Positions 1 through 64,000 of a stretch of 64,000 nt of DNA are shown one piece after another (position 1 is the stretch's first letter; each line of letters starts with the position of its first letter). This DNA is from an uncultured Flavobacteriaceae bacterium (lineage in GTDB: Bacteria; Bacteroidota; Bacteroidia; Flavobacteriales; Flavobacteriaceae): the NCBI GenBank assembly GCA_947502495.1, contig CANNAC010000002.1:62001-126000 (forward strand), written 5' to 3'. The translations under genes were made by a program, and so were the position numbers. The notes under the pieces are model-generated. The model searched no databases, had not been told where the DNA came from, and was given only the letters and a program-made list of their open reading frames with translations.

Positions 1-646
1 ACTCTTCTTTTCCCGTTTCCAAATTGACTCTAGACAATTGATAAATAAAACGGTGCTCATTAGAGCTATCAATAATCAAATCATTAAAAAAAGTAGAGAG
101 CTTTGTAACCACGGCCGAAAATCCAGAAAATTCTCCATCTATAAAGATGGGCTGTCTACTTATCATACCAATACCTCCTTGTTCTAGGTGTACCGGACCT
201 GCAATAAAAAAATCTCTTCTCTTAATGGTCGTAAGAGAACCACTGCGAGCTTCAGGGCTTGTTAGAATATTAAAACCAATAACTTCATTATTTTTTAAAG
301 GATACACGTGCGTAATAAATCCTTCCCGATCCACGAGCTCTACAACATCAAAATATTTGCTTCTATTTAATAATTCGGCTGCAATTTTATCAAAATCGGG
401 TGGTACACCATTTCTTTCTACTATATACTCTAATGATTTTGTAGCCGAATAGCTATACATAACTAGCGATTGCAGTTTTTCTTTAATTAAACTTACTTGG
501 TTATTAATTTCTTGTTTTTGCTCACTTCTACTTATCACATACTCCTGATAAGCAATATATTGGGTAGCAAAAAGCAGTACTATAAAAAACAAAAAAGCTA
601 ATACTAAAGGTTTTTTAAAAAAAAGAAAAAAAGTACTTTTATTCAT
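1..646 (-). CDS. CHASE-domain membrane sensor, 5' part only (runs off window)
   Basis: An open frame starts with ATG at 646 and stays open to base 1, so only the N-terminal ~215 residues are visible. It opens with a short basic stretch and one hydrophobic segment (about residues 9-30), followed by an extracytoplasmic region. The part containing VYPLKNNEVIGFNIL, followed by a TTIKRRDFF stretch, matches the CHASE sensor domain, which binds small extracellular ligands. CHASE proteins usually continue into PAS, histidine kinase or cyclase domains, which lie outside this window. It starts 42 bp after the stop of the PAS protein on the same strand and is probably co-transcribed with it. The CHASE call is by motif recognition; the output domain is unknown. 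Confidence 0.75.
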   Translation of the reverse strand, partial: MNKSTFFLFFKKPLVLAFLFFIVLLFATQYIAYQEYVISRSEQKQEINNQVSLIKEKLQSLVMYSYSATKSLEYIVERNGVPPDFDKIAAELLNRSKYFDVVELVDREGFITHVYPLKNNEVIGFNILTSPEARSGSLTTIKRRDFFIAGPVHLEQGGIGMISRQPIFIDGEFSGFSAVVTKLSTFFNDLIIDSSNEHRFIYQLSRVNLETGKEE

Positions 647-688
647 AAGTTGACAAAGTTAAATAGATTATTGATTTTAATAGTTAAT

Positions 689-3600
689 TTAATTATCCTT
701 TTTTAACTGCAACTCTTTAATAACATTCTTTAACTCTTTCATTTTTAACTCCCTACCTACAAATAATTTATTCATGCGCTCTAATTGATTATTTTTCAAA
801 TACACCTCTTCGGTTCTAACTTCAATTAGCTCTTCTAGATTATTCCTGTATTTTTCTAATTCTGCTTCAGCATTTTTCTTTTCTGTTATATCCAATATGG
901 TTAACAAAACATGACCTTCATTATTTAACTGAAGCGCTTGTAAAGAGATTAAGATATAAAGCTCTCTTCCCGCTTTCATTATGTATTTTAATTCCATATT
1001 GGATACATACCCTTTTTCACTAAAATGACCCCATAACTTCTTTTCATTTTCTAAGTTATCTGAACTATCCTGGTTGAACAACTCTATTTCTTCTGCCGTT
1101 TTCCCTAACATGTTCTCTCTTTCAAATCCAACAATGTTTGCCAACGCTTTATTTACTTCAACAATCTTTTTTTCTTCATTAAGTATGGCTTTCCCTATCA
1201 CATTGGATTCAAAAGCTTTAGCGAATTTTTCTTCATTGTCTTTTATATTCTGTTCGGATTCTATTCGTTCTGTAACGTCTTGCACCAATGATAAAACAGT
1301 TTCTACTTCTCCTTCTGGCGATTGTAAAACAGAATTATTCCATTGGCAATGAATGACTTTTCCTGTTTTTGTATTATTACGGTTAACAATCTTGTTGTTT
1401 TTCACTATTCCTTTCATTAATTGATTAGAGATAATCTCAGTAGCCGCGTAATCTTCTTCATATACGAGATTTAACTCACTAAAATGTCTCCCTACAACGT
1501 CCTGTTCTTTCCAACCAAATATATTTTCAGCCTGTACCGACCAACTACGAATAATTAAATTTTCATCCCATTCAATAATAGCTAATGGCGAATTACTTAA
1601 GTGTGAAGTAAGTCGTTGATGTGCCTTCCGAATTTCTTCATCTGCTCTTTTACTTTCGGTAACGTCTTGAATCAAAGACAAAACAGTTTCTACTTCTCCA
1701 TCGGCAGATTGCAAAACTGAATTATACCACTGGCAATAAATCACTTTTCCTGTTTTGGTATTATTGCGATTAATAATTTTGTTACTTTTCACCTTACCAG
1801 TTCTTAATTCACTAGCAATAGCATCTGTAGAAGAAATATCTTCTTCATAAACCAAGTTCAAGTCAATCAATTGTTTTCCCATGGCTTCAGATTCTGTCCA
1901 ACCAAATATTTTTTCCGCTTGCGCAGACCATTTCGCAACAAAAAAGTCCTTATCCCATTCCACGACGGCTAATGGAGAATTATTTAAGTGCGTAGTAAGT
2001 CGTTGATGTGCCATCCTAATTTCTTCGTCAATTTTCTTACGCTCTGTTACATCTCTAATAATCCCAATTAAAAATATATTACCAGCAACATCAATAAATC
2101 TTGTTTTTTTTGTTGAAATTGTTCTTGATTTTTCTCCTGCTAATGTTAACGTTTCTTCATTCACATTCTCTATCCCTGTTGCTAAGACATGCTTATCTAT
2201 TTGTAAAAAACTCTCTCTCTCTTCTGCAGAAACACTTTCTGCTAACGTTTTACCAATTACAGCATCCCTTTCAATATTAAAAATGGAACAAAAGGCATCG
2301 TTGACTAACAGTATTCTACTTTGTTCATCCTTTACAAAAACAGGATCACCAATATTGTTTAGAATATTATCTAAATACTTTTCGCTTTTAATAATTTGTT
2401 CTTCTGCTTCTTTCCGTTCTGTAACATCGACAAGCGTGCCTATATATCCATATAACTCATTATTAAAATCATATAATCCAGTTGATTTAGTGGAAACCCA
2501 TTTTGTTTCTCCTTGTTTATTTACTATTCTAAATTCGGAAACCAATTCATTTCCTTTAGAAGTTGCTTCTTCCCAATCGCCAATAATTCTATCTCGATCC
2601 ATAGGGTGTATAGCACTTGACCAACCAAAACCTAAAGACTCATTAAACGTTAATCCAGAATATTTCATCCATTCCTCATTAACAAAATTACAAATCCCCT
2701 CTTTATCTGTTTGAAAAATCCCTACAGGTGCATTAGATGTTAATCGTTTAAATAACTGCTCACTGTTTATTAATTTTTGTTCTGCCTTTTTCTTTTCTGT
2801 AACATCAATAGCCATACCTATATAGCCATGCAAATTATTTTGAGCATCATAGGTCCCCACTGTTTTAACAGACACCCATACCACCTTATTATCTTTATGT
2901 AGAAATCTAAAATCCGTTTCAAGCTCACTTTCTCCAGAGAGAACATATGTTTCCCATTCTTTAAGTATTCTGGCTTCATCATCAGGATGAATAGTTGCGG
3001 CCCAACCATATCCCATAGCCTCGTCATAAGACAACCCAGCATATCCCAACCACCTTTCATTTACATAATTACAAGAACCTTCTGCATCTGTTTGATAAAT
3101 ACCTGCCGGTGCTTTAGATGTTAATCGTTTAAACAATTGCTCACTGTAGATTAATTTTTCTTCTGCCTCTTTACGTGCCGAAATATCTTTAGCGACCACT
3201 CCCAATGCCGTTGGTGTGTTCGTTACTTTATCTTTAATTAAGAAACCAGACATTTCAATAGGAATTAGATCTCCTGTTTTAAAATTTTTAAAGTGTGTTT
3301 CTCCACTCCACCCATTTGCTTCAAAAATATTAGGCATATGCTCATTTGCAATCCTATCGCGGTAATCTTCAGGAAAAAAATCAGATATAGAAGCTGGCAT
3401 TTTTTCATCCGATGCTAATCCCATTAATTGCCTACCATTATCATTTAGATAAAGCGGTTCTCCTTCTAAATTTGCTAAGCCAATAAAATCATCATTAGTT
3501 TCTATTAAAGACAATAACATTTGATTATTAGCATCTACTTTTTTCTGTTTTGTAATGTCTGTATAATAAATTGTCAACCCTTCTGGAGATGGGTATATTC

Positions 3601-4645
3601 GGTTTTCAAACCATTTGTCTAGTGGCTCATAATAATCATCAAAGTATACGGTTTCTTGCGTCTCCACAGCTTTATAATACGCCTTATAAAAAGAACGACC
3701 TACACCTTCTGGGAATTCGGTCCAAATATGTTTCCCAACTAATGTTCCTGGCTCTCTTCCTAATAGTTCTGCCGCCTTTTTATTCACATATACATAACAC
3801 CAGTCATTGTCTAGGGATATAAAACCACCAGAAATGCTATTTAAAGAAGTTTCTAGTTGAGAAGTTAAATTTTTCTCCAGCTGTTGTTTTTCGGCCTTTA
3901 TTTTTAAATATTTCTTTTCATATCTTAATATAGAAAAAACATCACGCTCTTGATTGACAATAAAGGAGGTATTGCTTTTCTCATGATCTATATACTTTAA
4001 ATAGAAATACAAAAGGAAAGAAAATACTAGTGCAGCAACAAACTTAGCTATAATATTACCTACTAATAAATTATAAAAACGTACAGAATCCACGTAAAGC
4101 GTAGCATTAAAAATAAATGCATCAAAAACAAAAACGACTAACAACGAAATAAAAAGTGTAAAAAAGAAATATTGCTTATTAATTATGGAAATCAAAAATT
4201 GATAAATTATTACCAGACATAGAAAATCCAGTAACAACAAGATCGTACCAGTAATAAAATACTTATCGTCTAGTAAAAAAGCAAAGGTAGAATCTATATC
4301 TACTAAGCTTTCCGAATGTATAACGCCAAACAATGCAGACAATAGAAGATTTGAAATGATAATCCCTAAAATAAGGGCTCTAGCACTAGCAACGCCTTCT
4401 TTAATATAAATCAATAAGACCGCAAATAAAAGCGAACTAAATATAATAACAGATGTCGGATAAATTATTAGTTCATCTAAAACTGTAAAACTGATCATGG
4501 TACCTGAAAGGGCTTGTAAATATCTAACGGCTCCTAAAAAAAGATACAAAGGAGCCAGGCCTAATACGTTTCTAAATTTAAATAATAAAAGAATACTAGA
4601 AGATATGAGTAAAAACTCAATAAGTATTATTGTATATATATGCAT
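689..4645 (-). CDS. Membrane-bound sensor with eight PAS domains and no visible kinase
   Basis: 1318 residues. Residues 1-220 hold about seven membrane segments, and a short coiled coil follows (235-262). Eight PAS/PAC units follow at about 264-370, 376-492, 500-617, 625-743, 752-869, 877-998, 1002-1126 and 1136-1256, most ending in a D(V/I)TE-type PAC motif. The C-terminus is a coiled coil (1257-1318) with the sequence MNKLFVGRELKMKELK. There is no HisKA, HATPase, GGDEF or output domain, so the signal must pass to a partner, plausibly the CHASE protein 42 bp downstream. PAS3/PAS4 and PAS6/PAS7 are close tandem duplicates. The N-terminal membrane region (GLAPLYLFLGA) may be a 7TM sensory module related to VUT/YhhQ-type transporters, which is a weak inference. 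Confidence 0.85.
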   Translation of the reverse strand: MHIYTIILIEFLLISSSILLLFKFRNVLGLAPLYLFLGAVRYLQALSGTMISFTVLDELIIYPTSVIIFSSLLFAVLLIYIKEGVASARALILGIIISNLLLSALFGVIHSESLVDIDSTFAFLLDDKYFITGTILLLLDFLCLVIIYQFLISIINKQYFFFTLFISLLVVFVFDAFIFNATLYVDSVRFYNLLVGNIIAKFVAALVFSFLLYFYLKYIDHEKSNTSFIVNQERDVFSILRYEKKYLKIKAEKQQLEKNLTSQLETSLNSISGGFISLDNDWCYVYVNKKAAELLGREPGTLVGKHIWTEFPEGVGRSFYKAYYKAVETQETVYFDDYYEPLDKWFENRIYPSPEGLTIYYTDITKQKKVDANNQMLLSLIETNDDFIGLANLEGEPLYLNDNGRQLMGLASDEKMPASISDFFPEDYRDRIANEHMPNIFEANGWSGETHFKNFKTGDLIPIEMSGFLIKDKVTNTPTALGVVAKDISARKEAEEKLIYSEQLFKRLTSKAPAGIYQTDAEGSCNYVNERWLGYAGLSYDEAMGYGWAATIHPDDEARILKEWETYVLSGESELETDFRFLHKDNKVVWVSVKTVGTYDAQNNLHGYIGMAIDVTEKKKAEQKLINSEQLFKRLTSNAPVGIFQTDKEGICNFVNEEWMKYSGLTFNESLGFGWSSAIHPMDRDRIIGDWEEATSKGNELVSEFRIVNKQGETKWVSTKSTGLYDFNNELYGYIGTLVDVTERKEAEEQIIKSEKYLDNILNNIGDPVFVKDEQSRILLVNDAFCSIFNIERDAVIGKTLAESVSAEERESFLQIDKHVLATGIENVNEETLTLAGEKSRTISTKKTRFIDVAGNIFLIGIIRDVTERKKIDEEIRMAHQRLTTHLNNSPLAVVEWDKDFFVAKWSAQAEKIFGWTESEAMGKQLIDLNLVYEEDISSTDAIASELRTGKVKSNKIINRNNTKTGKVIYCQWYNSVLQSADGEVETVLSLIQDVTESKRADEEIRKAHQRLTSHLSNSPLAIIEWDENLIIRSWSVQAENIFGWKEQDVVGRHFSELNLVYEEDYAATEIISNQLMKGIVKNNKIVNRNNTKTGKVIHCQWNNSVLQSPEGEVETVLSLVQDVTERIESEQNIKDNEEKFAKAFESNVIGKAILNEEKKIVEVNKALANIVGFERENMLGKTAEEIELFNQDSSDNLENEKKLWGHFSEKGYVSNMELKYIMKAGRELYILISLQALQLNNEGHVLLTILDITEKKNAEAELEKYRNNLEELIEVRTEEVYLKNNQLERMNKLFVGRELKMKELKNVIKELQLKKDN

Positions 4646-4963
4646 ATAATGATTTGGTTAAGCTAGGGAGCTTAAAAATACGCTTTTTACTTGATAAGTA
4701 AAAAGAATAAATCAAAAAAAAGAAAGCTTAACAATTAAGCAATTACACCAAAAATCATATCATCATGTAGAAAAAACAATACTAAATAAATAAATAAATA
4801 AATAAATAAACATAGGATACACCAAAAACAATTCGTGCGTTCTAGCAAAAGCAACAGCTCGAATAGGCACTCACATATTTAAGGCGTACTAAGTTTGAAT
4901 TTCTTTTCTATTAATCACTATTTAAAAATAGTATATTAGCTTGTTAGAAAAAAAAAATAAAAA
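4646..4963. promoter_or_regulatory. Divergent intergenic region
   Basis: This 318-bp AT-rich gap separates two divergent genes and must hold both promoters. I found no convincing Bacteroidota promoter (TTTG plus TAnnTTTG). Two notable items are the (TAAA)7 tract at 4783-4810 and a perfect 16-bp palindrome at 4917-4932 (ACTATTT-AA-AAATAGT), 31 bp before the guaD start. The palindrome could be a repressor site for the purine genes, but no regulator gene is adjacent. Confidence 0.4.
4783..4810. repeat. Tetranucleotide microsatellite (TAAA) x7
   Basis: Seven perfect tandem TAAA units lie in the 318-bp gap between the divergent PAS sensor (minus) and guanine deaminase (plus) genes. Such tracts can change unit number by slipped-strand mispairing and so alter promoter spacing. 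Whether it affects either gene cannot be seen here. Confidence 0.95.
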
Positions 4964-5437
4964 ATGAGTAATAAAAATCAATTTATGAAAGAGGCTGTAA
5001 ACGCAGCTTTAAAAGGAATGAATAACAACGAAGGTGGGCCATTTGGCTGTGTAGTTGTTAAAGACGGAAAAATTGTAGGCCGCGGAAACAATAAAGTTAC
5101 ATCAACAAATGATCCTACTGCACACGCAGAAGTTACCGCAATTAGAGATGCTTGTAAAAATTTAGATTCTTTTCAATTAGATGGTTGCGAAATTTACACT
5201 TCTTGCGAGCCTTGCCCAATGTGTTTAGGTGCTATTTACTGGGCGAGACCAGACAAAGTATACTACGGAAGCAATCAAGTAGATGCTGCAAATATTGGTT
5301 TTGATGATGAGTTTATTTACAAAGAAATTCCTTTACCTTATGCAGAACGAAGTATTCCTTTTGAGCAATTAGCGCGTGAAATTGCTTTAGAGCCTTTTCA
5401 AGAATGGACTAAGAAAATGGATAAAACGGAATATTAA
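4964..5437 (+). CDS. guaD: Guanine deaminase (cytidine deaminase fold)
   Basis: 157 residues, the usual size of the GuaD/TadA-like nucleoside deaminase family. It shows the zinc site H54-A-E56 and P83-C84-P-M-C87, with the DPTAHAEV and YTSCEPCPMCLGAIYWA signatures. The C-terminal NIGFDDEFIYKEI matches GuaD-type proteins rather than tRNA adenosine deaminases. It hydrolyses guanine to xanthine and ammonia in the cytoplasm. The xanthine dehydrogenase genes begin 160 bp downstream on the same strand, so the product would feed straight into XdhAB. An AT-rich run precedes the ATG and no Shine-Dalgarno is evident. Confidence 0.9.
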   Translation: MSNKNQFMKEAVNAALKGMNNNEGGPFGCVVVKDGKIVGRGNNKVTSTNDPTAHAEVTAIRDACKNLDSFQLDGCEIYTSCEPCPMCLGAIYWARPDKVYYGSNQVDAANIGFDDEFIYKEIPLPYAERSIPFEQLAREIALEPFQEWTKKMDKTEY

Positions 5438-5448
5438 ATAACCTTCTA

Positions 5449-5554
5449 TGTCAGCTCGAGTGTTTCAAGTGACCGAGAAACGCATAGAAAATCTTTAAAT
5501 ACTATAAATTTCTCGATACAAAATTCCTGAAACGGAATTTCACTCGAAATGACA
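5449..5554. repeat. Terminal-inverted-repeat element (TGTCA..TCGAGTG type), copy 1
   Basis: A 106-bp element opens with TGTCAGCTCGAGTG and closes with CACTCGAAATGACA, an imperfect inverted repeat. It lies between guaD and xdhA. The interior contains a TTTCTCGATACAAAATTC stretch that recurs in the copy at 9338-9453 and, diverged, inside the gene at 24763-25587. It is probably a non-autonomous MITE- or REP-like element. Confidence 0.8.
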
Positions 5555-5597
5555 ATATCGTTAGATTTCTAATTCACTTATAATTGAAATAATTAAC

Positions 5598-7007
5598 ATG
5601 ATCACCTTCATCCTAAACAACAAAACCATTAAAACATCGGAGCATTCCGGAACCACTTTATTGGATTTTGTTCGTTACCAACAACGTCTCACCGGAACCA
5701 AAATTGGTTGTCGTGAAGGCGATTGTGGTGCTTGTACACTTTTAGTTGGTACGCTATCAAACGATACTGTAGAATATCAAAGTATCACATCGTGTATTTC
5801 TCCTTTAGGAAATGCGCATGGCAAGCATATTGTAACGGTGGAAGGAACAAATCTAAAAGACAAATTAACCACAGCACAAGAAGCCATGAATGCAAATTAC
5901 GCGACACAATGCGGATTTTGCACTCCTGGTTTTGTGGTTGCATTAACTGGTTTTGCTTTATCTAATTCGGATAAAAATTATAGTAATGCTATTGACGCTA
6001 TAAGCGGAAATATTTGTAGATGCACAGGATATAAAGCCATTGAAAAAGCAGCGCATCAGGTAGTTGAAAAACTAGAAAACAAAACAGAAACTACTTTGGA
6101 ATGGCTCATTGAAAATCAATTTATTCCTGATTATTTTGAATCTATTCCGAAACGTTTAAACGACATTGCAGCTAAAGATTTAAATCAACCCAAAGGAAAA
6201 TATGTTTCTGGAGGAACCGATTTATACGTGCAACAAGCAGATCATTTAGCAGACAACAACGTACATCTTATTGCTGAAAAAGACTATTTAAAAGGTATTT
6301 CCATTGAAAACAACATTTGCACCATTGGAACCAATGCAACGGTTTCCGATTTATGGAATCACACCGAATTAAATACCATTTTACCAAACTTAAGAAAATA
6401 CTTAAAGTTAGTTTCTTCAGAACAAATTAGAAATATGGCTTCCTTAGGTGGAAACTTAGTTAATGCTTCACCAATTGGAGACATGACCATATTCTTTTTA
6501 GCACTTAATAGTACTATTACGATATTAAATTCCGAAGAAAAAGAACGAACAATTGCGCTTAAAAACTTTTACCAAGGATACAAAACATATGATTTAAAAG
6601 ATGATGAGCTTTTAAAAAGCATCCAATTTAAATTACCCACAGAACATTCGTTTTTCAATTTTGAAAAGGTTTGTAAACGAACACATTTGGATATTGCAAG
6701 TGTCAATACTGCAATTCATATTTCAATAGAAAACGAAACCATTTCCGAAGCGCACGTATCGATTGGTGGCGTTGCTGCAATCCCAAAGTATTTACACGAC
6801 ACCTCAGCATTTTTAATAGGAAAACCACTCACTTCAGAAACCATATTGGAAGCTAACGAGATCCTTCAAAAGGAAATCGCACCAATTAGCGATGTTCGTG
6901 GTACAAACGACTATAAACGTTTGTTAGGAAGACAATTATTCTTTGCACATTTTACTGCTTTATTGCCGAAGCAATTCACCTTAAACGACTTTATTCCACA
7001 TGCATAA
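5598..7007 (+). CDS. xdhA: Xanthine dehydrogenase small subunit (2x[2Fe-2S] and FAD domains)
   Basis: 469 residues. The N-terminal plant-type ferredoxin domain has C38, C43, C46 and C66 (CREGDCGAC). The second [2Fe-2S] domain has CGFC at 105-108 and CRC at 140-142. An FAD-binding domain follows from about 195 (YVSGGTDLYV, NMASLGGNLVNASPIGD) with the CO dehydrogenase flavoprotein C-terminal part. It passes electrons from the molybdenum site in XdhB to FAD and NAD+ during hypoxanthine/xanthine oxidation. Its last 8 bases overlap the xdhB start, which indicates translational coupling. The length suits a fused FeS-FAD subunit. Confidence 0.95.
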   Translation: MITFILNNKTIKTSEHSGTTLLDFVRYQQRLTGTKIGCREGDCGACTLLVGTLSNDTVEYQSITSCISPLGNAHGKHIVTVEGTNLKDKLTTAQEAMNANYATQCGFCTPGFVVALTGFALSNSDKNYSNAIDAISGNICRCTGYKAIEKAAHQVVEKLENKTETTLEWLIENQFIPDYFESIPKRLNDIAAKDLNQPKGKYVSGGTDLYVQQADHLADNNVHLIAEKDYLKGISIENNICTIGTNATVSDLWNHTELNTILPNLRKYLKLVSSEQIRNMASLGGNLVNASPIGDMTIFFLALNSTITILNSEEKERTIALKNFYQGYKTYDLKDDELLKSIQFKLPTEHSFFNFEKVCKRTHLDIASVNTAIHISIENETISEAHVSIGGVAAIPKYLHDTSAFLIGKPLTSETILEANEILQKEIAPISDVRGTNDYKRLLGRQLFFAHFTALLPKQFTLNDFIPHA

Positions 7008-9330
7008 AAACAAAGAAAATAAAGTACTAGACATAAAGTTAGATGCTGTTTCCAAGTCCTTAAAACAAAGCATTAAAAACTTAGACTCCTACACACATGT
7101 TCGCGGAGAATCACTGTATGTGGATGACATAAACATTAGACAAGGCACCTTTCATGCAGTAGTTTTTGATGCACCAAAAGCCCACGGAAAAATAAAAAGA
7201 ATCGATTATTCTAAAGCAGAAGCTTTGGAAGGTGTAGAACGTATTTTCACTTACAAAGATGTTCCTGGTGAAAATGAAATTGGTGGCATTATTCCTGACG
7301 AGCCTTTATTTGCAGAAGCGGAAGTACATTTTTGGGGCATGCCAATTGCTTTAATTGTTGCCGAATCGGAATTTATCGCAAGAAAAGCAAGAGGTTTAAT
7401 CGAAATCGAAATTGAAGATTTACCAGTAATCACTACTGCTAAAGAGGCAAAAGCAAAAGGAAGCTTTATCAATGCTCCACGCTCTTTTAGTTTGGGAGAT
7501 ACCGAAAAAGCTTTCGCAGATTGCGACTATGTTTTTAAAGGGGAAACCTTTTCTAACGGACAAGAACATTTATACATTGAAGCACAAGGTGCTTATGCCG
7601 AACCCATGGAAAATGGTAACATAAAAGTGACTTCTTCTACGCAAGGCCCAACGGCTGTACAAAAAACTATTGCGAAAGTTTTGGGTATTGCCATGCATAA
7701 AATTGAAGTAGATGTCACACGTCTTGGTGGCGGATTTGGAGGTAAAGAAGACCAAGCAACACCTTGGGCTGTGATGGCTGCTTTAGCTACTTATCATTTA
7801 AACCAATCGGTGAAATTAATATTGAATCGTCATGACGATTTACGAATGACAGGAAAACGGCATCCGTATGAAAGCACGTATAAAATCGGTTTAACTAAAG
7901 ACTTAAAAATACTAGCCTACCAAACAGAATTTTTACAAAATTCTGGTGCTGCTGCAGATCTATCGCCTGCCATTGCTGAGCGCACCTTATTTCACGCAAC
8001 CAACAGTTATTGCGTACCAAACGTAACCACAAAGGTATTGAGTTGCAAAACGAATTTACCACCAAATACAGCGTTTCGCGGTTTTGGTGGACCACAAGGC
8101 ATGTTTGTAATCGAATCTGCTATTGCAAAAGCGGCTCACGAAATTGGTGTTCCAACACGAAAAATTCAAGAAGCGAATTTACTAGACGAAAACGACACGT
8201 TTTCTTACGGACAAATTGCTAAAAAAGTAGAAGCCAAAAACACATGGGATTCTGCAAAAAACATATTTAATACTGAAGCTTTAGAACGAGAAGTTGCAGC
8301 GTTCAACAAAAACAATGCAAGCTTTAAAAAAGGGCTATCCTTTATGCCAATTACTTTTGGTATTTCATTTACCAATACACCAATGAATCACGCGCGTGCT
8401 TTAGTGCATATTTATTTAGATGGAAGCGTTGGCATTAGCACAGCTGCTGTAGAAATGGGGCAAGGTGTTAATACCAAAATGATGCAAATTGCTGCAGATG
8501 TGTTCTCTATTCCTATCGAGAAAATCAAGATAGAAACTACCAATACCACAAGAGTTGCAAACACATCGCCTTCTGCTGCTAGTTCTACTGCAGATTTAAA
8601 CGGAAAAGCAACCTTAATGGCTTGTAATGCTTTAGTAGAAAGACTAAAAACGGTGGCTTCGGAAGACTTAAATGTTTCAGAAAAAGATATTACTTTAAAA
8701 GAGGAAGCTATTTTTGTAAACGGAAAGAAATCCGAATTATCATGGACAAACCTCATCAGTAGTGCCATGTTGAAACGTGTTGCTTTAACGGAAAATGCTC
8801 ATTATGCAACGCCAGAAATTCACTTTGATAAAACGAAAGAAAAAGGACATCCTTTTGCTTATCATGTTTACGGAACAGCCATCACCACAACAACCATAGA
8901 CTGCACACGTGGCACTTATGAGTTTGACTCCGTGAAAATAGTACACGATTACGGAAAAAGCATGAGTGAAGGTATTGATTTAGGACAAGTAGAAGGCGCA
9001 TTAATTCAAGGAATTGGCTGGATGACCATGGAAGAGATTGCCTATAATAAAGACGGAAGGTTATTGTCTAATGCACTATCAACATATAAAGTTCCGGATA
9101 TATTTTCTGTGCCAAAAACAGTAGAAGTGATTCCAGTAGAAACGGAAGGAAATGAAATGGCAATTTTAAAATCGAAAGCCGTTGGAGAACCTCCTTTAAT
9201 GTATGGAATTGGCGCTTATTTTGCACTTCAAAACGCGATAAAAGCTTTTAATCCAAACTACGATTTACAATTTCATGCACCAATGACGCCTGAAAAGGTT
9301 TTGATGGGTTTGTATGAAAACACGAAATAA
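7000..9330 (+). CDS. xdhB: Xanthine dehydrogenase molybdenum-binding subunit
   Basis: 776 residues, full length for XdhB. The N-terminal a/b hammerhead domain (about 35-150) is followed by molybdopterin-binding domains containing LGGGFGGKEDQ, the FRGFGGPQGMF segment and EMGQGVNTKM. KSKAVGEPPLMYGIG holds the conserved catalytic glutamate (VGEPP). It catalyses hydroxylation of hypoxanthine or xanthine to urate at the Mo centre. It overlaps xdhA by 8 bp. The Mo sulfuration factor XdhC is encoded nearby on the opposite strand (12156-12926). Confidence 0.95.
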   Translation: MHKNKENKVLDIKLDAVSKSLKQSIKNLDSYTHVRGESLYVDDINIRQGTFHAVVFDAPKAHGKIKRIDYSKAEALEGVERIFTYKDVPGENEIGGIIPDEPLFAEAEVHFWGMPIALIVAESEFIARKARGLIEIEIEDLPVITTAKEAKAKGSFINAPRSFSLGDTEKAFADCDYVFKGETFSNGQEHLYIEAQGAYAEPMENGNIKVTSSTQGPTAVQKTIAKVLGIAMHKIEVDVTRLGGGFGGKEDQATPWAVMAALATYHLNQSVKLILNRHDDLRMTGKRHPYESTYKIGLTKDLKILAYQTEFLQNSGAAADLSPAIAERTLFHATNSYCVPNVTTKVLSCKTNLPPNTAFRGFGGPQGMFVIESAIAKAAHEIGVPTRKIQEANLLDENDTFSYGQIAKKVEAKNTWDSAKNIFNTEALEREVAAFNKNNASFKKGLSFMPITFGISFTNTPMNHARALVHIYLDGSVGISTAAVEMGQGVNTKMMQIAADVFSIPIEKIKIETTNTTRVANTSPSAASSTADLNGKATLMACNALVERLKTVASEDLNVSEKDITLKEEAIFVNGKKSELSWTNLISSAMLKRVALTENAHYATPEIHFDKTKEKGHPFAYHVYGTAITTTTIDCTRGTYEFDSVKIVHDYGKSMSEGIDLGQVEGALIQGIGWMTMEEIAYNKDGRLLSNALSTYKVPDIFSVPKTVEVIPVETEGNEMAILKSKAVGEPPLMYGIGAYFALQNAIKAFNPNYDLQFHAPMTPEKVLMGLYENTK

Positions 9331-9337
9331 AAACAAT

Positions 9338-9453
9338 TGTCAGTTCGAGTGATTTGAGGAACGAAAATTGTATCGAGAACCAACGGAAACTAAATTCTTA
9401 TTCTCGATACAAATTTTACTCATTTTCAATCGTAAAATTCACTCGAATTGACA
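9338..9453. repeat. Terminal-inverted-repeat element, copy 2, with nested inner palindrome
   Basis: A 116-bp element opens with TGTCAGTTCGAGTGA and closes with TCACTCGAATTGACA, almost perfectly complementary. Nested inside is TTGTATCGAGAA (9368-9379) facing TTCTCGATACAA (9401-9412), so the whole can form a cruciform. It begins 8 bp after the xdhB stop. Its right end overlaps the TTG start of the next gene. It is related to the element at 5449-5554, so similar repeats lie on both sides of xdhAB. Confidence 0.85.
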
Positions 9454-9957
9454 AATTTAATTAAACCATTTCCTTTGCACTACAAAAAACAAAACATCCT
9501 TAAAGGCGCACTAATTTATAGTGCTGGAGATACTATTGCTGCACTTTTATTAGATGAGTTTTCCTGGTATCGTTTATTAGGAATGATGTTTATTGGCGCT
9601 ACTTTTTACGCATTTGAAATTCCAAATTACTTTGATTGGATTGTAAAAAAGACACAGTTCTTAAAAGGCATTAAAGCAACATTAACCAAAACGGTTTTGG
9701 CTATCGCTTATTTTAATCCGTTGTGGATTGCTAGACATTTACTGTTTATTAAACTGTTCTCCAGAAAGTTTGAAGCGATTGGCTTTCACCTTTTAGAGAT
9801 TGCCTTTTGGTCGTTTTTAGTGAATATTCCGATTTCTTTTACTGCGAATTATATCATTCAAAATAGATTTAAACTGAAATGGCGTTTTATGGGATCTGCT
9901 GTTTTTTCTGCACTAATGGCGATTTATTACGCGTTGAGTGAGACGATATTTAGTTAA
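9448..9957 (+). CDS. Small multi-pass membrane protein, possibly Mpv17/PMP22-like
   Basis: 169 residues with about four hydrophobic segments and no signal peptide. The GDTIAALLLDEFSWYRLLGM and FNPLWIARHLLFI regions resemble Mpv17/PMP22-type membrane proteins, but I am not sure of that assignment. The start is TTG at 9448, inside the terminal repeat of the upstream element. An in-frame stop at 9433-9435 prevents a start further upstream, and the first in-frame ATG would remove the first membrane segment. It follows xdhB on the same strand and may belong to that transcription unit. Function unknown. Confidence 0.6.
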   Translation: MTNLIKPFPLHYKKQNILKGALIYSAGDTIAALLLDEFSWYRLLGMMFIGATFYAFEIPNYFDWIVKKTQFLKGIKATLTKTVLAIAYFNPLWIARHLLFIKLFSRKFEAIGFHLLEIAFWSFLVNIPISFTANYIIQNRFKLKWRFMGSAVFSALMAIYYALSETIFS

Positions 9958-9963
9958 GAAGTG

Positions 9964-9989
9964 GATTCCGCATCAAGTGCGGAATGACA
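9964..9989. repeat. Small hairpin repeat (ATTCCGCA/TGCGGAAT)
   Basis: ATTCCGCA (9965-9972) and TGCGGAAT (9978-9985) form a perfect 8-bp stem with a 5-nt loop, ending in GACA. This matches a widespread Bacteroidota palindromic repeat. It sits just after the stop of the membrane protein and before the tandem hairpin array, where it could also act as a terminator-like structure. Confidence 0.75.
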
Positions 9990-10019
9990 AAAAATCATAA
10001 TTCTTTTAAATTCACCTTC

Positions 10020-10565
10020 TTGCAAATTCCGCCATTGTTGGTGTTCTCCACCAACAAAAAACTTAATAAGCAGAAAAAGAAGTTGGTGAAAAACACCAAC
10101 TTTGGCCTTGTTGATTACTACAAATTTAAAACATCCACATTCAGACCTGAAAGGTTTGCGCCTTTGTTGGTGTTGCGCCTTTGTTGGTGTTCTCCACCAA
10201 CAAAAATTTAATAAGCAGAAAAAAGAAGTTGGTGAAAAACACCAACTTTGGCCTTGTTGGATGCTACAAATTTAAAACAACAATATTCAGACCTGAAAGG
10301 TTTGCGCCTTTGTTGGTGTTGCGCCTTTGTTGGTGTTTTTCACCAACAAACAACAAAAAAACCACAAAAGCAGTTGGTGAAAAACTTCAACTTCGGCATC
10401 GCTAAATACGATAAATCAAAAACATCCATATTCAGTCCTTGCGCCTTTTGTTGGTGTTTTCCTCCAACAAAAAACAAAAAAAAAAAAAGCAGTTGGTGGA
10501 AAACGTCAACTTCGGTATCGCTAAATACGATAAATTAAAAACATCGATATTCAGAGCTGACAGGT
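10020..10565. repeat. Tandem array of 146-bp units, each with two GTTGGTG/CACCAAC hairpins
   Basis: Four units are visible. Hairpin A (TTGTTGGTGTTCTCCACCAA core) starts at 10035, 10181, 10327 and, degenerate, 10448, giving periods of 146, 146 and 121 bp. Hairpin B (AAGTTGGTG-AAAAA-CACCAACTT) is at 10080-10102 and 10226-10248, with weaker copies later. Units also share AATAAGCAGAAAA, ACAAATTTAAAACA, TTCAGACCTGAAAGGTTTGCGCC and an extra TTGGTGTTGCGCC. The first three units are closest and the fourth has decayed. The array fills the whole gap between two convergent genes and ends at the stop codon of the minus-strand NTPase gene. Short open frames inside it are repeat artefacts. Confidence 0.9.
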
Positions 10566-11057
10566 TTATTCAAACCATTCTATATCTCCCTTTTCCAAAA
10601 GCGAATACTCAGTAATAGCATAATGCTCCAAAACAGCATCCAACAAATAATCTCGAACTACAAGAATTACATGCTGTGCATTGTCATTTTTGAATTTAGA
10701 AATTAATGCTTCCGCAGAACGATGCAAGCCTCCGTTTTTCAATTCTAATTTTCCGATTTCATCAATAATTAGATATCGATTTTCAGTTTCTGAAGCAATA
10801 GAAATTAAATAATCATTCGCTTCTTTAAAAGCAGACTTTAAAAACTGAAAGTTTCCTATAGCAATTCTATTTTCAGTTTCCAAGTCAGCTTCCGCTTCCA
10901 ACTTAAATTTCTCCTTGGATTTTATTTTCAGAAAATATCGTTTTCCATTTTCATCGTCAGGACTCAGTAATCCATCGACATCATTTCTATCGTTAATCCA
11001 ATGGAATAAAGCCGTTGTTTTCCCAGTTCTAATCGCTCCTGTAAGTATATAAATCAT
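10566..11057 (-). CDS. P-loop NTPase of the THEP1-like type
   Basis: 163 residues. Walker A is GAIRTGKTT (7-15), and Walker B is YLIIDEIGKLEL in the middle. This architecture matches the small nucleoside triphosphatase family (THEP1/NTPase_1). It overlaps the upstream membrane-protein gene by 4 bp (ATGA), so the two are translationally coupled and probably work together. The neighbourhood (xdhC, xdhAB) suggests a role in molybdoenzyme maturation or purine use, but this is inference from position only. The stop codon abuts the tandem hairpin array. Confidence 0.75.
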   Translation of the reverse strand: MIYILTGAIRTGKTTALFHWINDRNDVDGLLSPDDENGKRYFLKIKSKEKFKLEAEADLETENRIAIGNFQFLKSAFKEANDYLISIASETENRYLIIDEIGKLELKNGGLHRSAEALISKFKNDNAQHVILVVRDYLLDAVLEHYAITEYSLLEKGDIEWFE

Positions 11058-12061
11058 TCCGAAGGGATTTTAAAATGAATACAATTAGAAATGCTATTCG
11101 CTATAAAGTATTTAAATCGGACATAGCCTTTTAGGTGTTTTGTTTCTTTCCAAGTAAATGCAATTATCTGTCGGAAATACGGAAACAAGTCCATTGTATT
11201 CGTAATATCTTCTTGATACTTCGATTCTTTTTTAGCAAGGTCTTCCCTGATTAATTTTAGCACAAAAGGTCCTAAAACCAAATACCAAAGCATTAAAAAT
11301 AAAAAGCTTCTTGCTATAATATATATTGCTTTTTGCCACCCGAATAAAGCACCTCCAAAAAAAGTGAATGCCAAAACAATGATTGCTACTGTGATTAACC
11401 AAATCCAAATGACTTTAGACTTCAATCCCTTTTTAGATTTTTTCTCTTCGGAAGTAAAAACGGTTGCCTCTAAATAAAAACTAGTTTCCTCTTTTTTAGA
11501 AATAATACCAATCATACTTTTAATGAAAAGTCCTGCTAGAAGTCCGCCAATGCCATACACCAAAAGGTAAATAGTTATTAAAACCGAAGTGGTAGATGTT
11601 TGGGTAATAAAGTTGATTTTTTCTTGAATCCATGCACCATAAATATTAATGGCTTCCCAAAAATCTGTACCGTAAATAATGGTTAGTTTTAATAGCTTCT
11701 GAAGTGCAGATTGCAAGAAGGTTACCATTCCTAAAACGATTAATGTTATTCCTTTCCAGGAAAAGTTAGAAAATAAAAACGCTCCAAAAACCGCTTGAAA
11801 ACTTACTGAAATATAGGCTGTAAATGGCGAATACGGACTTACCGCCATCTTAATAATCAAGACTATTACTAACGCTTTTAAAATTGCTTGCCATTTATTC
11901 TCAGCATAAAAAGCGATTAAACTAATGAGTAAAATGGCTATTCCTCCAACAATTAGCCCTGTGAATGGGGAATTAAACACATGTAGAAAACCACCTAATC
12001 CAGACTCGTTTAAAGCCCAAAGCGCGGTTAGTTTATCGATGATGGATTTGTTGTTTTTCAT
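11054..12061 (-). CDS. Conserved polytopic membrane protein paired with the P-loop NTPase
   Basis: 335 residues with roughly eight to nine hydrophobic segments in two groups (about 35-135 and 160-275), then a soluble, charged C-terminal tail. I do not recognise the family. The 4-bp overlap with the downstream NTPase gene suggests an energised membrane complex, for example a small transporter with its ATPase. The gene lies 94 bp after xdhC on the same strand. A transporter role for a purine, molybdate or cofactor-related compound is possible but unproven. Confidence 0.6.
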   Translation of the reverse strand: MKNNKSIIDKLTALWALNESGLGGFLHVFNSPFTGLIVGGIAILLISLIAFYAENKWQAILKALVIVLIIKMAVSPYSPFTAYISVSFQAVFGAFLFSNFSWKGITLIVLGMVTFLQSALQKLLKLTIIYGTDFWEAINIYGAWIQEKINFITQTSTTSVLITIYLLVYGIGGLLAGLFIKSMIGIISKKEETSFYLEATVFTSEEKKSKKGLKSKVIWIWLITVAIIVLAFTFFGGALFGWQKAIYIIARSFLFLMLWYLVLGPFVLKLIREDLAKKESKYQEDITNTMDLFPYFRQIIAFTWKETKHLKGYVRFKYFIANSISNCIHFKIPSE

Positions 12062-12109
12062 CTTTAGTTCCCATGAAAATAGGAATCTTTTATTTTTTAA
12101 CCTTCTTTG

Positions 12110-12138
12110 TTAAGACTTCGACAAGCTCAGTCTGACAA
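12110..12138. repeat. Half of a Bacteroidota interspersed repeat
   Basis: The stretch ACTTCGACAAGCTCAGTCTG followed by ACA matches an extremely common flavobacterial interspersed repeat end. It lies in the gap between xdhC and the membrane protein gene. No second half is seen here. Confidence 0.6.
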
Positions 12139-12155
12139 CTAGGAATCTTATTGTA

Positions 12156-12926
12156 TTAATTTTTATAATGCACTTGTAGTAATTGCGCAACAACGCTAAT
12201 GGCAATTTCTTTTGGTGCATCTCCTCCTATATCTAAACCTATCGGACAAACCACATTGGTCATTCCTTCAGGAATATGCATCTCTTTAATCAACATATTA
12301 TTAAAACGGACTTTCTTGGTTTTACTGCCTATTAAACCTAAAAATTTAGTTTCGTTTTTTAGAGCTAGAGATATAATATCAAAATCGATAGCATGGTTAT
12401 GCGTTAATACTAATACATAACTATTACTACCCCATTTTACAGCGTCACTAAAGGTTTTAAAATCGGTTTCGGAGGTTTGATGTGTGGTAATACTTGCATC
12501 TAATTCTAGATTAGAAAACCAATCTTCACGAGAATCTATAAGATTTACTTTAAAAGGGGTATCAACCAAAAGTTTACAGATTTCAACACCAATATGTCCT
12601 GCGCCAAATAAAAATAATTCTGGGGATTGATGCATAGGTTCTATTATAAATTCTACTTTTCCGCCACAGCATTGTTCAAATTCTGGACCTAAAGTATAGC
12701 TGGATTCGATAATTCTATTTTCTTGTAATGCAATAATTGCTTCATCTATGGCTTTAAATTCTAGCTTTCCGCCTCCAATGGTTCCATGAATTTGCTTGTC
12801 TTTAGTAACAAGCATTCTAGAACCAACCACACATGGCGTGGACCCCAAACATTTAGTAACGGTAATGAACGCTACAGGTATATGTTTTTCTTTAAATTCT
12901 GCTAAAAGCGTAATCCAGTTTTGCAT
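12156..12926 (-). CDS. xdhC: Xanthine dehydrogenase maturation factor XdhC (CoxI family)
   Basis: 256 residues. The N-terminal XdhC/CoxI domain shows KCLGSTPCVVGSRMLV (25-40), GTIGGGKLEF (48-57) and QCCGGKVEF (85-93). The C-terminal Rossmann domain has LFLFGAGHIG (104-113). XdhC proteins bind and sulfurate the molybdenum cofactor and insert it into XdhB. It is encoded on the strand opposite xdhAB but within 3 kb. It starts 5 bp after the end of the antiporter gene and is probably co-transcribed with it. Confidence 0.9.
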   Translation of the reverse strand: MQNWITLLAEFKEKHIPVAFITVTKCLGSTPCVVGSRMLVTKDKQIHGTIGGGKLEFKAIDEAIIALQENRIIESSYTLGPEFEQCCGGKVEFIIEPMHQSPELFLFGAGHIGVEICKLLVDTPFKVNLIDSREDWFSNLELDASITTHQTSETDFKTFSDAVKWGSNSYVLVLTHNHAIDFDIISLALKNETKFLGLIGSKTKKVRFNNMLIKEMHIPEGMTNVVCPIGLDIGGDAPKEIAISVVAQLLQVHYKN

Positions 12927-12931
12927 AAAGT

Positions 12932-14173
12932 TTATTTGACTTCTAATTTTTTAATCAACTTACCAACCGTCATTCCTTGAAATAGTATAGAGAACACAAC
13001 AACCACATAGGTAATTACCAAGAATAAATCACGCTCCATTACTTGCGTAAGACCTAAGGCTAGTGCTATGGAAATTCCGCCACGCAATCCTCCCCAAGTC
13101 ATAATTAAATTCGTTTTTGGTACGAAGTCTAATTTTTTCTCAAAAAATTTAATAGGGATTAATAAAGAAATATATCTACACAATAACACCAAAGGTATTG
13201 CGATGAAACCAGCCAATAAATACTCCAATTCAAAAGTCAACACTAACATTTCCATTCCTATCAAAACAAACAAAAGCGTATTTAAAAGAATATCTATCAA
13301 CTCCCAAAACTTATCGACATAGGTTTCTGTGGTTTCCGACATTGCAGAATCTCGAACCGTATCATTACCTACAACTAATCCAGCTGTAACCATTGCTAAA
13401 GGCGCCGAAATATGCAATTTTTGGGCTAATACCGTTCCTGCCATGACCGCTGCCAATGTAATAATAACTTCAATATCATAATCGTCAATAGACTTCATCA
13501 AGCGATACGTAATCCATCCTAGAATCAAACCTAAAGCAATACCACCAATAACTTCTAAACCAAATAATTCAACAACTTCTAAAGCACTAACATTTTCAAT
13601 TCCTAAGTCGGCAATTTTATAAATCGTTAAGAATATTACAACGCCAACACCATCATTAAATAAAGACTCTCCAACAATTTTGGTTTCTAATCTTTTTGGC
13701 GCTCCTGCTTGCTTAAGTATTCCTAAAACAGCAATAGGATCGGTTGGTGATATTAAAGCACCAAATAATAAACAGTAAATAAAATCTACATGTAAACCAA
13801 CAATTGGTAAAGCGTAAAACATAATTACGCCAACCAAAAATGTGGAAATTAAAACACCAAAAGTAGCAAAGGCTAAAACAGGCCAACGCTGCACTTTGAG
13901 CTGTTCAAAATTGGTATGCAAAGCGCCTGCAAAAAGTAAAAAACTAAGCATGACGTCTAATAAAACGGACTTAAAATCTATTTGTGTAATGATAAACTTT
14001 TCTGCATTTAACAAAGTATCATCAAAATAACTTAGCGCAAATACGGCAAGTGTAAACACAATGGTAATTAGCATTAAGCCAATAGTGTTAGGCATTTTTA
14101 AAAATCGTACATTTATATAACCAAAAACGGCAGATATAAGCACTAGTATTGAGGCGATTACAAAATAATCCAT
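12932..14173 (-). CDS. Na+/H+ antiporter, CPA1/NhaP family
   Basis: 413 residues with about twelve membrane segments and a short tail. ALISPTDPIAVLGILK and ESLFNDGVGVVIFL carry the ion-binding and proton-exchange residues typical of CPA1 antiporters (TDP and the ND motif). TWGGLRGGISIALALGL is the family's conserved late segment. It exchanges Na+ or K+ for H+ across the inner membrane. The adjacency to xdhC (5 bp) suggests a shared transcript without an obvious functional link. Confidence 0.9.
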   Translation of the reverse strand: MDYFVIASILVLISAVFGYINVRFLKMPNTIGLMLITIVFTLAVFALSYFDDTLLNAEKFIITQIDFKSVLLDVMLSFLLFAGALHTNFEQLKVQRWPVLAFATFGVLISTFLVGVIMFYALPIVGLHVDFIYCLLFGALISPTDPIAVLGILKQAGAPKRLETKIVGESLFNDGVGVVIFLTIYKIADLGIENVSALEVVELFGLEVIGGIALGLILGWITYRLMKSIDDYDIEVIITLAAVMAGTVLAQKLHISAPLAMVTAGLVVGNDTVRDSAMSETTETYVDKFWELIDILLNTLLFVLIGMEMLVLTFELEYLLAGFIAIPLVLLCRYISLLIPIKFFEKKLDFVPKTNLIMTWGGLRGGISIALALGLTQVMERDLFLVITYVVVVFSILFQGMTVGKLIKKLEVK

Positions 14174-14243
14174 AAAAAATATATTTATTGCTAATTTAAA
14201 AATTTATATCTTTTAACTATCATTAATTACGTATTATGAAACC

Positions 14244-14296
14244 AGCATGCTAATAAGGCATCACACCAACCAATATGGAATAGCGAACAGCATGCT
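14244..14296. promoter_or_regulatory. Pair of AGCATGCT palindromes upstream of the M19 peptidase
   Basis: The perfect 8-bp palindrome AGCATGCT occurs at 14244-14251 and again at 14289-14296, 45 bp apart start to start, ending 14 bp before the ATG at 14311. Repeated palindromes this close to a start resemble paired operator sites. No regulator is identified. Confidence 0.3.
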
Positions 14297-14310
14297 ATAA
14301 ATACTCACAC

Positions 14311-15765
14311 ATGAAAAGGGCATACATCGACTTGCATTGTCATCCAGCTTTAAAACCTTATGGCAAGAGTTTTAAATACGAACCAACAAAACAAAACCAC
14401 TTAAATGCTGGAAGAAAAAATTCTATTTGGCATTACAGTCCGCCTAACCTTTTAGAACGTCAAGTAAATAAAATACTAACGTTAACCAAATTCACACAAA
14501 CCGATTTAAGCGCATTAGCAAAAGCAAATTGCCAAGTGGTTGTGATTTCATTATATCCTTTTGAAAAACATTTCCTAAAAAAGAGAATGCTAGGCTTTAA
14601 GTTTGTTTCCGATATTTTAGTAAACCTCGCTGCTGGAGTTAGTCATTCCAGAATTGATAACCTTAGAAGTCATAATAGCTATTTTCAAGACCTCAAGTTT
14701 GAATACGATTATTACTTACAATTAAATAATTTTGCCCAAAAGATTGGAGATGTGACCTACACCTACAGAATGACAAATAGTTTTTCGGAAGTAAAAGAAA
14801 ACATAGCAAAATCTACAGACACCAGAAAAATAATTAGCCTTATTCCATCTATTGAAGGGGCGCATGCATTTGAAACCGGACTCCTTTTAAACAAAAACAC
14901 AGCAGACGAACAAACCGTTTTAAACAATATAGAAGAAGTAAAAAACTGGGTCCACAAACCGCTTTTCATCACCTTAGCACATCATTTTTACAATGAGATT
15001 TGCGGGCATGCAAGAAGCATTAGTATTGGCGCCATAAAAGACAATCAAAATAGAGGATTAAATACAGACGTTACCGAACTTGGTTTTAAAGTAATCGATA
15101 AACTTTTAGATAATACCAATAATAAACGCATACTCATAGACGTAAAACACATGAGTACCACATCAAGAAAAACATACTATCATTTATTAGAAACTACATA
15201 TGCCGACCAAAACATTCCAATAATTGTAAGTCATGGTGCTGCAAATGGAAAACGTTCTATTGAAGCATGGAATGAAAAAGATTCCGCTTTAAGCGATCAA
15301 TTTAGCGATTTAGATATTAATTTTTACGACGCCGAAATACTTCGTATTGCAAGATCTAAAGGAATCTTTGGCTTACAACTAGACGAAAGACGAATAGGAA
15401 GCAAAAAAGCTGTCAAGAGTTCTAGGATTTATATGCCGAACAAAAAAAGTCGATTGCGAAACAAGTCCGAACTCATCTGGAACCAAATACAACACTGCGC
15501 AGAAATTCTAAACACAAACAATCTCTTTTCCTGGGAAACACTAGCTATTGGGTCCGATTTTGATGGTATTGTAAACCCAATCAAAGGACTTTGGACCAGC
15601 GAAAACCTAAAAGACATAGAACCCTATTTGGTAGAAAGAGCGGATTCCTATTTAAAAGACCACCAACAAGATTTAATCCCAAGAAATCAAATCTCCGCCC
15701 AAGAAATCATAGATCGCGTACTATTTTTAAATGCCGAAACCTTTTTAAAAACCAACTTCAAGTAA
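14311..15765 (+). CDS. Membrane dipeptidase, peptidase family M19
   Basis: 484 residues, somewhat longer than typical bacterial M19 enzymes because of an extended N-terminal part. Metal-binding features are IDLHCHP (H9, H11), IPSIEGAHAFETG, LAHHFYNEICGHA, IDVKHMS, VSHGAANG and AIGSDFDGI. M19 enzymes hydrolyse dipeptides at a binuclear zinc centre. No signal peptide is seen, so it is probably cytoplasmic. It stands alone between the antiporter and the arsenosugar cluster, with the AGCATGCT pair upstream. Confidence 0.88.
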   Translation: MKRAYIDLHCHPALKPYGKSFKYEPTKQNHLNAGRKNSIWHYSPPNLLERQVNKILTLTKFTQTDLSALAKANCQVVVISLYPFEKHFLKKRMLGFKFVSDILVNLAAGVSHSRIDNLRSHNSYFQDLKFEYDYYLQLNNFAQKIGDVTYTYRMTNSFSEVKENIAKSTDTRKIISLIPSIEGAHAFETGLLLNKNTADEQTVLNNIEEVKNWVHKPLFITLAHHFYNEICGHARSISIGAIKDNQNRGLNTDVTELGFKVIDKLLDNTNNKRILIDVKHMSTTSRKTYYHLLETTYADQNIPIIVSHGAANGKRSIEAWNEKDSALSDQFSDLDINFYDAEILRIARSKGIFGLQLDERRIGSKKAVKSSRIYMPNKKSRLRNKSELIWNQIQHCAEILNTNNLFSWETLAIGSDFDGIVNPIKGLWTSENLKDIEPYLVERADSYLKDHQQDLIPRNQISAQEIIDRVLFLNAETFLKTNFK

Positions 15766-15810
15766 AAATATTTTTTTGTTATGTTTTATAGTTCTTTTCG
15801 ACATAAACTG

Positions 15811-15833
15811 TATATTCCTTGTTTAGGAATATA
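15811..15833. promoter_or_regulatory. Perfect 9-bp inverted repeat at the head of the arsenosugar cluster
   Basis: TATATTCCT (15811-15819) and AGGAATATA (15825-15833) form a perfect dyad with a 5-nt spacer, ending 13 bp before the first ATG (15847). The site could be a repressor operator or an mRNA hairpin masking the start. The AGGAAT on the right arm is the only Shine-Dalgarno-like sequence here, so folding would hide it. The regulator is unknown. Confidence 0.45.
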
Positions 15834-15846
15834 TTAAAACGACAAG

Positions 15847-16182
15847 ATGCCAAAAACATATTACGATCCAGCAGATTTAAGAAAGTTTGGAAAAATCACC
15901 GAATGGAGTGAAGAACTAGGAAATAAATTTTTCGATTATTACTCCAAAGTCTTCGAAGAAGGCGCACTTACCGCTCGTGAAAAATCCCTTATCGCCTTAG
16001 CCGTTGCCCACACAGAGCAATGCCCTTATTGCATTGACGCCTATACCAAAGACGGACTGCAAAGAGGTGTCACCAAAGAAGAAATGATGGAAGCCATTCA
16101 TGTTGGCGCTGCAATTAAAAGTGGAGCAACCTTGGTGCATGGTGTGCAAATGATGAATAAAGTGAACAAATTAGACGGTTAA
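15847..16182 (+). CDS. Arsenosugar biosynthesis-associated peroxidase-like protein (AhpD/CMD fold)
   Basis: 111 residues of the carboxymuconolactone decarboxylase/AhpD superfamily. The redox motif is EQCPYCIDAYTKD, a CxxC pair. The opening PKTYYDPADLRKFGKI is characteristic of the subfamily found next to arsS. AhpD-like proteins use the CxxC thiols as a peroxidase or reductase; a role in keeping arsenic trivalent is inference. It is the first gene of the arsenosugar cluster and is separated from arsS by 182 bp of repeats. Confidence 0.85.
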   Translation: MPKTYYDPADLRKFGKITEWSEELGNKFFDYYSKVFEEGALTAREKSLIALAVAHTEQCPYCIDAYTKDGLQRGVTKEEMMEAIHVGAAIKSGATLVHGVQMMNKVNKLDG

Positions 16183-16188
16183 AATAAT

Positions 16189-16285
16189 GGCGTTACACTA
16201 CTTCGCTCAAGCTATGTAGTGTCGGGCTTTCCAATACAATCTTTTGCAAAAAAAGCAAAAGGATTTCCATTGCAATCCCTAACGC
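16189..16285. repeat. GCGTTA..TAACGC interspersed element, copy 1
   Basis: A 97-bp element starts GGCGTTACACTACTTCGC and ends TGCAATCCCTAACGC, giving terminal inverted repeat GCGTTA/TAACGC. Near the left end CACTACTTCGC and GCTATGTAGTG can form a hairpin. Related copies are at 21627-21744, 36914-37009 and 50383-50478. It lies between the peroxidase-like gene and arsS. Confidence 0.85.
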
Positions 16286-16339
16286 AGAAATCCTCACGAA
16301 AGAGGGGAACTCATGAAATTTAATAGCAATAATAAAAAG

Positions 16340-16360
16340 ATTCCCACCTTCGTGGGGAAT
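16340..16360 (+). repeat. Hairpin repeat directly in front of the arsS start codon
   Basis: ATTCCCAC-CTTC-GTGGGGAAT, with one unpaired base, ends 4 nt before the arsS ATG at 16365. It belongs to the common ATTCCnGCCTTCGCnGGAAT repeat type. Similar hairpins precede arsM (21811-21830) and the desaturase (22934-22953), so they occupy the ribosome-binding position of three genes in this cluster. Confidence 0.75.
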
Positions 16361-16364
16361 ATAT

Positions 16365-17429
16365 ATGCAAAAACTAAAAACACAATCCCTTCATAAGCAA
16401 GAAAGCGAATTAGCTGTTGCAAACAAACAATTAGAAATACTCTCTACCGGCATATTTAAAAGTGGTGAACTACCAACCTTTAAAAATAAAATTTCCGAAA
16501 CTGGTCAATTTCCGCTGCAAGCGAAAAAATTAGAAATACTACAAATTAACGTTGGCTACATGTGTAATCAAGTGTGCGAACATTGCCACGTAGATGCTGG
16601 TCCAGACCGAAAGGAAATCATGACCCAAGAGACCATGCAACAAATTTTGGATGTTATAAAAACAACAGGCGCACATACTTTAGACTTAACAGGAGGTGCT
16701 CCAGAAATGAATCCTAATTTTAGATGGTTTGTAAAAGAAGCTTCCAAAATTGGAGTTAAAGATTTTATTGTACGCTCTAATTTAACTATTATTCGTGCGA
16801 ACAAAAAGTATCACGATTTACCAGAATTTTTTAAAAAACACAATATACATGTGGTAAGCTCGATGCCACATTGGACTAGAGGGAAAACAGACAAACAACG
16901 TGGTGAAGGTGTTTTCGACATGTCCATCAAAGCCTTACAAGAACTTAATGCCGTTGGTTATGGTATACCAGGAAGCGACTTGAAATTAGATTTAGTTTAC
17001 AATCCTTCCGGAGCCTTTTTACCTGGAGACCAAATGTCCATGGAAAAAGACTTTAAAAAAGCATTATTAGAAGATTTTAGTATTCAGTTTCATAACTTAT
17101 TTGCAATTACAAACTTGCCTATTGCGCGTTTTTTAGATTATTTAATAGCTTCCGAAAACTACGAAGATTATATGTACTCTTTAGTAGAAGCGTATAATCC
17201 AACTGCAGTACAAAACGTAATGTGCACCAATACACTATCGGTAAGTTGGGATGGTTATTTATTTGATTGCGATTTTAATCAAATGCTAGAACTACCTGTA
17301 AATAGTAAATCGAAACACATCTCTGAGTACAAAACAGAATTGCTAGAAGGACGAAATATTATCATTTCACAACACTGTTACGGTTGTACCGCTGGAGCTG
17401 GAAGCAGCTGTCAAGGTAGTGTTGCTTAA
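16365..17429 (+). CDS. arsS: Radical SAM enzyme ArsS, arsenosugar biosynthesis
   Basis: 354 residues. The radical SAM cluster motif is C67-x3-C71-x2-C74 (YMCNQVCEHCHVD), followed by LDLTGGAPEMNPNF. The C-terminal DUF3641-type region has more cysteines (VMCTNTLSVSWDGYLFDCDF, QHCYGCTAGAGSSC). ArsS transfers the 5'-deoxyadenosyl group of SAM to a trivalent methylated arsenical, giving dimethylarsinoyl-adenosine, the precursor of arsenosugars. It is followed after 25 bp by a transporter gene. A palindromic repeat sits where its ribosome-binding site should be. Confidence 0.93.
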   Translation: MQKLKTQSLHKQESELAVANKQLEILSTGIFKSGELPTFKNKISETGQFPLQAKKLEILQINVGYMCNQVCEHCHVDAGPDRKEIMTQETMQQILDVIKTTGAHTLDLTGGAPEMNPNFRWFVKEASKIGVKDFIVRSNLTIIRANKKYHDLPEFFKKHNIHVVSSMPHWTRGKTDKQRGEGVFDMSIKALQELNAVGYGIPGSDLKLDLVYNPSGAFLPGDQMSMEKDFKKALLEDFSIQFHNLFAITNLPIARFLDYLIASENYEDYMYSLVEAYNPTAVQNVMCTNTLSVSWDGYLFDCDFNQMLELPVNSKSKHISEYKTELLEGRNIIISQHCYGCTAGAGSSCQGSVA

Positions 17430-17454
17430 AATCATATATAACTCACACTACTAA

Positions 17455-18825
17455 ATGAGCGTCTTAAATTACCAATGGACATTAATAATTGTATCGAGTC
17501 TAGTGCTCTTTTTTATATCGCCTTTAGCAAAAACTACCAATCAATTCTTTAAGGCTGTTCGCAAAAAAAAAGCACCAAACACCTTAATACTTACTGGTAG
17601 CCTTATTATTTCTTGGATTTTCGCCAAAAGCATCACCAATGCCGCAAACCTAGGTTTAGACTTTGGTATTGTCGGCGGTGTAGCGTATGCTGGTTATTAT
17701 TTATCCTTTGCCGTTGCTGGATTACTTATTTATAAAATCCGAACTGTTGGCAAGTTTACAAGCATCCATCATTTTCTTACTACCAAATTTGGTAAAGGTG
17801 CCATGGCGCTTTTTTCTATGCTTATTGCAGTTCGTTTGTTTAATGAAGTTTGGAGTAACACCATGGTCATTGGTAGTTATTTTGGAGATATCGGCTCCTC
17901 AAACTACTATTGGTCTATAATCATTTTTACCATATTAACTTTAGCTTATGCTATAAAAGGCGGACTAAGCAGTTCCATTTTTACAGATGTTATTCAAATG
18001 GTTTTGTTTGCCATTTTATTACTAATCATTCTATGGAATATTTTCTCCATAGAAACCTTCCACGTAACGGACGTAGTTACCTCTGGAACATGGAGTTTCG
18101 AACTGGGTTTAAACCTGTTTTTTGCAGCCATTATTCAATCGTTTAGCTATCCCTTTCATGATCCTGTTTTAACAGACAGAGCTTTTATAAGTTCTCCTAA
18201 AGTCACTAGAAAAAGTTTTTTATGGGCAAGTGTACTCGGTGCAATCTGTATCATACTTTTTAGTATTATTGGTGTCTATGCACAAACCCAAGGTTATAAA
18301 GGGCAAGCTGCAGTAGAAGTGGGTAAAGCTTTTGGCGTTATTATATTATTGGTTATTAATTTTATAATGATAACCTCTGCGGCTTCCACATTAGACTCCA
18401 CGTTTTCCTCCTTTTCCAAATTACTAGCTGTAGATTTAGGGATGATAAATGATATCTCTTTTGGAAGAGCAGCTATGGCAGCAATTGCTATTCTAGGAAC
18501 ATTACCCGTTTTTCTAGATGTAGAAATACTATCTGCAACTACCATTTCAGGAACTATGGTTATTGGCCTAACACCAGTTTTTATTTTCTGGAATATCACA
18601 GTGCCAAAAATTAGTTTTTACTTGAGTACCATTTGTGGACTGATTTTTGGTTTTATTTTACTGTTTGAAATTTTTCCGAAGGCACTCCTTTTTACCAATG
18701 GAAAATATGCAGACTTACTTTGGGTAAATGTTTGGGGAATATTAAGTTGTTGTCTATTGTATTTCATTCCGAAATGGATAAAAAAACCACAAGCAAAACC
18801 TATAAAACAATTTTCACTTTTGTAG
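17455..18825 (+). CDS. Sodium:solute symporter (SSS family)
   Basis: 456 residues with about thirteen hydrophobic segments. SSS-family features include LIISWIFAKSITNAANLG, LAYAIKGGLSSSIFTDVIQM (the conserved GG motif before TM5) and ITSAASTLDSTFSSFSKL. It imports a solute with Na+. Its place between arsS (25 bp) and the phosphoesterase gene (9 bp) suggests that the substrate or product is part of arsenosugar metabolism. The substrate cannot be read from the sequence. Confidence 0.85.
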   Translation: MSVLNYQWTLIIVSSLVLFFISPLAKTTNQFFKAVRKKKAPNTLILTGSLIISWIFAKSITNAANLGLDFGIVGGVAYAGYYLSFAVAGLLIYKIRTVGKFTSIHHFLTTKFGKGAMALFSMLIAVRLFNEVWSNTMVIGSYFGDIGSSNYYWSIIIFTILTLAYAIKGGLSSSIFTDVIQMVLFAILLLIILWNIFSIETFHVTDVVTSGTWSFELGLNLFFAAIIQSFSYPFHDPVLTDRAFISSPKVTRKSFLWASVLGAICIILFSIIGVYAQTQGYKGQAAVEVGKAFGVIILLVINFIMITSAASTLDSTFSSFSKLLAVDLGMINDISFGRAAMAAIAILGTLPVFLDVEILSATTISGTMVIGLTPVFIFWNITVPKISFYLSTICGLIFGFILLFEIFPKALLFTNGKYADLLWVNVWGILSCCLLYFIPKWIKKPQAKPIKQFSLL

Positions 18826-18834
18826 AAAAAAATT

Positions 18835-19662
18835 ATGGATTCAAATACAGAAGACTTAGGGGAAATAACAGGAAAAGTATTGCTTTTTGGTGGTGTTTAC
18901 AGCAATCTAGAAGCTTTAGAAGCTTTACAACAAGTTGCTATTAACGAAAACATCCCTCCTGAGAACTGTATTTGTACAGGAGATATTATTGGCTATTGCG
19001 CACAACCGGAAGAAACCGTGCAATCCTTTCAAGATTGGAAAGCCAAAAGCATTGTTGGTAATGTAGAAATACAATTACGTGAAGGTGCTCAAGACTGTGG
19101 TTGCGACTTTAAAGAAGGATCTCGTTGTGATGGCTTTTCGCAACTTTGGTATCCGTTTGCGCAAAGTAAACTTTCAAAAGAATCCTTAGATTACATAGCA
19201 ACACTTCCAAACTATATTCGGTTTACTTATGCCGAAAAACAAGTAACGGTGGTACATGGTTCTTATTTTAATACTTCGGAGTTTCTTTTTAAATCCACAC
19301 CTTGGCAACGTAAGCAACCCAATTTTAGCGCGACCAAAAGTGAAGTTATAATTGCAGGACATTGTGGTTTGCCTTTTCACCAGTTACAAGAAGATAAATT
19401 ATGGTTAAACCCAGGTGTTATTGGTATGCCTGCAAATGATGGAAAACCTAGCGTATGGTACGCCATCTTAAACGATAAAGACAATAAACTAAGCTTTAAA
19501 CATCATACGTTAAACTATAATTATCAGCTAACAAACACATTAATGAAAAACGGTTTACTACCAGAAGCGTATGCAAAAACCATTGTTTCAGGTATTTGGG
19601 ATAACACCGAAATATTACCCAATACAGAAAGTAATTCACAAGGTTTAGAAATACAACTATAA
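18835..19662 (+). CDS. Calcineurin-like phosphoesterase homologue with altered metal site
   Basis: 275 residues with the order of metallophosphoesterase motifs, but several are changed. The usual DxHxN is FGGVYSNLEAL, GDxxD is GDIIGYC, GNHE is GNVE, and GHTH is GHCG; only VVHGSY keeps its histidine. A cysteine-rich insert lies in the middle (QDCGCDFKEGSRC). Most metal ligands of the canonical enzyme are therefore missing, so it may be non-catalytic, bind another metal or metalloid, or have a changed mechanism. It is tightly packed in the arsenosugar cluster. The fold call is strong and the activity is uncertain. Confidence 0.75.
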   Translation: MDSNTEDLGEITGKVLLFGGVYSNLEALEALQQVAINENIPPENCICTGDIIGYCAQPEETVQSFQDWKAKSIVGNVEIQLREGAQDCGCDFKEGSRCDGFSQLWYPFAQSKLSKESLDYIATLPNYIRFTYAEKQVTVVHGSYFNTSEFLFKSTPWQRKQPNFSATKSEVIIAGHCGLPFHQLQEDKLWLNPGVIGMPANDGKPSVWYAILNDKDNKLSFKHHTLNYNYQLTNTLMKNGLLPEAYAKTIVSGIWDNTEILPNTESNSQGLEIQL

Positions 19663-19695
19663 AAAGAGTAACTTTATTTTTTTGATATAAAACAT

Positions 19696-20208
19696 ATGAA
19701 ATCCCTATTGCTATTTTCACTCATATTTACCTCCTTCTCGATTCAAGCACAAGAGTCTCTTGAAAAGCTATTGCAAAAACACAACACTAAAAGTGTCCCT
19801 TATATTTCTGTGCAAGAATTGGCAATGCCAAAAACAGAGGCAGTCCTTTTGGATGCCAGAGAAATAGACGAATACAACACCAGTCATCTTCAAGACGCTT
19901 TATTTGTTGGTTACGACCACTTTAATTTAGCCGAAACTACTAAAAACTTAAAAGACAAAGAACAACAAATTGTGGTCTATTGTTCTTTAGGAATTCGATC
20001 GGAAGATATTGCCGAAAAACTCCAAGCAGCAGGATATAAAAATGTTTTAAACTTATATGGAGGGATTTTCGAATGGAAAAACAATAACTTCCCAGTATAT
20101 AATCTAGAAGAAAAAGAAACCGAAGACGTACATACATTTTCTAAAACATGGAGCAAATGGCTCTTAAAAGGAAATAGAATTTTTAAAGAAGAAAAAGAAG
20201 ATGAATAA
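19696..20208 (+). CDS. Exported rhodanese-like sulfurtransferase domain protein
   Basis: 170 residues. Residues 1-18 form a signal peptide (FSLIFTSFSIQAQ), predicting a periplasmic location. A single rhodanese domain follows, with LLDARE, and the active loop VVYCSLGIRSEDIA carrying the catalytic Cys. Rhodaneses move sulfane sulfur or act on arsenate-like oxyanions (Cdc25/arsenate reductase relatives). A thiol-arsenic role is a reasonable guess from the cluster. Its 3' end overlaps the next gene by 8 bp. Confidence 0.82.
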   Translation: MKSLLLFSLIFTSFSIQAQESLEKLLQKHNTKSVPYISVQELAMPKTEAVLLDAREIDEYNTSHLQDALFVGYDHFNLAETTKNLKDKEQQIVVYCSLGIRSEDIAEKLQAAGYKNVLNLYGGIFEWKNNNFPVYNLEEKETEDVHTFSKTWSKWLLKGNRIFKEEKEDE

Positions 20209-20812
20209 AAACCTTATAATCGTCTTTACAAGAAATCCAGAACTTGGTAAAGTAAAAACACGTTTAGCAAAAACGATTGGTGATGCTTCTGCATTAAACA
20301 TTTACAGCTTCCTACTAGAACATACCGAAAAAACAATTAGAAACATAGATAGCGACAAAGCCGTTTATTACTCGGTAGCAATCCATAATCAAGATATTTG
20401 GGATAATGCCATCTACCAAAAACACTTACAAGAAGGAGAAGATTTAGGAATACGAATGCTGCATGCATTTCAAAACGGCTTCGCCAAAGGCTATGAAAAA
20501 GTGATTATTGTTGGTAGTGATCTATTCGATTTAAAAGAAAAACACATGGAAGAAGCTTTTCAAAAATTAGAAAAACGCGATGTTGTTATTGGTCCTGCCG
20601 AAGATGGAGGTTATTATTTATTAGGGATGAAAACGCTTCACGAAGAAGTTTTCAAAAACAAAATCTGGGGAACTTCATCCGTTTTTAAAGACACCACAAA
20701 AGATTTACACAAATTTAAAATCCATCAACTAGAAAAGTTAAATGATATTGATACTTTTGAAGATATGGAAAACAATTCCACATTAAAAAAATTAATACTT
20801 ACAGATGATTAA
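20201..20812 (+). CDS. TIGR04282-type arsenosugar biosynthesis glycosyltransferase
   Basis: 203 residues, DUF2064/nucleotidyltransferase-like GT-A fold. Signature regions are VFTRNPELGKVKTRLAK, IIVGSDLFDLKEKHM and VIGPAEDGGYYLLGMK. The TIGR04282 family is found almost always with ArsM/ArsS and is thought to add the aglycone or sugar moiety to the arsenoribose. The gene overlaps its neighbours by 8 bp at both ends, so it is firmly in the operon. Confidence 0.88.
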   Translation: MNKNLIIVFTRNPELGKVKTRLAKTIGDASALNIYSFLLEHTEKTIRNIDSDKAVYYSVAIHNQDIWDNAIYQKHLQEGEDLGIRMLHAFQNGFAKGYEKVIIVGSDLFDLKEKHMEEAFQKLEKRDVVIGPAEDGGYYLLGMKTLHEEVFKNKIWGTSSVFKDTTKDLHKFKIHQLEKLNDIDTFEDMENNSTLKKLILTDD

Positions 20813-21617
20813 ATATATAAACGAAACTGTAGAATACCTACAGGAGAAAGGCTTTGACAAACCAGAAATAGGAATTATTCTTGGTACCGGCCTCGGACAA
20901 CTTATTGATGAAATAGAAATTATTGCAGAAGCAAGCTATAATCACATTCCGAACTTTCCAACAGCAACCGTAGAGTTTCACAAAGGAAAACTTATTTACG
21001 GCGAATTAGCAGGAAAAAAAGTAGTGGTTATGCAAGGACGCTTCCATGTTTATGAAGGCTATTCTTTACAAGACGTAACCTATCCAGTTCGTGTTATGGA
21101 AAAACTAGGAATTACAACTTTATTAGTTTCTAATGCATCTGGCGCAATAAACACCAACTATAAAAAAGGCGAATTGATGTTAATTGAAGACCACATCAAT
21201 CTTCAAGGAAGCTCTCCTCTAGCATTTAAAGGAGTTGCCGAATTAGGAGAACGTTTTGTTGACATGAGTGCTCCTTATGACGCTAAAATAAATGAATCCT
21301 TTAAAGCTATTGCCAAAGCAAATAATATTAAACTGCACGAAGGTGTTTACACAAGTGTCGTTGGACCGCAATTAGAAACAAGAGCAGAATACAGGATGCT
21401 TAAAATTATGGGTACCGATGCCGTTGGAATGAGTACCGTTCCCGAAATTATTGTTGCCAATCATTTAAAATTAAAAACAGCAGCAGTGTCAGTTTTAACC
21501 GATGAATGCGACCCAAGTAATCTAAAACCTGTAAACATTAATGAAATTATTGCCATGGCTGCAAAAGCAGAACCAGACATGATTACATTGTTTAAGGAAT
21601 TGATTAAGAGTTTATAG
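20805..21617 (+). CDS. Purine nucleoside phosphorylase (trimeric PNP family)
   Basis: 270 residues. Motifs are IGIILGTGLGQL (phosphate binding), FHVYEGYSLQDV, LVSNASGAIN, VGPQLETRAEYRM and DAVGMSTVPE, followed by SVLTDEC with the base-recognition region. The family cleaves purine nucleosides with phosphate. In this operon (8-bp overlap with the TIGR04282 gene and next to arsM) a likely substrate is dimethylarsinoyl-adenosine, releasing adenine and an arsenoribose phosphate. That is inferred from context; ordinary purine salvage is the alternative. Confidence 0.9.
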   Translation: MIKYINETVEYLQEKGFDKPEIGIILGTGLGQLIDEIEIIAEASYNHIPNFPTATVEFHKGKLIYGELAGKKVVVMQGRFHVYEGYSLQDVTYPVRVMEKLGITTLLVSNASGAINTNYKKGELMLIEDHINLQGSSPLAFKGVAELGERFVDMSAPYDAKINESFKAIAKANNIKLHEGVYTSVVGPQLETRAEYRMLKIMGTDAVGMSTVPEIIVANHLKLKTAAVSVLTDECDPSNLKPVNINEIIAMAAKAEPDMITLFKELIKSL

Positions 21618-21626
21618 TAACCTTTG

Positions 21627-21744
21627 GGCGTTACTCTACTTCGCGAAAAGCTACGTAGAATCAGGCTTTTCACTATACCTGCCTGCCGGCAGGCAGGTCT
21701 TTTTCTCGTACCTCAAAAAAGGATGCCGTTGCAATCCTTAACGC
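21627..21744. repeat. GCGTTA..TAACGC element, copy 2, carrying a nested 20-bp palindrome
   Basis: A 118-bp element (GGCGTTACTCTACTTCGC to TGCAATCCTTAACGC) between the PNP and arsM genes. It is very close to the reverse-oriented copy at 50383-50478, apart from 20 extra bases at 21678-21697. The left end folds as CTACTTCGC/GCTACGTAG. Confidence 0.9.
21678..21697. repeat. 20-bp palindrome CCTGCCTGCCGGCAGGCAGG inserted in a larger repeat
   Basis: A perfect 20-bp palindrome, very GC-rich against its AT-rich surroundings. In the related repeat at 50383-50478 the flanks (CACTATA and TCTTTTTCTCG) are joined directly, giving a precise empty site. Confidence 0.9.
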
Positions 21745-21810
21745 GGAAAAAAACAGCAATAAAACAAGGGTTTTCAATTCCTTAAGAAAAGTAAAATAAT
21801 AAATAAAAAG

Positions 21811-21830
21811 ATACCAGCCTTCGCAGGCAT
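21811..21830 (+). repeat. Degenerate hairpin repeat in front of the arsM start codon
   Basis: ATACCAGCCTTCGCAGGCAT is an imperfect version of the ATTCCnGCCTTCGCnGGAAT repeat. It ends 6 nt before the arsM ATG at 21837 and is preceded by the same AATAATAAAnAAAAAGAT context as the copy before arsS. Confidence 0.65.
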
Positions 21831-21836
21831 AAAAAA

Positions 21837-22805
21837 ATGAGTTACCTAGAAACCACACACGACGTATACAAAGAAGCAGCATTAACTCCAGATGTTGGAC
21901 TTTGCTGTACTACGAATCCAATTTGGGAATTACCAGGATTAAAAATCCCGAAAATCATGCAAGAAATGAATTATGGTTGTGGTTCTACGGTGCACGCTCG
22001 TGATTTAACCAACAATCCAAAAATGCTTTATGTTGGTGTTGGTGGCGGAATGGAACTTTTACAATTCGCATATTTTAATCGCCAAAAAGGTGGTGTGGTA
22101 GGTATTGATGTGGTAGACGAAATGCTAGAAGCTTCTCGTAAAAACTTTATCGAAGCCGAAGCACAAAACCCATGGTTTAAATCGGAATTTGTAGACCTTG
22201 TAAAAGGAGATGCATTAAACCTTAATGTAGCAGATAATTCTATTGATGTTGCTGCGCAAAACTGTTTGTTTAATATTTTTAAAGCAGAAGATTTAAAGAA
22301 AGCCATAGAAGAAATGTATCGTGTTTTAAAACCACACGGAAAACTGGTGATGAGCGATCCTACTTGCGAGCAACCAATGAATGATGCATTACGTAACGAC
22401 GACAGATTAAGAGCACTTTGTTTAAGCGGAAGCTTACCAATTGCAGAGTATGTAAAAGCGCTAACCGATGCTGGTTTTGGAACTATTGAAATTAGAGCTA
22501 GAAAACCATACCGAATTCTAGACCCTAAAACCTACCCAACAGAAGAATTAATCTATATAGAATCTATTGAAGTTGCTGCTATTAAAGATCCAATGCCAAA
22601 AGACGGACCTTGTATTTTTACTGGAAAAGCTGCTATTTACTATGGTGATCAAGATTATTTTGATGATAAAGAAGGACATATATTATTAAAAAATCAACCA
22701 TTGGCAATTTGCGATAAAACAGCAAAAGCATTACAAGCATTAAACAGAGACGATATTTACTTTTCAGAATCTACTTTCCATTATGATGGTGGAGGTTGTT
22801 GTTAG
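21837..22805 (+). CDS. arsM: Arsenite methyltransferase ArsM, arsenosugar type
   Basis: 322 residues. Arsenic-binding cysteines are visible as C23-C24, C48 (MNYGCGSTVHARDL) and the C-terminal pair C321-C322 (GGGCC). The SAM-binding core is LYVGVGGGMELL, IDVVDEMLEASRKN and GDALNLNVADNSIDVAAQNC. It methylates As(III) with SAM, providing the mono- or dimethylated arsenical used by ArsS. It is separated from the PNP gene by a repeat-filled gap of 219 bp. The opening SYLETTHDVYKEAA is typical of the ArsM version linked to arsenosugar clusters. Confidence 0.93.
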   Translation: MSYLETTHDVYKEAALTPDVGLCCTTNPIWELPGLKIPKIMQEMNYGCGSTVHARDLTNNPKMLYVGVGGGMELLQFAYFNRQKGGVVGIDVVDEMLEASRKNFIEAEAQNPWFKSEFVDLVKGDALNLNVADNSIDVAAQNCLFNIFKAEDLKKAIEEMYRVLKPHGKLVMSDPTCEQPMNDALRNDDRLRALCLSGSLPIAEYVKALTDAGFGTIEIRARKPYRILDPKTYPTEELIYIESIEVAAIKDPMPKDGPCIFTGKAAIYYGDQDYFDDKEGHILLKNQPLAICDKTAKALQALNRDDIYFSESTFHYDGGGCC

Positions 22806-22863
22806 GCGATAATCGCCATTAAATTATAGCACGCCAACGGGTAAAATAATTTAGGAACAATCA

Positions 22864-22893
22864 CATTGCATGTCATTTTGAGCGTAGTCGAAA
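22864..22893. repeat. Interspersed repeat end (TGTCATTTTGAGCGTAGTCG)
   Basis: A sequence reading ATGTCATTTTGAGCGTAGTC, then GAAAAATCTT, is a half-site of the common GTCATTTCGAGCGnAGTCGAnAnATCT repeat, here downstream of arsM. The same repeat is present complete inside the gene at 39519-41027. Confidence 0.7.
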
Positions 22894-22933
22894 AATCTTA
22901 AAAAATAGAATATTTAAGAACTAACAAAACAAG

Positions 22934-22953
22934 ATTCCTGCCTTCGCAGGAAT
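22934..22953 (+). repeat. Hairpin repeat in front of the desaturase start codon
   Basis: ATTCCTGC-CTTC-GCAGGAAT is a perfect 8-bp stem. It ends 6 nt before the ATG at 22960, the same placement as the hairpins before arsS and arsM. Confidence 0.85.
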
Positions 22954-22959
22954 GAAAAG

Positions 22960-23853
22960 ATGGAAAAATACATAGACATAATAAAAAAATCCTATTCCGG
23001 ATATTTTAATTACCTAAAGAACGAGCTAATTACCCTTAACCATTGGGATAATTATTTTTACGGATTAATCGTAATTTCATTAGTCGTTTGGGGTTTAGAA
23101 ATTGCTTTTCCTTGGCGAAAAAATCAATCTATTTTTAGAAAAGATTTTTGGCTGGATACTTTTTATATGTTTTTCAATTTCTTTATACTGAATCTTATTG
23201 TACTTATTGCTTTATCCAATGCTGCAGCAACCTTTTTTAATGATATTTTGGGAGTAATCGGTTTATCTATTTCTAGCTTCCAGTTGTTTGATGTAGATGA
23301 TTTACCTAAAGTGTTAGGCTTATTTATTTTCTTTTTGGTGAGCGATTTTATGCAGTGGAATACACATCGTTTACTGCATCGTGTCCCAATGTTTTGGAAC
23401 TTCCATAAAGTACATCATTCGGTGAAAGAAATGGGCTTTGCTGCACACTTGCGCTACCATTGGATGGAACCTGTAATTTATAAATCTATTTTATATATAC
23501 CTCTAGCAATTATTGGTGGTTTCGACGCGCAAGATGTGGCGATAGTTCACTTTTTTGCAATTACCATCGGACATTTAAACCACGCTAATTTAGGTTGGGA
23601 TTATGGCTTTTTAAAATATGTGTTTAACAATCCGAAAATGCACATTTGGCATCATGTAAAAGAGCTTCCTGAAGGAGCTACGCATGGCATTAACTACGGA
23701 ATCACATTAAGCATTTGGGATTATCTTTTTAAAACAAACCATATACCTTATGATGGTAGAGATATAGAACTCGGATTTGAAGGAGATGAAGATTTTCCAA
23801 AAGATTTTATTCATCAAGAATTATATCCTTTAAAGAAAAACACTTCTAAATAA
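22960..23853 (+). CDS. Sterol desaturase / fatty acid hydroxylase family membrane enzyme
   Basis: 297 residues with four or more membrane segments and the di-iron histidine motifs HRLLHRV, HKVHH, HLNHAN and HIWHH. The family hydroxylates or desaturates lipids, sterols or carotenoids at the membrane. It sits between arsM and the DUF547/TIGR04283 pair, so a part in making arsenolipids or oxidising an arsenosugar aglycone is possible. That is inference from position. Confidence 0.85.
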   Translation: MEKYIDIIKKSYSGYFNYLKNELITLNHWDNYFYGLIVISLVVWGLEIAFPWRKNQSIFRKDFWLDTFYMFFNFFILNLIVLIALSNAAATFFNDILGVIGLSISSFQLFDVDDLPKVLGLFIFFLVSDFMQWNTHRLLHRVPMFWNFHKVHHSVKEMGFAAHLRYHWMEPVIYKSILYIPLAIIGGFDAQDVAIVHFFAITIGHLNHANLGWDYGFLKYVFNNPKMHIWHHVKELPEGATHGINYGITLSIWDYLFKTNHIPYDGRDIELGFEGDEDFPKDFIHQELYPLKKNTSK

Positions 23854-23909
23854 GTCCCTTCTTATGTAAGGTAAAGTACCGAGAATTGACAAATAGAAAA
23901 ACAAATAAC

Positions 23910-24770
23910 ATGAAACATTTTAGTCTTATTTTTTTTGCAATTCTAATCACTTCTTGTGCTTCTGCTAAACAAGTAACAACCAATAACGAAGTTGTAAAAG
24001 AAGAAACTACTCCTATAGAAATCCAAGAAAATACTTCTGAAAGTGAAACCGAAGAAATTATTAAAAACGAAATACCAGAATCTCCACAATTAGAAGTCGT
24101 AGATATTGTAGACCATTATGCTTCTGAAGCTTTTAATCATAACGCTTGGAATACCTTATTACAAAATAATGTTTCCGAAACCGGTAATGTAAACTACATC
24201 ACTTTTAAAAACAACCCAACAGATCTTCGCGATTACATTGTTTCTTTAGGCGAGAATATGCCAAATGAAGATTGGACCAAAGAAGACAAACTAGCTTATT
24301 GGATTAACGCATACAACGCATTGACAGTGGATTTAATTATTAGAAATTATCCTGTAAAAAGCATCAAAGACATTAAAGATCCTTGGGACCAACGCCTTTG
24401 GAAACTTGGTGAAAAATGGTATAACTTAAACGAAATTGAGCATGAAATACTTCGTAAAATGGAAGAGCCAAGAATTCATTTTGCTATTGTTTGCGCCTCT
24501 TTTTCTTGTCCGAAATTACAAAACGAAGCCTTTACAGCTTCCAAATTAGAAGCACAACTAACAAGTGCTACAAAAGAATTTCTGGCAGATACCAATCGAA
24601 ATGAGATCGCTTCCGATAGGATTAAAATCTCAAAGATTTTTCAGTGGTTTTCTAAAGACTTCAAACAAGATGGAGATCTAATTGATTTCTTAAATAAATA
24701 CTCCGAAACAGAAATTTCTTCCAACGCTAAAAAAAGTTACAAAGATTACAACTGGGATTTGAATGACTAA
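23910..24770 (+). CDS. DUF547 lipoprotein
   Basis: I chose the ATG at 23910 because it opens a lipoprotein signal (KHFSLIFFAILITSC, lipobox Cys at 15). An in-frame TTG 24 bases upstream would add eight unlikely residues. The mature N-terminus is acidic and low-complexity, then the DUF547 domain follows (YWINAYNALTVDLIIRNYP, FAIVCASFSCPKLQNEAF). DUF547 has a papain-like fold; its function is not established. A second DUF547 gene is at 29765-30481. The last 8 bases overlap the next glycosyltransferase gene. Confidence 0.85.
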   Translation: MKHFSLIFFAILITSCASAKQVTTNNEVVKEETTPIEIQENTSESETEEIIKNEIPESPQLEVVDIVDHYASEAFNHNAWNTLLQNNVSETGNVNYITFKNNPTDLRDYIVSLGENMPNEDWTKEDKLAYWINAYNALTVDLIIRNYPVKSIKDIKDPWDQRLWKLGEKWYNLNEIEHEILRKMEEPRIHFAIVCASFSCPKLQNEAFTASKLEAQLTSATKEFLADTNRNEIASDRIKISKIFQWFSKDFKQDGDLIDFLNKYSETEISSNAKKSYKDYNWDLND

Positions 24771-25587
24771 ACTATCCATCATAATTCCAATGTTAAACGA
24801 AGCAGATAATATTAAGAATCTGTTAGAACATATATTGCAAAATATTTCTCAAAAAAACAATATTGAAATTATTATTACGGATGGCGGAAGTACAGATGGT
24901 TCGCAAGAAATTGTTGCTAATTTCTCAGATGTCCCCTGGAGAGCACTTGTTGACCGAAGCAAAAGCGAAAGTGAAGTCGAAAGGTCTCAAGCTAGTCGTA
25001 ATAAAACAAACACAAAAGTTCTCGATGCAAATTTCACAAACCCGAATTCCACTCGAATAGACATACAGTTACTAACTGCAGAAAAAGGAAGAGCCAAACA
25101 AATGAATTTTGGTGCAAAACATGCTTCCGGAAACATGCTATACTTTTTGCATGCAGATTCTTTTCCGCCGAAAAATTTTGATCAACTAATAATTAACGAA
25201 GTTGAAAAAGGAAATTCTGCTGGTTGTTTTAGGCTTCAGTTTAAAAGCAATCATTGGTGGTTACGTTTAGCGAGTTGGTTTACAAAATTCAATTGGAAAG
25301 CTTGTCGCGGTGGCGACCAAAGTCAGTTTATTACAAGAACGTTATTTAACGAAATTGGCCATTATGATGAGACTTTCACTATTTATGAAGACTATATTTT
25401 GATTAATGCGCTTTATGCTAGAAAGGAATTTGTAGTCATTAATAAAAAGATTGAAACCTCAGCAAGACTATATGAAATACATGGCGTTTGGAAATTACAA
25501 TATCACTTTCTAGCTATTTATATAAAAAAGGGGTTAGGCGCTTCCGCGGAAGAGTTATATGCCTATTACAAAAAGCATATTGGATAA
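24763..25587 (+). CDS. TIGR04283-type arsenosugar biosynthesis glycosyltransferase with repeat insertion
   Basis: 274 residues, GT-A fold family 2. It opens with LSIIIPMLNEADNI and IIITDGGSTDGSQEI, continues with TAEKGRAKQMNFGAKHASG and YFLHADSFPP, and ends with CRGGDQSQF. Normally the DGGSTDG strand is joined by a short loop to the EKGRAKQMN strand. Here about 45 extra residues (56-101, starting VPWRALVDRSKSESE) lie between them, encoded by a palindromic repeat (24930-25063). The frame stays open. The loop is near the sugar-nucleotide site, so activity may be impaired or tolerated. Only 4 bp separate its stop from the convergent phosphatase gene. Confidence 0.88.
   Translation: MTKLSIIIPMLNEADNIKNLLEHILQNISQKNNIEIIITDGGSTDGSQEIVANFSDVPWRALVDRSKSESEVERSQASRNKTNTKVLDANFTNPNSTRIDIQLLTAEKGRAKQMNFGAKHASGNMLYFLHADSFPPKNFDQLIINEVEKGNSAGCFRLQFKSNHWWLRLASWFTKFNWKACRGGDQSQFITRTLFNEIGHYDETFTIYEDYILINALYARKEFVVINKKIETSARLYEIHGVWKLQYHFLAIYIKKGLGASAEELYAYYKKHIG
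24930..25063. repeat. Interspersed repeat inserted in frame inside a coding sequence
   Basis: 134 bp opening with TGTCCCCTGGAGAG and closing with CACTCGAATAGACA. GAAGTCGAAAGGTCTC and GTTCTCGATGCAAATTTCAC are recognisable parts of the same family as the elements at 5449-5554 and 9338-9453. It adds about 45 residues to the glycosyltransferase without a stop or frameshift. Confidence 0.8.
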
Positions 25588-25591
25588 AAAA

Positions 25592-26329
25592 CTATTTATT
25601 CCTTCCTTTTTCATTAGGATACAAAGTGTGCACCTCTTCACTTTGAAAAAATGTTTTGGTATCAATATTTATTGCAGAAAGCTTTCCTTTAAAAGCGACA
25701 CCTGTATCTACATTCCAAACATTTATAGCATTGGTTGGCGTATCTAAATTAAAGTTTGTGGTTGGTGTATGCCCTATATAAATCTCGTTATAATGCTTTA
25801 ATCTATTTGGATATAGAGTAGAATTCTTTGTGATTTTTTTATCCATAACTATTACCATTTCCCAAAGCGTTCTATCAGAATAAAAATTTACTGTATCCCA
25901 TTCTCTTTCCACACCATGCATGGACGTAAATCCAGCATGTAAAAACAATCTTTTTGCATCATCTACCAAGTAAAGACGCATGTCTTTAAAAAATTGAAGA
26001 TGCGTTTTTTTATCTTCTTTTGAAAAACCTTTATAACTAGCTATGGTTTCTTTTCCTCCGTGAATAAACCAGGTTTCATCTATAGTCCCAGTTTCTAGCC
26101 ATTGCTCACACCAAACATCATGATTTCCTTTTATAAAAACACATTCATATTCTTTTGCAAATGCAATTAAAAACTGAATGACTTGTGCAGATTCACTCCA
26201 ACCGTCTACATAATCTCCAAGAAAAATAAAGCGGTCCTCTTTCTTAATTTTTATGCGTTCTAATAATTGCTCCAAGGCTTTTAGTCCGCCATGAATATCT
26301 CCTATTGCAAATGTTCTATTCTGTTTCAT
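25592..26329 (-). CDS. Metallophosphoesterase (Ser/Thr phosphatase or Ap4A hydrolase type)
   Basis: 245 residues. Here the calcineurin-like motifs are all intact: GDIHGG (DxH), GDYVDGW (GDxxD), KGNHD, FLHAG and GHTPT. It is a soluble protein without a signal peptide. The family includes PP2A-like phosphatases and symmetrical diadenosine tetraphosphatases; the substrate cannot be chosen from sequence alone. It stands alone, convergent with the arsenosugar operon end. Confidence 0.85.
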   Translation of the reverse strand: MKQNRTFAIGDIHGGLKALEQLLERIKIKKEDRFIFLGDYVDGWSESAQVIQFLIAFAKEYECVFIKGNHDVWCEQWLETGTIDETWFIHGGKETIASYKGFSKEDKKTHLQFFKDMRLYLVDDAKRLFLHAGFTSMHGVEREWDTVNFYSDRTLWEMVIVMDKKITKNSTLYPNRLKHYNEIYIGHTPTTNFNLDTPTNAINVWNVDTGVAFKGKLSAINIDTKTFFQSEEVHTLYPNEKGRNK

Positions 26330-26452
26330 TTATTGTTTGGTAGCAAAATATATAGTTGAAAAACGAATGGTAAATATTAGCATTCTAGGCTTCAAAACAA
26401 AAATTAGTATTTTATTAAAACGTTAGTTCTTTATTACATTAATATTGGTGAT

Positions 26453-27718
26453 TTAGAAATATTGCCCAATACCAAAAACGAGACCTTGTGTTTCTCCTTT
26501 AGTAATTCCGAAGCCATAATCGATTCTAAAAATAGCGTTAAAGATTCGTTTATGTATGAATCTAAAACCAAAACCAGGATACACTCTAATATTTTTGGAT
26601 TCCGCAAAATCACCAAAATCACCACCCGGATTTCTCCAAGTACCTGCATCTATAAAGGCATTTCCTTGAATTGCTAACCAATCTTTATCCAATAGCGTGT
26701 GTCTATATTCGGTATTCACAACAATAGCTCCTGTACCTCTATCAATGGTATTACCAACACCTCTTAAATTCACATTATTATCTACAGAAAAAGGTGCAAA
26801 TGGCGTTTCGTCATTAGTAGCTAACCCAACACGCAATCTACTTGCCCAATTCCCTTTATCACCAACTCTTGTATAATAATGTAAATCATTCCATCCTATT
26901 ACAAAATCAGAGACGTCTTGGCTTGTTGCAGTGACATATTGGATGTTAAACAAGCTTCTAAATCCCGATACATATTGGTAATAATAATCCAGGCTATTAA
27001 ACTCATAAATACCTTTATACAGCAATTTATTAATAGATAATTCTTGTGGCACCGAAGGATTAGTAGCACCATTTATATAATTATATTCCTCTAAAAAATA
27101 ATTCACACCTATTTCAAAACGGTTTTTAAAATTAGGCTGATATAATCCTAAAACTTCATAAGATTTATTCTTGTACTTATAATTTGCAGTGCTGCCATTA
27201 AAAAAAACTGGTTCCTCCGTATTTAAGTTTTGATGATTGATCGCTAGTCCAAACTCTCTACTGAACAGAAAAGGCGCTCTAAAATTTATACCATAGGAAC
27301 TAAAGATATCTTTTTGATAAAACCCACCAAAAATAATATTCTGACCTAAGGCATTAAACTCATAAACTCCCAAACGATAAGCAAACTCATCATCATTGGT
27401 GGTATAAATACTTACCGATGGAATAATGGTAAAGTTTTCTTCTATATTATAAAATACATTATAACTATTATCATACGAAAGAAACACTTGATAATAAGCA
27501 TGAGCAACAGCTGGCAAACGTTTTAATCGTTTAATATCTTCCTCTAAAATGGTGGAATCTAAAACTTTTCCTGCTTTTGCCTTAGATATTTTTTTAACTA
27601 AAGAGGACTTTAGTTTTTTGTTACCTTGAATTTTTAAATCCAAAATAACGTTATCTTGGGCCACAGCAAAAGTAGATATGAAAGCAATAATTAGTATAAC
27701 TATTTTTCTCTTACCCAT
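26453..27718 (-). CDS. Outer-membrane protein, BamA/TamA (Omp85) type
   Basis: 421 residues with a signal peptide (FISTFAVAQ) and one POTRA-like domain (about 25-100, VILDLKIQGNKKLKSSLV). A 16-strand-type barrel follows, with NLRGVGNTIDRGTGAIVVNTEYR near the conserved motif, and the chain ends in Tyr-Phe. Short Omp85 proteins like this act in outer-membrane insertion or transport; the substrate is unknown. Six bp separate it from the upstream GH113-like gene, so they probably share an operon. Confidence 0.82.
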   Translation of the reverse strand: MGKRKIVILIIAFISTFAVAQDNVILDLKIQGNKKLKSSLVKKISKAKAGKVLDSTILEEDIKRLKRLPAVAHAYYQVFLSYDNSYNVFYNIEENFTIIPSVSIYTTNDDEFAYRLGVYEFNALGQNIIFGGFYQKDIFSSYGINFRAPFLFSREFGLAINHQNLNTEEPVFFNGSTANYKYKNKSYEVLGLYQPNFKNRFEIGVNYFLEEYNYINGATNPSVPQELSINKLLYKGIYEFNSLDYYYQYVSGFRSLFNIQYVTATSQDVSDFVIGWNDLHYYTRVGDKGNWASRLRVGLATNDETPFAPFSVDNNVNLRGVGNTIDRGTGAIVVNTEYRHTLLDKDWLAIQGNAFIDAGTWRNPGGDFGDFAESKNIRVYPGFGFRFIHKRIFNAIFRIDYGFGITKGETQGLVFGIGQYF

Positions 27719-27723
27719 CTTTT

Positions 27724-28722
27724 TTAGCCTTGAAAATACGCTTTAATTATTTTTTCTACAGGCTTATTCTGTGGTGTAAATCTATTGTTTTTTTCTCCGC
27801 CAACGTTGGCATGATCGTGAAACCACTTCCATACAAATCCTCCTGCAAACCAATCTTCTTTCCAAAAAGTATCGAATAATGCTATAGTTGTATTATTCTG
27901 TGCTTCCAAGTTTACAACATCCAAACCTCTTTCAGAATTCCAAGGTTCTTTCCCTGCATAATCGGCACTTCTATAACCAAACTCTGTAAATAAAATTGGT
28001 TTTTCATGTCTGTCTGAAATCTCTTTTATTACCAATTTATGCATTTTCCAACCTTCCAAACATTCTACTACCGTTGGTGTTTTACTAGCACTAACCGGAA
28101 AATAGGCATCTACACCAATAAAGTCTAATGCATTCCAAAATGGCGTTCTTTTAAACTCATCCCAGTTTGCAGCGTAGGTAAGTTTTCCTTTGTATATTTT
28201 TCTTATTTCTACAATTAACCCATTCCAGTATGCTGGTCTGTTGGTTACAAATTGCTCTAGTTCGGTACCAATACAAAAGATATCTGCATTAATTTCTTGG
28301 GCTAATTTTGCATACTCTAAAATAAAACGAGAATACGAAGTTTCTAATACTTGCCAATCGGCTTCGGTTTCCATTTCTATGTAACCCGTAAATTGGCCTC
28401 GGGAAACCCAAATTTGGGGTTTGATCATTATTTTTATGCCTTTTGCTTCTAAGCTTTTTGCATACTGCTCGACTCCTACTCTGCTTTCTCCATACCATTG
28501 TCTCTTGGTATTGTAAACAACTTCTGGATGTTCTAATTCTTTAACAAAACCAAAAGGCATTACTGCAGCAAAATTGGCGTTTATTTCTGTTACCGGATTT
28601 ACATGTTCTTCTGTTACAGCAGTTCTAGAAGCTACAAAACTCACCCCATTAATTTTTGTTTGTGAAGAGCAGGATTGTAACATGCAGATTATAGCTATAA
28701 AAAGAAGTTTTATGTATTTCAT
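27724..28722 (-). CDS. GH113-like glycoside hydrolase lipoprotein
   Basis: 332 residues. The N-terminus is a lipoprotein signal (FIAIICMLQSC, Cys about 18). The TIM-barrel shows FCIGTELEQF, with the likely acid/base Glu, and ILFTEFGYRSADYAG, with the likely nucleophile Glu, plus IGVDAYFP and FVWKWFHDH. This pattern fits GH113 and related beta-mannanase-type proteins. The true substrate is unknown. It lies 6 bp upstream of the Omp85 gene on the same strand. Confidence 0.8.
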   Translation of the reverse strand: MKYIKLLFIAIICMLQSCSSQTKINGVSFVASRTAVTEEHVNPVTEINANFAAVMPFGFVKELEHPEVVYNTKRQWYGESRVGVEQYAKSLEAKGIKIMIKPQIWVSRGQFTGYIEMETEADWQVLETSYSRFILEYAKLAQEINADIFCIGTELEQFVTNRPAYWNGLIVEIRKIYKGKLTYAANWDEFKRTPFWNALDFIGVDAYFPVSASKTPTVVECLEGWKMHKLVIKEISDRHEKPILFTEFGYRSADYAGKEPWNSERGLDVVNLEAQNNTTIALFDTFWKEDWFAGGFVWKWFHDHANVGGEKNNRFTPQNKPVEKIIKAYFQG

Positions 28723-28748
28723 ATGTTTTAATTATTCACGAAATATAA

Positions 28749-28783
28749 GAAAAAGATCCCGCTATATTAGCGAGATCTTTTTC
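28749..28783 (-). terminator. Rho-independent terminator, near-symmetrical
   Basis: GAAAAAGATCCCGCTA and TAGCGAGATCTTTTTC pair with one mismatch around a short AT loop. The A and T tracts on both sides make it usable in either direction. It lies downstream of the minus-strand gene 28811-29731 and before the next minus gene. Confidence 0.8.
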
Positions 28784-28810
28784 TATACGCTTTCAAAAAA
28801 AAATCTTTTT

Positions 28811-29731
28811 TTATAGTAAAGCTCTAAGTCCTAAACTAAAAGTACTTCCTAATCCTTGAAAATTATTACCTCTTACAATTTTACCATAAGAAGCTTCTAA
28901 ATTTAATACTTTAGTCAATTGGTATTTACCTCCAAAACCTAATTGCGTGTAATTTTGTTCAAAATCATTTCCTAAATCTATTAAAAATGCTTGTTGTGCA
29001 TTTACAAACAAGGTAGATTTAGATGACGGAAAATAACTTAAAAAAGCACTTACCGGAAGAAACATACTGTTATTAGCAAAACGCTCTCCTACATTAACAG
29101 CATCTCCACTTGCAATAGCATCTGAAGTCGATTCTCCAAAATTGAATCCAAAATCGGCCTCGGTAAATATTTGCCAATCGCCACCACCAAAAGTTTTATC
29201 GTAGAAAAATTTCGTTTCCCAAAATGTACTTCTCTTATCTAAATATGCAGGAACATCTTTGTCTTTAAAAACTGGTAAATACACCGAACTTGTAAAAGAG
29301 AAGTTAGGCACACTTGCAAAAGGTTGCACTCTAATAGAAGGCGCTATAGTAGTTAAACCGCTTCTAGAATCTACACCATTGTTTTCAAAATCAAAAACAC
29401 TAAAAGCATCTTGTCCGCCATAATTATTCGCTCGTACCTGAATAATCAAACCAACATTAATTCTTGCATTTTTACTAACTCCAGTATAAATCTCAGTGGT
29501 ATTGGTGAAAAAATTCTCTCTTTCAATATCAAAAGATTTCCCTGTTCCTTCTCCCGTTGTTTTTGTTTGTGTATACAGGCTATTAAAAAACTTAATATCC
29601 CATTGTCCTTTATTTAATAATTTACTTGGTGTAAACTCTTGAACATTACTCCTTACAGCTTCTTTTTCTTCTTGTGCAAATCCAACAAAGCTGATTGCTA
29701 ATGCGACTGCTAATACGATTACTTTTTTCAT
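28811..29731 (-). CDS. Probable outer-membrane beta-barrel protein
   Basis: 306 residues with a clear signal peptide (VALAISFVGFAQ, about 19 residues). The mature part alternates polar and aromatic residues (WDIKFFNSLYTQT, LNLEASYGKIV) and ends in SLGLRALL, as expected for a barrel. I do not recognise a family. It lies 33 bp downstream of the DUF547 gene on the same strand and ends at a good terminator, so the two form a small operon. Confidence 0.7.
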   Translation of the reverse strand: MKKVIVLAVALAISFVGFAQEEKEAVRSNVQEFTPSKLLNKGQWDIKFFNSLYTQTKTTGEGTGKSFDIERENFFTNTTEIYTGVSKNARINVGLIIQVRANNYGGQDAFSVFDFENNGVDSRSGLTTIAPSIRVQPFASVPNFSFTSSVYLPVFKDKDVPAYLDKRSTFWETKFFYDKTFGGGDWQIFTEADFGFNFGESTSDAIASGDAVNVGERFANNSMFLPVSAFLSYFPSSKSTLFVNAQQAFLIDLGNDFEQNYTQLGFGGKYQLTKVLNLEASYGKIVRGNNFQGLGSTFSLGLRALL

Positions 29732-29764
29732 TTTTAGGATTTCGTTTTATTCTTAGTTAGTTAA

Positions 29765-30481
29765 TTATTGTTTGTTTATTTTCCAGTTGTATTCAAAATA
29801 CGTTAGCTTATAATCGGTTGGTATTTTTTCGGTTCTAATAGTATTTATATATTCTATTTCTGTTTTACCGTTCTTCGTAAAATCTTCTTTATACCATTCT
29901 AATATTTTAGAACCAGCAACACTTTTATTTTTCGCATTTACTTTAATAAAATAATCCCCATTTAAAGCCAATTGCGCTTGCTTTTGTAATTGCGCTTCTA
30001 AAGTAGTTGGCAAGTATGCTTTACTAATTAATGGCGGACAACCAACAGCGCCACAAACTAAAACAAAGTGAAATCGAGGATCTTTAAATTCTGCTCGTAG
30101 CAACTTATTTTCTATAGTATTTAAGGATACTTTTTTACCCGCTACATGATGCAATGTCTTATCGAAAAAACCACTATCATCTAATGGAGATTTTGTTGGA
30201 TAGTTATCCACCAATCCTTTAATTACCGATAAATTATAGGCATTTATCCAAAAGGCTTGGTAATTTCCGGCATCACTTTTAGAAACCGTTATTCCTTCCG
30301 CTATTTTTAAAACGGCATCTAAAGATTTGGTGTCTTTTTTAATCGCATCATAAGCAACGCTTCCGTTTAAAACATTTGCTTTAAAAAAAGCATCCGCTTG
30401 TGTAAAAAAGGTATCTAAATTTTGCGCTTTCGCGGAAAAACCTCCCAATAAAATTAATGCTACTAGTATTATTTTTTTCAT
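29765..30481 (-). CDS. DUF547 secreted protein (second copy)
   Basis: 238 residues with a signal peptide (LVALILLGGFSAKAQ). The DUF547 core is YQAFWINAYNLSVIKGLVDNYP, NTIENKLLRAEFKDPRFHFVLVCGAVGCPPL and ILEWYKEDF. It is a paralogue of the lipoprotein at 23910-24770, without the lipobox or acidic linker. The signal-peptide codons contain the 14-mer TTTCCGCGAAAGCG seen elsewhere in this window. The divergent FAD oxidoreductase begins 257 bp away. Confidence 0.85.
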   Translation of the reverse strand: MKKIILVALILLGGFSAKAQNLDTFFTQADAFFKANVLNGSVAYDAIKKDTKSLDAVLKIAEGITVSKSDAGNYQAFWINAYNLSVIKGLVDNYPTKSPLDDSGFFDKTLHHVAGKKVSLNTIENKLLRAEFKDPRFHFVLVCGAVGCPPLISKAYLPTTLEAQLQKQAQLALNGDYFIKVNAKNKSVAGSKILEWYKEDFTKNGKTEIEYINTIRTEKIPTDYKLTYFEYNWKINKQ

Positions 30482-30738
30482 TTTAATATGTTTTAATTCC
30501 TTTCTATTATTCCGAAAAAAATCAGATAAAACGAATATCTAAATCGGTATAACTTTCGCTTCAGTCTAAAACACCTCTAGAAACTTTCAAAAAAATATTA
30601 AAAAAAACCTCGTCTCCTTGCTTCAAAAAACCTTACAAAGCCCTGTAATTTATATCTATTCTAAATACCTCCTTCCGATTAAGTTTTTATCTTGTATCAC
30701 GACCTAATCACAATAGAATTAAAAAACCAAACTAAAAT

Positions 30739-32040
30739 ATGGAACATGTAGTTATTATAGGGAATGGTATTTCTGGCGTAACAGTAGCCCGACATATTCG
30801 AAAAAACTCCAATAAAAAGATCACTATCGTCTCTGCCGAAACAGATTACTTTTTCTCGCGTACTGCACTAATGTACATATACATGGGACACATGAAGTTT
30901 GAGCATACCCAACCTTATGAGAATTCGTTTTGGAAAAAAAACAACATCGAATTAAAAAAAGGTTTTGTAAAATCTATAGAAACAGCTTCAAAAACACTGC
31001 AATTTGCAGAAGGCGACAGCTTACAATACGACAAATTAGTAATTGCGACTGGAAGTAAACCTAACAAATTTGGTTGGCCAGGACAAGATTTAGAAGGTGC
31101 ACAAGGTTTATATAGCAAACAAGATTTAGATAGTATAGAACGTAATGCGCCAGATAACAAAATCTGTAAACGTGCGGTTATTGTTGGTGGTGGATTAATA
31201 GGAATTGAATTAGCCGAAATGCTAAATTCTAGAAGTATTCCCGTAACTTTTTTAGTTAGAGAAAATAGTTTTTGGAATGGTGTTTTACCGGAAGGAGAAA
31301 GTGCTATGATTAATAGACATATAAAAAATCACCATATCGATTTACGATTAGGTTTCAATTTAAAGGAAATTAAATCGGATGAAAACGGAAAAGTAAAATC
31401 CATCGTTATCACCGAAACCGGTGAAGAAATAGACTGTAATGTTGTTGGTTTAACCGCAGGTGTTTCGCCAAATATTGATTTCCTTAAATCTTCCACTATT
31501 GAAATTAATAGAGGTGTTTTAGTCAATAGACATTTAGAAACAAATATTCCAGATGTTTATGCGATTGGCGATTGTGCAGAACAACGCGATAGTGGTATTG
31601 GAGAACGCAGACCTATCGAAGCTGTTTGGTATACTGGTAGAATGATGGGAGAAACGTTAGCGCAAACCATTTGTGGTAATAGAATAGAATACAAACCCGG
31701 ACATTGGTTTAACTCTGCTAAATTCTTAGATATCGAATACCAAACCTATGGTTGGGTATATGCAAAACCAAGAGAAAACGAAGCACATTTTCACTGGAAA
31801 CACGAAGATGACACCAAATGCATTACGGTATGTTATGACACTACAAATAATACATTTTTAGGTATTAATACCTTCGGGATTAGAATGCGTCATGAAATAT
31901 TTGACCGTTGGCTAACCGAAAAACGCGATGTAGATTACGTAATGAAAAATCTACCACAAGCGAACTTTGATCCAGAATTTTACAAGCATTTTGAAAAAGA
32001 CATTCTAGCTGCTTACACCAACCAATTACAAACAGCATAA
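30739..32040 (+). CDS. FAD-dependent NAD(P)-type oxidoreductase
   Basis: 433 residues of the pyridine nucleotide-disulfide oxidoreductase fold, close to nitrite-reductase or rubredoxin-reductase flavoproteins. The FAD site is VVIIGNGISGVTVA (4-17), the NAD site is RAVIVGGGLIGIELAE, and the second FAD motif is PDVYAIGDCAE. No redox-active disulfide is seen, and an extra ~100-residue C-terminal domain follows. The membrane polyferredoxin gene starts 10 bp later, so the two probably form an electron-transfer pair whose acceptor is unknown. Confidence 0.85.
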   Translation: MEHVVIIGNGISGVTVARHIRKNSNKKITIVSAETDYFFSRTALMYIYMGHMKFEHTQPYENSFWKKNNIELKKGFVKSIETASKTLQFAEGDSLQYDKLVIATGSKPNKFGWPGQDLEGAQGLYSKQDLDSIERNAPDNKICKRAVIVGGGLIGIELAEMLNSRSIPVTFLVRENSFWNGVLPEGESAMINRHIKNHHIDLRLGFNLKEIKSDENGKVKSIVITETGEEIDCNVVGLTAGVSPNIDFLKSSTIEINRGVLVNRHLETNIPDVYAIGDCAEQRDSGIGERRPIEAVWYTGRMMGETLAQTICGNRIEYKPGHWFNSAKFLDIEYQTYGWVYAKPRENEAHFHWKHEDDTKCITVCYDTTNNTFLGINTFGIRMRHEIFDRWLTEKRDVDYVMKNLPQANFDPEFYKHFEKDILAAYTNQLQTA

Positions 32041-32050
32041 CCCCAAAATA

Positions 32051-33691
32051 ATGAGCAATAAAATAGATCACAGTATGTCTTTGGCAACACCAGATGCCTT
32101 AAACATAACTACCAAACAAAAAATAGCCTTAGCCACTGGATTAGTTGGATTATTTATACTACTTCTCGCTGTATTTAATGTAGACTTTCCTAATAGAGCG
32201 GTTTTCTTAGCCATATCTTTAGGTTTGGTTATTGGCGGAACCGTTGTATACTCTCGAGAAGCGTATCTCACCAAATTAGAAGGTATAAAAAATGATGGTG
32301 CTTGGTTTAAATCTATATCCTCACGAGGTGTTCTTGGTTGGGCATTAGGTGTTTTTTTAACGACCTTTTATATCGTACTTTATTTCTTTCCTAAATACTT
32401 GGGATTAGGAGTTGATGGTGCTGCAAATACTGGTTTAGTTGCGCTTTTCGATCCGTTAAGCAACCTATTAAGCGGTAATAACGCTAGCCAGTGGTTTGTT
32501 TACGGAACCTTATATACCGTCGCTATTTTAGCTTTCGGATATAAGTTCATGCTAAAATATAGACACAACCGCTACCAGCAATTACGTACCGCATCGGTAA
32601 TGTTTTTTCAAACGGCATTTGCCTTTGTGATTCCAGAATTAATGGCGCGTTTAAATTCAGACGACTTTTCACTGCCGTATAATGACCTTAAAAATATGTG
32701 GCCTTTAAACTACTATGCTTTCGATCAATGGCGAGTAGATCAATTTATCAATGCACAAACTGTTGGGTTATTTTTCTTAATCTTAGGTGTGGTAATGATT
32801 TTTGTTATTTCCCCATTCTTAACGTACAAATACGGTAAACGATGGTACTGTTCTTGGGTTTGTGGTTGTGGCGGATTGGCAGAAACTGCAGGAGACGCCT
32901 TTAGACACTTAAGTGATAAAGGTACTAAAGCATGGAAATTGGAAAGATGGATGATTAATTCTGTCCTTGTATTTTCGGTAGTAACAACAGTAGCCGTAAT
33001 ATCTACTTATTTAGGTTACGATTCAGAAAAATACTGGTTTACAAAAAGCGTATTCTTAATTAGTATTGGTGTATTCTTAACCGTTTTACTTGCAGGAATA
33101 CTGTATTATAAAAGAGAAGAATTAAATAAAAGTGCCTTTAAAGGAGCTATTGGTTTTTATATTTTAACGATTGCTTTCTTGGTATTCTTTTCTTTCTTCG
33201 ACTTAAGTCAGATAAAAATTAATGCTAGTTATTTTTCTTTCGGTTTAAACCAAAACTCGTATAATTTTGATAGCGCATTACGAAGTTTTTATGGTTTCGG
33301 AATTGGTTCTATATTCTCTGGAGTTATCGGTACTGGATTCTATCCTATTTTAGGAAACAGAACTTGGTGCAGAATGGGTTGTCCAATGGCAACTATTATG
33401 GGAATCCAACAACGTTTATTCTCTAGATTTAGAATTACTACCAATGGCGGACAATGTATCTCCTGTGGGAATTGTTCTAACAGTTGTGAAATGGGAATCG
33501 ATGTGCGTGCCTATGCGCAAAAAGGAGAAAATATTGTACGTTCTAGTTGCGTTGGTTGCGGTGTTTGTAGTGCGGTTTGCCCAAGAGGTGTATTAAAATT
33601 AGAAAATGATAGTATGGATGGAAGAATTAATCCGACTGAAGTATTATTAGGAAACGATGTAGACCTTATGGACTTATTAAATAAAAACTAA
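32051..33691 (+). CDS. Polyferredoxin-type membrane protein with [4Fe-4S] clusters
   Basis: 546 residues with about eight membrane segments. Cysteine motifs are WYCSWVCGCGG and WCRMGCPM in membrane-flanking loops (NapH/RdxA-like). Two C-terminal [4Fe-4S] ferredoxin motifs follow, CISCGNCSNSCEMG and CVGCGVCSAVCPRG. It should carry electrons between the quinone pool or a cytoplasmic donor (the flavoprotein encoded 10 bp upstream) and a periplasmic or membrane acceptor. It is not the CcoG version of cytochrome oxidase clusters, because no cco genes are near. Confidence 0.88.
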   Translation: MSNKIDHSMSLATPDALNITTKQKIALATGLVGLFILLLAVFNVDFPNRAVFLAISLGLVIGGTVVYSREAYLTKLEGIKNDGAWFKSISSRGVLGWALGVFLTTFYIVLYFFPKYLGLGVDGAANTGLVALFDPLSNLLSGNNASQWFVYGTLYTVAILAFGYKFMLKYRHNRYQQLRTASVMFFQTAFAFVIPELMARLNSDDFSLPYNDLKNMWPLNYYAFDQWRVDQFINAQTVGLFFLILGVVMIFVISPFLTYKYGKRWYCSWVCGCGGLAETAGDAFRHLSDKGTKAWKLERWMINSVLVFSVVTTVAVISTYLGYDSEKYWFTKSVFLISIGVFLTVLLAGILYYKREELNKSAFKGAIGFYILTIAFLVFFSFFDLSQIKINASYFSFGLNQNSYNFDSALRSFYGFGIGSIFSGVIGTGFYPILGNRTWCRMGCPMATIMGIQQRLFSRFRITTNGGQCISCGNCSNSCEMGIDVRAYAQKGENIVRSSCVGCGVCSAVCPRGVLKLENDSMDGRINPTEVLLGNDVDLMDLLNKN

Positions 33692-33725
33692 GTTCGTCTG
33701 TACTAGTATCTAGTTTAAACTTTAA

Positions 33726-34634
33726 ATGAAAAAAATACTATTTATATTAATATTGCTGGTAAGTTGTAACGCTTTCGCGGAAAAAACCTACTCCAAAAAA
33801 TATTATAACAATGGTACATTAAAAGCGGAAGGTTGGTTAGAAAACAACCTTAAAATCGAATATTGGAAATTCTATCATCCAAACGGAAACATAGAAAAAG
33901 GAGGTGTATTTAATGCAAATCTAGAAGATGGCTTTTGGAAATTTTATTTCGAAAATAAAAATCTAGAAGCCGAAGGTCATTTTTTAAAAGGAAAACGATC
34001 TGGATTCTGGATGTACTTCTTTAAAGACAAAACGCGAAACAAGTTTGGTAATTATGAAAATGGCTTAGAAACTGGTTGCTGGGAAACCTACCACACCAAT
34101 GGAAACCTAATGCAGAAAGGGAATTACAGCAAAGGCCTTTTTAATAATTATTGGAAATTCTATCATTTTAATGGTATACTAAAAAAAGAAGGTAACTTTG
34201 CACACGGAAAACCAACAGCATTCTGGAAAAACTATTACCAAAATGGCACCCTAAAATCGGAAGGTCTTTTTAAAAACGGAGTAGAAGATGGTTTTTGGAT
34301 TTATTATTTCAATAATGGAAAACAAAAGAAAACAGGGTCTTTCCTAGACGGCATAGAAACCAATTATTGGACCTTTTTCAAAACCAATGGCACTAAAGAA
34401 AAAGAAGGTCATTTTGTAAACGGATACAAAACAGATTGGTGGTTGTTTTATGACAACATGGAAAAAGTGAATCATAGATGTCAATTAAAAAACAATCAAA
34501 AAAACGGCTATTGTTTGATGTATAAAAACGAGAAGCTAGTTGCTGCCAGTAAATTTTCAGAAGGAAAAAAAATAAAAACGTGGACCGATTTGGCCACTTT
34601 CAAAAGAGAAAATAAATTAAGTGATCTTAAGTAA
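33726..34634 (+). CDS. YwqK/MORN-like repeat protein, exported
   Basis: 302 residues with a signal peptide (FILILLVSCNAFA); the Cys at about 14 could be a lipobox. The rest is about ten repeats of roughly 23 residues with the pattern YYxNGxLKxEGxFxxGxxxGxWxxY, as in YNNGTLKAEGWLENN and YFNNGKQKKTGSFLDG. YwqK/MORN repeats are often annotated as antitoxin-like but usually act as surface or membrane-associated repeats. It ends directly at the ATG of the next gene (no spacing). Confidence 0.85.
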   Translation: MKKILFILILLVSCNAFAEKTYSKKYYNNGTLKAEGWLENNLKIEYWKFYHPNGNIEKGGVFNANLEDGFWKFYFENKNLEAEGHFLKGKRSGFWMYFFKDKTRNKFGNYENGLETGCWETYHTNGNLMQKGNYSKGLFNNYWKFYHFNGILKKEGNFAHGKPTAFWKNYYQNGTLKSEGLFKNGVEDGFWIYYFNNGKQKKTGSFLDGIETNYWTFFKTNGTKEKEGHFVNGYKTDWWLFYDNMEKVNHRCQLKNNQKNGYCLMYKNEKLVAASKFSEGKKIKTWTDLATFKRENKLSDLK

Positions 34635-35327
34635 ATGCCCAAAATAAAAGTAATAATACCTGCTTATAACGAACAAGACTCCATTGCGAATGTTATTCAT
34701 GACATTCCTAAAACGGTAGATGAAGTTATTGTGGTTAGTAATAACTCTACTGATGCTACAGAAGCGAACGCTAAAAATGCTGGAGCAACCGTTTTAACCG
34801 AAAACAGAAAAGGCTATGGATACGCTTGTTTAAAAGGAATGGATTACATTTCAAAACAAGAAAGTCAACCAGATATTGTTGTTTTTCTGGATGGCGATTA
34901 TAGCGATTTCCCAGAAGAATTAACCAAAATAGTAGCACCAATTATTGATAACAACACCGATTTTGTAGTTGGAGCACGAGTAAAAGAACTTCGGGAATTA
35001 GGTTCTATGACACCACAACAAGTTTTTGGTAATTGGCTAGCAACCTTTTTAATGAAAGTCTTTTTTGGTGCAAAATTCACAGATCTCGGACCATTTAGAG
35101 CCATTAAATACGACAAACTTTTAGCTTTAAAAATGGAAGACAAAACCTATGGTTGGACTGTAGAAATGCAACTAAAAGCTTTAAAACAAAAATTAACATA
35201 TATAGAAATACCTGTAAACTACAGAAACCGAATTGGGGTTTCTAAAGTATCAGGAACTGTAAAAGGAAGCGTTTTTGCAGGAATTAAAATCCTCGGTTGG
35301 ATTTTTAAATACAGCTTTAAGAAATGA
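34635..35327 (+). CDS. Family 2 glycosyltransferase, dolichol-phosphate-sugar synthase type
   Basis: 230 residues. GT-A motifs are KVIIPAYNEQDSI, EVIVVSNNSTDAT, VVFLDGDYSDFPEEL (DGD metal site) and ARVKELRELGSMTPQQ. No C-terminal membrane domain is present. Such enzymes transfer glucose or mannose from a nucleotide sugar to a polyprenyl phosphate. The ATG follows the stop of the YwqK gene immediately, which points to translational coupling. A second, membrane-embedded glycosyltransferase lies 86 bp downstream. Confidence 0.87.
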   Translation: MPKIKVIIPAYNEQDSIANVIHDIPKTVDEVIVVSNNSTDATEANAKNAGATVLTENRKGYGYACLKGMDYISKQESQPDIVVFLDGDYSDFPEELTKIVAPIIDNNTDFVVGARVKELRELGSMTPQQVFGNWLATFLMKVFFGAKFTDLGPFRAIKYDKLLALKMEDKTYGWTVEMQLKALKQKLTYIEIPVNYRNRIGVSKVSGTVKGSVFAGIKILGWIFKYSFKK

Positions 35328-35413
35328 GCCAAAAACAACCCTTTATTCTATAATAAATTTTAATAGCGAATTACATATGACCATTAATAAAACAATTAAA
35401 ATCAGCATATGAA

Positions 35414-36904
35414 ATGATTTTAGAAACCACAATCATCATTATCTACTCCATTGCATTGTTGCTTATTTTCTTTTACGCAATAGCACAACTTAATCTGTTG
35501 TTCAATTATATTGCTGCACAAAAAAAGGAAGATAATTCGCCACAACTAGACTTTAACAATCCAGACGAAATTCCTTACGTAACCATACAACTTCCGGTGT
35601 ATAACGAGTTGTATGTTATGGAGCGCTTGCTAGATAATATTGCAAAAATAGAATACCCAAAAGACAAGTTAGAGATTCAGGTTTTAGACGATTCTACAGA
35701 CGAAACTATTGCAACTACAGCTGCTCAAATTAAAAAAATAAAAGCACAAGGTTTAGATATCATTCATATTTGTAGATCTAACAGAGAAGGCTTTAAGGCT
35801 GGCGCTTTAAAAGAAGGTTTAAAAATTGCAAAAGGAGAATATATAGCCATTTTTGATGCCGATTTTCTTCCAAATAAAAACTGGTTACTAGAAACCATTC
35901 CGCATTTTAAAGACCAACAAATTGGTGTGGTACAAACGCGTTGGGCACATATTAATAGAAACTACTCTACGCTAACAAAAATTCAAGCTTTTGCCTTAGA
36001 TGCGCATTTCACTTTAGAACAAGTAGGTAGAAATAGTAAAGGACATTTTATTAACTTTAATGGTACCGCAGGTGTTTGGCGAAAAGCATGTATTCTTGAC
36101 GCAGGAAACTGGGAAGGAGATACGCTAACCGAAGATTTAGATTTAAGCTACAGAGCACAACTTAAAAACTGGAAATTTAAATACTTAGAAGATGTAGAAA
36201 CTCCAGCAGAATTACCAGTGGTAATTAGTGCTGCACGATCCCAACAGTTTCGTTGGAATAAAGGAGGTGCAGAAAACTTTAGAAAAATGATGTTTAAAGT
36301 GCTTAAAAGCAAAAACATTTCTGCAAAAACAAAAATGCACGGCTTACTACATTTATTAAACTCTACTATGTTTTTAAATGTACTTATTGTTGCTATTTTA
36401 AGTATCCCAATGCTGTATATAAAAAACGAATACGCACACTTAAAAAACTACTTTTACGTGATGAGTTTCTTTGTAATAAGCACGCTTATTTTCTTTGTTT
36501 GCTACTGGTTTATGTTTAAAAAAATATATGGTAGTTCGTTAAAGAACTTTATACAATACATTGGACTTTTCTTTACCTTTTTCTCTATCGCAATGGGCTT
36601 TTCGCTACATAATTCTATTGCTGTTTTAGAAGGTCATTTTGGTAAGCGTAGTGATTTTGTACGTACGCCAAAATTTAATATTAATAAAGTTACCGATAGC
36701 TGGAAAGGCAACAAATACTTAAAGAAAAACATTTCGGCACATGTGATTATAGAAGGTATCCTCATGCTGTATTTTGCATTTGGTATGTATAGCGCATTTG
36801 TAGTTGGAGATCAAGGTGGAGACTTTGGTTTATTCCCCTTTCACTTGATGCTTTTTCTAGGTTTCGGATTTGTCTTTTTTAAGTCCCTGACTTCTAAAGC
36901 ATAA
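35414..36904 (+). CDS. Cellulose-synthase-like processive glycosyltransferase
   Basis: 496 residues. An N-terminal membrane segment precedes a GT2 domain with VTIQLPVYNELYV, QVLDDSTDET, AIFDADFLP (DxD), LTEDLDLSYR (TED) and QQFRWNKGGAENF (QxxRW). Four more membrane segments follow. This is the layout of beta-glycan synthases or ceramide glucosyltransferase-like enzymes. It probably exports a polysaccharide or glycosylates a lipid, perhaps with the DPM-like enzyme upstream. Confidence 0.87.
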   Translation: MILETTIIIIYSIALLLIFFYAIAQLNLLFNYIAAQKKEDNSPQLDFNNPDEIPYVTIQLPVYNELYVMERLLDNIAKIEYPKDKLEIQVLDDSTDETIATTAAQIKKIKAQGLDIIHICRSNREGFKAGALKEGLKIAKGEYIAIFDADFLPNKNWLLETIPHFKDQQIGVVQTRWAHINRNYSTLTKIQAFALDAHFTLEQVGRNSKGHFINFNGTAGVWRKACILDAGNWEGDTLTEDLDLSYRAQLKNWKFKYLEDVETPAELPVVISAARSQQFRWNKGGAENFRKMMFKVLKSKNISAKTKMHGLLHLLNSTMFLNVLIVAILSIPMLYIKNEYAHLKNYFYVMSFFVISTLIFFVCYWFMFKKIYGSSLKNFIQYIGLFFTFFSIAMGFSLHNSIAVLEGHFGKRSDFVRTPKFNINKVTDSWKGNKYLKKNISAHVIIEGILMLYFAFGMYSAFVVGDQGGDFGLFPFHLMLFLGFGFVFFKSLTSKA

Positions 36905-36913
36905 TTTTATTTT

Positions 36914-37009
36914 GGGTGTTTACTACTTCGCTAAAAAGCTTCGTAGTACTGTGCTTTCACTACTCGCTCTTTTCAAGGAGCTCAAACAAACCGCTCAATC
37001 ACTAACACA
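36914..37009. repeat. GCGTTA..TAACGC element, copy 3 (diverged)
   Basis: GGGTGTTTACTACTTCGCTA at the left and CAATCACTAACAC at the right correspond to the other copies but have mutated ends (GTGTT/AACAC). The TACTACTTCGC/GCTTCGTAGTA hairpin is kept. It fills the gap between convergent genes. Confidence 0.65.
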
Positions 37010-37014
37010 ATGCA

Positions 37015-37530
37015 TTATTCCGATTTATGCACTTCTAACTCAATTTCAATCAGGAATTCTGGCACAGCCAACTCTTTAACGCCAAGCCAAGAACCTGTTG
37101 GAAATTGCTTGGTATAAATAGAATTTCTATACCCTGCATTTTCTAGGAACAACGCCATATTTGTAGTAAAAATATTTTCTACAATGACATCGTCAAAAGT
37201 GCAACCATAATGTTTTAATATCTTTTCTAAATCTGCATAACAATTTTTCATTTGTTGTCCTAAATCACCAACTGCGGTAGGATTTCCTTGATCATCCATA
37301 CTCACCGCTCCAGAAATTTTAATGGCATTTCCAATTTTTACAGCATGAGAATATCCATATGCTTTCTCCACTTCTGGCCGAAGTAAAAAATATTCTGGTT
37401 TTTCGATTTTAGCAATCGTTTCCTTTGCAACATCTTTGTCTTCCTCTTTACAACTTTGCATTGTAAAAGCCAGAGAGAATAGAATCACTAATAAAGAAAC
37501 TTGACCTATACCATTCATTGTTTTTTTCAT
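37015..37530 (-). CDS. RidA/YjgF family protein with a lipoprotein signal
   Basis: 171 residues. A hydrophobic leader and lipobox (LFSLAFTMQSC, Cys at about 27) predict lipid anchoring. The RidA core follows (YGYSHAVKIGNAIKISGAV, QMKNCYADLEKILKHYGC, FPTGSWLGVKELAVPEFLIEIE). Cytoplasmic RidA removes reactive enamines with a conserved Arg. Here the usual R in the RxxVxV position is not evident, and the protein would be outside the cytoplasm, so the role may differ. It lies 19 bp downstream of the next gene on the same strand. Confidence 0.8.
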   Translation of the reverse strand: MKKTMNGIGQVSLLVILFSLAFTMQSCKEEDKDVAKETIAKIEKPEYFLLRPEVEKAYGYSHAVKIGNAIKISGAVSMDDQGNPTAVGDLGQQMKNCYADLEKILKHYGCTFDDVIVENIFTTNMALFLENAGYRNSIYTKQFPTGSWLGVKELAVPEFLIEIELEVHKSE

Positions 37531-37549
37531 CAGGCATTTATAGATTTAA

Positions 37550-38038
37550 TTAAAAGTTACTTAATGTATTAATTTGTGCTACGATATACGTTTTTACATC
37601 TTGAGGTACTTTAAAAATACTCGTTCCCAAGCCTCCATGACCATTAGAACTATACGCAACACAGTCATAACCTCCAGATTGAATTCCCTTTTTTATAGCT
37701 TGTATAGCCGCATCAATCATTTGTTTAACTTCTGGCGTTAAACCTATAAAATTCGGACCTGTCGGTATTCCTCCTGCTTGTGGTGGTGTTTTACATTGAT
37801 ATGGTCTAATAATAGCATTACCACCACCAATACTGCAACCAGAAGGATCGCTAGGATGGTCTTGATGGATTTTAAACTGACTTACATTGTCATTAAAAAT
37901 AAAGAAAGTTTTTGCGTATTCTGCTTGGGTAATCATCCATCCAAAATCACCAACTTTTCCGTCACCTGAAAAAACAGATGCGATAATTTTAATAGCTTGT
38001 TTATTAGAAGCATCGTTTGTTTGTGGTGTACATGACAT
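37550..38038 (-). CDS. Conserved hypothetical protein (macro-domain-like appearance)
   Basis: 162 residues, no signal peptide. Notable stretches are IASVFSGDGKVGDFGWMI, TFFIFNDNVSQF, GGGNAIIRPYQC, AGIPTG and CVAYSSNGHGGLGTSIF. The GGGNA and GLGTSIF segments look nucleotide- or carbohydrate-binding, but I do not recognise a named family. It may share a transcript with the RidA-like gene 19 bp downstream. Function unknown. Confidence 0.7.
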   Translation of the reverse strand: MSCTPQTNDASNKQAIKIIASVFSGDGKVGDFGWMITQAEYAKTFFIFNDNVSQFKIHQDHPSDPSGCSIGGGNAIIRPYQCKTPPQAGGIPTGPNFIGLTPEVKQMIDAAIQAIKKGIQSGGYDCVAYSSNGHGGLGTSIFKVPQDVKTYIVAQINTLSNF

Positions 38039-38188
38039 GTTTTATTCGTTTAAAACAAATCTATTCATTTACAATAAACCAAAAAAGAGTGTAAATACCT
38101 GATTTTAAGTGATATAAATTGCACTCGAAATAAAAAAAATAATACAACCTATATTTTCATCTCTTTAAAAATATAGCTTTGTTTAATC

Positions 38189-39283
38189 TTACTTCCCAAC
38201 CGTAAAAGGCAACGGTACTTTTTTCAGCGTAAATAACATATCCGAAATATCGCCAGAAACTTCATTAATTCTAGAATTTGTAAAATACAAATGGTTATTA
38301 TAAATACTAAAAGTATCTGCCCATTGGATAGCTTCTCCTTCTACAAGAGTATGGATACTTCCATCTGGTTTTCTAAATTGGATTTTATTATTTTCTAAAT
38401 CGGCATAATATAAATTTCCGTTTTCATCGAAAATCATGCCATCTGGAGCAGCTGTTTTAGCTACAAATTTCACTTCTGATTCCATTTTCTTTATATCTTC
38501 ATTTTGAAAAGCATCGGTAGGTATAGAAAACAAACTATAACCTGTAAGTGCATGATAATAAAGGATATTGTTTTTGGTATCTAAAGCAATTCCATCGGAA
38601 TGAATCGCTCGTTCCCACTTTTTATCACCAAATGTTAAATGTGTCATTTCTGCACTTGTAGATTTATGGTTATCAAGAACTCTTTTTGAAATACTAGTTT
38701 CCATATCTAAAATCACTAATCCTGCATGACCAGAATCTGTAAAGTATATTTGATTCTTCTTTTTATCTACGCGAAGATCATTAATATAGGAATCGGGATG
38801 ATAACTGTTTTCACTTAAAACATATGTTTTCACCAAGGTATCTTCCTTTAAATTGAAAACAAAAACACGTGGTGCATCTAACACATTTTGAAATAACGGA
38901 CTTCTAGTATCTAAAACATACAATTCATCTTCAAAAGCAACTACAGATTGCACGCCAACAAACTTATTAGCAACTACAGGCTGACCAATATTCCAAGAGT
39001 TCCAATCTGCATTTGGGTAACTATTCTTTTGTTTATCTGAAGTAATCTCCACTACCGAATGCACAACGCCTTTTCTCCATCTTGGAAAATTAACAAAAAT
39101 ACGACCCGTATCGGAAACTGAAACACCTGTTACTTGTTGCCCTTTAAAACTTGCTACATCTAGAACTTGTAATGCTGTACTATGTTCTTGTGTATCGATA
39201 GTAGTTTTCACCACCGTTTTTCTGGTATCTTTACAAGAAATAAACAGTATTAAAAGGAAGCATAAATAAAATATATTTTTCAT
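38189..39283 (-). CDS. Major royal jelly/yellow-like beta-propeller lipoprotein
   Basis: 364 residues with a lipoprotein signal (CFLLILFISC, Cys at about 16). The propeller follows the MRJP/yellow family order: VTGVSVSDTGRIFVNFPRW, VVAFEDELYVLDTRSP, INDLRVDKKKNQIYFTDSG, HSDGIALDTKNNILYYHALTGY and APDGMIFDENGNLYYADLENN. Bacterial members bind small aromatic or lactone compounds; the substrate is unknown. Single gene with a 234-bp gap upstream. Confidence 0.85.
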   Translation of the reverse strand: MKNIFYLCFLLILFISCKDTRKTVVKTTIDTQEHSTALQVLDVASFKGQQVTGVSVSDTGRIFVNFPRWRKGVVHSVVEITSDKQKNSYPNADWNSWNIGQPVVANKFVGVQSVVAFEDELYVLDTRSPLFQNVLDAPRVFVFNLKEDTLVKTYVLSENSYHPDSYINDLRVDKKKNQIYFTDSGHAGLVILDMETSISKRVLDNHKSTSAEMTHLTFGDKKWERAIHSDGIALDTKNNILYYHALTGYSLFSIPTDAFQNEDIKKMESEVKFVAKTAAPDGMIFDENGNLYYADLENNKIQFRKPDGSIHTLVEGEAIQWADTFSIYNNHLYFTNSRINEVSGDISDMLFTLKKVPLPFTVGK

Positions 39284-39518
39284 AAAAAAGCAGTTTTTTT
39301 ATTTACAAAAATAGAAAAGATTATTCATTTACACGGATTATTAAAGCCCTAAGAACACATCCTTTTCCAACCAATTATTCCCATGAAATTGCTATTAAAA
39401 AAGTAAGGTACCCCATAAAACAAGGACTCATTTCTAGATAACAAATTACAGGTTGCAATCTAAAAGGTCTTCCTTTAAGAATACATAAAACCCAACAAAT
39501 AATATTTATATTTGACAC

Positions 39519-41027
39519 ATGCTATTTAACACTTCTATTTTAAAACTAAAAAAACCTTCTATCTTATTGGTAATAGCAAGTGTACTCTTCTACTTTGCTT
39601 TTGCCTATAATTTAGTAAGAACAGATTATATAAAACTAATTAGCCTGTATGCTGCATTGTTTTTCCTTTTTTATAAATTGGTAAGTTTCAATAAAAACAA
39701 TTTTAAATTTTTAGCTTGGACTGCCTTTATATTTCGAGCTATATTTATTCTTGCCATTCCTAATCTGTCGCAAGACTTTTATCGTTTTATTTGGGATGGA
39801 CGCATGATTTTAGAAGGCTTCAATCCGTATTTATACACACCAGAATCTTTTCTAATAAATAATGAATTACCAGTGCATGAAGCGGAAGCATTGTATGCTG
39901 GAATGGGAACCTTAAACGGAAGCCACTTCACTAACTATCCACCAATAAACCAGCTTTGTTTTGTGATTGCAGGAATCTTTGGAGGCAAAAGTATTTTAGG
40001 TGCTGCTATGGCTTTAAGGTTATTAATTATTGCTGCAGATTTTGGTACTCTTTACTTTGGAAAAAAGCTTCTTGAAAAACTAAAGCTGCCAGTACAAAAT
40101 ATTTTCTGGTACATTTTAAATCCTTTTATAATTATAGAACTTACGGGGAATTTACATTTTGAAGGTGTTATGATTTTCTTTTTAGTTTGGAGTTTATATC
40201 TACTGCATATTGGAAAATGGAAACAAGCAGCTGTGGTTTTTGCATGTTCGGTTTCGGTGAAGTTAATCCCCTTAATGTTTTTGCCTTTGTTTTTTAAATA
40301 TTTCAAGAAAAGAAACGTCATTGCAAGTGCAACAAAGGAATCTGTTTCTAACAATGAGATTACTATGCCTCATGATATTAACGTCATTTCGAGCGCAGTC
40401 GAGAAATCTCTTTTAAAAAATAAGACCCTAAAACATCCGGAATATAAAGATGCTTCGACTGCGCTCCGCATGACAAGAGTAATAACATTTTATAGTATTG
40501 TTGGTTTTACGACATTACTTCTATTTCTTCCTTTTTATTCTTCCGAATTTATAAACAACTACGCACAAACGGTTGGTTTATGGTTTCAAAATTTCGAATT
40601 TAATGCTAGTATATACTACCTAGCGAGAGAAGTTGGTTATTGGTTTAGAGGCTATAACGAAATTGCAATTATTGGTAAAACCCTTCCTGTTTTAGTACTC
40701 TTATTGATTTTATTCTTGGCATTTTTCAAAAAAAACACGAGCACAAAGCAACTTATACATTCGATGCTATTTGCCTTTGTTTTTTACTTGTTTTTAAGTA
40801 CAACCATACATCCTTGGTATATAGCAACCTTATTAATACTATCTATTTTTACAACCTACAAATTCCCTTTAGTTTGGAGCTTTGCTATCATTCTAAGCTA
40901 CTTGGCATATGTGCAAATTGACAAAGCAGACAAGTCGGAAAATCTATACATTATTGCTTTAGAGTATCTTATTGTTTTTAGTGTATTTTTGTATGAGCTC
41001 ATAAAAAGAAAATCAATTGAAAATTAA
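39519..41027 (+). CDS. Polyprenol-phosphate-dependent mannosyltransferase-like membrane protein with repeat insertion
   Basis: 502 residues, about ten membrane segments, GT-C type. DFYRFIWDGRMILEGFNPYLYTP and NYPPINQLCF are typical of DUF2029/Mpt-like mannosyltransferases. At about residues 267-319 a foreign soluble segment (NVIASATKESVSNNE to STALRMTR) interrupts two membrane helices. Its DNA (40317-40474) consists of two palindromic repeats. The frame stays open and the segment falls in a loop, so the protein may still work. A TAnnTTTG-like TATATTTG is 4 bp before the ATG. It overlaps the next gene by 11 bp. Confidence 0.82.
   Translation: MLFNTSILKLKKPSILLVIASVLFYFAFAYNLVRTDYIKLISLYAALFFLFYKLVSFNKNNFKFLAWTAFIFRAIFILAIPNLSQDFYRFIWDGRMILEGFNPYLYTPESFLINNELPVHEAEALYAGMGTLNGSHFTNYPPINQLCFVIAGIFGGKSILGAAMALRLLIIAADFGTLYFGKKLLEKLKLPVQNIFWYILNPFIIIELTGNLHFEGVMIFFLVWSLYLLHIGKWKQAAVVFACSVSVKLIPLMFLPLFFKYFKKRNVIASATKESVSNNEITMPHDINVISSAVEKSLLKNKTLKHPEYKDASTALRMTRVITFYSIVGFTTLLLFLPFYSSEFINNYAQTVGLWFQNFEFNASIYYLAREVGYWFRGYNEIAIIGKTLPVLVLLLILFLAFFKKNTSTKQLIHSMLFAFVFYLFLSTTIHPWYIATLLILSIFTTYKFPLVWSFAIILSYLAYVQIDKADKSENLYIIALEYLIVFSVFLYELIKRKSIEN
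40317..40474. repeat. Composite REP-like repeat inserted in frame in a membrane glycosyltransferase
   Basis: The left part begins GTCATTGCAAGTGCAACAAA, related to GTCATTGCGAGnGnAGCGAAGCAATCT repeats. The right part begins GTCATTTCGAGCGCAGTCGA at 40383 and closes with GCTTCGACTGCGCTCC then GCATGAC, a clear inverted repeat. About 158 bp are added without breaking the frame. Confidence 0.85.
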
Positions 41028-41838
41028 TTTTAAAAAAATATTAAGACGCTTAAAACGAACTGTTGTAGCGCTAATACTGTTATATCTTTTCTCGTTGGTG
41101 TTTTTATATTTTAAACAAGAACGCTTCTTTTTTAATCCGAAACACTTAGAGAAAGACTATATTTTTCAGTTTAAAGAACCTTTTGAAGAAGTAAATATTG
41201 AAGTAGAAAAAGATATTTATTTAAACGCTGTACTTTTTAAAACGGAAGCACCCAAAGGTGTTATTTTATATTTTCATGGTAATGCCGGAGCAATACATGA
41301 TTGGGGAAAACGCGCGCATTTATTTTTGGATAATAATTACGATGTACTTTTTGTAGACTATAGAAATTATGGTAAAAGTGATGGACATTATAGCAATAGC
41401 GATGAGCTTTTTAGTGATGCACAAAAAGTTTACGATTACACTAAAACCCGCTATAGCGAAGATAAAATTACTGTTTTAGGATTTTCATTAGGTACAGGAA
41501 TGGCAAGTTATGTGGCTTCTAATAACAACCCAAAAATGCTCATTTTAAATGCGCCTTATTATTCTTGGCAAACCTTAATTGCGGAAGAGATTGCGCCTCC
41601 AATACCTAAGTTTTTAATGCGCTATGATATACCATCCTATCAATTTGTTAAAGAAGTAAAATGCCCAATACACATTTGTTATGGCACTCGAGATTTTTTA
41701 ATAAACCCAGAAACAAACACAAAAAAACTACACGCTTTACAACCAGAAAACATCACGCTGCATCCCATTACAGATGCGGGACATAACGGCTTGCATATTA
41801 CTAAAGAATACTATGATTTATTAAAAGTTATTCTATAA
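41017..41838 (+). CDS. Membrane-anchored alpha/beta hydrolase (S33-like)
   Basis: 273 residues, start TTG at 41017; the first in-frame ATG is deep in the catalytic domain, so TTG is preferred. A hydrophobic anchor is at about 12-30. YFHGNAGAIHDWG is the oxyanion region, VLGFSLGTGMA carries the nucleophile Ser (GxSxG-like), and DAGHNG the His. The family (FrsA/BEM46-like) includes esterases and thioesterases. It overlaps the glycosyltransferase gene by 11 bp. Confidence 0.83.
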   Translation: MKINFKKILRRLKRTVVALILLYLFSLVFLYFKQERFFFNPKHLEKDYIFQFKEPFEEVNIEVEKDIYLNAVLFKTEAPKGVILYFHGNAGAIHDWGKRAHLFLDNNYDVLFVDYRNYGKSDGHYSNSDELFSDAQKVYDYTKTRYSEDKITVLGFSLGTGMASYVASNNNPKMLILNAPYYSWQTLIAEEIAPPIPKFLMRYDIPSYQFVKEVKCPIHICYGTRDFLINPETNTKKLHALQPENITLHPITDAGHNGLHITKEYYDLLKVIL

Positions 41839-41874
41839 AAAAAGAGGCTAACTGTAGATAGCCTCTTTTTAAAA
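41837..41874. terminator. Bidirectional rho-independent terminator
   Basis: AAAAAGAGGCTA and TAGCCTCTTTTT form a perfect 12-bp stem around ACTGTAGA. It lies between convergent genes (hydrolase, plus; small secreted protein, minus) and serves both. Confidence 0.92.
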
Positions 41875-41884
41875 GATGTGATAT

Positions 41885-42226
41885 TTAATTTATAGGTTTT
41901 AAAGCTACAATAGTCCGTTTTTCTTCATCTTGTTCATCGCCGTTGTCATCTAAAACAGTTTCTGTAACCACGGTATAGGTAATTTGAAAATGAGAACCGA
42001 CTAAGACTTCAGCATCTAAATTATACTCCTCTAATACATCTTCTTCTACTTCATGAAGCGTTAACGTAGTTTCTTCGTCATCTTCGTTTAAAACTATAAA
42101 ATTATAGCCATACGCATCGTTTCCGTCATACTGTCCATCCACAGTAATTCGATCTTGATTCATCGTTGTAAAACTGGTTAAAGCAATACATAAAACAGCA
42201 AGTACTAATGTGATTTTTGTTTTCAT
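41885..42226 (-). CDS. Small secreted acidic protein
   Basis: 113 residues with a signal peptide (LVLAVLCIALTSFTT). The mature part is very acidic (LNEDDEETTLTLHEVEED, DDNGDEQDEEKR), possibly a single small beta domain binding cations. No family recognised. It stands alone next to the bidirectional terminator. Confidence 0.7.
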   Translation of the reverse strand: MKTKITLVLAVLCIALTSFTTMNQDRITVDGQYDGNDAYGYNFIVLNEDDEETTLTLHEVEEDVLEEYNLDAEVLVGSHFQITYTVVTETVLDDNGDEQDEEKRTIVALKPIN

Positions 42227-42366
42227 TTTTGATAAATATTTAAAAGTTAGAAATATGTATCGGAAAAATTTCTACCTAAAGTCCGAATTACTTAAACCAT
42301 TTCAACCTAGGAAACAGTGGTAGCATAATGTATTTCTTCTATATACGTTTCAAATCAGCTTTAGGA

Positions 42367-43143
42367 TTAATTAAATTTTAGAATAAACATATCTACCACT
42401 TCAATAACAATTAGAATAATAATTATCCACTCTAATCTGCTACTTTCTTTGTGATCCATAATATCTTTAAAGAGTTCTAAATTCTCTTTAATAATTTCAA
42501 TTCGGTCATGAATTAATCGGTATCTATCTTTTAAATCGAAAGAAATTTTAAGCTCTTGATTTAGCTTATTTAGCTGCTCGTTTTCCCAAGTACTATCTGG
42601 CGAATCAAAAATATACAGGTTCTCTGAAATCTTATTTTTGATGTTCAATACTCTTCCTATAAAGCGTTTTAGCTTATTTCCTGAAATATCCAATTTCCCT
42701 TTATTTTCGAGATACTTGGTATGTTCATGGGTTTCAATAAGTAATTCTTCGGTAATATCGGCATAACGATCTAGTGCCACAGACTGCGAAGTATTTAACA
42801 TTACTAAACGAATCATTTCATCATTTAGTTCTGGTAAAATAACGTTATTATATTCTACTTTTAGGGAATTTTCTCGGACTTCAATTTGAATATCTTCGGA
42901 AAGTTTTTCAGAAATATAGGTATTACAAAATGGTTTTATTTCTTCTAATACTGATGCTATTTCTGAAGTATTCATATTAAAAAAACTAACCATTCCGTAG
43001 TGAAAAATATAGATGAATTTATTTTCTGAGCTTTTATAATACAGCTCGTCACTATCTTGAAACAGCAACTGCCATTGCAATTGCTGTTTACTAGCTTTTA
43101 TTTGGATAGTGTTTGCTACTTGATAAGCAACAACTTTGTACAT
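42367..43143 (-). CDS. RMD1/YagE family (DUF155) protein
   Basis: 258 residues. The middle contains FIYIFHYGMVSFFNM and LNTSQSVALDRYADITEELL, and the end is a coiled-coil-like region followed by a single membrane segment (LEWIIIILIVIEVVDMFIL). This is the arrangement of DUF155 (RMD1/Sif2/RMND1) proteins, which in mitochondria support translation. The bacterial role is unknown. It overlaps the VOC gene by 1 bp (TAATG). Confidence 0.85.
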   Translation of the reverse strand: MYKVVAYQVANTIQIKASKQQLQWQLLFQDSDELYYKSSENKFIYIFHYGMVSFFNMNTSEIASVLEEIKPFCNTYISEKLSEDIQIEVRENSLKVEYNNVILPELNDEMIRLVMLNTSQSVALDRYADITEELLIETHEHTKYLENKGKLDISGNKLKRFIGRVLNIKNKISENLYIFDSPDSTWENEQLNKLNQELKISFDLKDRYRLIHDRIEIIKENLELFKDIMDHKESSRLEWIIIILIVIEVVDMFILKFN

Positions 43144-43556
43144 TATGAGATAAACATTTGTTTTTGGTCTTTAAAACTTTTAAATTCTAACATATAATCA
43201 TTTGGGTCTTTTACAAAAAAGGATACATGCTCTCCTGGTTTGTTTTCTAAAAAAGTAGTTTGTGTGGCTACTTCTAAATTTTGTTCTTTTAGTTTTTCGT
43301 AAATTTTTTTCCAGTTATCTGCATCTACAATAACTCCAAAGTGAAAGGATGGTAAAATTTTACCTTCGAACACATAATTAGGACTATTGAAATGAAACTT
43401 CTCGGCTTTAATAAACGTTAACTGATGATTAAACAAATTAATATCTACCCAATTTTTAGTCATTCTTCCTAAGGAAGCACCAATACTTTTCGTGTAAAAA
43501 TCTTTCGTTTTTGTTACACTTAAACATGGTAATGACATGTGAAATGACGTTTCCAT
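43143..43556 (-). CDS. VOC family (glyoxalase/bleomycin-resistance fold) protein
   Basis: 137 residues, one VOC domain. It starts SFHMSLPCLSVTKTKDFYTKSIGASL and includes PSFHFGVIVDADNWKKIYEKL and EHVSFFVKDPNDYMLEFKSF, with His and Glu in the usual metal positions. The family covers dioxygenases, isomerases and binding proteins; the substrate is unknown. It shares one base with the DUF155 gene downstream. Confidence 0.85.
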   Translation of the reverse strand: METSFHMSLPCLSVTKTKDFYTKSIGASLGRMTKNWVDINLFNHQLTFIKAEKFHFNSPNYVFEGKILPSFHFGVIVDADNWKKIYEKLKEQNLEVATQTTFLENKPGEHVSFFVKDPNDYMLEFKSFKDQKQMFIS

Positions 43557-43624
43557 AAACAGGTTTTTAAAGTTATAACTTTGCTTATATTAAGTTACAA
43601 AATAAAACCATACGATTTCGATTT

Positions 43625-43948
43625 TTAATCTAAATCTTCGGCATCTTCATCTGATAATTCTGGATCTTGAACGGCTTCTGGATCGCTTTCATCAAAATCC
43701 TCATAATCATCTTCGTCATAATTTTCCATAGTAACTTCCAGTTTAGTACTGACTTTCACCAAATACTTGGTGTCTTCTGTAGTTACTTCAATTGCTTCAA
43801 TTAGTTCATTTTTAGCGTTTCTAAAAGACACTACTTGGTCATCATCATAACCATCAGGATATCTTTCTACTAATAAAGCTAAAATTTCTGGTGTTAGCTT
43901 TTTAAAATCTACAATTACTCTTTTTAGGTTGTCTCTTTTATTTGCCAT
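43625..43948 (-). CDS. Small conserved acidic protein
   Basis: 107 residues. The N-terminal part is a compact domain (LKRVIVDFKKLTPEILALLVERYPDG), and the last 30 residues are almost all Asp/Glu (YDEDDYEDFDES). No named family recognised. The sequence TTTCCGCGAAAGCG lies 16 bp upstream of its ATG. Confidence 0.7.
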   Translation of the reverse strand: MANKRDNLKRVIVDFKKLTPEILALLVERYPDGYDDDQVVSFRNAKNELIEAIEVTTEDTKYLVKVSTKLEVTMENYDEDDYEDFDESDPEAVQDPELSDEDAEDLD

Positions 43949-44019
43949 TTAAAATGTATTTTCATTTCCGCGAAAGCGAAAACCGAATCCTATAATTAAT
44001 GTTTGAAAGTTTAAATATA

Positions 44020-45555
44020 TTATTTATTGTTATTAATTCTAATAACATCGTAAAAATCTTTTCGTCTATCTTTTAAATTTTTTACTGCTCCAAAAGAATG
44101 CAATTCTTTTAAAAGACTCAAATCGACATCTGCTACTAGAATCATTTCTGTATTGGTAGTCGCTTCTGCTTTGATACCATTGCTTGGAAACGAAAAATCA
44201 CATGGCGTAAATACGGCAGATTGCGCATATTGAATATCCATATTATTTACATTCGGTAAATTACCAACGCTTCCAGAAATTGCTACATAGCATTCATTTT
44301 CTACAGCGCGAGCTTGTGCACATAAACGAACACGAGAATAGCCATTTTGTGTGTCTGTTAAAAAAGGAATAAATAGAATATCCATACCTTCATCTGCTAA
44401 CAAACGGGACAATTCTGGGAACTCAGAATCATAACAAATTAGAATACCAATCTTACCAGCATCTGTTTCATAGGTTTGCAATTTGTTTCCGCGTTGCATT
44501 CCCCAAACTTTAGCTTCGTCTGGTGTTACATGAATTTTTTCATAACGCTCTGCACTTCCATCTCTTCGGCATAAATAACCCACATTATACAACTTATCAC
44601 CTACTACTTCTGGCATACTACCCGTAATAATATTGATGTTATATGATATAGAAAGCTGTTGCATTTTCTTTACAATGACTTCGGTAAATTTTGCCAACTC
44701 TCTAATAGCATCTGGCTCGTGCATGTGGTTGAACTCTGCCATTAAAGGCGCATTAAAAAACTCTGGAAACACAGCAAAATCAGAACGATACGCAGCAACA
44801 CTATCTATAAAATATTCTACCTGCTCCATTAAATCATCTAAACCTTTATACGGACGCATTTGCCACTGTATCAAACCAAGTCTTACAATACTTTTTACAG
44901 AACTTGCCTTTTTGTTTGGTTTGGTATAATAGATATTATCCCATTCCATTAAAACGGCATATTCGTTAGATGCTGTATCGCCTTCTAAATATCCTTTTAA
45001 TACACGAACCGGGTGAAAGTCGTTAGAAATTTGAAAGTTTAAAACAGGATCATGAATTTCTTTACGCTTTACTTTTTCAATGTATTGCTTCGGAGTTAAA
45101 TCGGTATGCTTATGAAAGTTTGGCATTCTTCCTCCAAAAACAATTCCTTTTAAATTTAAGTTTTCACAAACCTCTTTTCTATAATCGTACAATCTTCTTC
45201 CTAAACGTAAACCTCTGTATTGTGGTTTTATAAACACATCAATACCATAAAGCACATCGCCATTTGGATCGTGATTTTTAAAAGATTTTCCACCGATAAT
45301 ATCCTCGTATGTATGTTCATCATCAATGGAATCATAATCTACGATGAGAGACAATGCACAACCTGCAATGTCTCCATCGATTTTTATAACCACCTGACCT
45401 TCTGGAAACATAGAAGTTAATTCTTCTATATGGTGTTTTTTCCAGTACGAATTAAGCACACCGCCATACGATTCTAAAGTAGCTTCTTTTAGCTCTTCAA
45501 AATCATTAACCGTTAGATACTTAAGCTCTATATTATCAATTTTATTTGTGTCCAT
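44020..45555 (-). CDS. GNAT acetyltransferase fused to a carbon-nitrogen hydrolase
   Basis: 511 residues. The N-terminal GNAT domain (about 10-210, with PQYRGLRLGRRLYDYRKE as the acetyl-CoA loop) precedes a nitrilase-superfamily domain (about 220-505). Catalytic elements are FPEFF (Glu), YEKIHVTPDE (Lys) and ILICYDSEFPELSRLL (Cys). The family includes N-carbamoylputrescine amidases. As last gene of the polyamine operon (1-bp overlap, TAATG) it may process or acetylate a polyamine; the substrate is not established. Confidence 0.85.
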   Translation of the reverse strand: MDTNKIDNIELKYLTVNDFEELKEATLESYGGVLNSYWKKHHIEELTSMFPEGQVVIKIDGDIAGCALSLIVDYDSIDDEHTYEDIIGGKSFKNHDPNGDVLYGIDVFIKPQYRGLRLGRRLYDYRKEVCENLNLKGIVFGGRMPNFHKHTDLTPKQYIEKVKRKEIHDPVLNFQISNDFHPVRVLKGYLEGDTASNEYAVLMEWDNIYYTKPNKKASSVKSIVRLGLIQWQMRPYKGLDDLMEQVEYFIDSVAAYRSDFAVFPEFFNAPLMAEFNHMHEPDAIRELAKFTEVIVKKMQQLSISYNINIITGSMPEVVGDKLYNVGYLCRRDGSAERYEKIHVTPDEAKVWGMQRGNKLQTYETDAGKIGILICYDSEFPELSRLLADEGMDILFIPFLTDTQNGYSRVRLCAQARAVENECYVAISGSVGNLPNVNNMDIQYAQSAVFTPCDFSFPSNGIKAEATTNTEMILVADVDLSLLKELHSFGAVKNLKDRRKDFYDVIRINNNK

Positions 45556-46535
45556 TACTGATCTAAAAGATAAGCAAAAATTAAAGGTGCAACAATAGTT
45601 GCATCACTTTCAATAATAAATTTTGGTGTGTCTATGTCTAGTTTACCCCAAGTAATTTTCTCGTTTGGAACTGCTCCAGAATACGAACCATAACTTGTTG
45701 TAGAATCACTAATCTGACAGAAATAACTCCAAAATGGCGTTTCTGGTCTTTCCATATCTTGATATAACATTGGCACAACACAAATAGGAAAATCTCCAGC
45801 AATTCCTCCTCCAATTTGGAAGAAACCGATACCTTTTTGTGAATTATCTGTGTACCAATCTGCTAAAAACGTCATGTACTCAATACCAGATTTCATAGTA
45901 CTTGCTTTTAATTCTCCTTTAAGCACGTAGCTAGCAAAAATATTTCCCATCGTACTGTCTTCCCAACCTGGGCAAACTATTGGTAGGTTTTTTTCTGCAG
46001 CAGCATACATCCAAGAGTCTTTTAAATCAATCTCGTAATATTGCTCTAATACTCCTGATAGTAACATTTTATACATGTATTCATGTGGTAAGTAACGTTC
46101 GCCATTAGCTTCGGCATCTTTCCATATTTTTACAATATGTTGTTGTAAACGTCTAAACGCTTCTTCTTCAGGAATACAAGTATCTGTAACTCTATTTAGT
46201 CCTTTTTCTAATAAATCCCATTCGTCTTGCGGCGTTAGATCTCTATAATTAGGCACACGTTTATAATGCGAATGCGCTACTAAGTTCATGATATCTTCCT
46301 CTAAATTTGCTCCTGTACAAGAAATGATTTGCACTTTATCTTGACGAATCATTTCTGCAAAACTTTTTCCAAGTTCTGCGGTACTCATTGCACCTGCAAG
46401 AGATACTAACATTTTTGCACCACTGTCTAATTGTGCTTCATACCCTTTTGCTGCATCTACTAACGCAGCTGCATTAAAGTGTAAATAGTGTTTTTCTATA
46501 AACTGTGAAATTGGTCCTTTAGTACGCATCTTCAT
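45555..46535 (-). CDS. Deoxyhypusine-synthase-like protein, probable homospermidine synthase
   Basis: 326 residues. The NAD-linked DHS fold shows MLVSLAGAMSTAELGKSFAEMI, IISCTGANLEEDIMN, VCPGWEDSTMGNIFAS and the active-site segment NEKITWGKLDID, whose Lys corresponds to the catalytic Lys of eukaryotic DHS (SWGKI). Bacteria have no eIF5A, so such enzymes use a free diamine acceptor. Homospermidine, a major polyamine of flavobacteria, is the likely product. It overlaps agmatinase by 17 bp. Confidence 0.85.
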   Translation of the reverse strand: MKMRTKGPISQFIEKHYLHFNAAALVDAAKGYEAQLDSGAKMLVSLAGAMSTAELGKSFAEMIRQDKVQIISCTGANLEEDIMNLVAHSHYKRVPNYRDLTPQDEWDLLEKGLNRVTDTCIPEEEAFRRLQQHIVKIWKDAEANGERYLPHEYMYKMLLSGVLEQYYEIDLKDSWMYAAAEKNLPIVCPGWEDSTMGNIFASYVLKGELKASTMKSGIEYMTFLADWYTDNSQKGIGFFQIGGGIAGDFPICVVPMLYQDMERPETPFWSYFCQISDSTTSYGSYSGAVPNEKITWGKLDIDTPKFIIESDATIVAPLIFAYLLDQ

Positions 46536-47460
46536 CTTGAAATTTAGTATTGTTATTTTTATTTACTTTCTCATCGTCAAAAGAGTTGTCATACTCTTCT
46601 TCAGCTTCTTCATTTTGAAACTTATAGCTTAGCATTTTATAGTATAATTTTGCTGCAAGAAAATCGGAAGATTTATCTATTTTATTTGGGCAAAGTTCTA
46701 CGATATCAAAACCTACAACGTTTTTCTCTTCAAAAACTTGTTTTAAAAACTCCATTGTTTCATACCATAATAATCCACCAGGTTCTGGAGTTCCAGTGCT
46801 AGGCATGATAGAAGGATCAAAAACATCTAAATCGATAGTTATGAAAACATTTTCCGTCATTTGATCAATAGCAGCATCCATCCAAGTATCATCTACAGCC
46901 ATTTCATGAGCGAAATACGTTTTCTCTTCATCCATAACCGTTTTCTCCATCACGTCCATAGAACGAATACCCACTTGAATTAAATTGGTATTCTGACTAG
47001 CTTCGTACATTGCGCAAGCATGGTTACAAGTAGATCCTTCGTAGCTTTTACGTAAATCTGCATGTGCATCTAATTGCAAAACAGTTAAGCTTGGATACAT
47101 TTCATTAAAAGCGCGAACTGTACCTATAGAAACGGAATGCTCACCACCAAAGATAGTTACGAATTTGTTTCTTTTAATGTACTTTTTTGTTACTTGATGT
47201 ACCGCTTCTACCATTGCTTCTGGCGAACTGTTCTCTGTTACAGCGTCTACTAAATGTACCCCTTGATGGTATACTTCAGTTCCTGTTTCAATGTCATAAA
47301 GTTCCATGTTTGCAGAAGCGTCTAAAAATGCTTCTGGACCTTTATCTGCTCCTTTTTGCCAAGTACTTGTACCATCATAAGGTACAGGTATTAGTACAAT
47401 TTTCGCTTTGTCTAATTTTGCTAAATCTTCTGGAATACCAGCATATGTTTTAGTTTGCAT
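46519..47460 (-). CDS. speB: Agmatinase / ureohydrolase
   Basis: 313 residues. Binuclear Mn2+ motifs are intact: GGEHSVSIG, LQLDAHADLR and TIDLDVFDPSIMPSTGTPEPGG. It hydrolyses agmatine to putrescine and urea. An acidic tail (QNEEAEEEYDNSFDDE) extends beyond the family's usual end and overlaps the next gene by 17 bp. It overlaps the arginine decarboxylase gene by 11 bp on the other side. Confidence 0.92.
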   Translation of the reverse strand: MQTKTYAGIPEDLAKLDKAKIVLIPVPYDGTSTWQKGADKGPEAFLDASANMELYDIETGTEVYHQGVHLVDAVTENSSPEAMVEAVHQVTKKYIKRNKFVTIFGGEHSVSIGTVRAFNEMYPSLTVLQLDAHADLRKSYEGSTCNHACAMYEASQNTNLIQVGIRSMDVMEKTVMDEEKTYFAHEMAVDDTWMDAAIDQMTENVFITIDLDVFDPSIMPSTGTPEPGGLLWYETMEFLKQVFEEKNVVGFDIVELCPNKIDKSSDFLAAKLYYKMLSYKFQNEEAEEEYDNSFDDEKVNKNNNTKFQDEDAY

Positions 47461-48847
47461 AACCTAAAATTTTAAGTAAGTCTTCACTTTTTTGTTGTTC
47501 ACTAAAGAGTTTAGTAGAGATTTTTCCGTCGGCATCTCTATCTATTAATATATGTTTTGGTGACGGAATTAAACAGTGTTGTAAACCACCAAATCCTCCA
47601 ATAGTTTCTTGGTAAGCTCCTGTATTAAAAAAGCCTATATATAATGGTTTATCTTTATTATATTTTGGTAAATAAATGGCGTTCATGTGTTGTTCGCTAT
47701 TGTAATAATCATCACTATCACAAGTTAATCCGCCAAGTAAAACACGCTCATATCCTTGATCCCAACGATTTATTGGCAACATGATAAAACGCTTATTAAT
47801 TGCCCAAGTATCTGGTAATGTTGTAATGAAAGACGAGTTTATCATGTTCCATTTCTCACGATCGTTTTGTTGTTTTTGGTATAGTATCTCATAGATAGCT
47901 CCACCACTTTCACCAACTGTAAAGCTTCCGAATTCTGTAAAAATATTTGGAACATCTACACCTTCTTCTTCGCAAGTTGTTTTAATTTGATTTACAATCT
48001 CGTCTACTAAATACGCATAGTCAAAATCGTAAGCAAGCGAATTTTTTATAGGAAAACCTCCACCAATATTTAAGCTATCTAATGTTGGACAAATCTTTTT
48101 AAGGCTGGTGTACACTTTTAAACATTTTTGCAATTCATTCCAATAATAGGCATTATCTCTAATTCCTGTATTAATGAAAAAGTGTAACATTTTAAGGTTT
48201 ACTTTTTTATTCTCTGCAATTTGATTTTTATAAAACGGTACAATGTTTTTATAACCGATTCCTAATCTCGATGTATAGAACTCAAACTTTGGTTCTTCTT
48301 CGGAAGCAATACGAATTCCAACATTAAATTTGCCATTTATTTCTTCGGAAAGTAAATCTATTTCCTCATAATTATCGATAATAGGAATTGCATTTCTATG
48401 TCCTTCATTAATAAGTCTAGCAATATTTGTTACATATTGTGCACGCTTAAAACCGTTACTAATTACAAAAGTATCATTCGTTATTTTCCCTTCTTTTTTA
48501 AGGTTTTCTACAATATCAATATCAAAAGCTGAAGAGGTTTCAATATGAATATCATTTTGTAAAGCCTCATGTAATACATGTTTAAAATGCGAACTCTTTG
48601 TACAATAGCAATAGTTGTAGTTTCCTTTATAATTATGTTTTTCAATAGCTTCTGCGAACCATTTTTTAGCACGCTGAATATTGTTAGATATTTGCGGTAA
48701 ATACGTGAATTTTAAAGGTGCTCCATATTGCTCAACTAGCTCCATAAGGTGGATATCATGGAAGCTTAATTTATTGTCCTCTAGTTTAAATTCTTCTTGA
48801 GGAAAATCGAAAGTTTGATTGATTAGATCAAAATACTTGGTATTCAT
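47450..48847 (-). CDS. speA: Biosynthetic arginine decarboxylase, fold-III PLP enzyme
   Basis: 465 residues, the short Bacteroidota form. It has the alanine-racemase-like barrel with YCYCTKSSHFKHVL (PLP lysine in the KSSH segment), NIGGGFPIKNS (phosphate loop) and LLGGLTCDSDDY (substrate site Cys-Asp). It converts arginine to agmatine, which SpeB turns into putrescine. First gene of a four-gene overlapping operon with speB, the DHS-like gene and the GNAT-hydrolase. Its upstream gap is 560 bp. Confidence 0.92.
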   Translation of the reverse strand: MNTKYFDLINQTFDFPQEEFKLEDNKLSFHDIHLMELVEQYGAPLKFTYLPQISNNIQRAKKWFAEAIEKHNYKGNYNYCYCTKSSHFKHVLHEALQNDIHIETSSAFDIDIVENLKKEGKITNDTFVISNGFKRAQYVTNIARLINEGHRNAIPIIDNYEEIDLLSEEINGKFNVGIRIASEEEPKFEFYTSRLGIGYKNIVPFYKNQIAENKKVNLKMLHFFINTGIRDNAYYWNELQKCLKVYTSLKKICPTLDSLNIGGGFPIKNSLAYDFDYAYLVDEIVNQIKTTCEEEGVDVPNIFTEFGSFTVGESGGAIYEILYQKQQNDREKWNMINSSFITTLPDTWAINKRFIMLPINRWDQGYERVLLGGLTCDSDDYYNSEQHMNAIYLPKYNKDKPLYIGFFNTGAYQETIGGFGGLQHCLIPSPKHILIDRDADGKISTKLFSEQQKSEDLLKILGYAN

Positions 48848-48946
48848 GTTTGTGTGTTTTGTCTTTAATTGTAAATTATAACATTCTAAAGTTTATTTAA
48901 AATATTATAGCTTTTATTTTAAAAAAAATAGTGAAATATACATCGG

Positions 48947-48971
48947 ATAACAGCGCATAAAACACTGTTAT
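48947..48971. promoter_or_regulatory. Inverted repeat upstream of speA
   Basis: ATAACAG (48947-48953) and CTGTTAT (48965-48971) pair perfectly around an 11-nt loop, about 100 bp upstream of the speA start. It could be a regulatory dyad for speA or for the plus-strand RNA candidate. No regulator known. Confidence 0.3.
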
Positions 48972-48989
48972 AAAAAAGGTTATAAATTA

Positions 48990-49203
48990 ATTCAAACTTG
49001 AATTTTCAGTTCTGTAGTAGGCACAAAGCCGTATTGATGCTGACTAGCACCGATGGTAGAATACTCGGAAGTTAGCTTTAAAATTCGGTCGCTTAATCTG
49101 TAAGCTGCTTTTGAATATGACTTCCTAATTTCCAAAAGCCCGAACATAGAAACAGTGTTCAATTTGTTCAGCTAAATGCAATACAAATGAAATACTTTTT
49201 TTT
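48990..49203 (+). ncRNA. Candidate structured small RNA with terminator
   Basis: This part of the 560-bp gap is richer in G+C than its flanks and folds. GAATTTT (49000-49006) pairs with AAAATTC (49080-49086), continuing as AAAGC (49025-49029) with GCTTT (49075-49079), GTATT (49031-49035) with AATAC (49060-49064), and a GCT/AGC tip. A second hairpin is GCTTTTG (49107-49113) with CAAAAGC (49133-49139). The 3' end is a 14-bp stem with one internal mismatch pair and eight T, correct only for the plus strand. The shape (long bulged hairpin, about 200 nt) recalls 6S-type RNA, but I cannot confirm this. A 51-codon open frame lies on the minus strand (48992-49147) and is an alternative reading. Confidence 0.4.
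49154..49203 (+). terminator. Plus-strand terminator of the RNA candidate
   Basis: AGTGTTCAATTTGT (49154-49167) pairs with ACAAATGAAATACT (49183-49196), with two mismatches inside, followed by TTTTTTTT. No plus-strand protein gene ends here, which supports an untranslated transcript. Confidence 0.6.
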
Positions 49204-49348
49204 GAATTGCAATCTTTTTTTTGAAAAATTTTTATTTTTTTTTGAAGCGGTTATAATCCCTTTATTTTGCTGAAGGAATAGCACACAAAAACACCAATCT
49301 ACGCCAACAATCGTTTTATTATTTTTTGGTTCTTATAGGTTTATAACA

Positions 49349-49383
49349 AAAAAAAAGCGCTTCTTAATAAGAAGCACTTTTTA
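49349..49383 (-). terminator. Terminator after the pseudouridine synthase gene
   Basis: AAAAAGCGCTTCTTA and TAAGAAGCACTTTTT pair with one mismatch. It lies 26 bp beyond the stop of the minus-strand gene, whose transcript ends in the complementary U-run. Confidence 0.88.
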
Positions 49384-49408
49384 GTAATATGATTTTAGAA
49401 GTTACCTA

Positions 49409-50284
49409 CTACAACATCTTTAAAGTATTCAATTCTTGTTCTGTTAAATGTTTCCAGTGACCACGAGGAAGATCTTTTTTGGTAAGATGCCCAATAGCAA
49501 CACAATCTACAGCTACAATCTCGTATTTTAAGCTATCAAAAATAGCACGAAGTACCGTGTTACCAGTATTCTTAATTTTAAGACCGATTTCTTTTTTAGA
49601 AGCTCCTTCGATATAACTAATTTCTTCGACAGTTATTAATTTTCCTTCTATTCTAAAACCTTCTCTAATCTTTTTAAGGTCTTCTATCTTCAGATTTTTA
49701 TCTAATTCTATTTGAAATAAACGAGGCACACCATTTTTAGAATTGGTGAATTTTTTAGCAACCAAATCATCATTGGTAAACAACAATAATCCTTTACTAT
49801 TTCTACCTAATCTACCTATTGGCTTAATTCTAGAATTGGTTGCATTAGCAACTAAATCCATAACCGTACGTCCTTTACCTTCACTAGTTGTAGTAGCAAA
49901 ACCTTTTGGTTTATTCAATAAAACGTATGCTTTTTTCTCTGGGTTTATTCTAGATCCATCAAAACGAACCTCATCTTCAAGCTTTACTTTGTACCCCATT
50001 TCTGTAACGATCTTTCCGTTTACAGAAACTAAACCTGTTGCGATATGCATATCTGCATCTCTACGAGAACAAATACCAGAATTTGCGATGTATTTATTTA
50101 AACGCATTTGATCTGGATCCGATGCTTTTTGTGGCTTCTGTGCTTTTTGTGGCTTTTGCGTTTTATTTCCTGCCGCTTTCTTTTTTACTGGAGCATTTCC
50201 TCTTTCATTGCTTTGGCTACGTGTATTACTATTCCCACGTCCGGAAAGCTTCCCTTTGCTTTTACTATCTCTTGGCTTACTCAT
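49409..50284 (-). CDS. RluB/RsuA-family pseudouridine synthase homologue lacking the catalytic Asp
   Basis: 291 residues. A basic low-complexity tail (1-57, with KPQKAQKPQK repeats) precedes an S4 RNA-binding domain (MRLNKYIANSGICSRRDAD) and the synthase domain (YVLLNKPKGFATT). In RsuA-family enzymes the catalytic motif is GRLDxxTxGLL. Here it reads GRLGRNSKGLLLFTND, with Gly in place of Asp, confirmed in the DNA (GGT-AGA-TTA-GGT). The remainder (GHLTKKDLPRGHWKHLT) is normal. It may bind rRNA without modifying it, or use another residue. Confidence 0.85.
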   Translation of the reverse strand: MSKPRDSKSKGKLSGRGNSNTRSQSNERGNAPVKKKAAGNKTQKPQKAQKPQKASDPDQMRLNKYIANSGICSRRDADMHIATGLVSVNGKIVTEMGYKVKLEDEVRFDGSRINPEKKAYVLLNKPKGFATTTSEGKGRTVMDLVANATNSRIKPIGRLGRNSKGLLLFTNDDLVAKKFTNSKNGVPRLFQIELDKNLKIEDLKKIREGFRIEGKLITVEEISYIEGASKKEIGLKIKNTGNTVLRAIFDSLKYEIVAVDCVAIGHLTKKDLPRGHWKHLTEQELNTLKML

Positions 50285-50382
50285 TGCTCTTTAATGTATT
50301 ATTTCTTTTAAAGCTGCAAAGATATAGTATATATTATGATTTACGATTGCGGATTTACGATTTTTGATGTTAGCGATTTCTT

Positions 50383-50478
50383 GCGTTAGCGATTGCAACG
50401 GCATCCTTTTTTGAGATACGAGAAAAAGATATAGTGAAAAGCGCGTTGCTACGCAGTTTACGCGTAGTAGCAAACGCC
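50383..50478. repeat. GCGTTA..TAACGC element, copy 4 (reverse orientation, empty site)
   Basis: 96 bp, GCGTTAGCGATTGCAACGGC at the left and GCAAACGCC at the right. It is the reverse complement of the type at 21627-21744, with almost identical interior. It lacks the 20-bp palindrome and shows the uninterrupted junction ACTATA-TCTTTTTCTC when read on the minus strand. It lies between the pseudouridine synthase and UbiA genes. Confidence 0.9.
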
Positions 50479-50483
50479 ATAAT

Positions 50484-51395
50484 TTATATTAAAACGAGCT
50501 TATTTAAAAGCAAATCTACATCGATTAGTAAAATGCTAAATACACCAGATACAATAATGAATTTTAAGATGTTATGTAAGATTAAGTATTGTGATTTTGT
50601 ATTCGATTTAAAGAGTAATAGTAAAAACGCTATTAGTAATACCAGACTTAAATAAAAGAAATAATCCATTTTACCAATTGAATATTTGTTTATCAATAAA
50701 TATGCAGGAACCAGTGTTAATGCACTAAAAATGGTCAGCATTATTTTTGAAGCTTTCACGCCATATACAATTGGTATGGTTTTATAATTAAGTGCTAAAT
50801 CGCCTTTTATATTTTCTAAATCTTTTACTAACTCGCGCATAGATACTATTAAAAACAAAAATGCGGCATGTACAAAAATGACATGTTCGAAATTTCTATA
50901 GTACATGAAAATGGCAAAAAATGGCGTTATAGTTAGAATTGCGGAAGTAATATTACCAATAATTGGCATTTTTTTTAGTTTATGGGAATAAAACCATATC
51001 GCGAAAATATACAGCGAAAAGAATACTACTGCTTTAAATGAAACTGCGCTTACCATAATTACGGCTAGAAAGTTTAGCACAAAATAAAAGGATAGTTTGG
51101 TGTTTTGACTTACCAATTTATCTAACATAGATTTTTGCGGTCTATTTATTAGATCTTTCTCGGAATCGTAAAAGTTATTAATAATATAACCACCAGCTAT
51201 TGTTGCTGCAGATGCTAGAACTAGCATCAATAAGTTTACATCGAAGACGACTTCACGCAGCGTTTTATCATGCGCTAAAATATAAATAGATGTTAGGTAT
51301 TGTGCGATTACTACAATTAAAATATTGTAGCCTCTAACCACAGAAAACATGCTGAAAAATTTTAGCCAAATATGTTTTTGTTTTCTGGAAAGCAT
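50484..51395 (-). CDS. UbiA-family prenyltransferase (GGGP-type)
   Basis: 303 residues with about eight to nine membrane segments. The aspartate-rich motifs are INNFYDSEKDLINRPQKS and LVKDLENIKGDLALNYKTIP. Flavobacterial members are usually annotated as geranylgeranylglycerol-phosphate geranylgeranyltransferase, attaching a prenyl chain to a polar acceptor. The neighbouring mevalonate kinase and diphosphomevalonate decarboxylase genes would supply the isoprenoid precursor. Confidence 0.85.
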   Translation of the reverse strand: MLSRKQKHIWLKFFSMFSVVRGYNILIVVIAQYLTSIYILAHDKTLREVVFDVNLLMLVLASAATIAGGYIINNFYDSEKDLINRPQKSMLDKLVSQNTKLSFYFVLNFLAVIMVSAVSFKAVVFFSLYIFAIWFYSHKLKKMPIIGNITSAILTITPFFAIFMYYRNFEHVIFVHAAFLFLIVSMRELVKDLENIKGDLALNYKTIPIVYGVKASKIMLTIFSALTLVPAYLLINKYSIGKMDYFFYLSLVLLIAFLLLLFKSNTKSQYLILHNILKFIIVSGVFSILLIDVDLLLNKLVLI

Positions 51396-51469
51396 AAATT
51401 TATTTAATGAAAGCCTAATAACTACACTTCAATACGTTTAGTAGAAAAATTCAAGAAGTATTGGAAGTA

Positions 51470-52399
51470 TTAGAAATTATAAACCACTTCTAATTTATAC
51501 CCTTTAAGCGATTGTTTTGCTTTTTCAAAGTTTTCGGTAAAACCTAAAATATAACCGCCACCACCAGAACCACAAAGTTTTAAGTAGTACTCGTTGGTAT
51601 CAATTCCTTTTTTCCAAAGTTCATGAAACTGCATTGGGATCATTGGTTTAAAATTGTTTAGAACTACTTTAGATAGTTGCTTGGTATTTTTAAATAGGGA
51701 TTTTATATCTCCTTTTAAAAAATCATCGACACAAGCATCTGTATGTTTTGTAAACTGATCTTTTAGCATACTACGGAAACCTTCTTGCTTCATATTTTCC
51801 ATAAAAATACTTACCATTGGTGCCGTTTCACCGATAATTCCGCTATCTAATAAAAAGACAGCTCCTTTACCATTATGACTTTGTGAAGGAATTCCTGTTG
51901 CTTCAATATTATCTTTAGAATGTATTAAAATTGGAATGCTTAAATAGCTATTTAAAGGATCTAATCCTGAAGATTTACCATGAAAAAACGATTCCATTTC
52001 AGAAAAAACGGATTTCAATTTTAATAATTTTTCACGAGTTAAGTTTTCTAGAACAGTAATTTTGTCTTGTGCATATTTATCATAAATAGCAGCTACTAAA
52101 GCTCCAGAACTACCAACACCATATCCTTGAGGTATCGAAGAATCGAAGTACATTCCTGCATTTACATCTTCTTCTAATCTATTTAAATTAAATACGACAA
52201 CGTCTTCTTTTATTTCTTTTAAATGCGAAACAAAGTTTTTTAAACTCGCGTTAGATTTCACTGCTTCTTCGGATGGATTTTCATCCATTTTTAAAGCGCC
52301 ATTATAGAAACTATAAGGAATAGATAATCCTTTAGAGTCTTTAATGATTCCGTATTCACCAAAGAGTAAAATTTTCGAGTAAAAAAGAGGTCCTTTCAT
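51470..52399 (-). CDS. Mevalonate kinase (GHMP family)
   Basis: 309 residues. GHMP motifs are SKILLFGEYGII, PQGYGVGSSGALVAAI (ATP loop) and CGSGGGGYILGF (C-terminal motif). FFHGKSSGLDPLNSY carries the catalytic Asp region. It phosphorylates mevalonate in the mevalonate pathway. It lies in a minus-strand group with MvaD upstream and the UbiA gene downstream, which makes this assignment likely over other GHMP kinases. Confidence 0.82.
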   Translation of the reverse strand: MKGPLFYSKILLFGEYGIIKDSKGLSIPYSFYNGALKMDENPSEEAVKSNASLKNFVSHLKEIKEDVVVFNLNRLEEDVNAGMYFDSSIPQGYGVGSSGALVAAIYDKYAQDKITVLENLTREKLLKLKSVFSEMESFFHGKSSGLDPLNSYLSIPILIHSKDNIEATGIPSQSHNGKGAVFLLDSGIIGETAPMVSIFMENMKQEGFRSMLKDQFTKHTDACVDDFLKGDIKSLFKNTKQLSKVVLNNFKPMIPMQFHELWKKGIDTNEYYLKLCGSGGGGYILGFTENFEKAKQSLKGYKLEVVYNF

Positions 52400-52436
52400 A
52401 TTTTTTAATGAAAAAAGTAAAATTAATAATGAAAAA

Positions 52437-52783
52437 TTATTGTTTTGATGTTTTTACGATGCTAACCAACAATTTCAATATTTCTTCCGCTTTTATTTTA
52501 TATTTATTAAACGTATTATTATCAATAAATCCGGTAGCATGTAACAAATCTATCCAATAAACAGTTTCATTTGCTTTCTTTAAGCTTATGGCGTTTTATT
52601 TGTAAAATCTGGTTTGCTTTGTGCAAATTCGGCTTCTCTAACATTAGCTCCAATAGATGTGCCAGATTTTAATAATTGCCTTGACATCACATATTCTTTT
52701 TGTTTATAAGCCAATTCCTTATAAAGCATCACAATGTCTACAGCAAAATTAAAGCTTTTGGTTTTAATAACATTTTCTTTCAT
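52437..52783 (-). pseudogene. Four-helix-bundle protein (S23/IVP type) with a frameshift
   Basis: The first frame begins ENVIKTKSFNFAVDIVMLYK and GTSIGANVREAEFAQSKPDF, the signature of free-standing four-helix-bundle (23S rRNA intervening-sequence-like) proteins, and stops at 52586. In another frame the family continues at once with SLKKANETVYWIDLLHATGF and KAEEILKLLVSIVKTSK, stopping at 52437-52439. One base appears to be missing near 52592-52597 (around AAAACGCCATAAG). The gene lies between mevalonate kinase and mvaD and may be recently inactivated, or the change may be a sequencing error. Confidence 0.8.
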
Positions 52784-52832
52784 AATAACTAAATTTTAAA
52801 ATCTTCTAAATTTAATTATTAATTTTTCATTA

Positions 52833-53918
52833 TTAGTTATTCATTAATTTTGCCCCAAAACCAATTCTATCACAAATATAGTGACCATTTTGGCAATACG
52901 CAACTAATTCATTTTTAATAAACTCGATACATTCTGTCGTTTCCTTTTCTGGATATAGCACGTGTACGTTTGCTCCAGCATCTAAAGTAAAACTAATATG
53001 CAATCCCGTTTGTTTTCTAAACGCCCAAATAGCATTAATTATTTTAAGTGTATTTGGTTTCATTAAAATGAAATACGGCATACTTGTCATCATCATAGCA
53101 TGAAGCGTTAAGGCTTCGCTTTCTATAATTTCAATAAACGCCTTTAAGTCTCCCGTTTTTAAAACATCCATAAGGCTAGTCATATTCTCTTCCGCTTGTG
53201 TAAACCGCTGTTGTGCAAAAGGATGATTATGCATTAAATTATGACCAACAGTACTACTTACTTGCTTTTCGCCTTTATCTACTAAAAGAATTGTGTCTTG
53301 ATAATTCTTGAAATTATCATGTACTGGATACGGATACTTTATAGCATAAAGATCTGAACTCGTTTCTATCTTTTCATGTTTTCCCCAAACAATCAAATCT
53401 CCTTCGACACTTCTACAAGCACTTCCAGATCCTAATCTTGCTAAAAAAGAAGCTTTTTGATTAAAGTATTCTGGGGTAATCGCTGGATTTATTTCTTTTT
53501 CTATAGACATTAAACAAAGTGCCAAAGCGCTCATTCCGGAAGCAGAAGATGCAATACCAGAACTATGCGGGAATGTATTTTCGGTTTCAATTGTAAAATG
53601 ATAATTTCTTAAAAAAGGCAGATATGCTTCAATACGTTTAAAAAAAGTTTCAATTTTTGGTTTAAAGTCTTGGTTCTTTTTTCCTTCAAAAATCACATCA
53701 AAAGAAAAAGAGTCATCATTTTCTTTTTCCGTAAAACGTAAAGTAGTTGTTGTTTTACAAGCATCTAACGTAAAACTAATAGATGGGTTTTCTGGAATTT
53801 GGTTTTCTTTTTTTCCCCAATATTTAACTAATGCAATATTACTAGGTGAAGACCAAGTAAATCGCCCTGTATTGGGTGCTTTATTATTTCTAGAAAATAT
53901 AAACGAAGAGACTTCCAT
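52833..53918 (-). CDS. mvaD: Diphosphomevalonate decarboxylase
   Basis: 361 residues. WSSPSNIALVKYWGKKENQIPENPSISFTLD is the MvaD signature. FPHSSGIASSASGMSALALC is the ATP loop, and LGSGSACRSVEGDLIVWG and HISFTLDAGANVHVLYP hold the conserved Arg and Asp. It converts mevalonate diphosphate to isopentenyl diphosphate. With the kinase 430 bp downstream it shows that this organism uses mevalonate for isoprenoids. Confidence 0.93.
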   Translation of the reverse strand: MEVSSFIFSRNNKAPNTGRFTWSSPSNIALVKYWGKKENQIPENPSISFTLDACKTTTTLRFTEKENDDSFSFDVIFEGKKNQDFKPKIETFFKRIEAYLPFLRNYHFTIETENTFPHSSGIASSASGMSALALCLMSIEKEINPAITPEYFNQKASFLARLGSGSACRSVEGDLIVWGKHEKIETSSDLYAIKYPYPVHDNFKNYQDTILLVDKGEKQVSSTVGHNLMHNHPFAQQRFTQAEENMTSLMDVLKTGDLKAFIEIIESEALTLHAMMMTSMPYFILMKPNTLKIINAIWAFRKQTGLHISFTLDAGANVHVLYPEKETTECIEFIKNELVAYCQNGHYICDRIGFGAKLMNN

Positions 53919-54064
53919 GATGTGCTAATTAGGATGCAAATATAGTTTATTAGACAGCATGTAAGTGTAGAATTTATTCTAAAAAACTTAAAAAATTATG
54001 TATTTCATCGTAAATACTTTTAAAAAAAGAAGCAGAAAACATATTTTTTGTAGATTGAAAAACC

Positions 54065-54076
54065 GAATGACCATTC
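54065..54076. promoter_or_regulatory. Palindrome upstream of the tandem TetR genes
   Basis: GAATG-AC-CATTC is a perfect 12-bp dyad, 12 bp before the GTG start at 54089. TetR regulators often repress their own genes through short dyads at this distance, so autoregulation is plausible. Confidence 0.4.
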
Positions 54077-54088
54077 AATAAATAATCT

Positions 54089-54652
54089 GTGTATAAAAAA
54101 CAACGAATTCTTATTACAATGTTAGAACTTGTAGTAAAACAAGGTGTAAATGCCACGCCTATGTATCAGGTAGCTAAAGAGTCGAACGTAGCAATAGGTA
54201 CTATTTACAATTACTTTAAAGATAAAGAAGATATACTTTGCCAGATCTATAAAATGATTAGGAAAGATTTTGGTACTATTCTTATTCTAAAAGAAGAAAA
54301 CCAAAATCCGGAAGAAGTATTTAAAAAATACTGGGTCGATTTATTTCATTATTATGTTAGCAACCCCTATGCATTTCATTTTTATGAACATATAGCTAAA
54401 GCTCCTATCATACCTTTAGAATTAATTGAAGAAACAAAAATACATTATCGCCCTCACGCCGCTTTTTTCTGGAAAGGTATAAAAGAAGGTTTCCTAAAAG
54501 ATATGCATATTACGTTACTAGTGCAAATAGCTTACAGTAATGTTGTTGCTGCTGTGCATTTAAAATTAAATGGTGTTTTACCAATGACGAATGATCAAAT
54601 AGAACAAGCTTCAAACGCTTCTTGGGATGCAGTAAGACGAATTAATGAATAA
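54089..54652 (+). CDS. TetR/AcrR-family transcriptional regulator (first of a pair)
   Basis: 187 residues, start GTG at 54089 (GTG-TAT-AAA-AAA). The helix-turn-helix is TPMYQVAKESNVAIGTIYNYFKDKEDIL. The C-terminal effector domain contains a 'YHYYVSNPYAFHFYEHI'-like stretch typical of TetR proteins similar to those sensing fatty-acyl or drug ligands. It overlaps the next gene by 8 bp and shares much of its N-terminal sequence, so the two arose by tandem duplication. Confidence 0.88.
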   Translation: MYKKQRILITMLELVVKQGVNATPMYQVAKESNVAIGTIYNYFKDKEDILCQIYKMIRKDFGTILILKEENQNPEEVFKKYWVDLFHYYVSNPYAFHFYEHIAKAPIIPLELIEETKIHYRPHAAFFWKGIKEGFLKDMHITLLVQIAYSNVVAAVHLKLNGVLPMTNDQIEQASNASWDAVRRINE

Positions 54653-55223
54653 AAAACAACGAATCTTATTAACCATGTTAGAACTTGTTGTTAAACAAGG
54701 TTATCATGCCACACCTATGTCTCAGGTTGCCAAAGAAGCTAATGTTGCTGTAGGAACAATTTATCATTATTTTGAAACTAAAGAGAAGATTATTGAAGCC
54801 ATCTTTTTGATGGTTTACAAAGATTTAAGCATCGTTCTATTAACAAATAGCAATCCTCGTGCTACCTATAAAAAACAGTTTACCACGATGTTGTATAATA
54901 TGTTCCATTATTTTACAAGCAATCCTTTAGCTTTTTATTTTATTGAATACGTTGGTGTTCCTCCAATTATATCTCCTGAAACTGTAAAACAAACAGTCCC
55001 TTTTTACACAAAAATAACGGACTTTTTCTTTAAAGGAATTACAGAAAAAAGAGTAAAAAATATGGACGAGATTCTACTCATGAAATTATGTTACGGATTA
55101 ATATCTTCTGTTGTAAAACTAAAAATTAAAGAAGAGTTACCAATGCATCAAAAACAAATAGACCAATCTATTGAAGCGTGTTGGGATACTATAAAATATT
55201 CTGATAATAAATTATTTACTTAA
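54645..55223 (+). CDS. TetR/AcrR-family transcriptional regulator (second of a pair)
   Basis: 192 residues. NKKQRILLTMLELVVKQG and TPMSQVAKEANVAVGTIYHY repeat the N-terminus of the upstream regulator almost exactly, while the ligand domain has diverged (FHYFTSNPLAFYFIEYVG). The 8-bp overlap implies co-translation, and possibly a heterodimer. Its 3' end overlaps the convergent DUF1697 gene by 12 bp. Target genes are not obvious. Confidence 0.88.
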   Translation: MNKKQRILLTMLELVVKQGYHATPMSQVAKEANVAVGTIYHYFETKEKIIEAIFLMVYKDLSIVLLTNSNPRATYKKQFTTMLYNMFHYFTSNPLAFYFIEYVGVPPIISPETVKQTVPFYTKITDFFFKGITEKRVKNMDEILLMKLCYGLISSVVKLKIKEELPMHQKQIDQSIEACWDTIKYSDNKLFT

Positions 55224-55742
55224 GGATAACAGCTTCACCATGGTATTATAGTTTCTTGCTGTTGCAGCTGTTTCTAGCGTACGCTCAAAATAATTAGCAT
55301 TGAATTTTGATTTCCCGTAACCGGCTTCGTTATAAAAATAAATACAAGAATTCGTGATTTTAAATTCTTCCGTTTTATATTCTTTTTTGGAAGCTTCTTC
55401 TATCAATTCTTTACTTGGTGTATCTTGTAATAGGATAAAATAGCTTTTTACTTTCTTGTCTTCTTCAAAAGGAGCGCTCTTAAAAATCAACTCTAATTCT
55501 TCTTTTGTTTTTACCAAAACAGGAACTTCAAATTGAAAATGCGACTGTATTGCTTTATGAATTTTAGCTTCAATAGCTTTTGTGTTTTCTTCGGAAGACT
55601 GTAAAACAACATTCCCGCTTTGTATATAGGTTTGCACATTTTGAAAACCTATTTCGGTTAACAGTTCGCGCAATATTGCCATGGGCACTTTTTTGTGTCC
55701 TCCAACATTAATTCCTCTTAATAAAGCGACGTATGTTTTCAT
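55212..55742 (-). CDS. DUF1697 family protein
   Basis: 176 residues. The family start TYVALLRGINVGGHKKVPM is followed by YIQSGNVVLQS and a C-terminal NYNTMVKLLSLS. DUF1697 has no established function. It lies 2 bp downstream of the HI0933-type flavoprotein gene on the same strand, so they are co-transcribed. Its last codons overlap the TetR gene on the other strand. Confidence 0.85.
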   Translation of the reverse strand: MKTYVALLRGINVGGHKKVPMAILRELLTEIGFQNVQTYIQSGNVVLQSSEENTKAIEAKIHKAIQSHFQFEVPVLVKTKEELELIFKSAPFEEDKKVKSYFILLQDTPSKELIEEASKKEYKTEEFKITNSCIYFYNEAGYGKSKFNANYFERTLETAATARNYNTMVKLLSLSK

Positions 55743-55744
55743 TT

Positions 55745-56980
55745 TTATTTAGAAATGTGCTGCGAAGCAATATATGCTCCTGTCCATGCATTTTGAAAAT
55801 TAAAGCCTCCAGTAATAGCGTCTATATTTATGATTTCTCCTGCAAAATATAGATTTTTATGTAGTTTACTTTCAAAGGTTTTAAAGTTTATTTCTTTTAA
55901 ATCTATTCCTCCAGCGGTTACAAATTCATCTTTAAACGTACTTTTTCCATCTACGTTAAAATGCGCTTTGGTTAATTGTGCAGCAAGTGCTTCTAATTGA
56001 TTTTTATTTAAATCTGCCCAACGCGTTTCTTCCGTTATTTTAGAAGCCAAAACCAATTGCTGCCATAAACGTTTTGGTAAATCAAATTGCGGTGCTTTTA
56101 AAACAGATTTTTTAGCAAGATCTAATTTTAAGCCTTTTAGAACATCCAAGCAATCTTCTAAAGCCATTTTAATAAAATTGATTTCAACAGTAAACTTATA
56201 ATCTAATGCTGCTAGCTCTAAAGCGCCAAAAGCAGAGAGTTTTAAAATAGAAGGTGCACTCATACCAACGTGTGTAATGAGTAATGGTCCTTCGGAAAAC
56301 AACGAGGTACCAACCACCTGTATTTCTACATTTTGTGCAACTACTCCAGGAATATCTTGGATGCGTTTATCTTTAATATTAAAGGTAAATAAGGAAGGGA
56401 CTGGTTGTATCACTTTATGATCTAGCGTTTCTAAAAGCTTCCACATTTTAGGACTACTTCCTGTAGCTACCAATATTTTTTTTGCTAAAAATTCTTCCGT
56501 TTGCGTGATGACAGTCCAAGAAGTATCCTCTTTTATAATCGACTTTACGGTTTGGCTATATAAAACTTCTACTTGATGTTTCTTCGTTTCGTTTAAAAAA
56601 CAATCTATAATAGTTTGTGAGGTATTAGACTCCGGAAACATTCTCCCATCTTCTTCAATCTTCAATGCGACACCGCGTTCTTCAAACCAAGCAATAGTAT
56701 CTCCAGTCATAAACTTATGAAAAGGTCCAAGTAACTCTTTTTCTCCTCTAGGATAATTTAAAACCAATTCTTGAGGAATAAATTCGGCATGCGTGACATT
56801 ACAGCGTCCGCCACCAGAAATTTTCACTTTCTGTAAACCTTCTTTTCCTTTTTCTAGTATGGCTATTGTTAATTCTGGATTTTGAACTGCTATATTAATT
56901 GCTGCAAAAAAACCTGCCGCACCTCCACCAATAATAATTACATCTTTTTGTTTCATGTGTTTATTTCTATTGTTTTTCAT
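55745..56980 (-). CDS. HI0933-like NAD(P)/FAD-dependent oxidoreductase
   Basis: 411 residues. The FAD site is DVIIIGGGAAGFFAAINIA, followed by KVKISGGGRCNVTHAEF, the HI0933/BaiN family hallmark. LYFAGEIINIDAITGGFNFQNAW is the C-terminal FAD motif. Members are flavoproteins of unclear physiological role; some reduce bile-acid or unsaturated ketone substrates. An ATG 27 bases inside (MKQKD) is an equally possible start. Confidence 0.87.
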   Translation of the reverse strand: MKNNRNKHMKQKDVIIIGGGAAGFFAAINIAVQNPELTIAILEKGKEGLQKVKISGGGRCNVTHAEFIPQELVLNYPRGEKELLGPFHKFMTGDTIAWFEERGVALKIEEDGRMFPESNTSQTIIDCFLNETKKHQVEVLYSQTVKSIIKEDTSWTVITQTEEFLAKKILVATGSSPKMWKLLETLDHKVIQPVPSLFTFNIKDKRIQDIPGVVAQNVEIQVVGTSLFSEGPLLITHVGMSAPSILKLSAFGALELAALDYKFTVEINFIKMALEDCLDVLKGLKLDLAKKSVLKAPQFDLPKRLWQQLVLASKITEETRWADLNKNQLEALAAQLTKAHFNVDGKSTFKDEFVTAGGIDLKEINFKTFESKLHKNLYFAGEIINIDAITGGFNFQNAWTGAYIASQHISK

Positions 56981-57095
56981 AGGTCACATGTAGCATCCAT
57001 TTAATCCTTATCTTTGATTATCTGGTTTTAGTTATGGATGTTTCATAATCTTTTAAAAACCACGTAAATTTAACATTAATAAATGAAAAACTGCT

Positions 57096-57938
57096 TTGAA
57101 TAAATTCCTTATCCTAATAATATTTTTATACGCTAGCTGTAGTTCCAAAGAATTTAAAAGTGCAATAGACTTACCTTCCGATTTAAAGGAAGTCTCTGGT
57201 ACAGAAATCGTTGTGAATTCCGATTTAATCTGGATGGTAAACGATAGTGGTAACAAACCCATTCTCTTCGGACTTAACACAAAAGGAGAAATTAAAAAAG
57301 AATTAGAAATCGAGGCTAAAAACCATGACTGGGAAGATTTAGCAAGTGATCCTGAAGGGAATATTTATATTGGTGATTTTGGAAACAACGAAAGCAAACG
57401 CAAAAACTTAGCTATCTTAAAAGTGAATGCTTCTAATTTACAAAGCGATGCTTCGGTAGCAATCGAGCGTATTTCTTTTAAATATCCAGATCAAGAAAAA
57501 TTTCCGCCAAAAAAGAAAAAAAGGTATTTTGATTGTGAAGCATTTTTCTATCACAACAACAGCTTTTATTTATTTACTAAAAGCCGCGTAAAAGACGATT
57601 TCGGAAAAACGAGTGTATATAAAATCCCTGCAAATCCAGGAATGCATGAAGCCCAACTTTTAGGAACGTATTCTAATTGCTCCGATTTACGATGCTGGAT
57701 AACTGCAGCAGATATTAGTAATGACGGCACAAAAATGGTTTTATTAAATCAGAAATCCGTTTTACTTTTCACAAACTTTAAAGGGAATGATTTCTTTAGT
57801 GGTACGATAAAAGAATTTCCTTTTAGTTATGAATCACAAAAAGAAGGTATTTCTTTTAAAGATGACAACACCGTTTATATTACCGACGAAAAAGCACATG
57901 GCGCTGGAGGAAATGTATATGAATTCTCTTTAAATTAA
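57096..57938 (+). CDS. Beta-propeller-like lipoprotein of unknown function
   Basis: 280 residues. The start is TTG at 57096, which gives a lipoprotein leader (NKFLILIIFLYASC, Cys at 15). An ATG at 57083 is out of frame. The rest has propeller-like turns (WMVNDSGNKPILFGLN, DPEGNIYIGDFGNNES, ADISNDGTKMVLLNQ, DDNTVYITDEKAHGAG). The DSGN/GDFGNN motifs suggest calcium or sugar binding but I do not recognise a named family. Confidence 0.7.
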   Translation: MNKFLILIIFLYASCSSKEFKSAIDLPSDLKEVSGTEIVVNSDLIWMVNDSGNKPILFGLNTKGEIKKELEIEAKNHDWEDLASDPEGNIYIGDFGNNESKRKNLAILKVNASNLQSDASVAIERISFKYPDQEKFPPKKKKRYFDCEAFFYHNNSFYLFTKSRVKDDFGKTSVYKIPANPGMHEAQLLGTYSNCSDLRCWITAADISNDGTKMVLLNQKSVLLFTNFKGNDFFSGTIKEFPFSYESQKEGISFKDDNTVYITDEKAHGAGGNVYEFSLN

Positions 57939-58030
57939 TATGGTAAGCTTTTGTATAATTTCCGACTAAAATAACCGTTTATCAAACATTAATTAAAGTT
58001 TAGTATTTTTACTCAAAATCACCTCTTTTT

Positions 58031-59227
58031 ATGGACCATCTTATTGCTGAAGTAGAAAAACATGTTGTTAGTCTTTTAAACACAGATTTAGACCATGCTT
58101 TTGTTTATCATAATTTGACGCATACGCAAAACGTTGTCAAAAAAGTAACAGAATTAGCAGACTTAGCAAACGTAGATCCCACCCAAAAAAAACGATTAAT
58201 AATTAGTGCTTGGTTTCACGATACTGGCTTTACAAAAAGTATGGATGATCACGAAACACATAGTGCCGCTATAGCAACAGCATTTTTAAAAAAGCACCAT
58301 GCTACTGCGGAAGACATTCAAGTTGTAAACGATTTAATTCTAGCAACTAAAATGAATTATGAGCCAAAAACACAGCTAGAAGCATTTATTCGCGATGCCG
58401 ATTGTGCGCATGTTGGTAGTAAAAGATTCACAGATGTCACGTTGCTTTTAAAAAAGGAGATGGAATTAACATCCAATAAAAACCTAACAAATACCGAATG
58501 GTTAAATGAAAACATAAATTTTCTAACCAAAAAACATTCATTTAATAGTGACTTAGCAGTTTCCCTTTGGGAAAAAGGCAAGAGCAAAAATCTTGCTAAA
58601 CTACTTAAAGAACAGAGTAAATCAAAAAAAGATACTGCTAAATTAAAGCAGAAAAAGAAAGAACTTCAATTTAAAAAAGACAAAATTGAAACGCCAGAAC
58701 GTGGTATAGAAACCATGTTTCGAGTAACGCTTAAAAATCATATAACCTTAAGTGATATTGCAGATACCAAAGCGAATATTTTACTATCTGTAAATGCTAT
58801 TATAGTTTCTCTAGTATTGGCTAATCTTTTACCTAAACTAGACAATCCTTCAAATGGCTATCTTATTTACCCAACCGTAGTTTTTGTATTATTCACAGTA
58901 GCTTCCATGATTTTATCCGTTTTAGCTACAAGACCAAATGTAACTAGAGGAGAATTCACCAAAGAGGATGTAGCAAACAAAAAAGTAAACCTATTGTTCT
59001 TTGGTAATTTTCATAAAATGAAATTAGATGAGTTTGAATGGGCAATGGGAGAAATGATGAAAGACAAAGACTATTTATATTCTGCTATGAAAAAAGACCT
59101 TTACTTTTTAGGTTTAGTTTTAAACAGAAAATATAAAATACTTCGTGTTACGTATACCGTTTTTATGATCGGGATTATTTCTAGTGTTATTGCATTTGCT
59201 ATTGCTTTTCAAGCTGCAGGATTCTAA
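58031..59227 (+). CDS. HD-domain phosphohydrolase with Pycsar-effector-type membrane domain (PycTM)
   Basis: 398 residues. The N-terminal HD domain has YHNLTHTQNVV, SAWFHDTGF (HD pair) and RDADCAHVG. A charged coiled-coil linker (about 185-230) leads to METMFRVTLKNH-like and LSDIADTKANILLSVNAIIVSLVL, with two or three membrane segments. That C-terminal region matches the PycTM domain of Pycsar cyclic-nucleotide-activated effectors. The HD part could cut a nucleotide signal or be regulated by one. It converges on the GAF gene with only 2 bp between the stops. Confidence 0.8.
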   Translation: MDHLIAEVEKHVVSLLNTDLDHAFVYHNLTHTQNVVKKVTELADLANVDPTQKKRLIISAWFHDTGFTKSMDDHETHSAAIATAFLKKHHATAEDIQVVNDLILATKMNYEPKTQLEAFIRDADCAHVGSKRFTDVTLLLKKEMELTSNKNLTNTEWLNENINFLTKKHSFNSDLAVSLWEKGKSKNLAKLLKEQSKSKKDTAKLKQKKKELQFKKDKIETPERGIETMFRVTLKNHITLSDIADTKANILLSVNAIIVSLVLANLLPKLDNPSNGYLIYPTVVFVLFTVASMILSVLATRPNVTRGEFTKEDVANKKVNLLFFGNFHKMKLDEFEWAMGEMMKDKDYLYSAMKKDLYFLGLVLNRKYKILRVTYTVFMIGIISSVIAFAIAFQAAGF

Positions 59228-59229
59228 CC

Positions 59230-61602
59230 TTAGCTCTTAATTTCTTTCATTAAATCATTATAGGTATAAAACGCTTTATCATCCTTGTTTTTATGATACA
59301 ACACACTTACACGCAAAGCCTTTAAACCGGTCACTGCTTGTAAGTCTTGTAATTCTAGGATCTCTACATCGGAATCTAAATAATGCTTCGATTGTAAAAA
59401 TTTGATATAACGTAAATATTCTATTTCATCTTGCTTTTGGGAATACACAATTGTTATTTTACCTTTCTGGGTAATACGTTCTGTAGTCCCTTTTATAAAT
59501 GCTTTATCGACACGTTTTTTTACAATTTCATATCTCGCATTATAGGTTCCATCTACATCAAATTGTTTTTCGTCCATTCTAAAACTTATAGATAATGGCT
59601 GATTAAAAACCAATATCATAGAAGCAACATCTAACGCCACAGGAAGATTATTTTTCATTTGGTAATAGCTGTTTTCCATTTCGCACATTACCTGCAATTG
59701 CCAAAGTCTTAAATTATACAAGTAGATTGGATTAAAACTATCTTCCTTAGTAATAGACTCACCAATGTACATATTGTGCTCTACGCCATCTGTTTTAAAA
59801 CGCTCATAGTAATGCGGATACATTTTTTGTGCTTTTACCTGCTTTTTATCTAACAAAGAGGCCATTTCTTTATTAATTACAGCAACAGTATCATCATATT
59901 GTTTACGATGTTTATAAACTACTTTTACCGTATCGTCAATATTTTCATAATAGGTTTCAACTTCTACTTTTAATGCTTTTACCGAAATAAGATGCATCAA
60001 TACTGGCGCTATATCATCATTAATAAAGGAAGTAATTTGCTGCTCGCTATCTACCTGAAAATGATCTTCAAGTCCTTTTAAATATTCATTTACTTGAAAT
60101 ATAAACTGATCATAAATTGGAAGCTTTTCTACTTTAGATGCATTTTTCAAAATAGATTTTACCGCATTCAATTGCAATATTAAATCTTGTTGTGTTGCCC
60201 AATTCCTAGCTTCGGAAGAGCCTTTAATATCTATTTGTCCGTAAAGCGGATAAATATTATCGAAAGCTATTTTATTAAAACTCGGGTTTTCTCCTTCTAT
60301 TTGCGCTTTAATAAACTTTTTAGCTTCTTTTACAAAACGCCAATTGACACTGGAGTGAATAGAAGTACATTCTTGCTGAATAATAGCTTCAATTAAATTT
60401 TCTTCTTCGTTTTTAGAGCGCTCTACTGCCGAAACAATAAAAGGCATAATATCGGAAAGCTTATTGGCATTAATGCTATTAAGTATTTTTGGTTTTTCTG
60501 AAACTATTTCAAGAATCCCCATAACACCTTTATCATTTGCGATAGGTGCAAAAATAGCACTTTGTATCCCTTGCTGATGCAACATTTTTATATGCGGAAT
60601 TTTCCCTTGCGTTTTCTCATACATGAGATTCACATTAGACACCGAAAAATATTTTTTCTCCTTTAAAAGTCTGTTATAAGACCAATTGCATAACGTATCC
60701 GAACATTTAGAAGTATCTAGATCATTTAGCAAAAAACTATTCATTCCAGAACCATAAACACGTTCAAAAGTATCGTCTTCTCCATTATAAATAGAAAATC
60801 CTACATGAATATCTTTTAGCCCTAATAAGGAACGGAAAATCTCATGAAAACCCTCCATAAACGATGCGTCTTTTCTTTTATTTTCACCTATTAAAGTAGA
60901 TTTAATATTAGAAATAGACTGATCGTTGGTAACATCAAACATATTGGATATAACAAAGCCCTTAAACGTATAGCTATTTGGAGGGAATTTTGCTTTCCAT
61001 AAAGCTATATTTTCAAAATTATCGATTAATTCGTCGTAATCTGCTTGTGTTATTTCTAGCGCAAATTCATTAGGAATAATCTCCACAAAATCTGCATTAT
61101 ATAATATTTTATAATATTTCATTATTCCGTTTTCATCCGGAATTTCGTAATAAAAAGGTCTTTTAAAATCTAAGGAATAGCCATAATACAAGTTTAAAAT
61201 GATAGTACAAACAATCATGTACTTATCATCTACAGGCATGTTTTTTATTTTCAATTGAAAATCTTCTCCTGCTGTTTTTACTATCGATTTAAACCGTTCT
61301 GAAGCATTGAAAATAACATCTTCAAAAGGTATAGAAGCTGTTTTTATTTCATTTTTAGATAATACAGGACTAAACGCGTCTTGTAAAATAATTTGAATTT
61401 CATTTTTATATGTTTCCAGTAATTGTAAGTCCGAAAAACCATCCCGAAGAACAGGAGAAGCGGCAGCTATTTTTAAAACACGCTTCGCTTTTTTAGCTGT
61501 AAATTCATCCGAATTAGTTGCTAAATCCTCATAATGCTCAAGTAGCTTATTAAAGCTAATCTCAATACGCATTGGCGATTCTGACTGGTTAATTGATTCC
61601 AT
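59230..61602 (-). CDS. Large GAF-domain protein
   Basis: 790 residues, no signal peptide or clear membrane segment. A GAF-like domain spans roughly 265-410 (ASFMEGFHEIFRSLLGLKD, GIQSAIFAPIANDKGVMGILEIVS). The N-terminal 260 residues and the long, mostly helical C-terminal half (about 420-790) match nothing I know. The protein has no kinase or cyclase motif that I can see. Opposed and adjacent to the HD-PycTM gene (2 bp between the stops), it might sense or bind a nucleotide; this is conjecture. Confidence 0.65.
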   Translation of the reverse strand: MESINQSESPMRIEISFNKLLEHYEDLATNSDEFTAKKAKRVLKIAAASPVLRDGFSDLQLLETYKNEIQIILQDAFSPVLSKNEIKTASIPFEDVIFNASERFKSIVKTAGEDFQLKIKNMPVDDKYMIVCTIILNLYYGYSLDFKRPFYYEIPDENGIMKYYKILYNADFVEIIPNEFALEITQADYDELIDNFENIALWKAKFPPNSYTFKGFVISNMFDVTNDQSISNIKSTLIGENKRKDASFMEGFHEIFRSLLGLKDIHVGFSIYNGEDDTFERVYGSGMNSFLLNDLDTSKCSDTLCNWSYNRLLKEKKYFSVSNVNLMYEKTQGKIPHIKMLHQQGIQSAIFAPIANDKGVMGILEIVSEKPKILNSINANKLSDIMPFIVSAVERSKNEEENLIEAIIQQECTSIHSSVNWRFVKEAKKFIKAQIEGENPSFNKIAFDNIYPLYGQIDIKGSSEARNWATQQDLILQLNAVKSILKNASKVEKLPIYDQFIFQVNEYLKGLEDHFQVDSEQQITSFINDDIAPVLMHLISVKALKVEVETYYENIDDTVKVVYKHRKQYDDTVAVINKEMASLLDKKQVKAQKMYPHYYERFKTDGVEHNMYIGESITKEDSFNPIYLYNLRLWQLQVMCEMENSYYQMKNNLPVALDVASMILVFNQPLSISFRMDEKQFDVDGTYNARYEIVKKRVDKAFIKGTTERITQKGKITIVYSQKQDEIEYLRYIKFLQSKHYLDSDVEILELQDLQAVTGLKALRVSVLYHKNKDDKAFYTYNDLMKEIKS

Positions 61603-61811
61603 TTAAAATTACTTTATAGTGTAAAAATACAACTTTATTGCTTAGTCGCAGTAAGTAAGAAACCTTAACAAGCTATTTCCCTTTATTAAATTAGCGTTTG
61701 CCTTTTAGATTACTAAAATTCTAATGAAACAATTAAATGCCTTTTTCTCTCTTTTAAACCTTTATTTTAATAAATTTACTAAGTATTAAGCTATTACATC
61801 AAACAAACGAC

Positions 61812-63404
61812 ATGAAAAAATTTACACACAAACTCCATTATTGGTTTTTACTCTTTACTTTTTTGAGTTTCACTCCTAAGCTATTTGCACAAACTTGGAC
61901 AGACTCCAATGAAGATGAAAGTTATGTTGCAAGGCATGAATTTGGATTCACGCAAGCCGGAGATAAGTTTTTTCTTTTTGGAGGTAGAGAATCCCCACGC
62001 GTACTAGATGTGTATGATTACACATCAAACACATGGTCTAATGGAGGAATGGCTCCTGTAGATTTTAATCACTTTCAGGCAGTTACTTATGAAGGTTTAA
62101 TTTGGGTAATAGGCGCTTTTAAAACAAACGAACCCAACCCTGAATTGAATGCAGACTATATTTATATGTATAACCCAGCAAGTCAACAATGGATTCAAGG
62201 TATGGAATTACCTACTGCAAGAAAGCGTGGTGCCGCTGGATTAGCCATGCATAATAATAAGTTTTATTTAGTTGGTGGAAACGTATATGGTCATGGTGGT
62301 GGCTACACACCTTATCTGGATGTCTTCAATCCTGCTACTGGAATATTTACATCTTTAGCAGATGCGCCACATGCTAGAGATCACTTTCATACTGTGGTAC
62401 ATAATGACAAACTTTATGCTTTAGGCGGCAGACTCACTGGTGGTGCAGGAGGACTATTTGCACCTCAAGTTCCCGAAGTAGATGTTTACGATTTAAACAC
62501 CAACCTTTGGTCTACTTTAGCACCTAGTAGCAATATTCCTACCCCAAGAGCTGGAGCTGCGACTGTTTTATTTCAAAATGAAATATTTGTTATTGGCGGG
62601 GAAACAACCTTTGGGAGTGCAACAGGTAATAATGGACAACGCGATATTGTAGAAGCTTTTAATCCTGTAACAGGTACATGGACCACCAAAGACAATCTAA
62701 CTCAATACATACATGGTATTCAAGCAATAGTTTCAGGAGGTGGCATACATGTTATTAGTGGTTCCAGTGGTGGTACTTCTATAAAAAACATGGAATATTT
62801 TGGTGTGAATAACCCAACAGGAAGTCCGAATGTAAATAGCACTTTCGCCTCAGATGAAACGACTAAGACTTTTCAATATGGTGCTAGTTATGGCACTGTG
62901 AATATCCCTATCAGGCTATCTAATAGCACAGGAACCACTGGAACTTATATTGATAACATTACCATTTCGGGAGCAAATTTTACTTTAAATGCTGCGTACA
63001 GTAATTTACTATTAGGTGCGAATCAAGACATCATTATTGAAGCGGTTTTAAATGATACATCGCAAAATATGAGCACAGGAAATGTGCAAGTAACGTATAA
63101 TAATAGTTCCACTTTAAATATTGCTTTAGAAGGGACTTTAAACCCAACTTTATCTGTTACTAATCCCGACGATTTAAAAACACTTAAGGTATATCCAAAT
63201 CCTACAAAATCTACATTCCAGCTGAATACAAAAAGTACACAATTAAACGTGTTTGATATTACAGGAAAATCTATAAAAGTATTTCATGGTGACTTTAGTA
63301 AGGAGCATCCTTTTAATATTTCTAATCTTTCAAAAGGCATTTATTTTATACAAGTAAAAAATGCTTCGCAGGTTAGCCAAACAATCAAAATCATTAAAAT
63401 ATAA
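61812..63404 (+). CDS. Secreted Kelch-repeat protein with T9SS sorting domain
   Basis: 530 residues. A signal peptide (FLSFTPKLFAQ) leads to Kelch-type repeats (about 40-330: FFLFGGRESPRVLDVYDY, FYLVGGNVYGHGGGY, LYALGGRLTGG, IFVIGGETTFG), predicting a beta-propeller. An Ig-like region (about 345-445) follows, then a type A C-terminal domain (LKTLKVYPNPTKSTFQLN to SQTIKIIKI) that targets type IX secretion and cell-surface attachment. Confidence 0.9.
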   Translation: MKKFTHKLHYWFLLFTFLSFTPKLFAQTWTDSNEDESYVARHEFGFTQAGDKFFLFGGRESPRVLDVYDYTSNTWSNGGMAPVDFNHFQAVTYEGLIWVIGAFKTNEPNPELNADYIYMYNPASQQWIQGMELPTARKRGAAGLAMHNNKFYLVGGNVYGHGGGYTPYLDVFNPATGIFTSLADAPHARDHFHTVVHNDKLYALGGRLTGGAGGLFAPQVPEVDVYDLNTNLWSTLAPSSNIPTPRAGAATVLFQNEIFVIGGETTFGSATGNNGQRDIVEAFNPVTGTWTTKDNLTQYIHGIQAIVSGGGIHVISGSSGGTSIKNMEYFGVNNPTGSPNVNSTFASDETTKTFQYGASYGTVNIPIRLSNSTGTTGTYIDNITISGANFTLNAAYSNLLLGANQDIIIEAVLNDTSQNMSTGNVQVTYNNSSTLNIALEGTLNPTLSVTNPDDLKTLKVYPNPTKSTFQLNTKSTQLNVFDITGKSIKVFHGDFSKEHPFNISNLSKGIYFIQVKNASQVSQTIKIIKI

Positions 63405-63455
63405 TACCATATCCTGATATTCTTAAAAGGATTATTTTTAAAATCTATTTAAAAC

Positions 63456-63497
63456 AAAAAATCTCTTAGCGTAGTAATACACCAAGAGATTTTTTTT
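63456..63497 (+). terminator. Terminator between the Kelch protein and the convergent gene
   Basis: AAAAATCTCTT (63457-63467) and AAGAGATTTTT (63484-63494) pair around a 16-nt loop and are followed by further T. It can serve the plus-strand Kelch gene and, by symmetry, the minus-strand gene. Confidence 0.85.
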
Positions 63498-63516
63498 ATA
63501 CCTATTCCTTGTGTTT

Positions 63517-63936
63517 TTAATCCATATACGTCCAATTTACACCATCGCTAATTACCGTGATGGTTCTCAAGTTGTTTTCGTACATATAAATTTCTGAACT
63601 TCCGGTTGTGGATCCTTTAGGAAACAAAGCCCCAGAAATCGTGGTTAACTTTGCAGTATTCGAATTATTAATATTTCTAATAATATATACTCTTCCTGGA
63701 AAAGTGACCGGGTTTGGAAGCCTAAATTCTTGATCTGTAGCTTGCGGATTGATAGATAAATAAACACCTCCATCAATATCTGTAGCAGTACCATTTCCTG
63801 TTAAAGTGATATGCTTTACAGAAAGATTCCCATTAATATCTAAAGTACTTTTAGGAGTTGTTGTACCAACACCCACTTGCGCAAAACAGTTACTACTAAC
63901 AAAAATAAAGCAACATATAATTAGAAAATTTTTCAT
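63517..63936 (-). CDS. Secreted VGVGTTTP-type surface protein
   Basis: 139 residues. A signal peptide (IICCFIFVSSNCFA) is followed by QVGVGTTTPKSTLDINGNLS, a start common in Bacteroidota exported proteins that resemble phage tail-fibre or adhesin domains. The rest is a short beta-rich domain (YIIRNINNSNTAKL, LRTITVISDGVNW). No catalytic motif. It follows the gene truncated at the right edge by 10 bp. Confidence 0.78.
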   Translation of the reverse strand: MKNFLIICCFIFVSSNCFAQVGVGTTTPKSTLDINGNLSVKHITLTGNGTATDIDGGVYLSINPQATDQEFRLPNPVTFPGRVYIIRNINNSNTAKLTTISGALFPKGSTTGSSEIYMYENNLRTITVISDGVNWTYMD

Positions 63937-63946
63937 GTTTCGAGGT

Positions 63947-64000
63947 TTATTGTAGTAATATTTTATATTCCCAAGGACCTAGTGTAATTGCATTGCCATC
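63947..64000 (-). CDS. C-terminal end of a truncated gene, amylase-like tail
   Basis: The last 17 codons and the stop (63947-63949) read DGNAITLGPWEYKILLQ. The LxPWxYxIL pattern resembles the final strand of alpha-amylase or other glycoside hydrolases, but the tail is too short for a sure call. The body of the gene lies beyond base 64000. It is 10 bp upstream of the next minus-strand gene, so they may form an operon. Confidence 0.5.
   Translation of the reverse strand, partial: DGNAITLGPWEYKILLQ

Follow-up and report, generated by a model that had tools for sequence, protein, structure and literature searches.

Cyanobacterial SDRs, which Elhai and colleagues wrote about in 2008, are reportedly twenty-odd nucleotides long, form hairpins, show precise presence and absence, and are nested in other repeats. 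No enzyme is known for them. They have other sequences than the 20-mer studied here and are known from cyanobacteria. The ultra-short palindromes of mitochondria are lineage-specific. The way in which such units of about 20 bp move has been a standing question ever since the organelle palindromes and the SDRs were first reported. The SDRs of cyanobacteria are cited in PMC3116915, and the mitochondrial kinds named in PMC7218506 are the GC-rich palindromes of Neurospora, the ultra-short elements of Podospora and the double hairpins of Allomyces. The GTAG- or CGTC-tagged palindromes of REP/RAYT systems are 20–40 bp long according to PMC3733652 and PMC6006769, where the CGTC kind is said to lack a dedicated transposase.

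We describe here a 20-bp perfect palindrome, CCTGCCTGCCGGCAGGCAGG, that is probably a non-autonomous ultra-short mobile unit, inserted whole into an existing intergenic repeat in this lineage of Flavobacteriaceae. By analogy, the 20-mer appears to work like the organelle ultra-short mobile palindromes and the SDRs; its spread across phyla is what would be unusual. It is short like the mitochondrial palindromes, which are reported to be optional or mobile in PMC7218506, but it is bacterial and cross-phylum. It has the 20–40 bp size of REP/RAYT-type palindromes and, like the CGTC kind, no dedicated transposase was found for it in the genomes studied here.

The locus in the window

The window is the whole stretch of 64,000 nucleotides that we analysed, and its positions are used for the features below, where | marks a junction:

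21678..21697, no strand assigned: 20-bp perfect palindrome CCTGCCTGCCGGCAGGCAGG, the proposed mobile unit (empty orthologues; single-strand fold)
21627..21744, plus strand: copy of a larger interspersed intergenic repeat that hosts the palindrome, GGCGTTAC...CTATA|TCTTTT...GGATGCCGTTGCAATCCTTAACGC
50383..50478, minus strand: second window copy of the larger repeat, without the palindrome, a paralogous empty site
20805..21617, plus strand: upstream gene, phosphorylase superfamily (PNP_UDP_1), context only
21837..22805, plus strand: downstream gene, methyltransferase domain, context only

At up to three mismatches, 21678-21697 is the only match to CCTGCCTGCCGGCAGGCAGG in the window, and 100 shuffles gave 0. 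Folding predicts that the palindrome as single-stranded DNA forms an 8-bp stem with a 4-nt loop. The repeat copy that bears it is intergenic, with the phosphorylase-superfamily gene on one side and the methyltransferase gene on the other, and there was no Rfam match in 21500-21900. The minus-strand copy at 50383-50478 reads CACTATA|TCTTTTTCTCG at the junction, with nothing inserted. The earlier note had called the two copies nearly identical. This holds for the junction and for the right arm (47 nt, 94% alike), but not for the far left arm (33 nt, 79%).

The window has other repeats as well. At 10034-10554 there are four units, each with a GTTGGTG...CACCAAC hairpin, at a spacing of 119-146 nt, and 44-45 nt repeats at multiples of 72 nt lie at 33816-34435; the latter resemble coding repeats of the MORN type.

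The host repeat across the genome

The window's own genome (G000) has seven exact copies of the palindrome, two with one mismatch, two with two mismatches and none with three. Our control was the complement (reversed-pattern) palindrome, which is itself palindromic and has the same make-up. It was found in neither the own genome nor any of the 7 genomes of the genus, the 299 of the family or the 50 palindrome-bearing genomes described below.

All nine exact and one-mismatch copies are inside one larger repeat family, at four positions in the repeat as judged by eye: CTATA|TCTTT or a variant (four copies), GGGCG|TTACC (two), GGTCGCG|CTTT or a variant (two) and CAATC|CTTCACGC (one). A single repeat copy, L004, has two palindromes. 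Because the repeat places make up only about 5 kb of the 4.07 Mb genome, finding nine of nine there is far beyond chance, as an estimate rather than a computed test. This nesting in other repeats is SDR-like, while the two two-mismatch copies sit in short hairpins outside the larger repeat.

We found at least 38 places in the own genome that are similar to the repeat or the palindrome, which is a lower bound since 40 of 67 candidates were scored and then grouped. The nine palindromes with no or one mismatch are in eight of these places, and in the remaining 30 the palindrome is absent at up to three mismatches. The earlier note had reasoned that the empty window copy would be a simple deletion if every other copy of the repeat carried the palindrome; at least 30 places in the genome are without it.

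Orthologous sites in the genus

We searched for the window locus in all 7 genomes of the genus. In G001 and G004 the site is empty, with an exact 20-nt gap, flank mismatches of 4/70 (G001) and 2/70 (G004), no other indel and no target duplication at the junction. The matches at this locus in the other four congeners do not span the site. The clean 20-bp presence or absence seen between the two window copies is thus confirmed at an orthologous site.

Each of the nine sites with no or one mismatch has an empty orthologue in at least one congener, and for this reason we regard the palindrome as a separable unit. Ungapped matches with at most 14/70 mismatches gave eight of these, and alignment gave L005. 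The sites outside the window are as follows:

L002: empty in G001, G005, G006 and G004 (the right flank in G004 diverges further out); filled in G003
L003: empty in G001, where an A run some 17 nt off differs by one indel
L004, both sites: empty in G004; the first site has one-base differences in T and G runs within 10 nt
L005: empty in G005, by alignment; a nearby run is one A shorter
L006: empty in G001 and G005; filled in G004
L007: empty in G001; filled in G004 and G003, where the palindrome carries substitutions; G000 and G004 have one of these in common
L008: empty in G001 and G003

The clean presence and absence at nine of nine sites is SDR-like, with small indel or homopolymer differences near L003, the first site of L004, and L005. 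A second palindrome in G003 is missing in G000, G001 and G006. Over matches of at least 300 bp at these loci, G001, G003 and G004 are 90-92% identical to G000, and G002, G005 and G006 are 79-83% identical to it.

We infer mobility from this presence and absence at orthologous sites. The direction of change can be read best where there are outgroups: G005 is empty at L002, L005 and L006 and G006 is empty at L002, which favours gain as the better reading at those three loci. At the other sites polarity rests on parsimony. For the window locus, the local tree places G004 outside G000, G001 and G003, which makes a single gain in G000 more parsimonious than a loss in each of two lineages. At L002 the palindrome is present in G000 and G003 and missing from G001 and G004. 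No single gain fits this pattern on the local tree, and one has to allow for insertion more than once at the spot, for a precise loss or for recombination. L007 is filled in G000, G003 and G004 and empty in G001, and may also be a loss, on a local tree that is poorly supported. The view that a clean 20-bp gain or loss implies a specific mechanism, either insertion or precise deletion, is supported, and between the two options the outgroups and the local tree favour insertion.

Where the unit is found

We collected a set of 218 junctions, distinct by their 16-nt core and with related sites kept in. The dinucleotide A|T occurs at 49 of the 218, where 11.4 are expected. T on the left is found 18 times (57 expected) and A on the right 19 times (59 expected). 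At the first outer base, A has a frequency of 0.08 in each of three sets, namely the first 142 sites, 37 viral-contig sites and the sites of seven further genomes, and of 0.03-0.12 when split by group (a group of two left out). Avoidance of T to the left and of A to the right of the unit recurs across the data sets, and we take the avoidance of A at +1 to be general. We rejected T at outer position +3 as a general rule, since its frequency was 0.45 in the first 142 sites, yet 0.24 in the viral contigs and 0.30 in the seven further genomes. REP/RAYT palindromes carry a GTAG or CGTC tag, whereas this perfect palindrome has none, and its outer bases over the 218 junctions show a weak preference and no fixed tag.

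A target duplication, which the earlier note had proposed looking for, did not turn up: there is none at the window junction, and duplications of 3 nt were counted 3 times (1.6 expected) and those of 2 nt 18 times (11.6 expected). The missing target site duplication sets the palindrome apart from a MITE of a DDE transposon.

Genes are mostly avoided. None of 18 sites in genus loci (some counted twice) was inside an ORF of at least 150 aa, against a coverage of 0.69, and 30 of 96 contig sites were, against a coverage of 0.81. Intergenic DNA and repeats tolerate the unit, and genes mostly do not. At L200 (2001-2249), the palindrome is stop-free in every frame and the listed ORFs include PAGRQ-type peptides; a search of the open-access literature for the peptide that the 20-mer encodes found one unrelated paper only.

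Host repeats differ between genomes. In G253, all seven fetched sites (of 9 copies) are in another repeat, GTCATTCAG...GAATCT, and in G211 the seven fetched sites (of 14) are in short hairpins, both as judged by eye and from pairwise matches. The seven sites fetched from G126 share no host repeat, one pair excepted.

Hairpins. We rejected hairpin loops as a general target, with 41 of 139 sites in loops compared to 271 of 1104 points drawn at random (p=0.21); with near points as the reference, p was 0.35. A stem-based score gave an AUC of 0.53 over 214 sites (p=0.048), and by set it was 0.31 for the genus, 0.62 for the seven further genomes, 0.55 for contigs and 0.51 for viral contigs. A general hairpin preference is weak or absent.

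tRNA genes. Insertion into working tRNA genes was also rejected, as ARAGORN recognised a complete tRNA at one site out of 183. That one, L266 on a viral contig, has the palindrome at 2284, apparently within the variable region of a tRNA-Met gene that is otherwise intact. By eye, copies at L290, L325, L067, L098 and L156 are in tRNA-like fragments, often on the 3' side of the D loop; ARAGORN called none of the fragments at L067, L098 and L156 a tRNA in a scan that was run without L290 and L325.

Pairs. At L290, L291, L293, L295, L314 and L324, from several genomes, two palindromes are 104-340 bp apart and the flanks are duplicated. The unit may promote duplication.

Taxonomic distribution

The exact 20-mer is in 4 of the 7 genomes of the genus and in 57 of 299 genomes of the family, where the control is in none. 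A scan of species genomes for the exact 20-mer gave at least 116 stretches. Among the matches listed, 80 of them with titles, are Patescibacteria lineages, Omnitrophota, Nitrospirae, Elusimicrobia, Planctomycetes, Verrucomicrobia, Chloroflexi and Bacteroidetes. By title, the isolates among the matches listed are Bacteroidota only (e.g. Winogradskyella, Longitalea and Salegentibacter), and nearly all of the listed matches outside Bacteroidota are metagenome bins, one of which is marked complete and curated (WWE3, L067). The identical 20-mer is found in genomes of many phyla, outside Bacteroidota mostly in metagenome bins. SDRs differ in this respect.

Fifty genomes, chosen for holding the 20-mer and reached from the species-genome scan, have 453 copies in approximately 113 Mb (sizes rounded), with 0 for the control. 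The densest are an Uhrbacteria bin with 39 copies in 1.0 Mb and a Bacteroidetes bin with 43 in 4.0 Mb, and so many copies in one bin disfavour stray contamination. IMG/VR has 33 stretches with the 20-mer. With a 30-base query around the site, no 20/20 match was found in plasmids, phages or E. coli (one of the searches covered the best 40 of 46 records). No vehicle is shown by these searches, which counts against the mobile-unit explanation.

The 20-mer and its 14-base core are in no paper of the open-access literature searched, a scope outside which most subscription papers and preprints lie. We also found no description of one identical 20-mer acting as a mobile unit across phyla among the best-ranked titles of the open-access literature.

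A second perfect palindrome, TCCCGATAGCTATCGGGA, was in 9 of 49 genomes tested, with up to 17 copies each and 0 for the control. Its carriers are G211, G126, G307, G315, G322, G326, G331, G333 and G348 (loci L277-L287); by record title seven are Bacteroidota, and two are from the same family as the window. This palindrome may be a cousin of the 20-mer that is restricted to one phylum.

Alternative explanations

We considered whether the relatives could have lost the palindrome by precise removal of a hairpin from ancestral filled copies. Palindromes are prone to deletion, which counts for such a loss, and the patterns at L002 and L007 permit it. We still judge it very unlikely, because the outgroups are empty (G005 at L002, L005 and L006, G006 at L002), 30 of the at least 38 repeat places in the own genome are without the palindrome, and the window site has no flanking direct repeats to guide an exact deletion. 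The reuse of the same repeat positions in the own genome (by four, two, two and one copies) would also fit ectopic gene conversion among copies of the larger repeat, with the palindrome inserted once per position. However, the flanks of the window site agree with those of its empty orthologues (2 and 4 mismatches in 70), and by eye they depart from those of the other filled copies no further than about 7 nt out from the junction, so that a converted tract would be only about 14 nt plus the unit. Conversion is highly improbable in our view, as it also leaves the four positions, the other host repeats and the other phyla unexplained. GC-rich palindromes can terminate transcription, and this counts for a terminator reading. 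Even so, chance, selection for a terminator or protein site, or an assembly artefact is barely credible as an explanation: the control palindrome was found 0 times in every genome searched with it, and point selection does not make exact 20-nt optional blocks in conserved flanks. At L007, the palindrome has one and the same substitution in G000 and G004, so there it is inherited and not an artefact.

A REP-like element moved by the genome's RAYT / Y1 (HUH) single-strand transposase is easier to imagine, given the small size, the hairpin form, the lack of a target duplication and the mostly intergenic sites. Y1_Tnp is present in the own genome and in 38 of the 50 palindrome-bearing genomes, and in G236 a Y1 match has two copies of the palindrome in its vicinity, at distances of 0.4 and 1.1 kb. 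Within the genus, Y1 is in three of four palindrome-bearing species (G000, G001 and G004, with G003 the exception) and in none of three palindrome-free ones. The association does not hold up more widely, however, and the link to a REP-associated transposase that had been suggested as a check was not supported. Y1 is not enriched, being in 12 of 20 family genomes with at least two copies (a chosen set, with six further two-copy genomes left out of the Y1 search) and in 18 of 38 without (Fisher p=0.42), and over the 50 genomes there is no correlation (rho 0.16, p=0.28). Y1 matches are lacking in G195 and G003, two single-contig genomes with 11 and 5 copies of the palindrome. The palindrome is rare near 62 Y1 loci taken with about 1.5 kb of flank: exact palindromes are at L200 (two) and L349 (one, 1.4 kb off), and a one-mismatch copy is at L346 only, 1 kb off. 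By eye, the Y1 genes of the own genome and G236 are flanked by another REP. Given the absence of Y1 in these two multi-copy genomes, the lack of correlation and the rarity near Y1, RAYT is not required within these data, and we find this explanation unlikely. Apart from L200, L349 and L346, these tests show no tie to RAYT, and this and the few copies per genome are further differences from REP/RAYT systems.

Of the two Y1 matches in the own genome, one exceeds the cut-off, and the REP that flanks this gene is a different one. At L171 (G000:C9:21318-21554), a Y1/RAYT-like gene is amid many copies of another REP of the CACGGATTGCAAATCCGCGC type, as seen by eye. For a mobilising gene of any other kind, we inspected the ORFs of 116 contig stretches and of two Y1 loci, and no family recurs near the sites.

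Proposed mechanism and implications

Under the reading that we prefer, a mobile unit inserted whole, the palindrome would insert without target duplication or deletion and with a preference for the dinucleotide A|T. It may move as a folded single strand or as a small duplex, which a trans-acting factor would join into broken or single-stranded DNA. Such a factor would have to be widespread, or itself be transferred between phyla. We put forward more tentatively, as a possibility we hold to be less likely than not, that one 20-bp palindrome circulates between phyla, free-standing and mobilised in trans, and that an undescribed enzyme or host process joins the hairpin at A|T without duplication.

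There is an exact sequence to work with, filled and empty pairs in close relatives, a target preference that can be measured and hosts from many phyla, which makes a screen by gene presence and absence and an insertion assay feasible. The case is also a warning that shared regulation does not have to follow when distant genomes contain identical short palindromes. If the circulation across phyla is true, the 20-mer would be among the smallest mobile sequences known.
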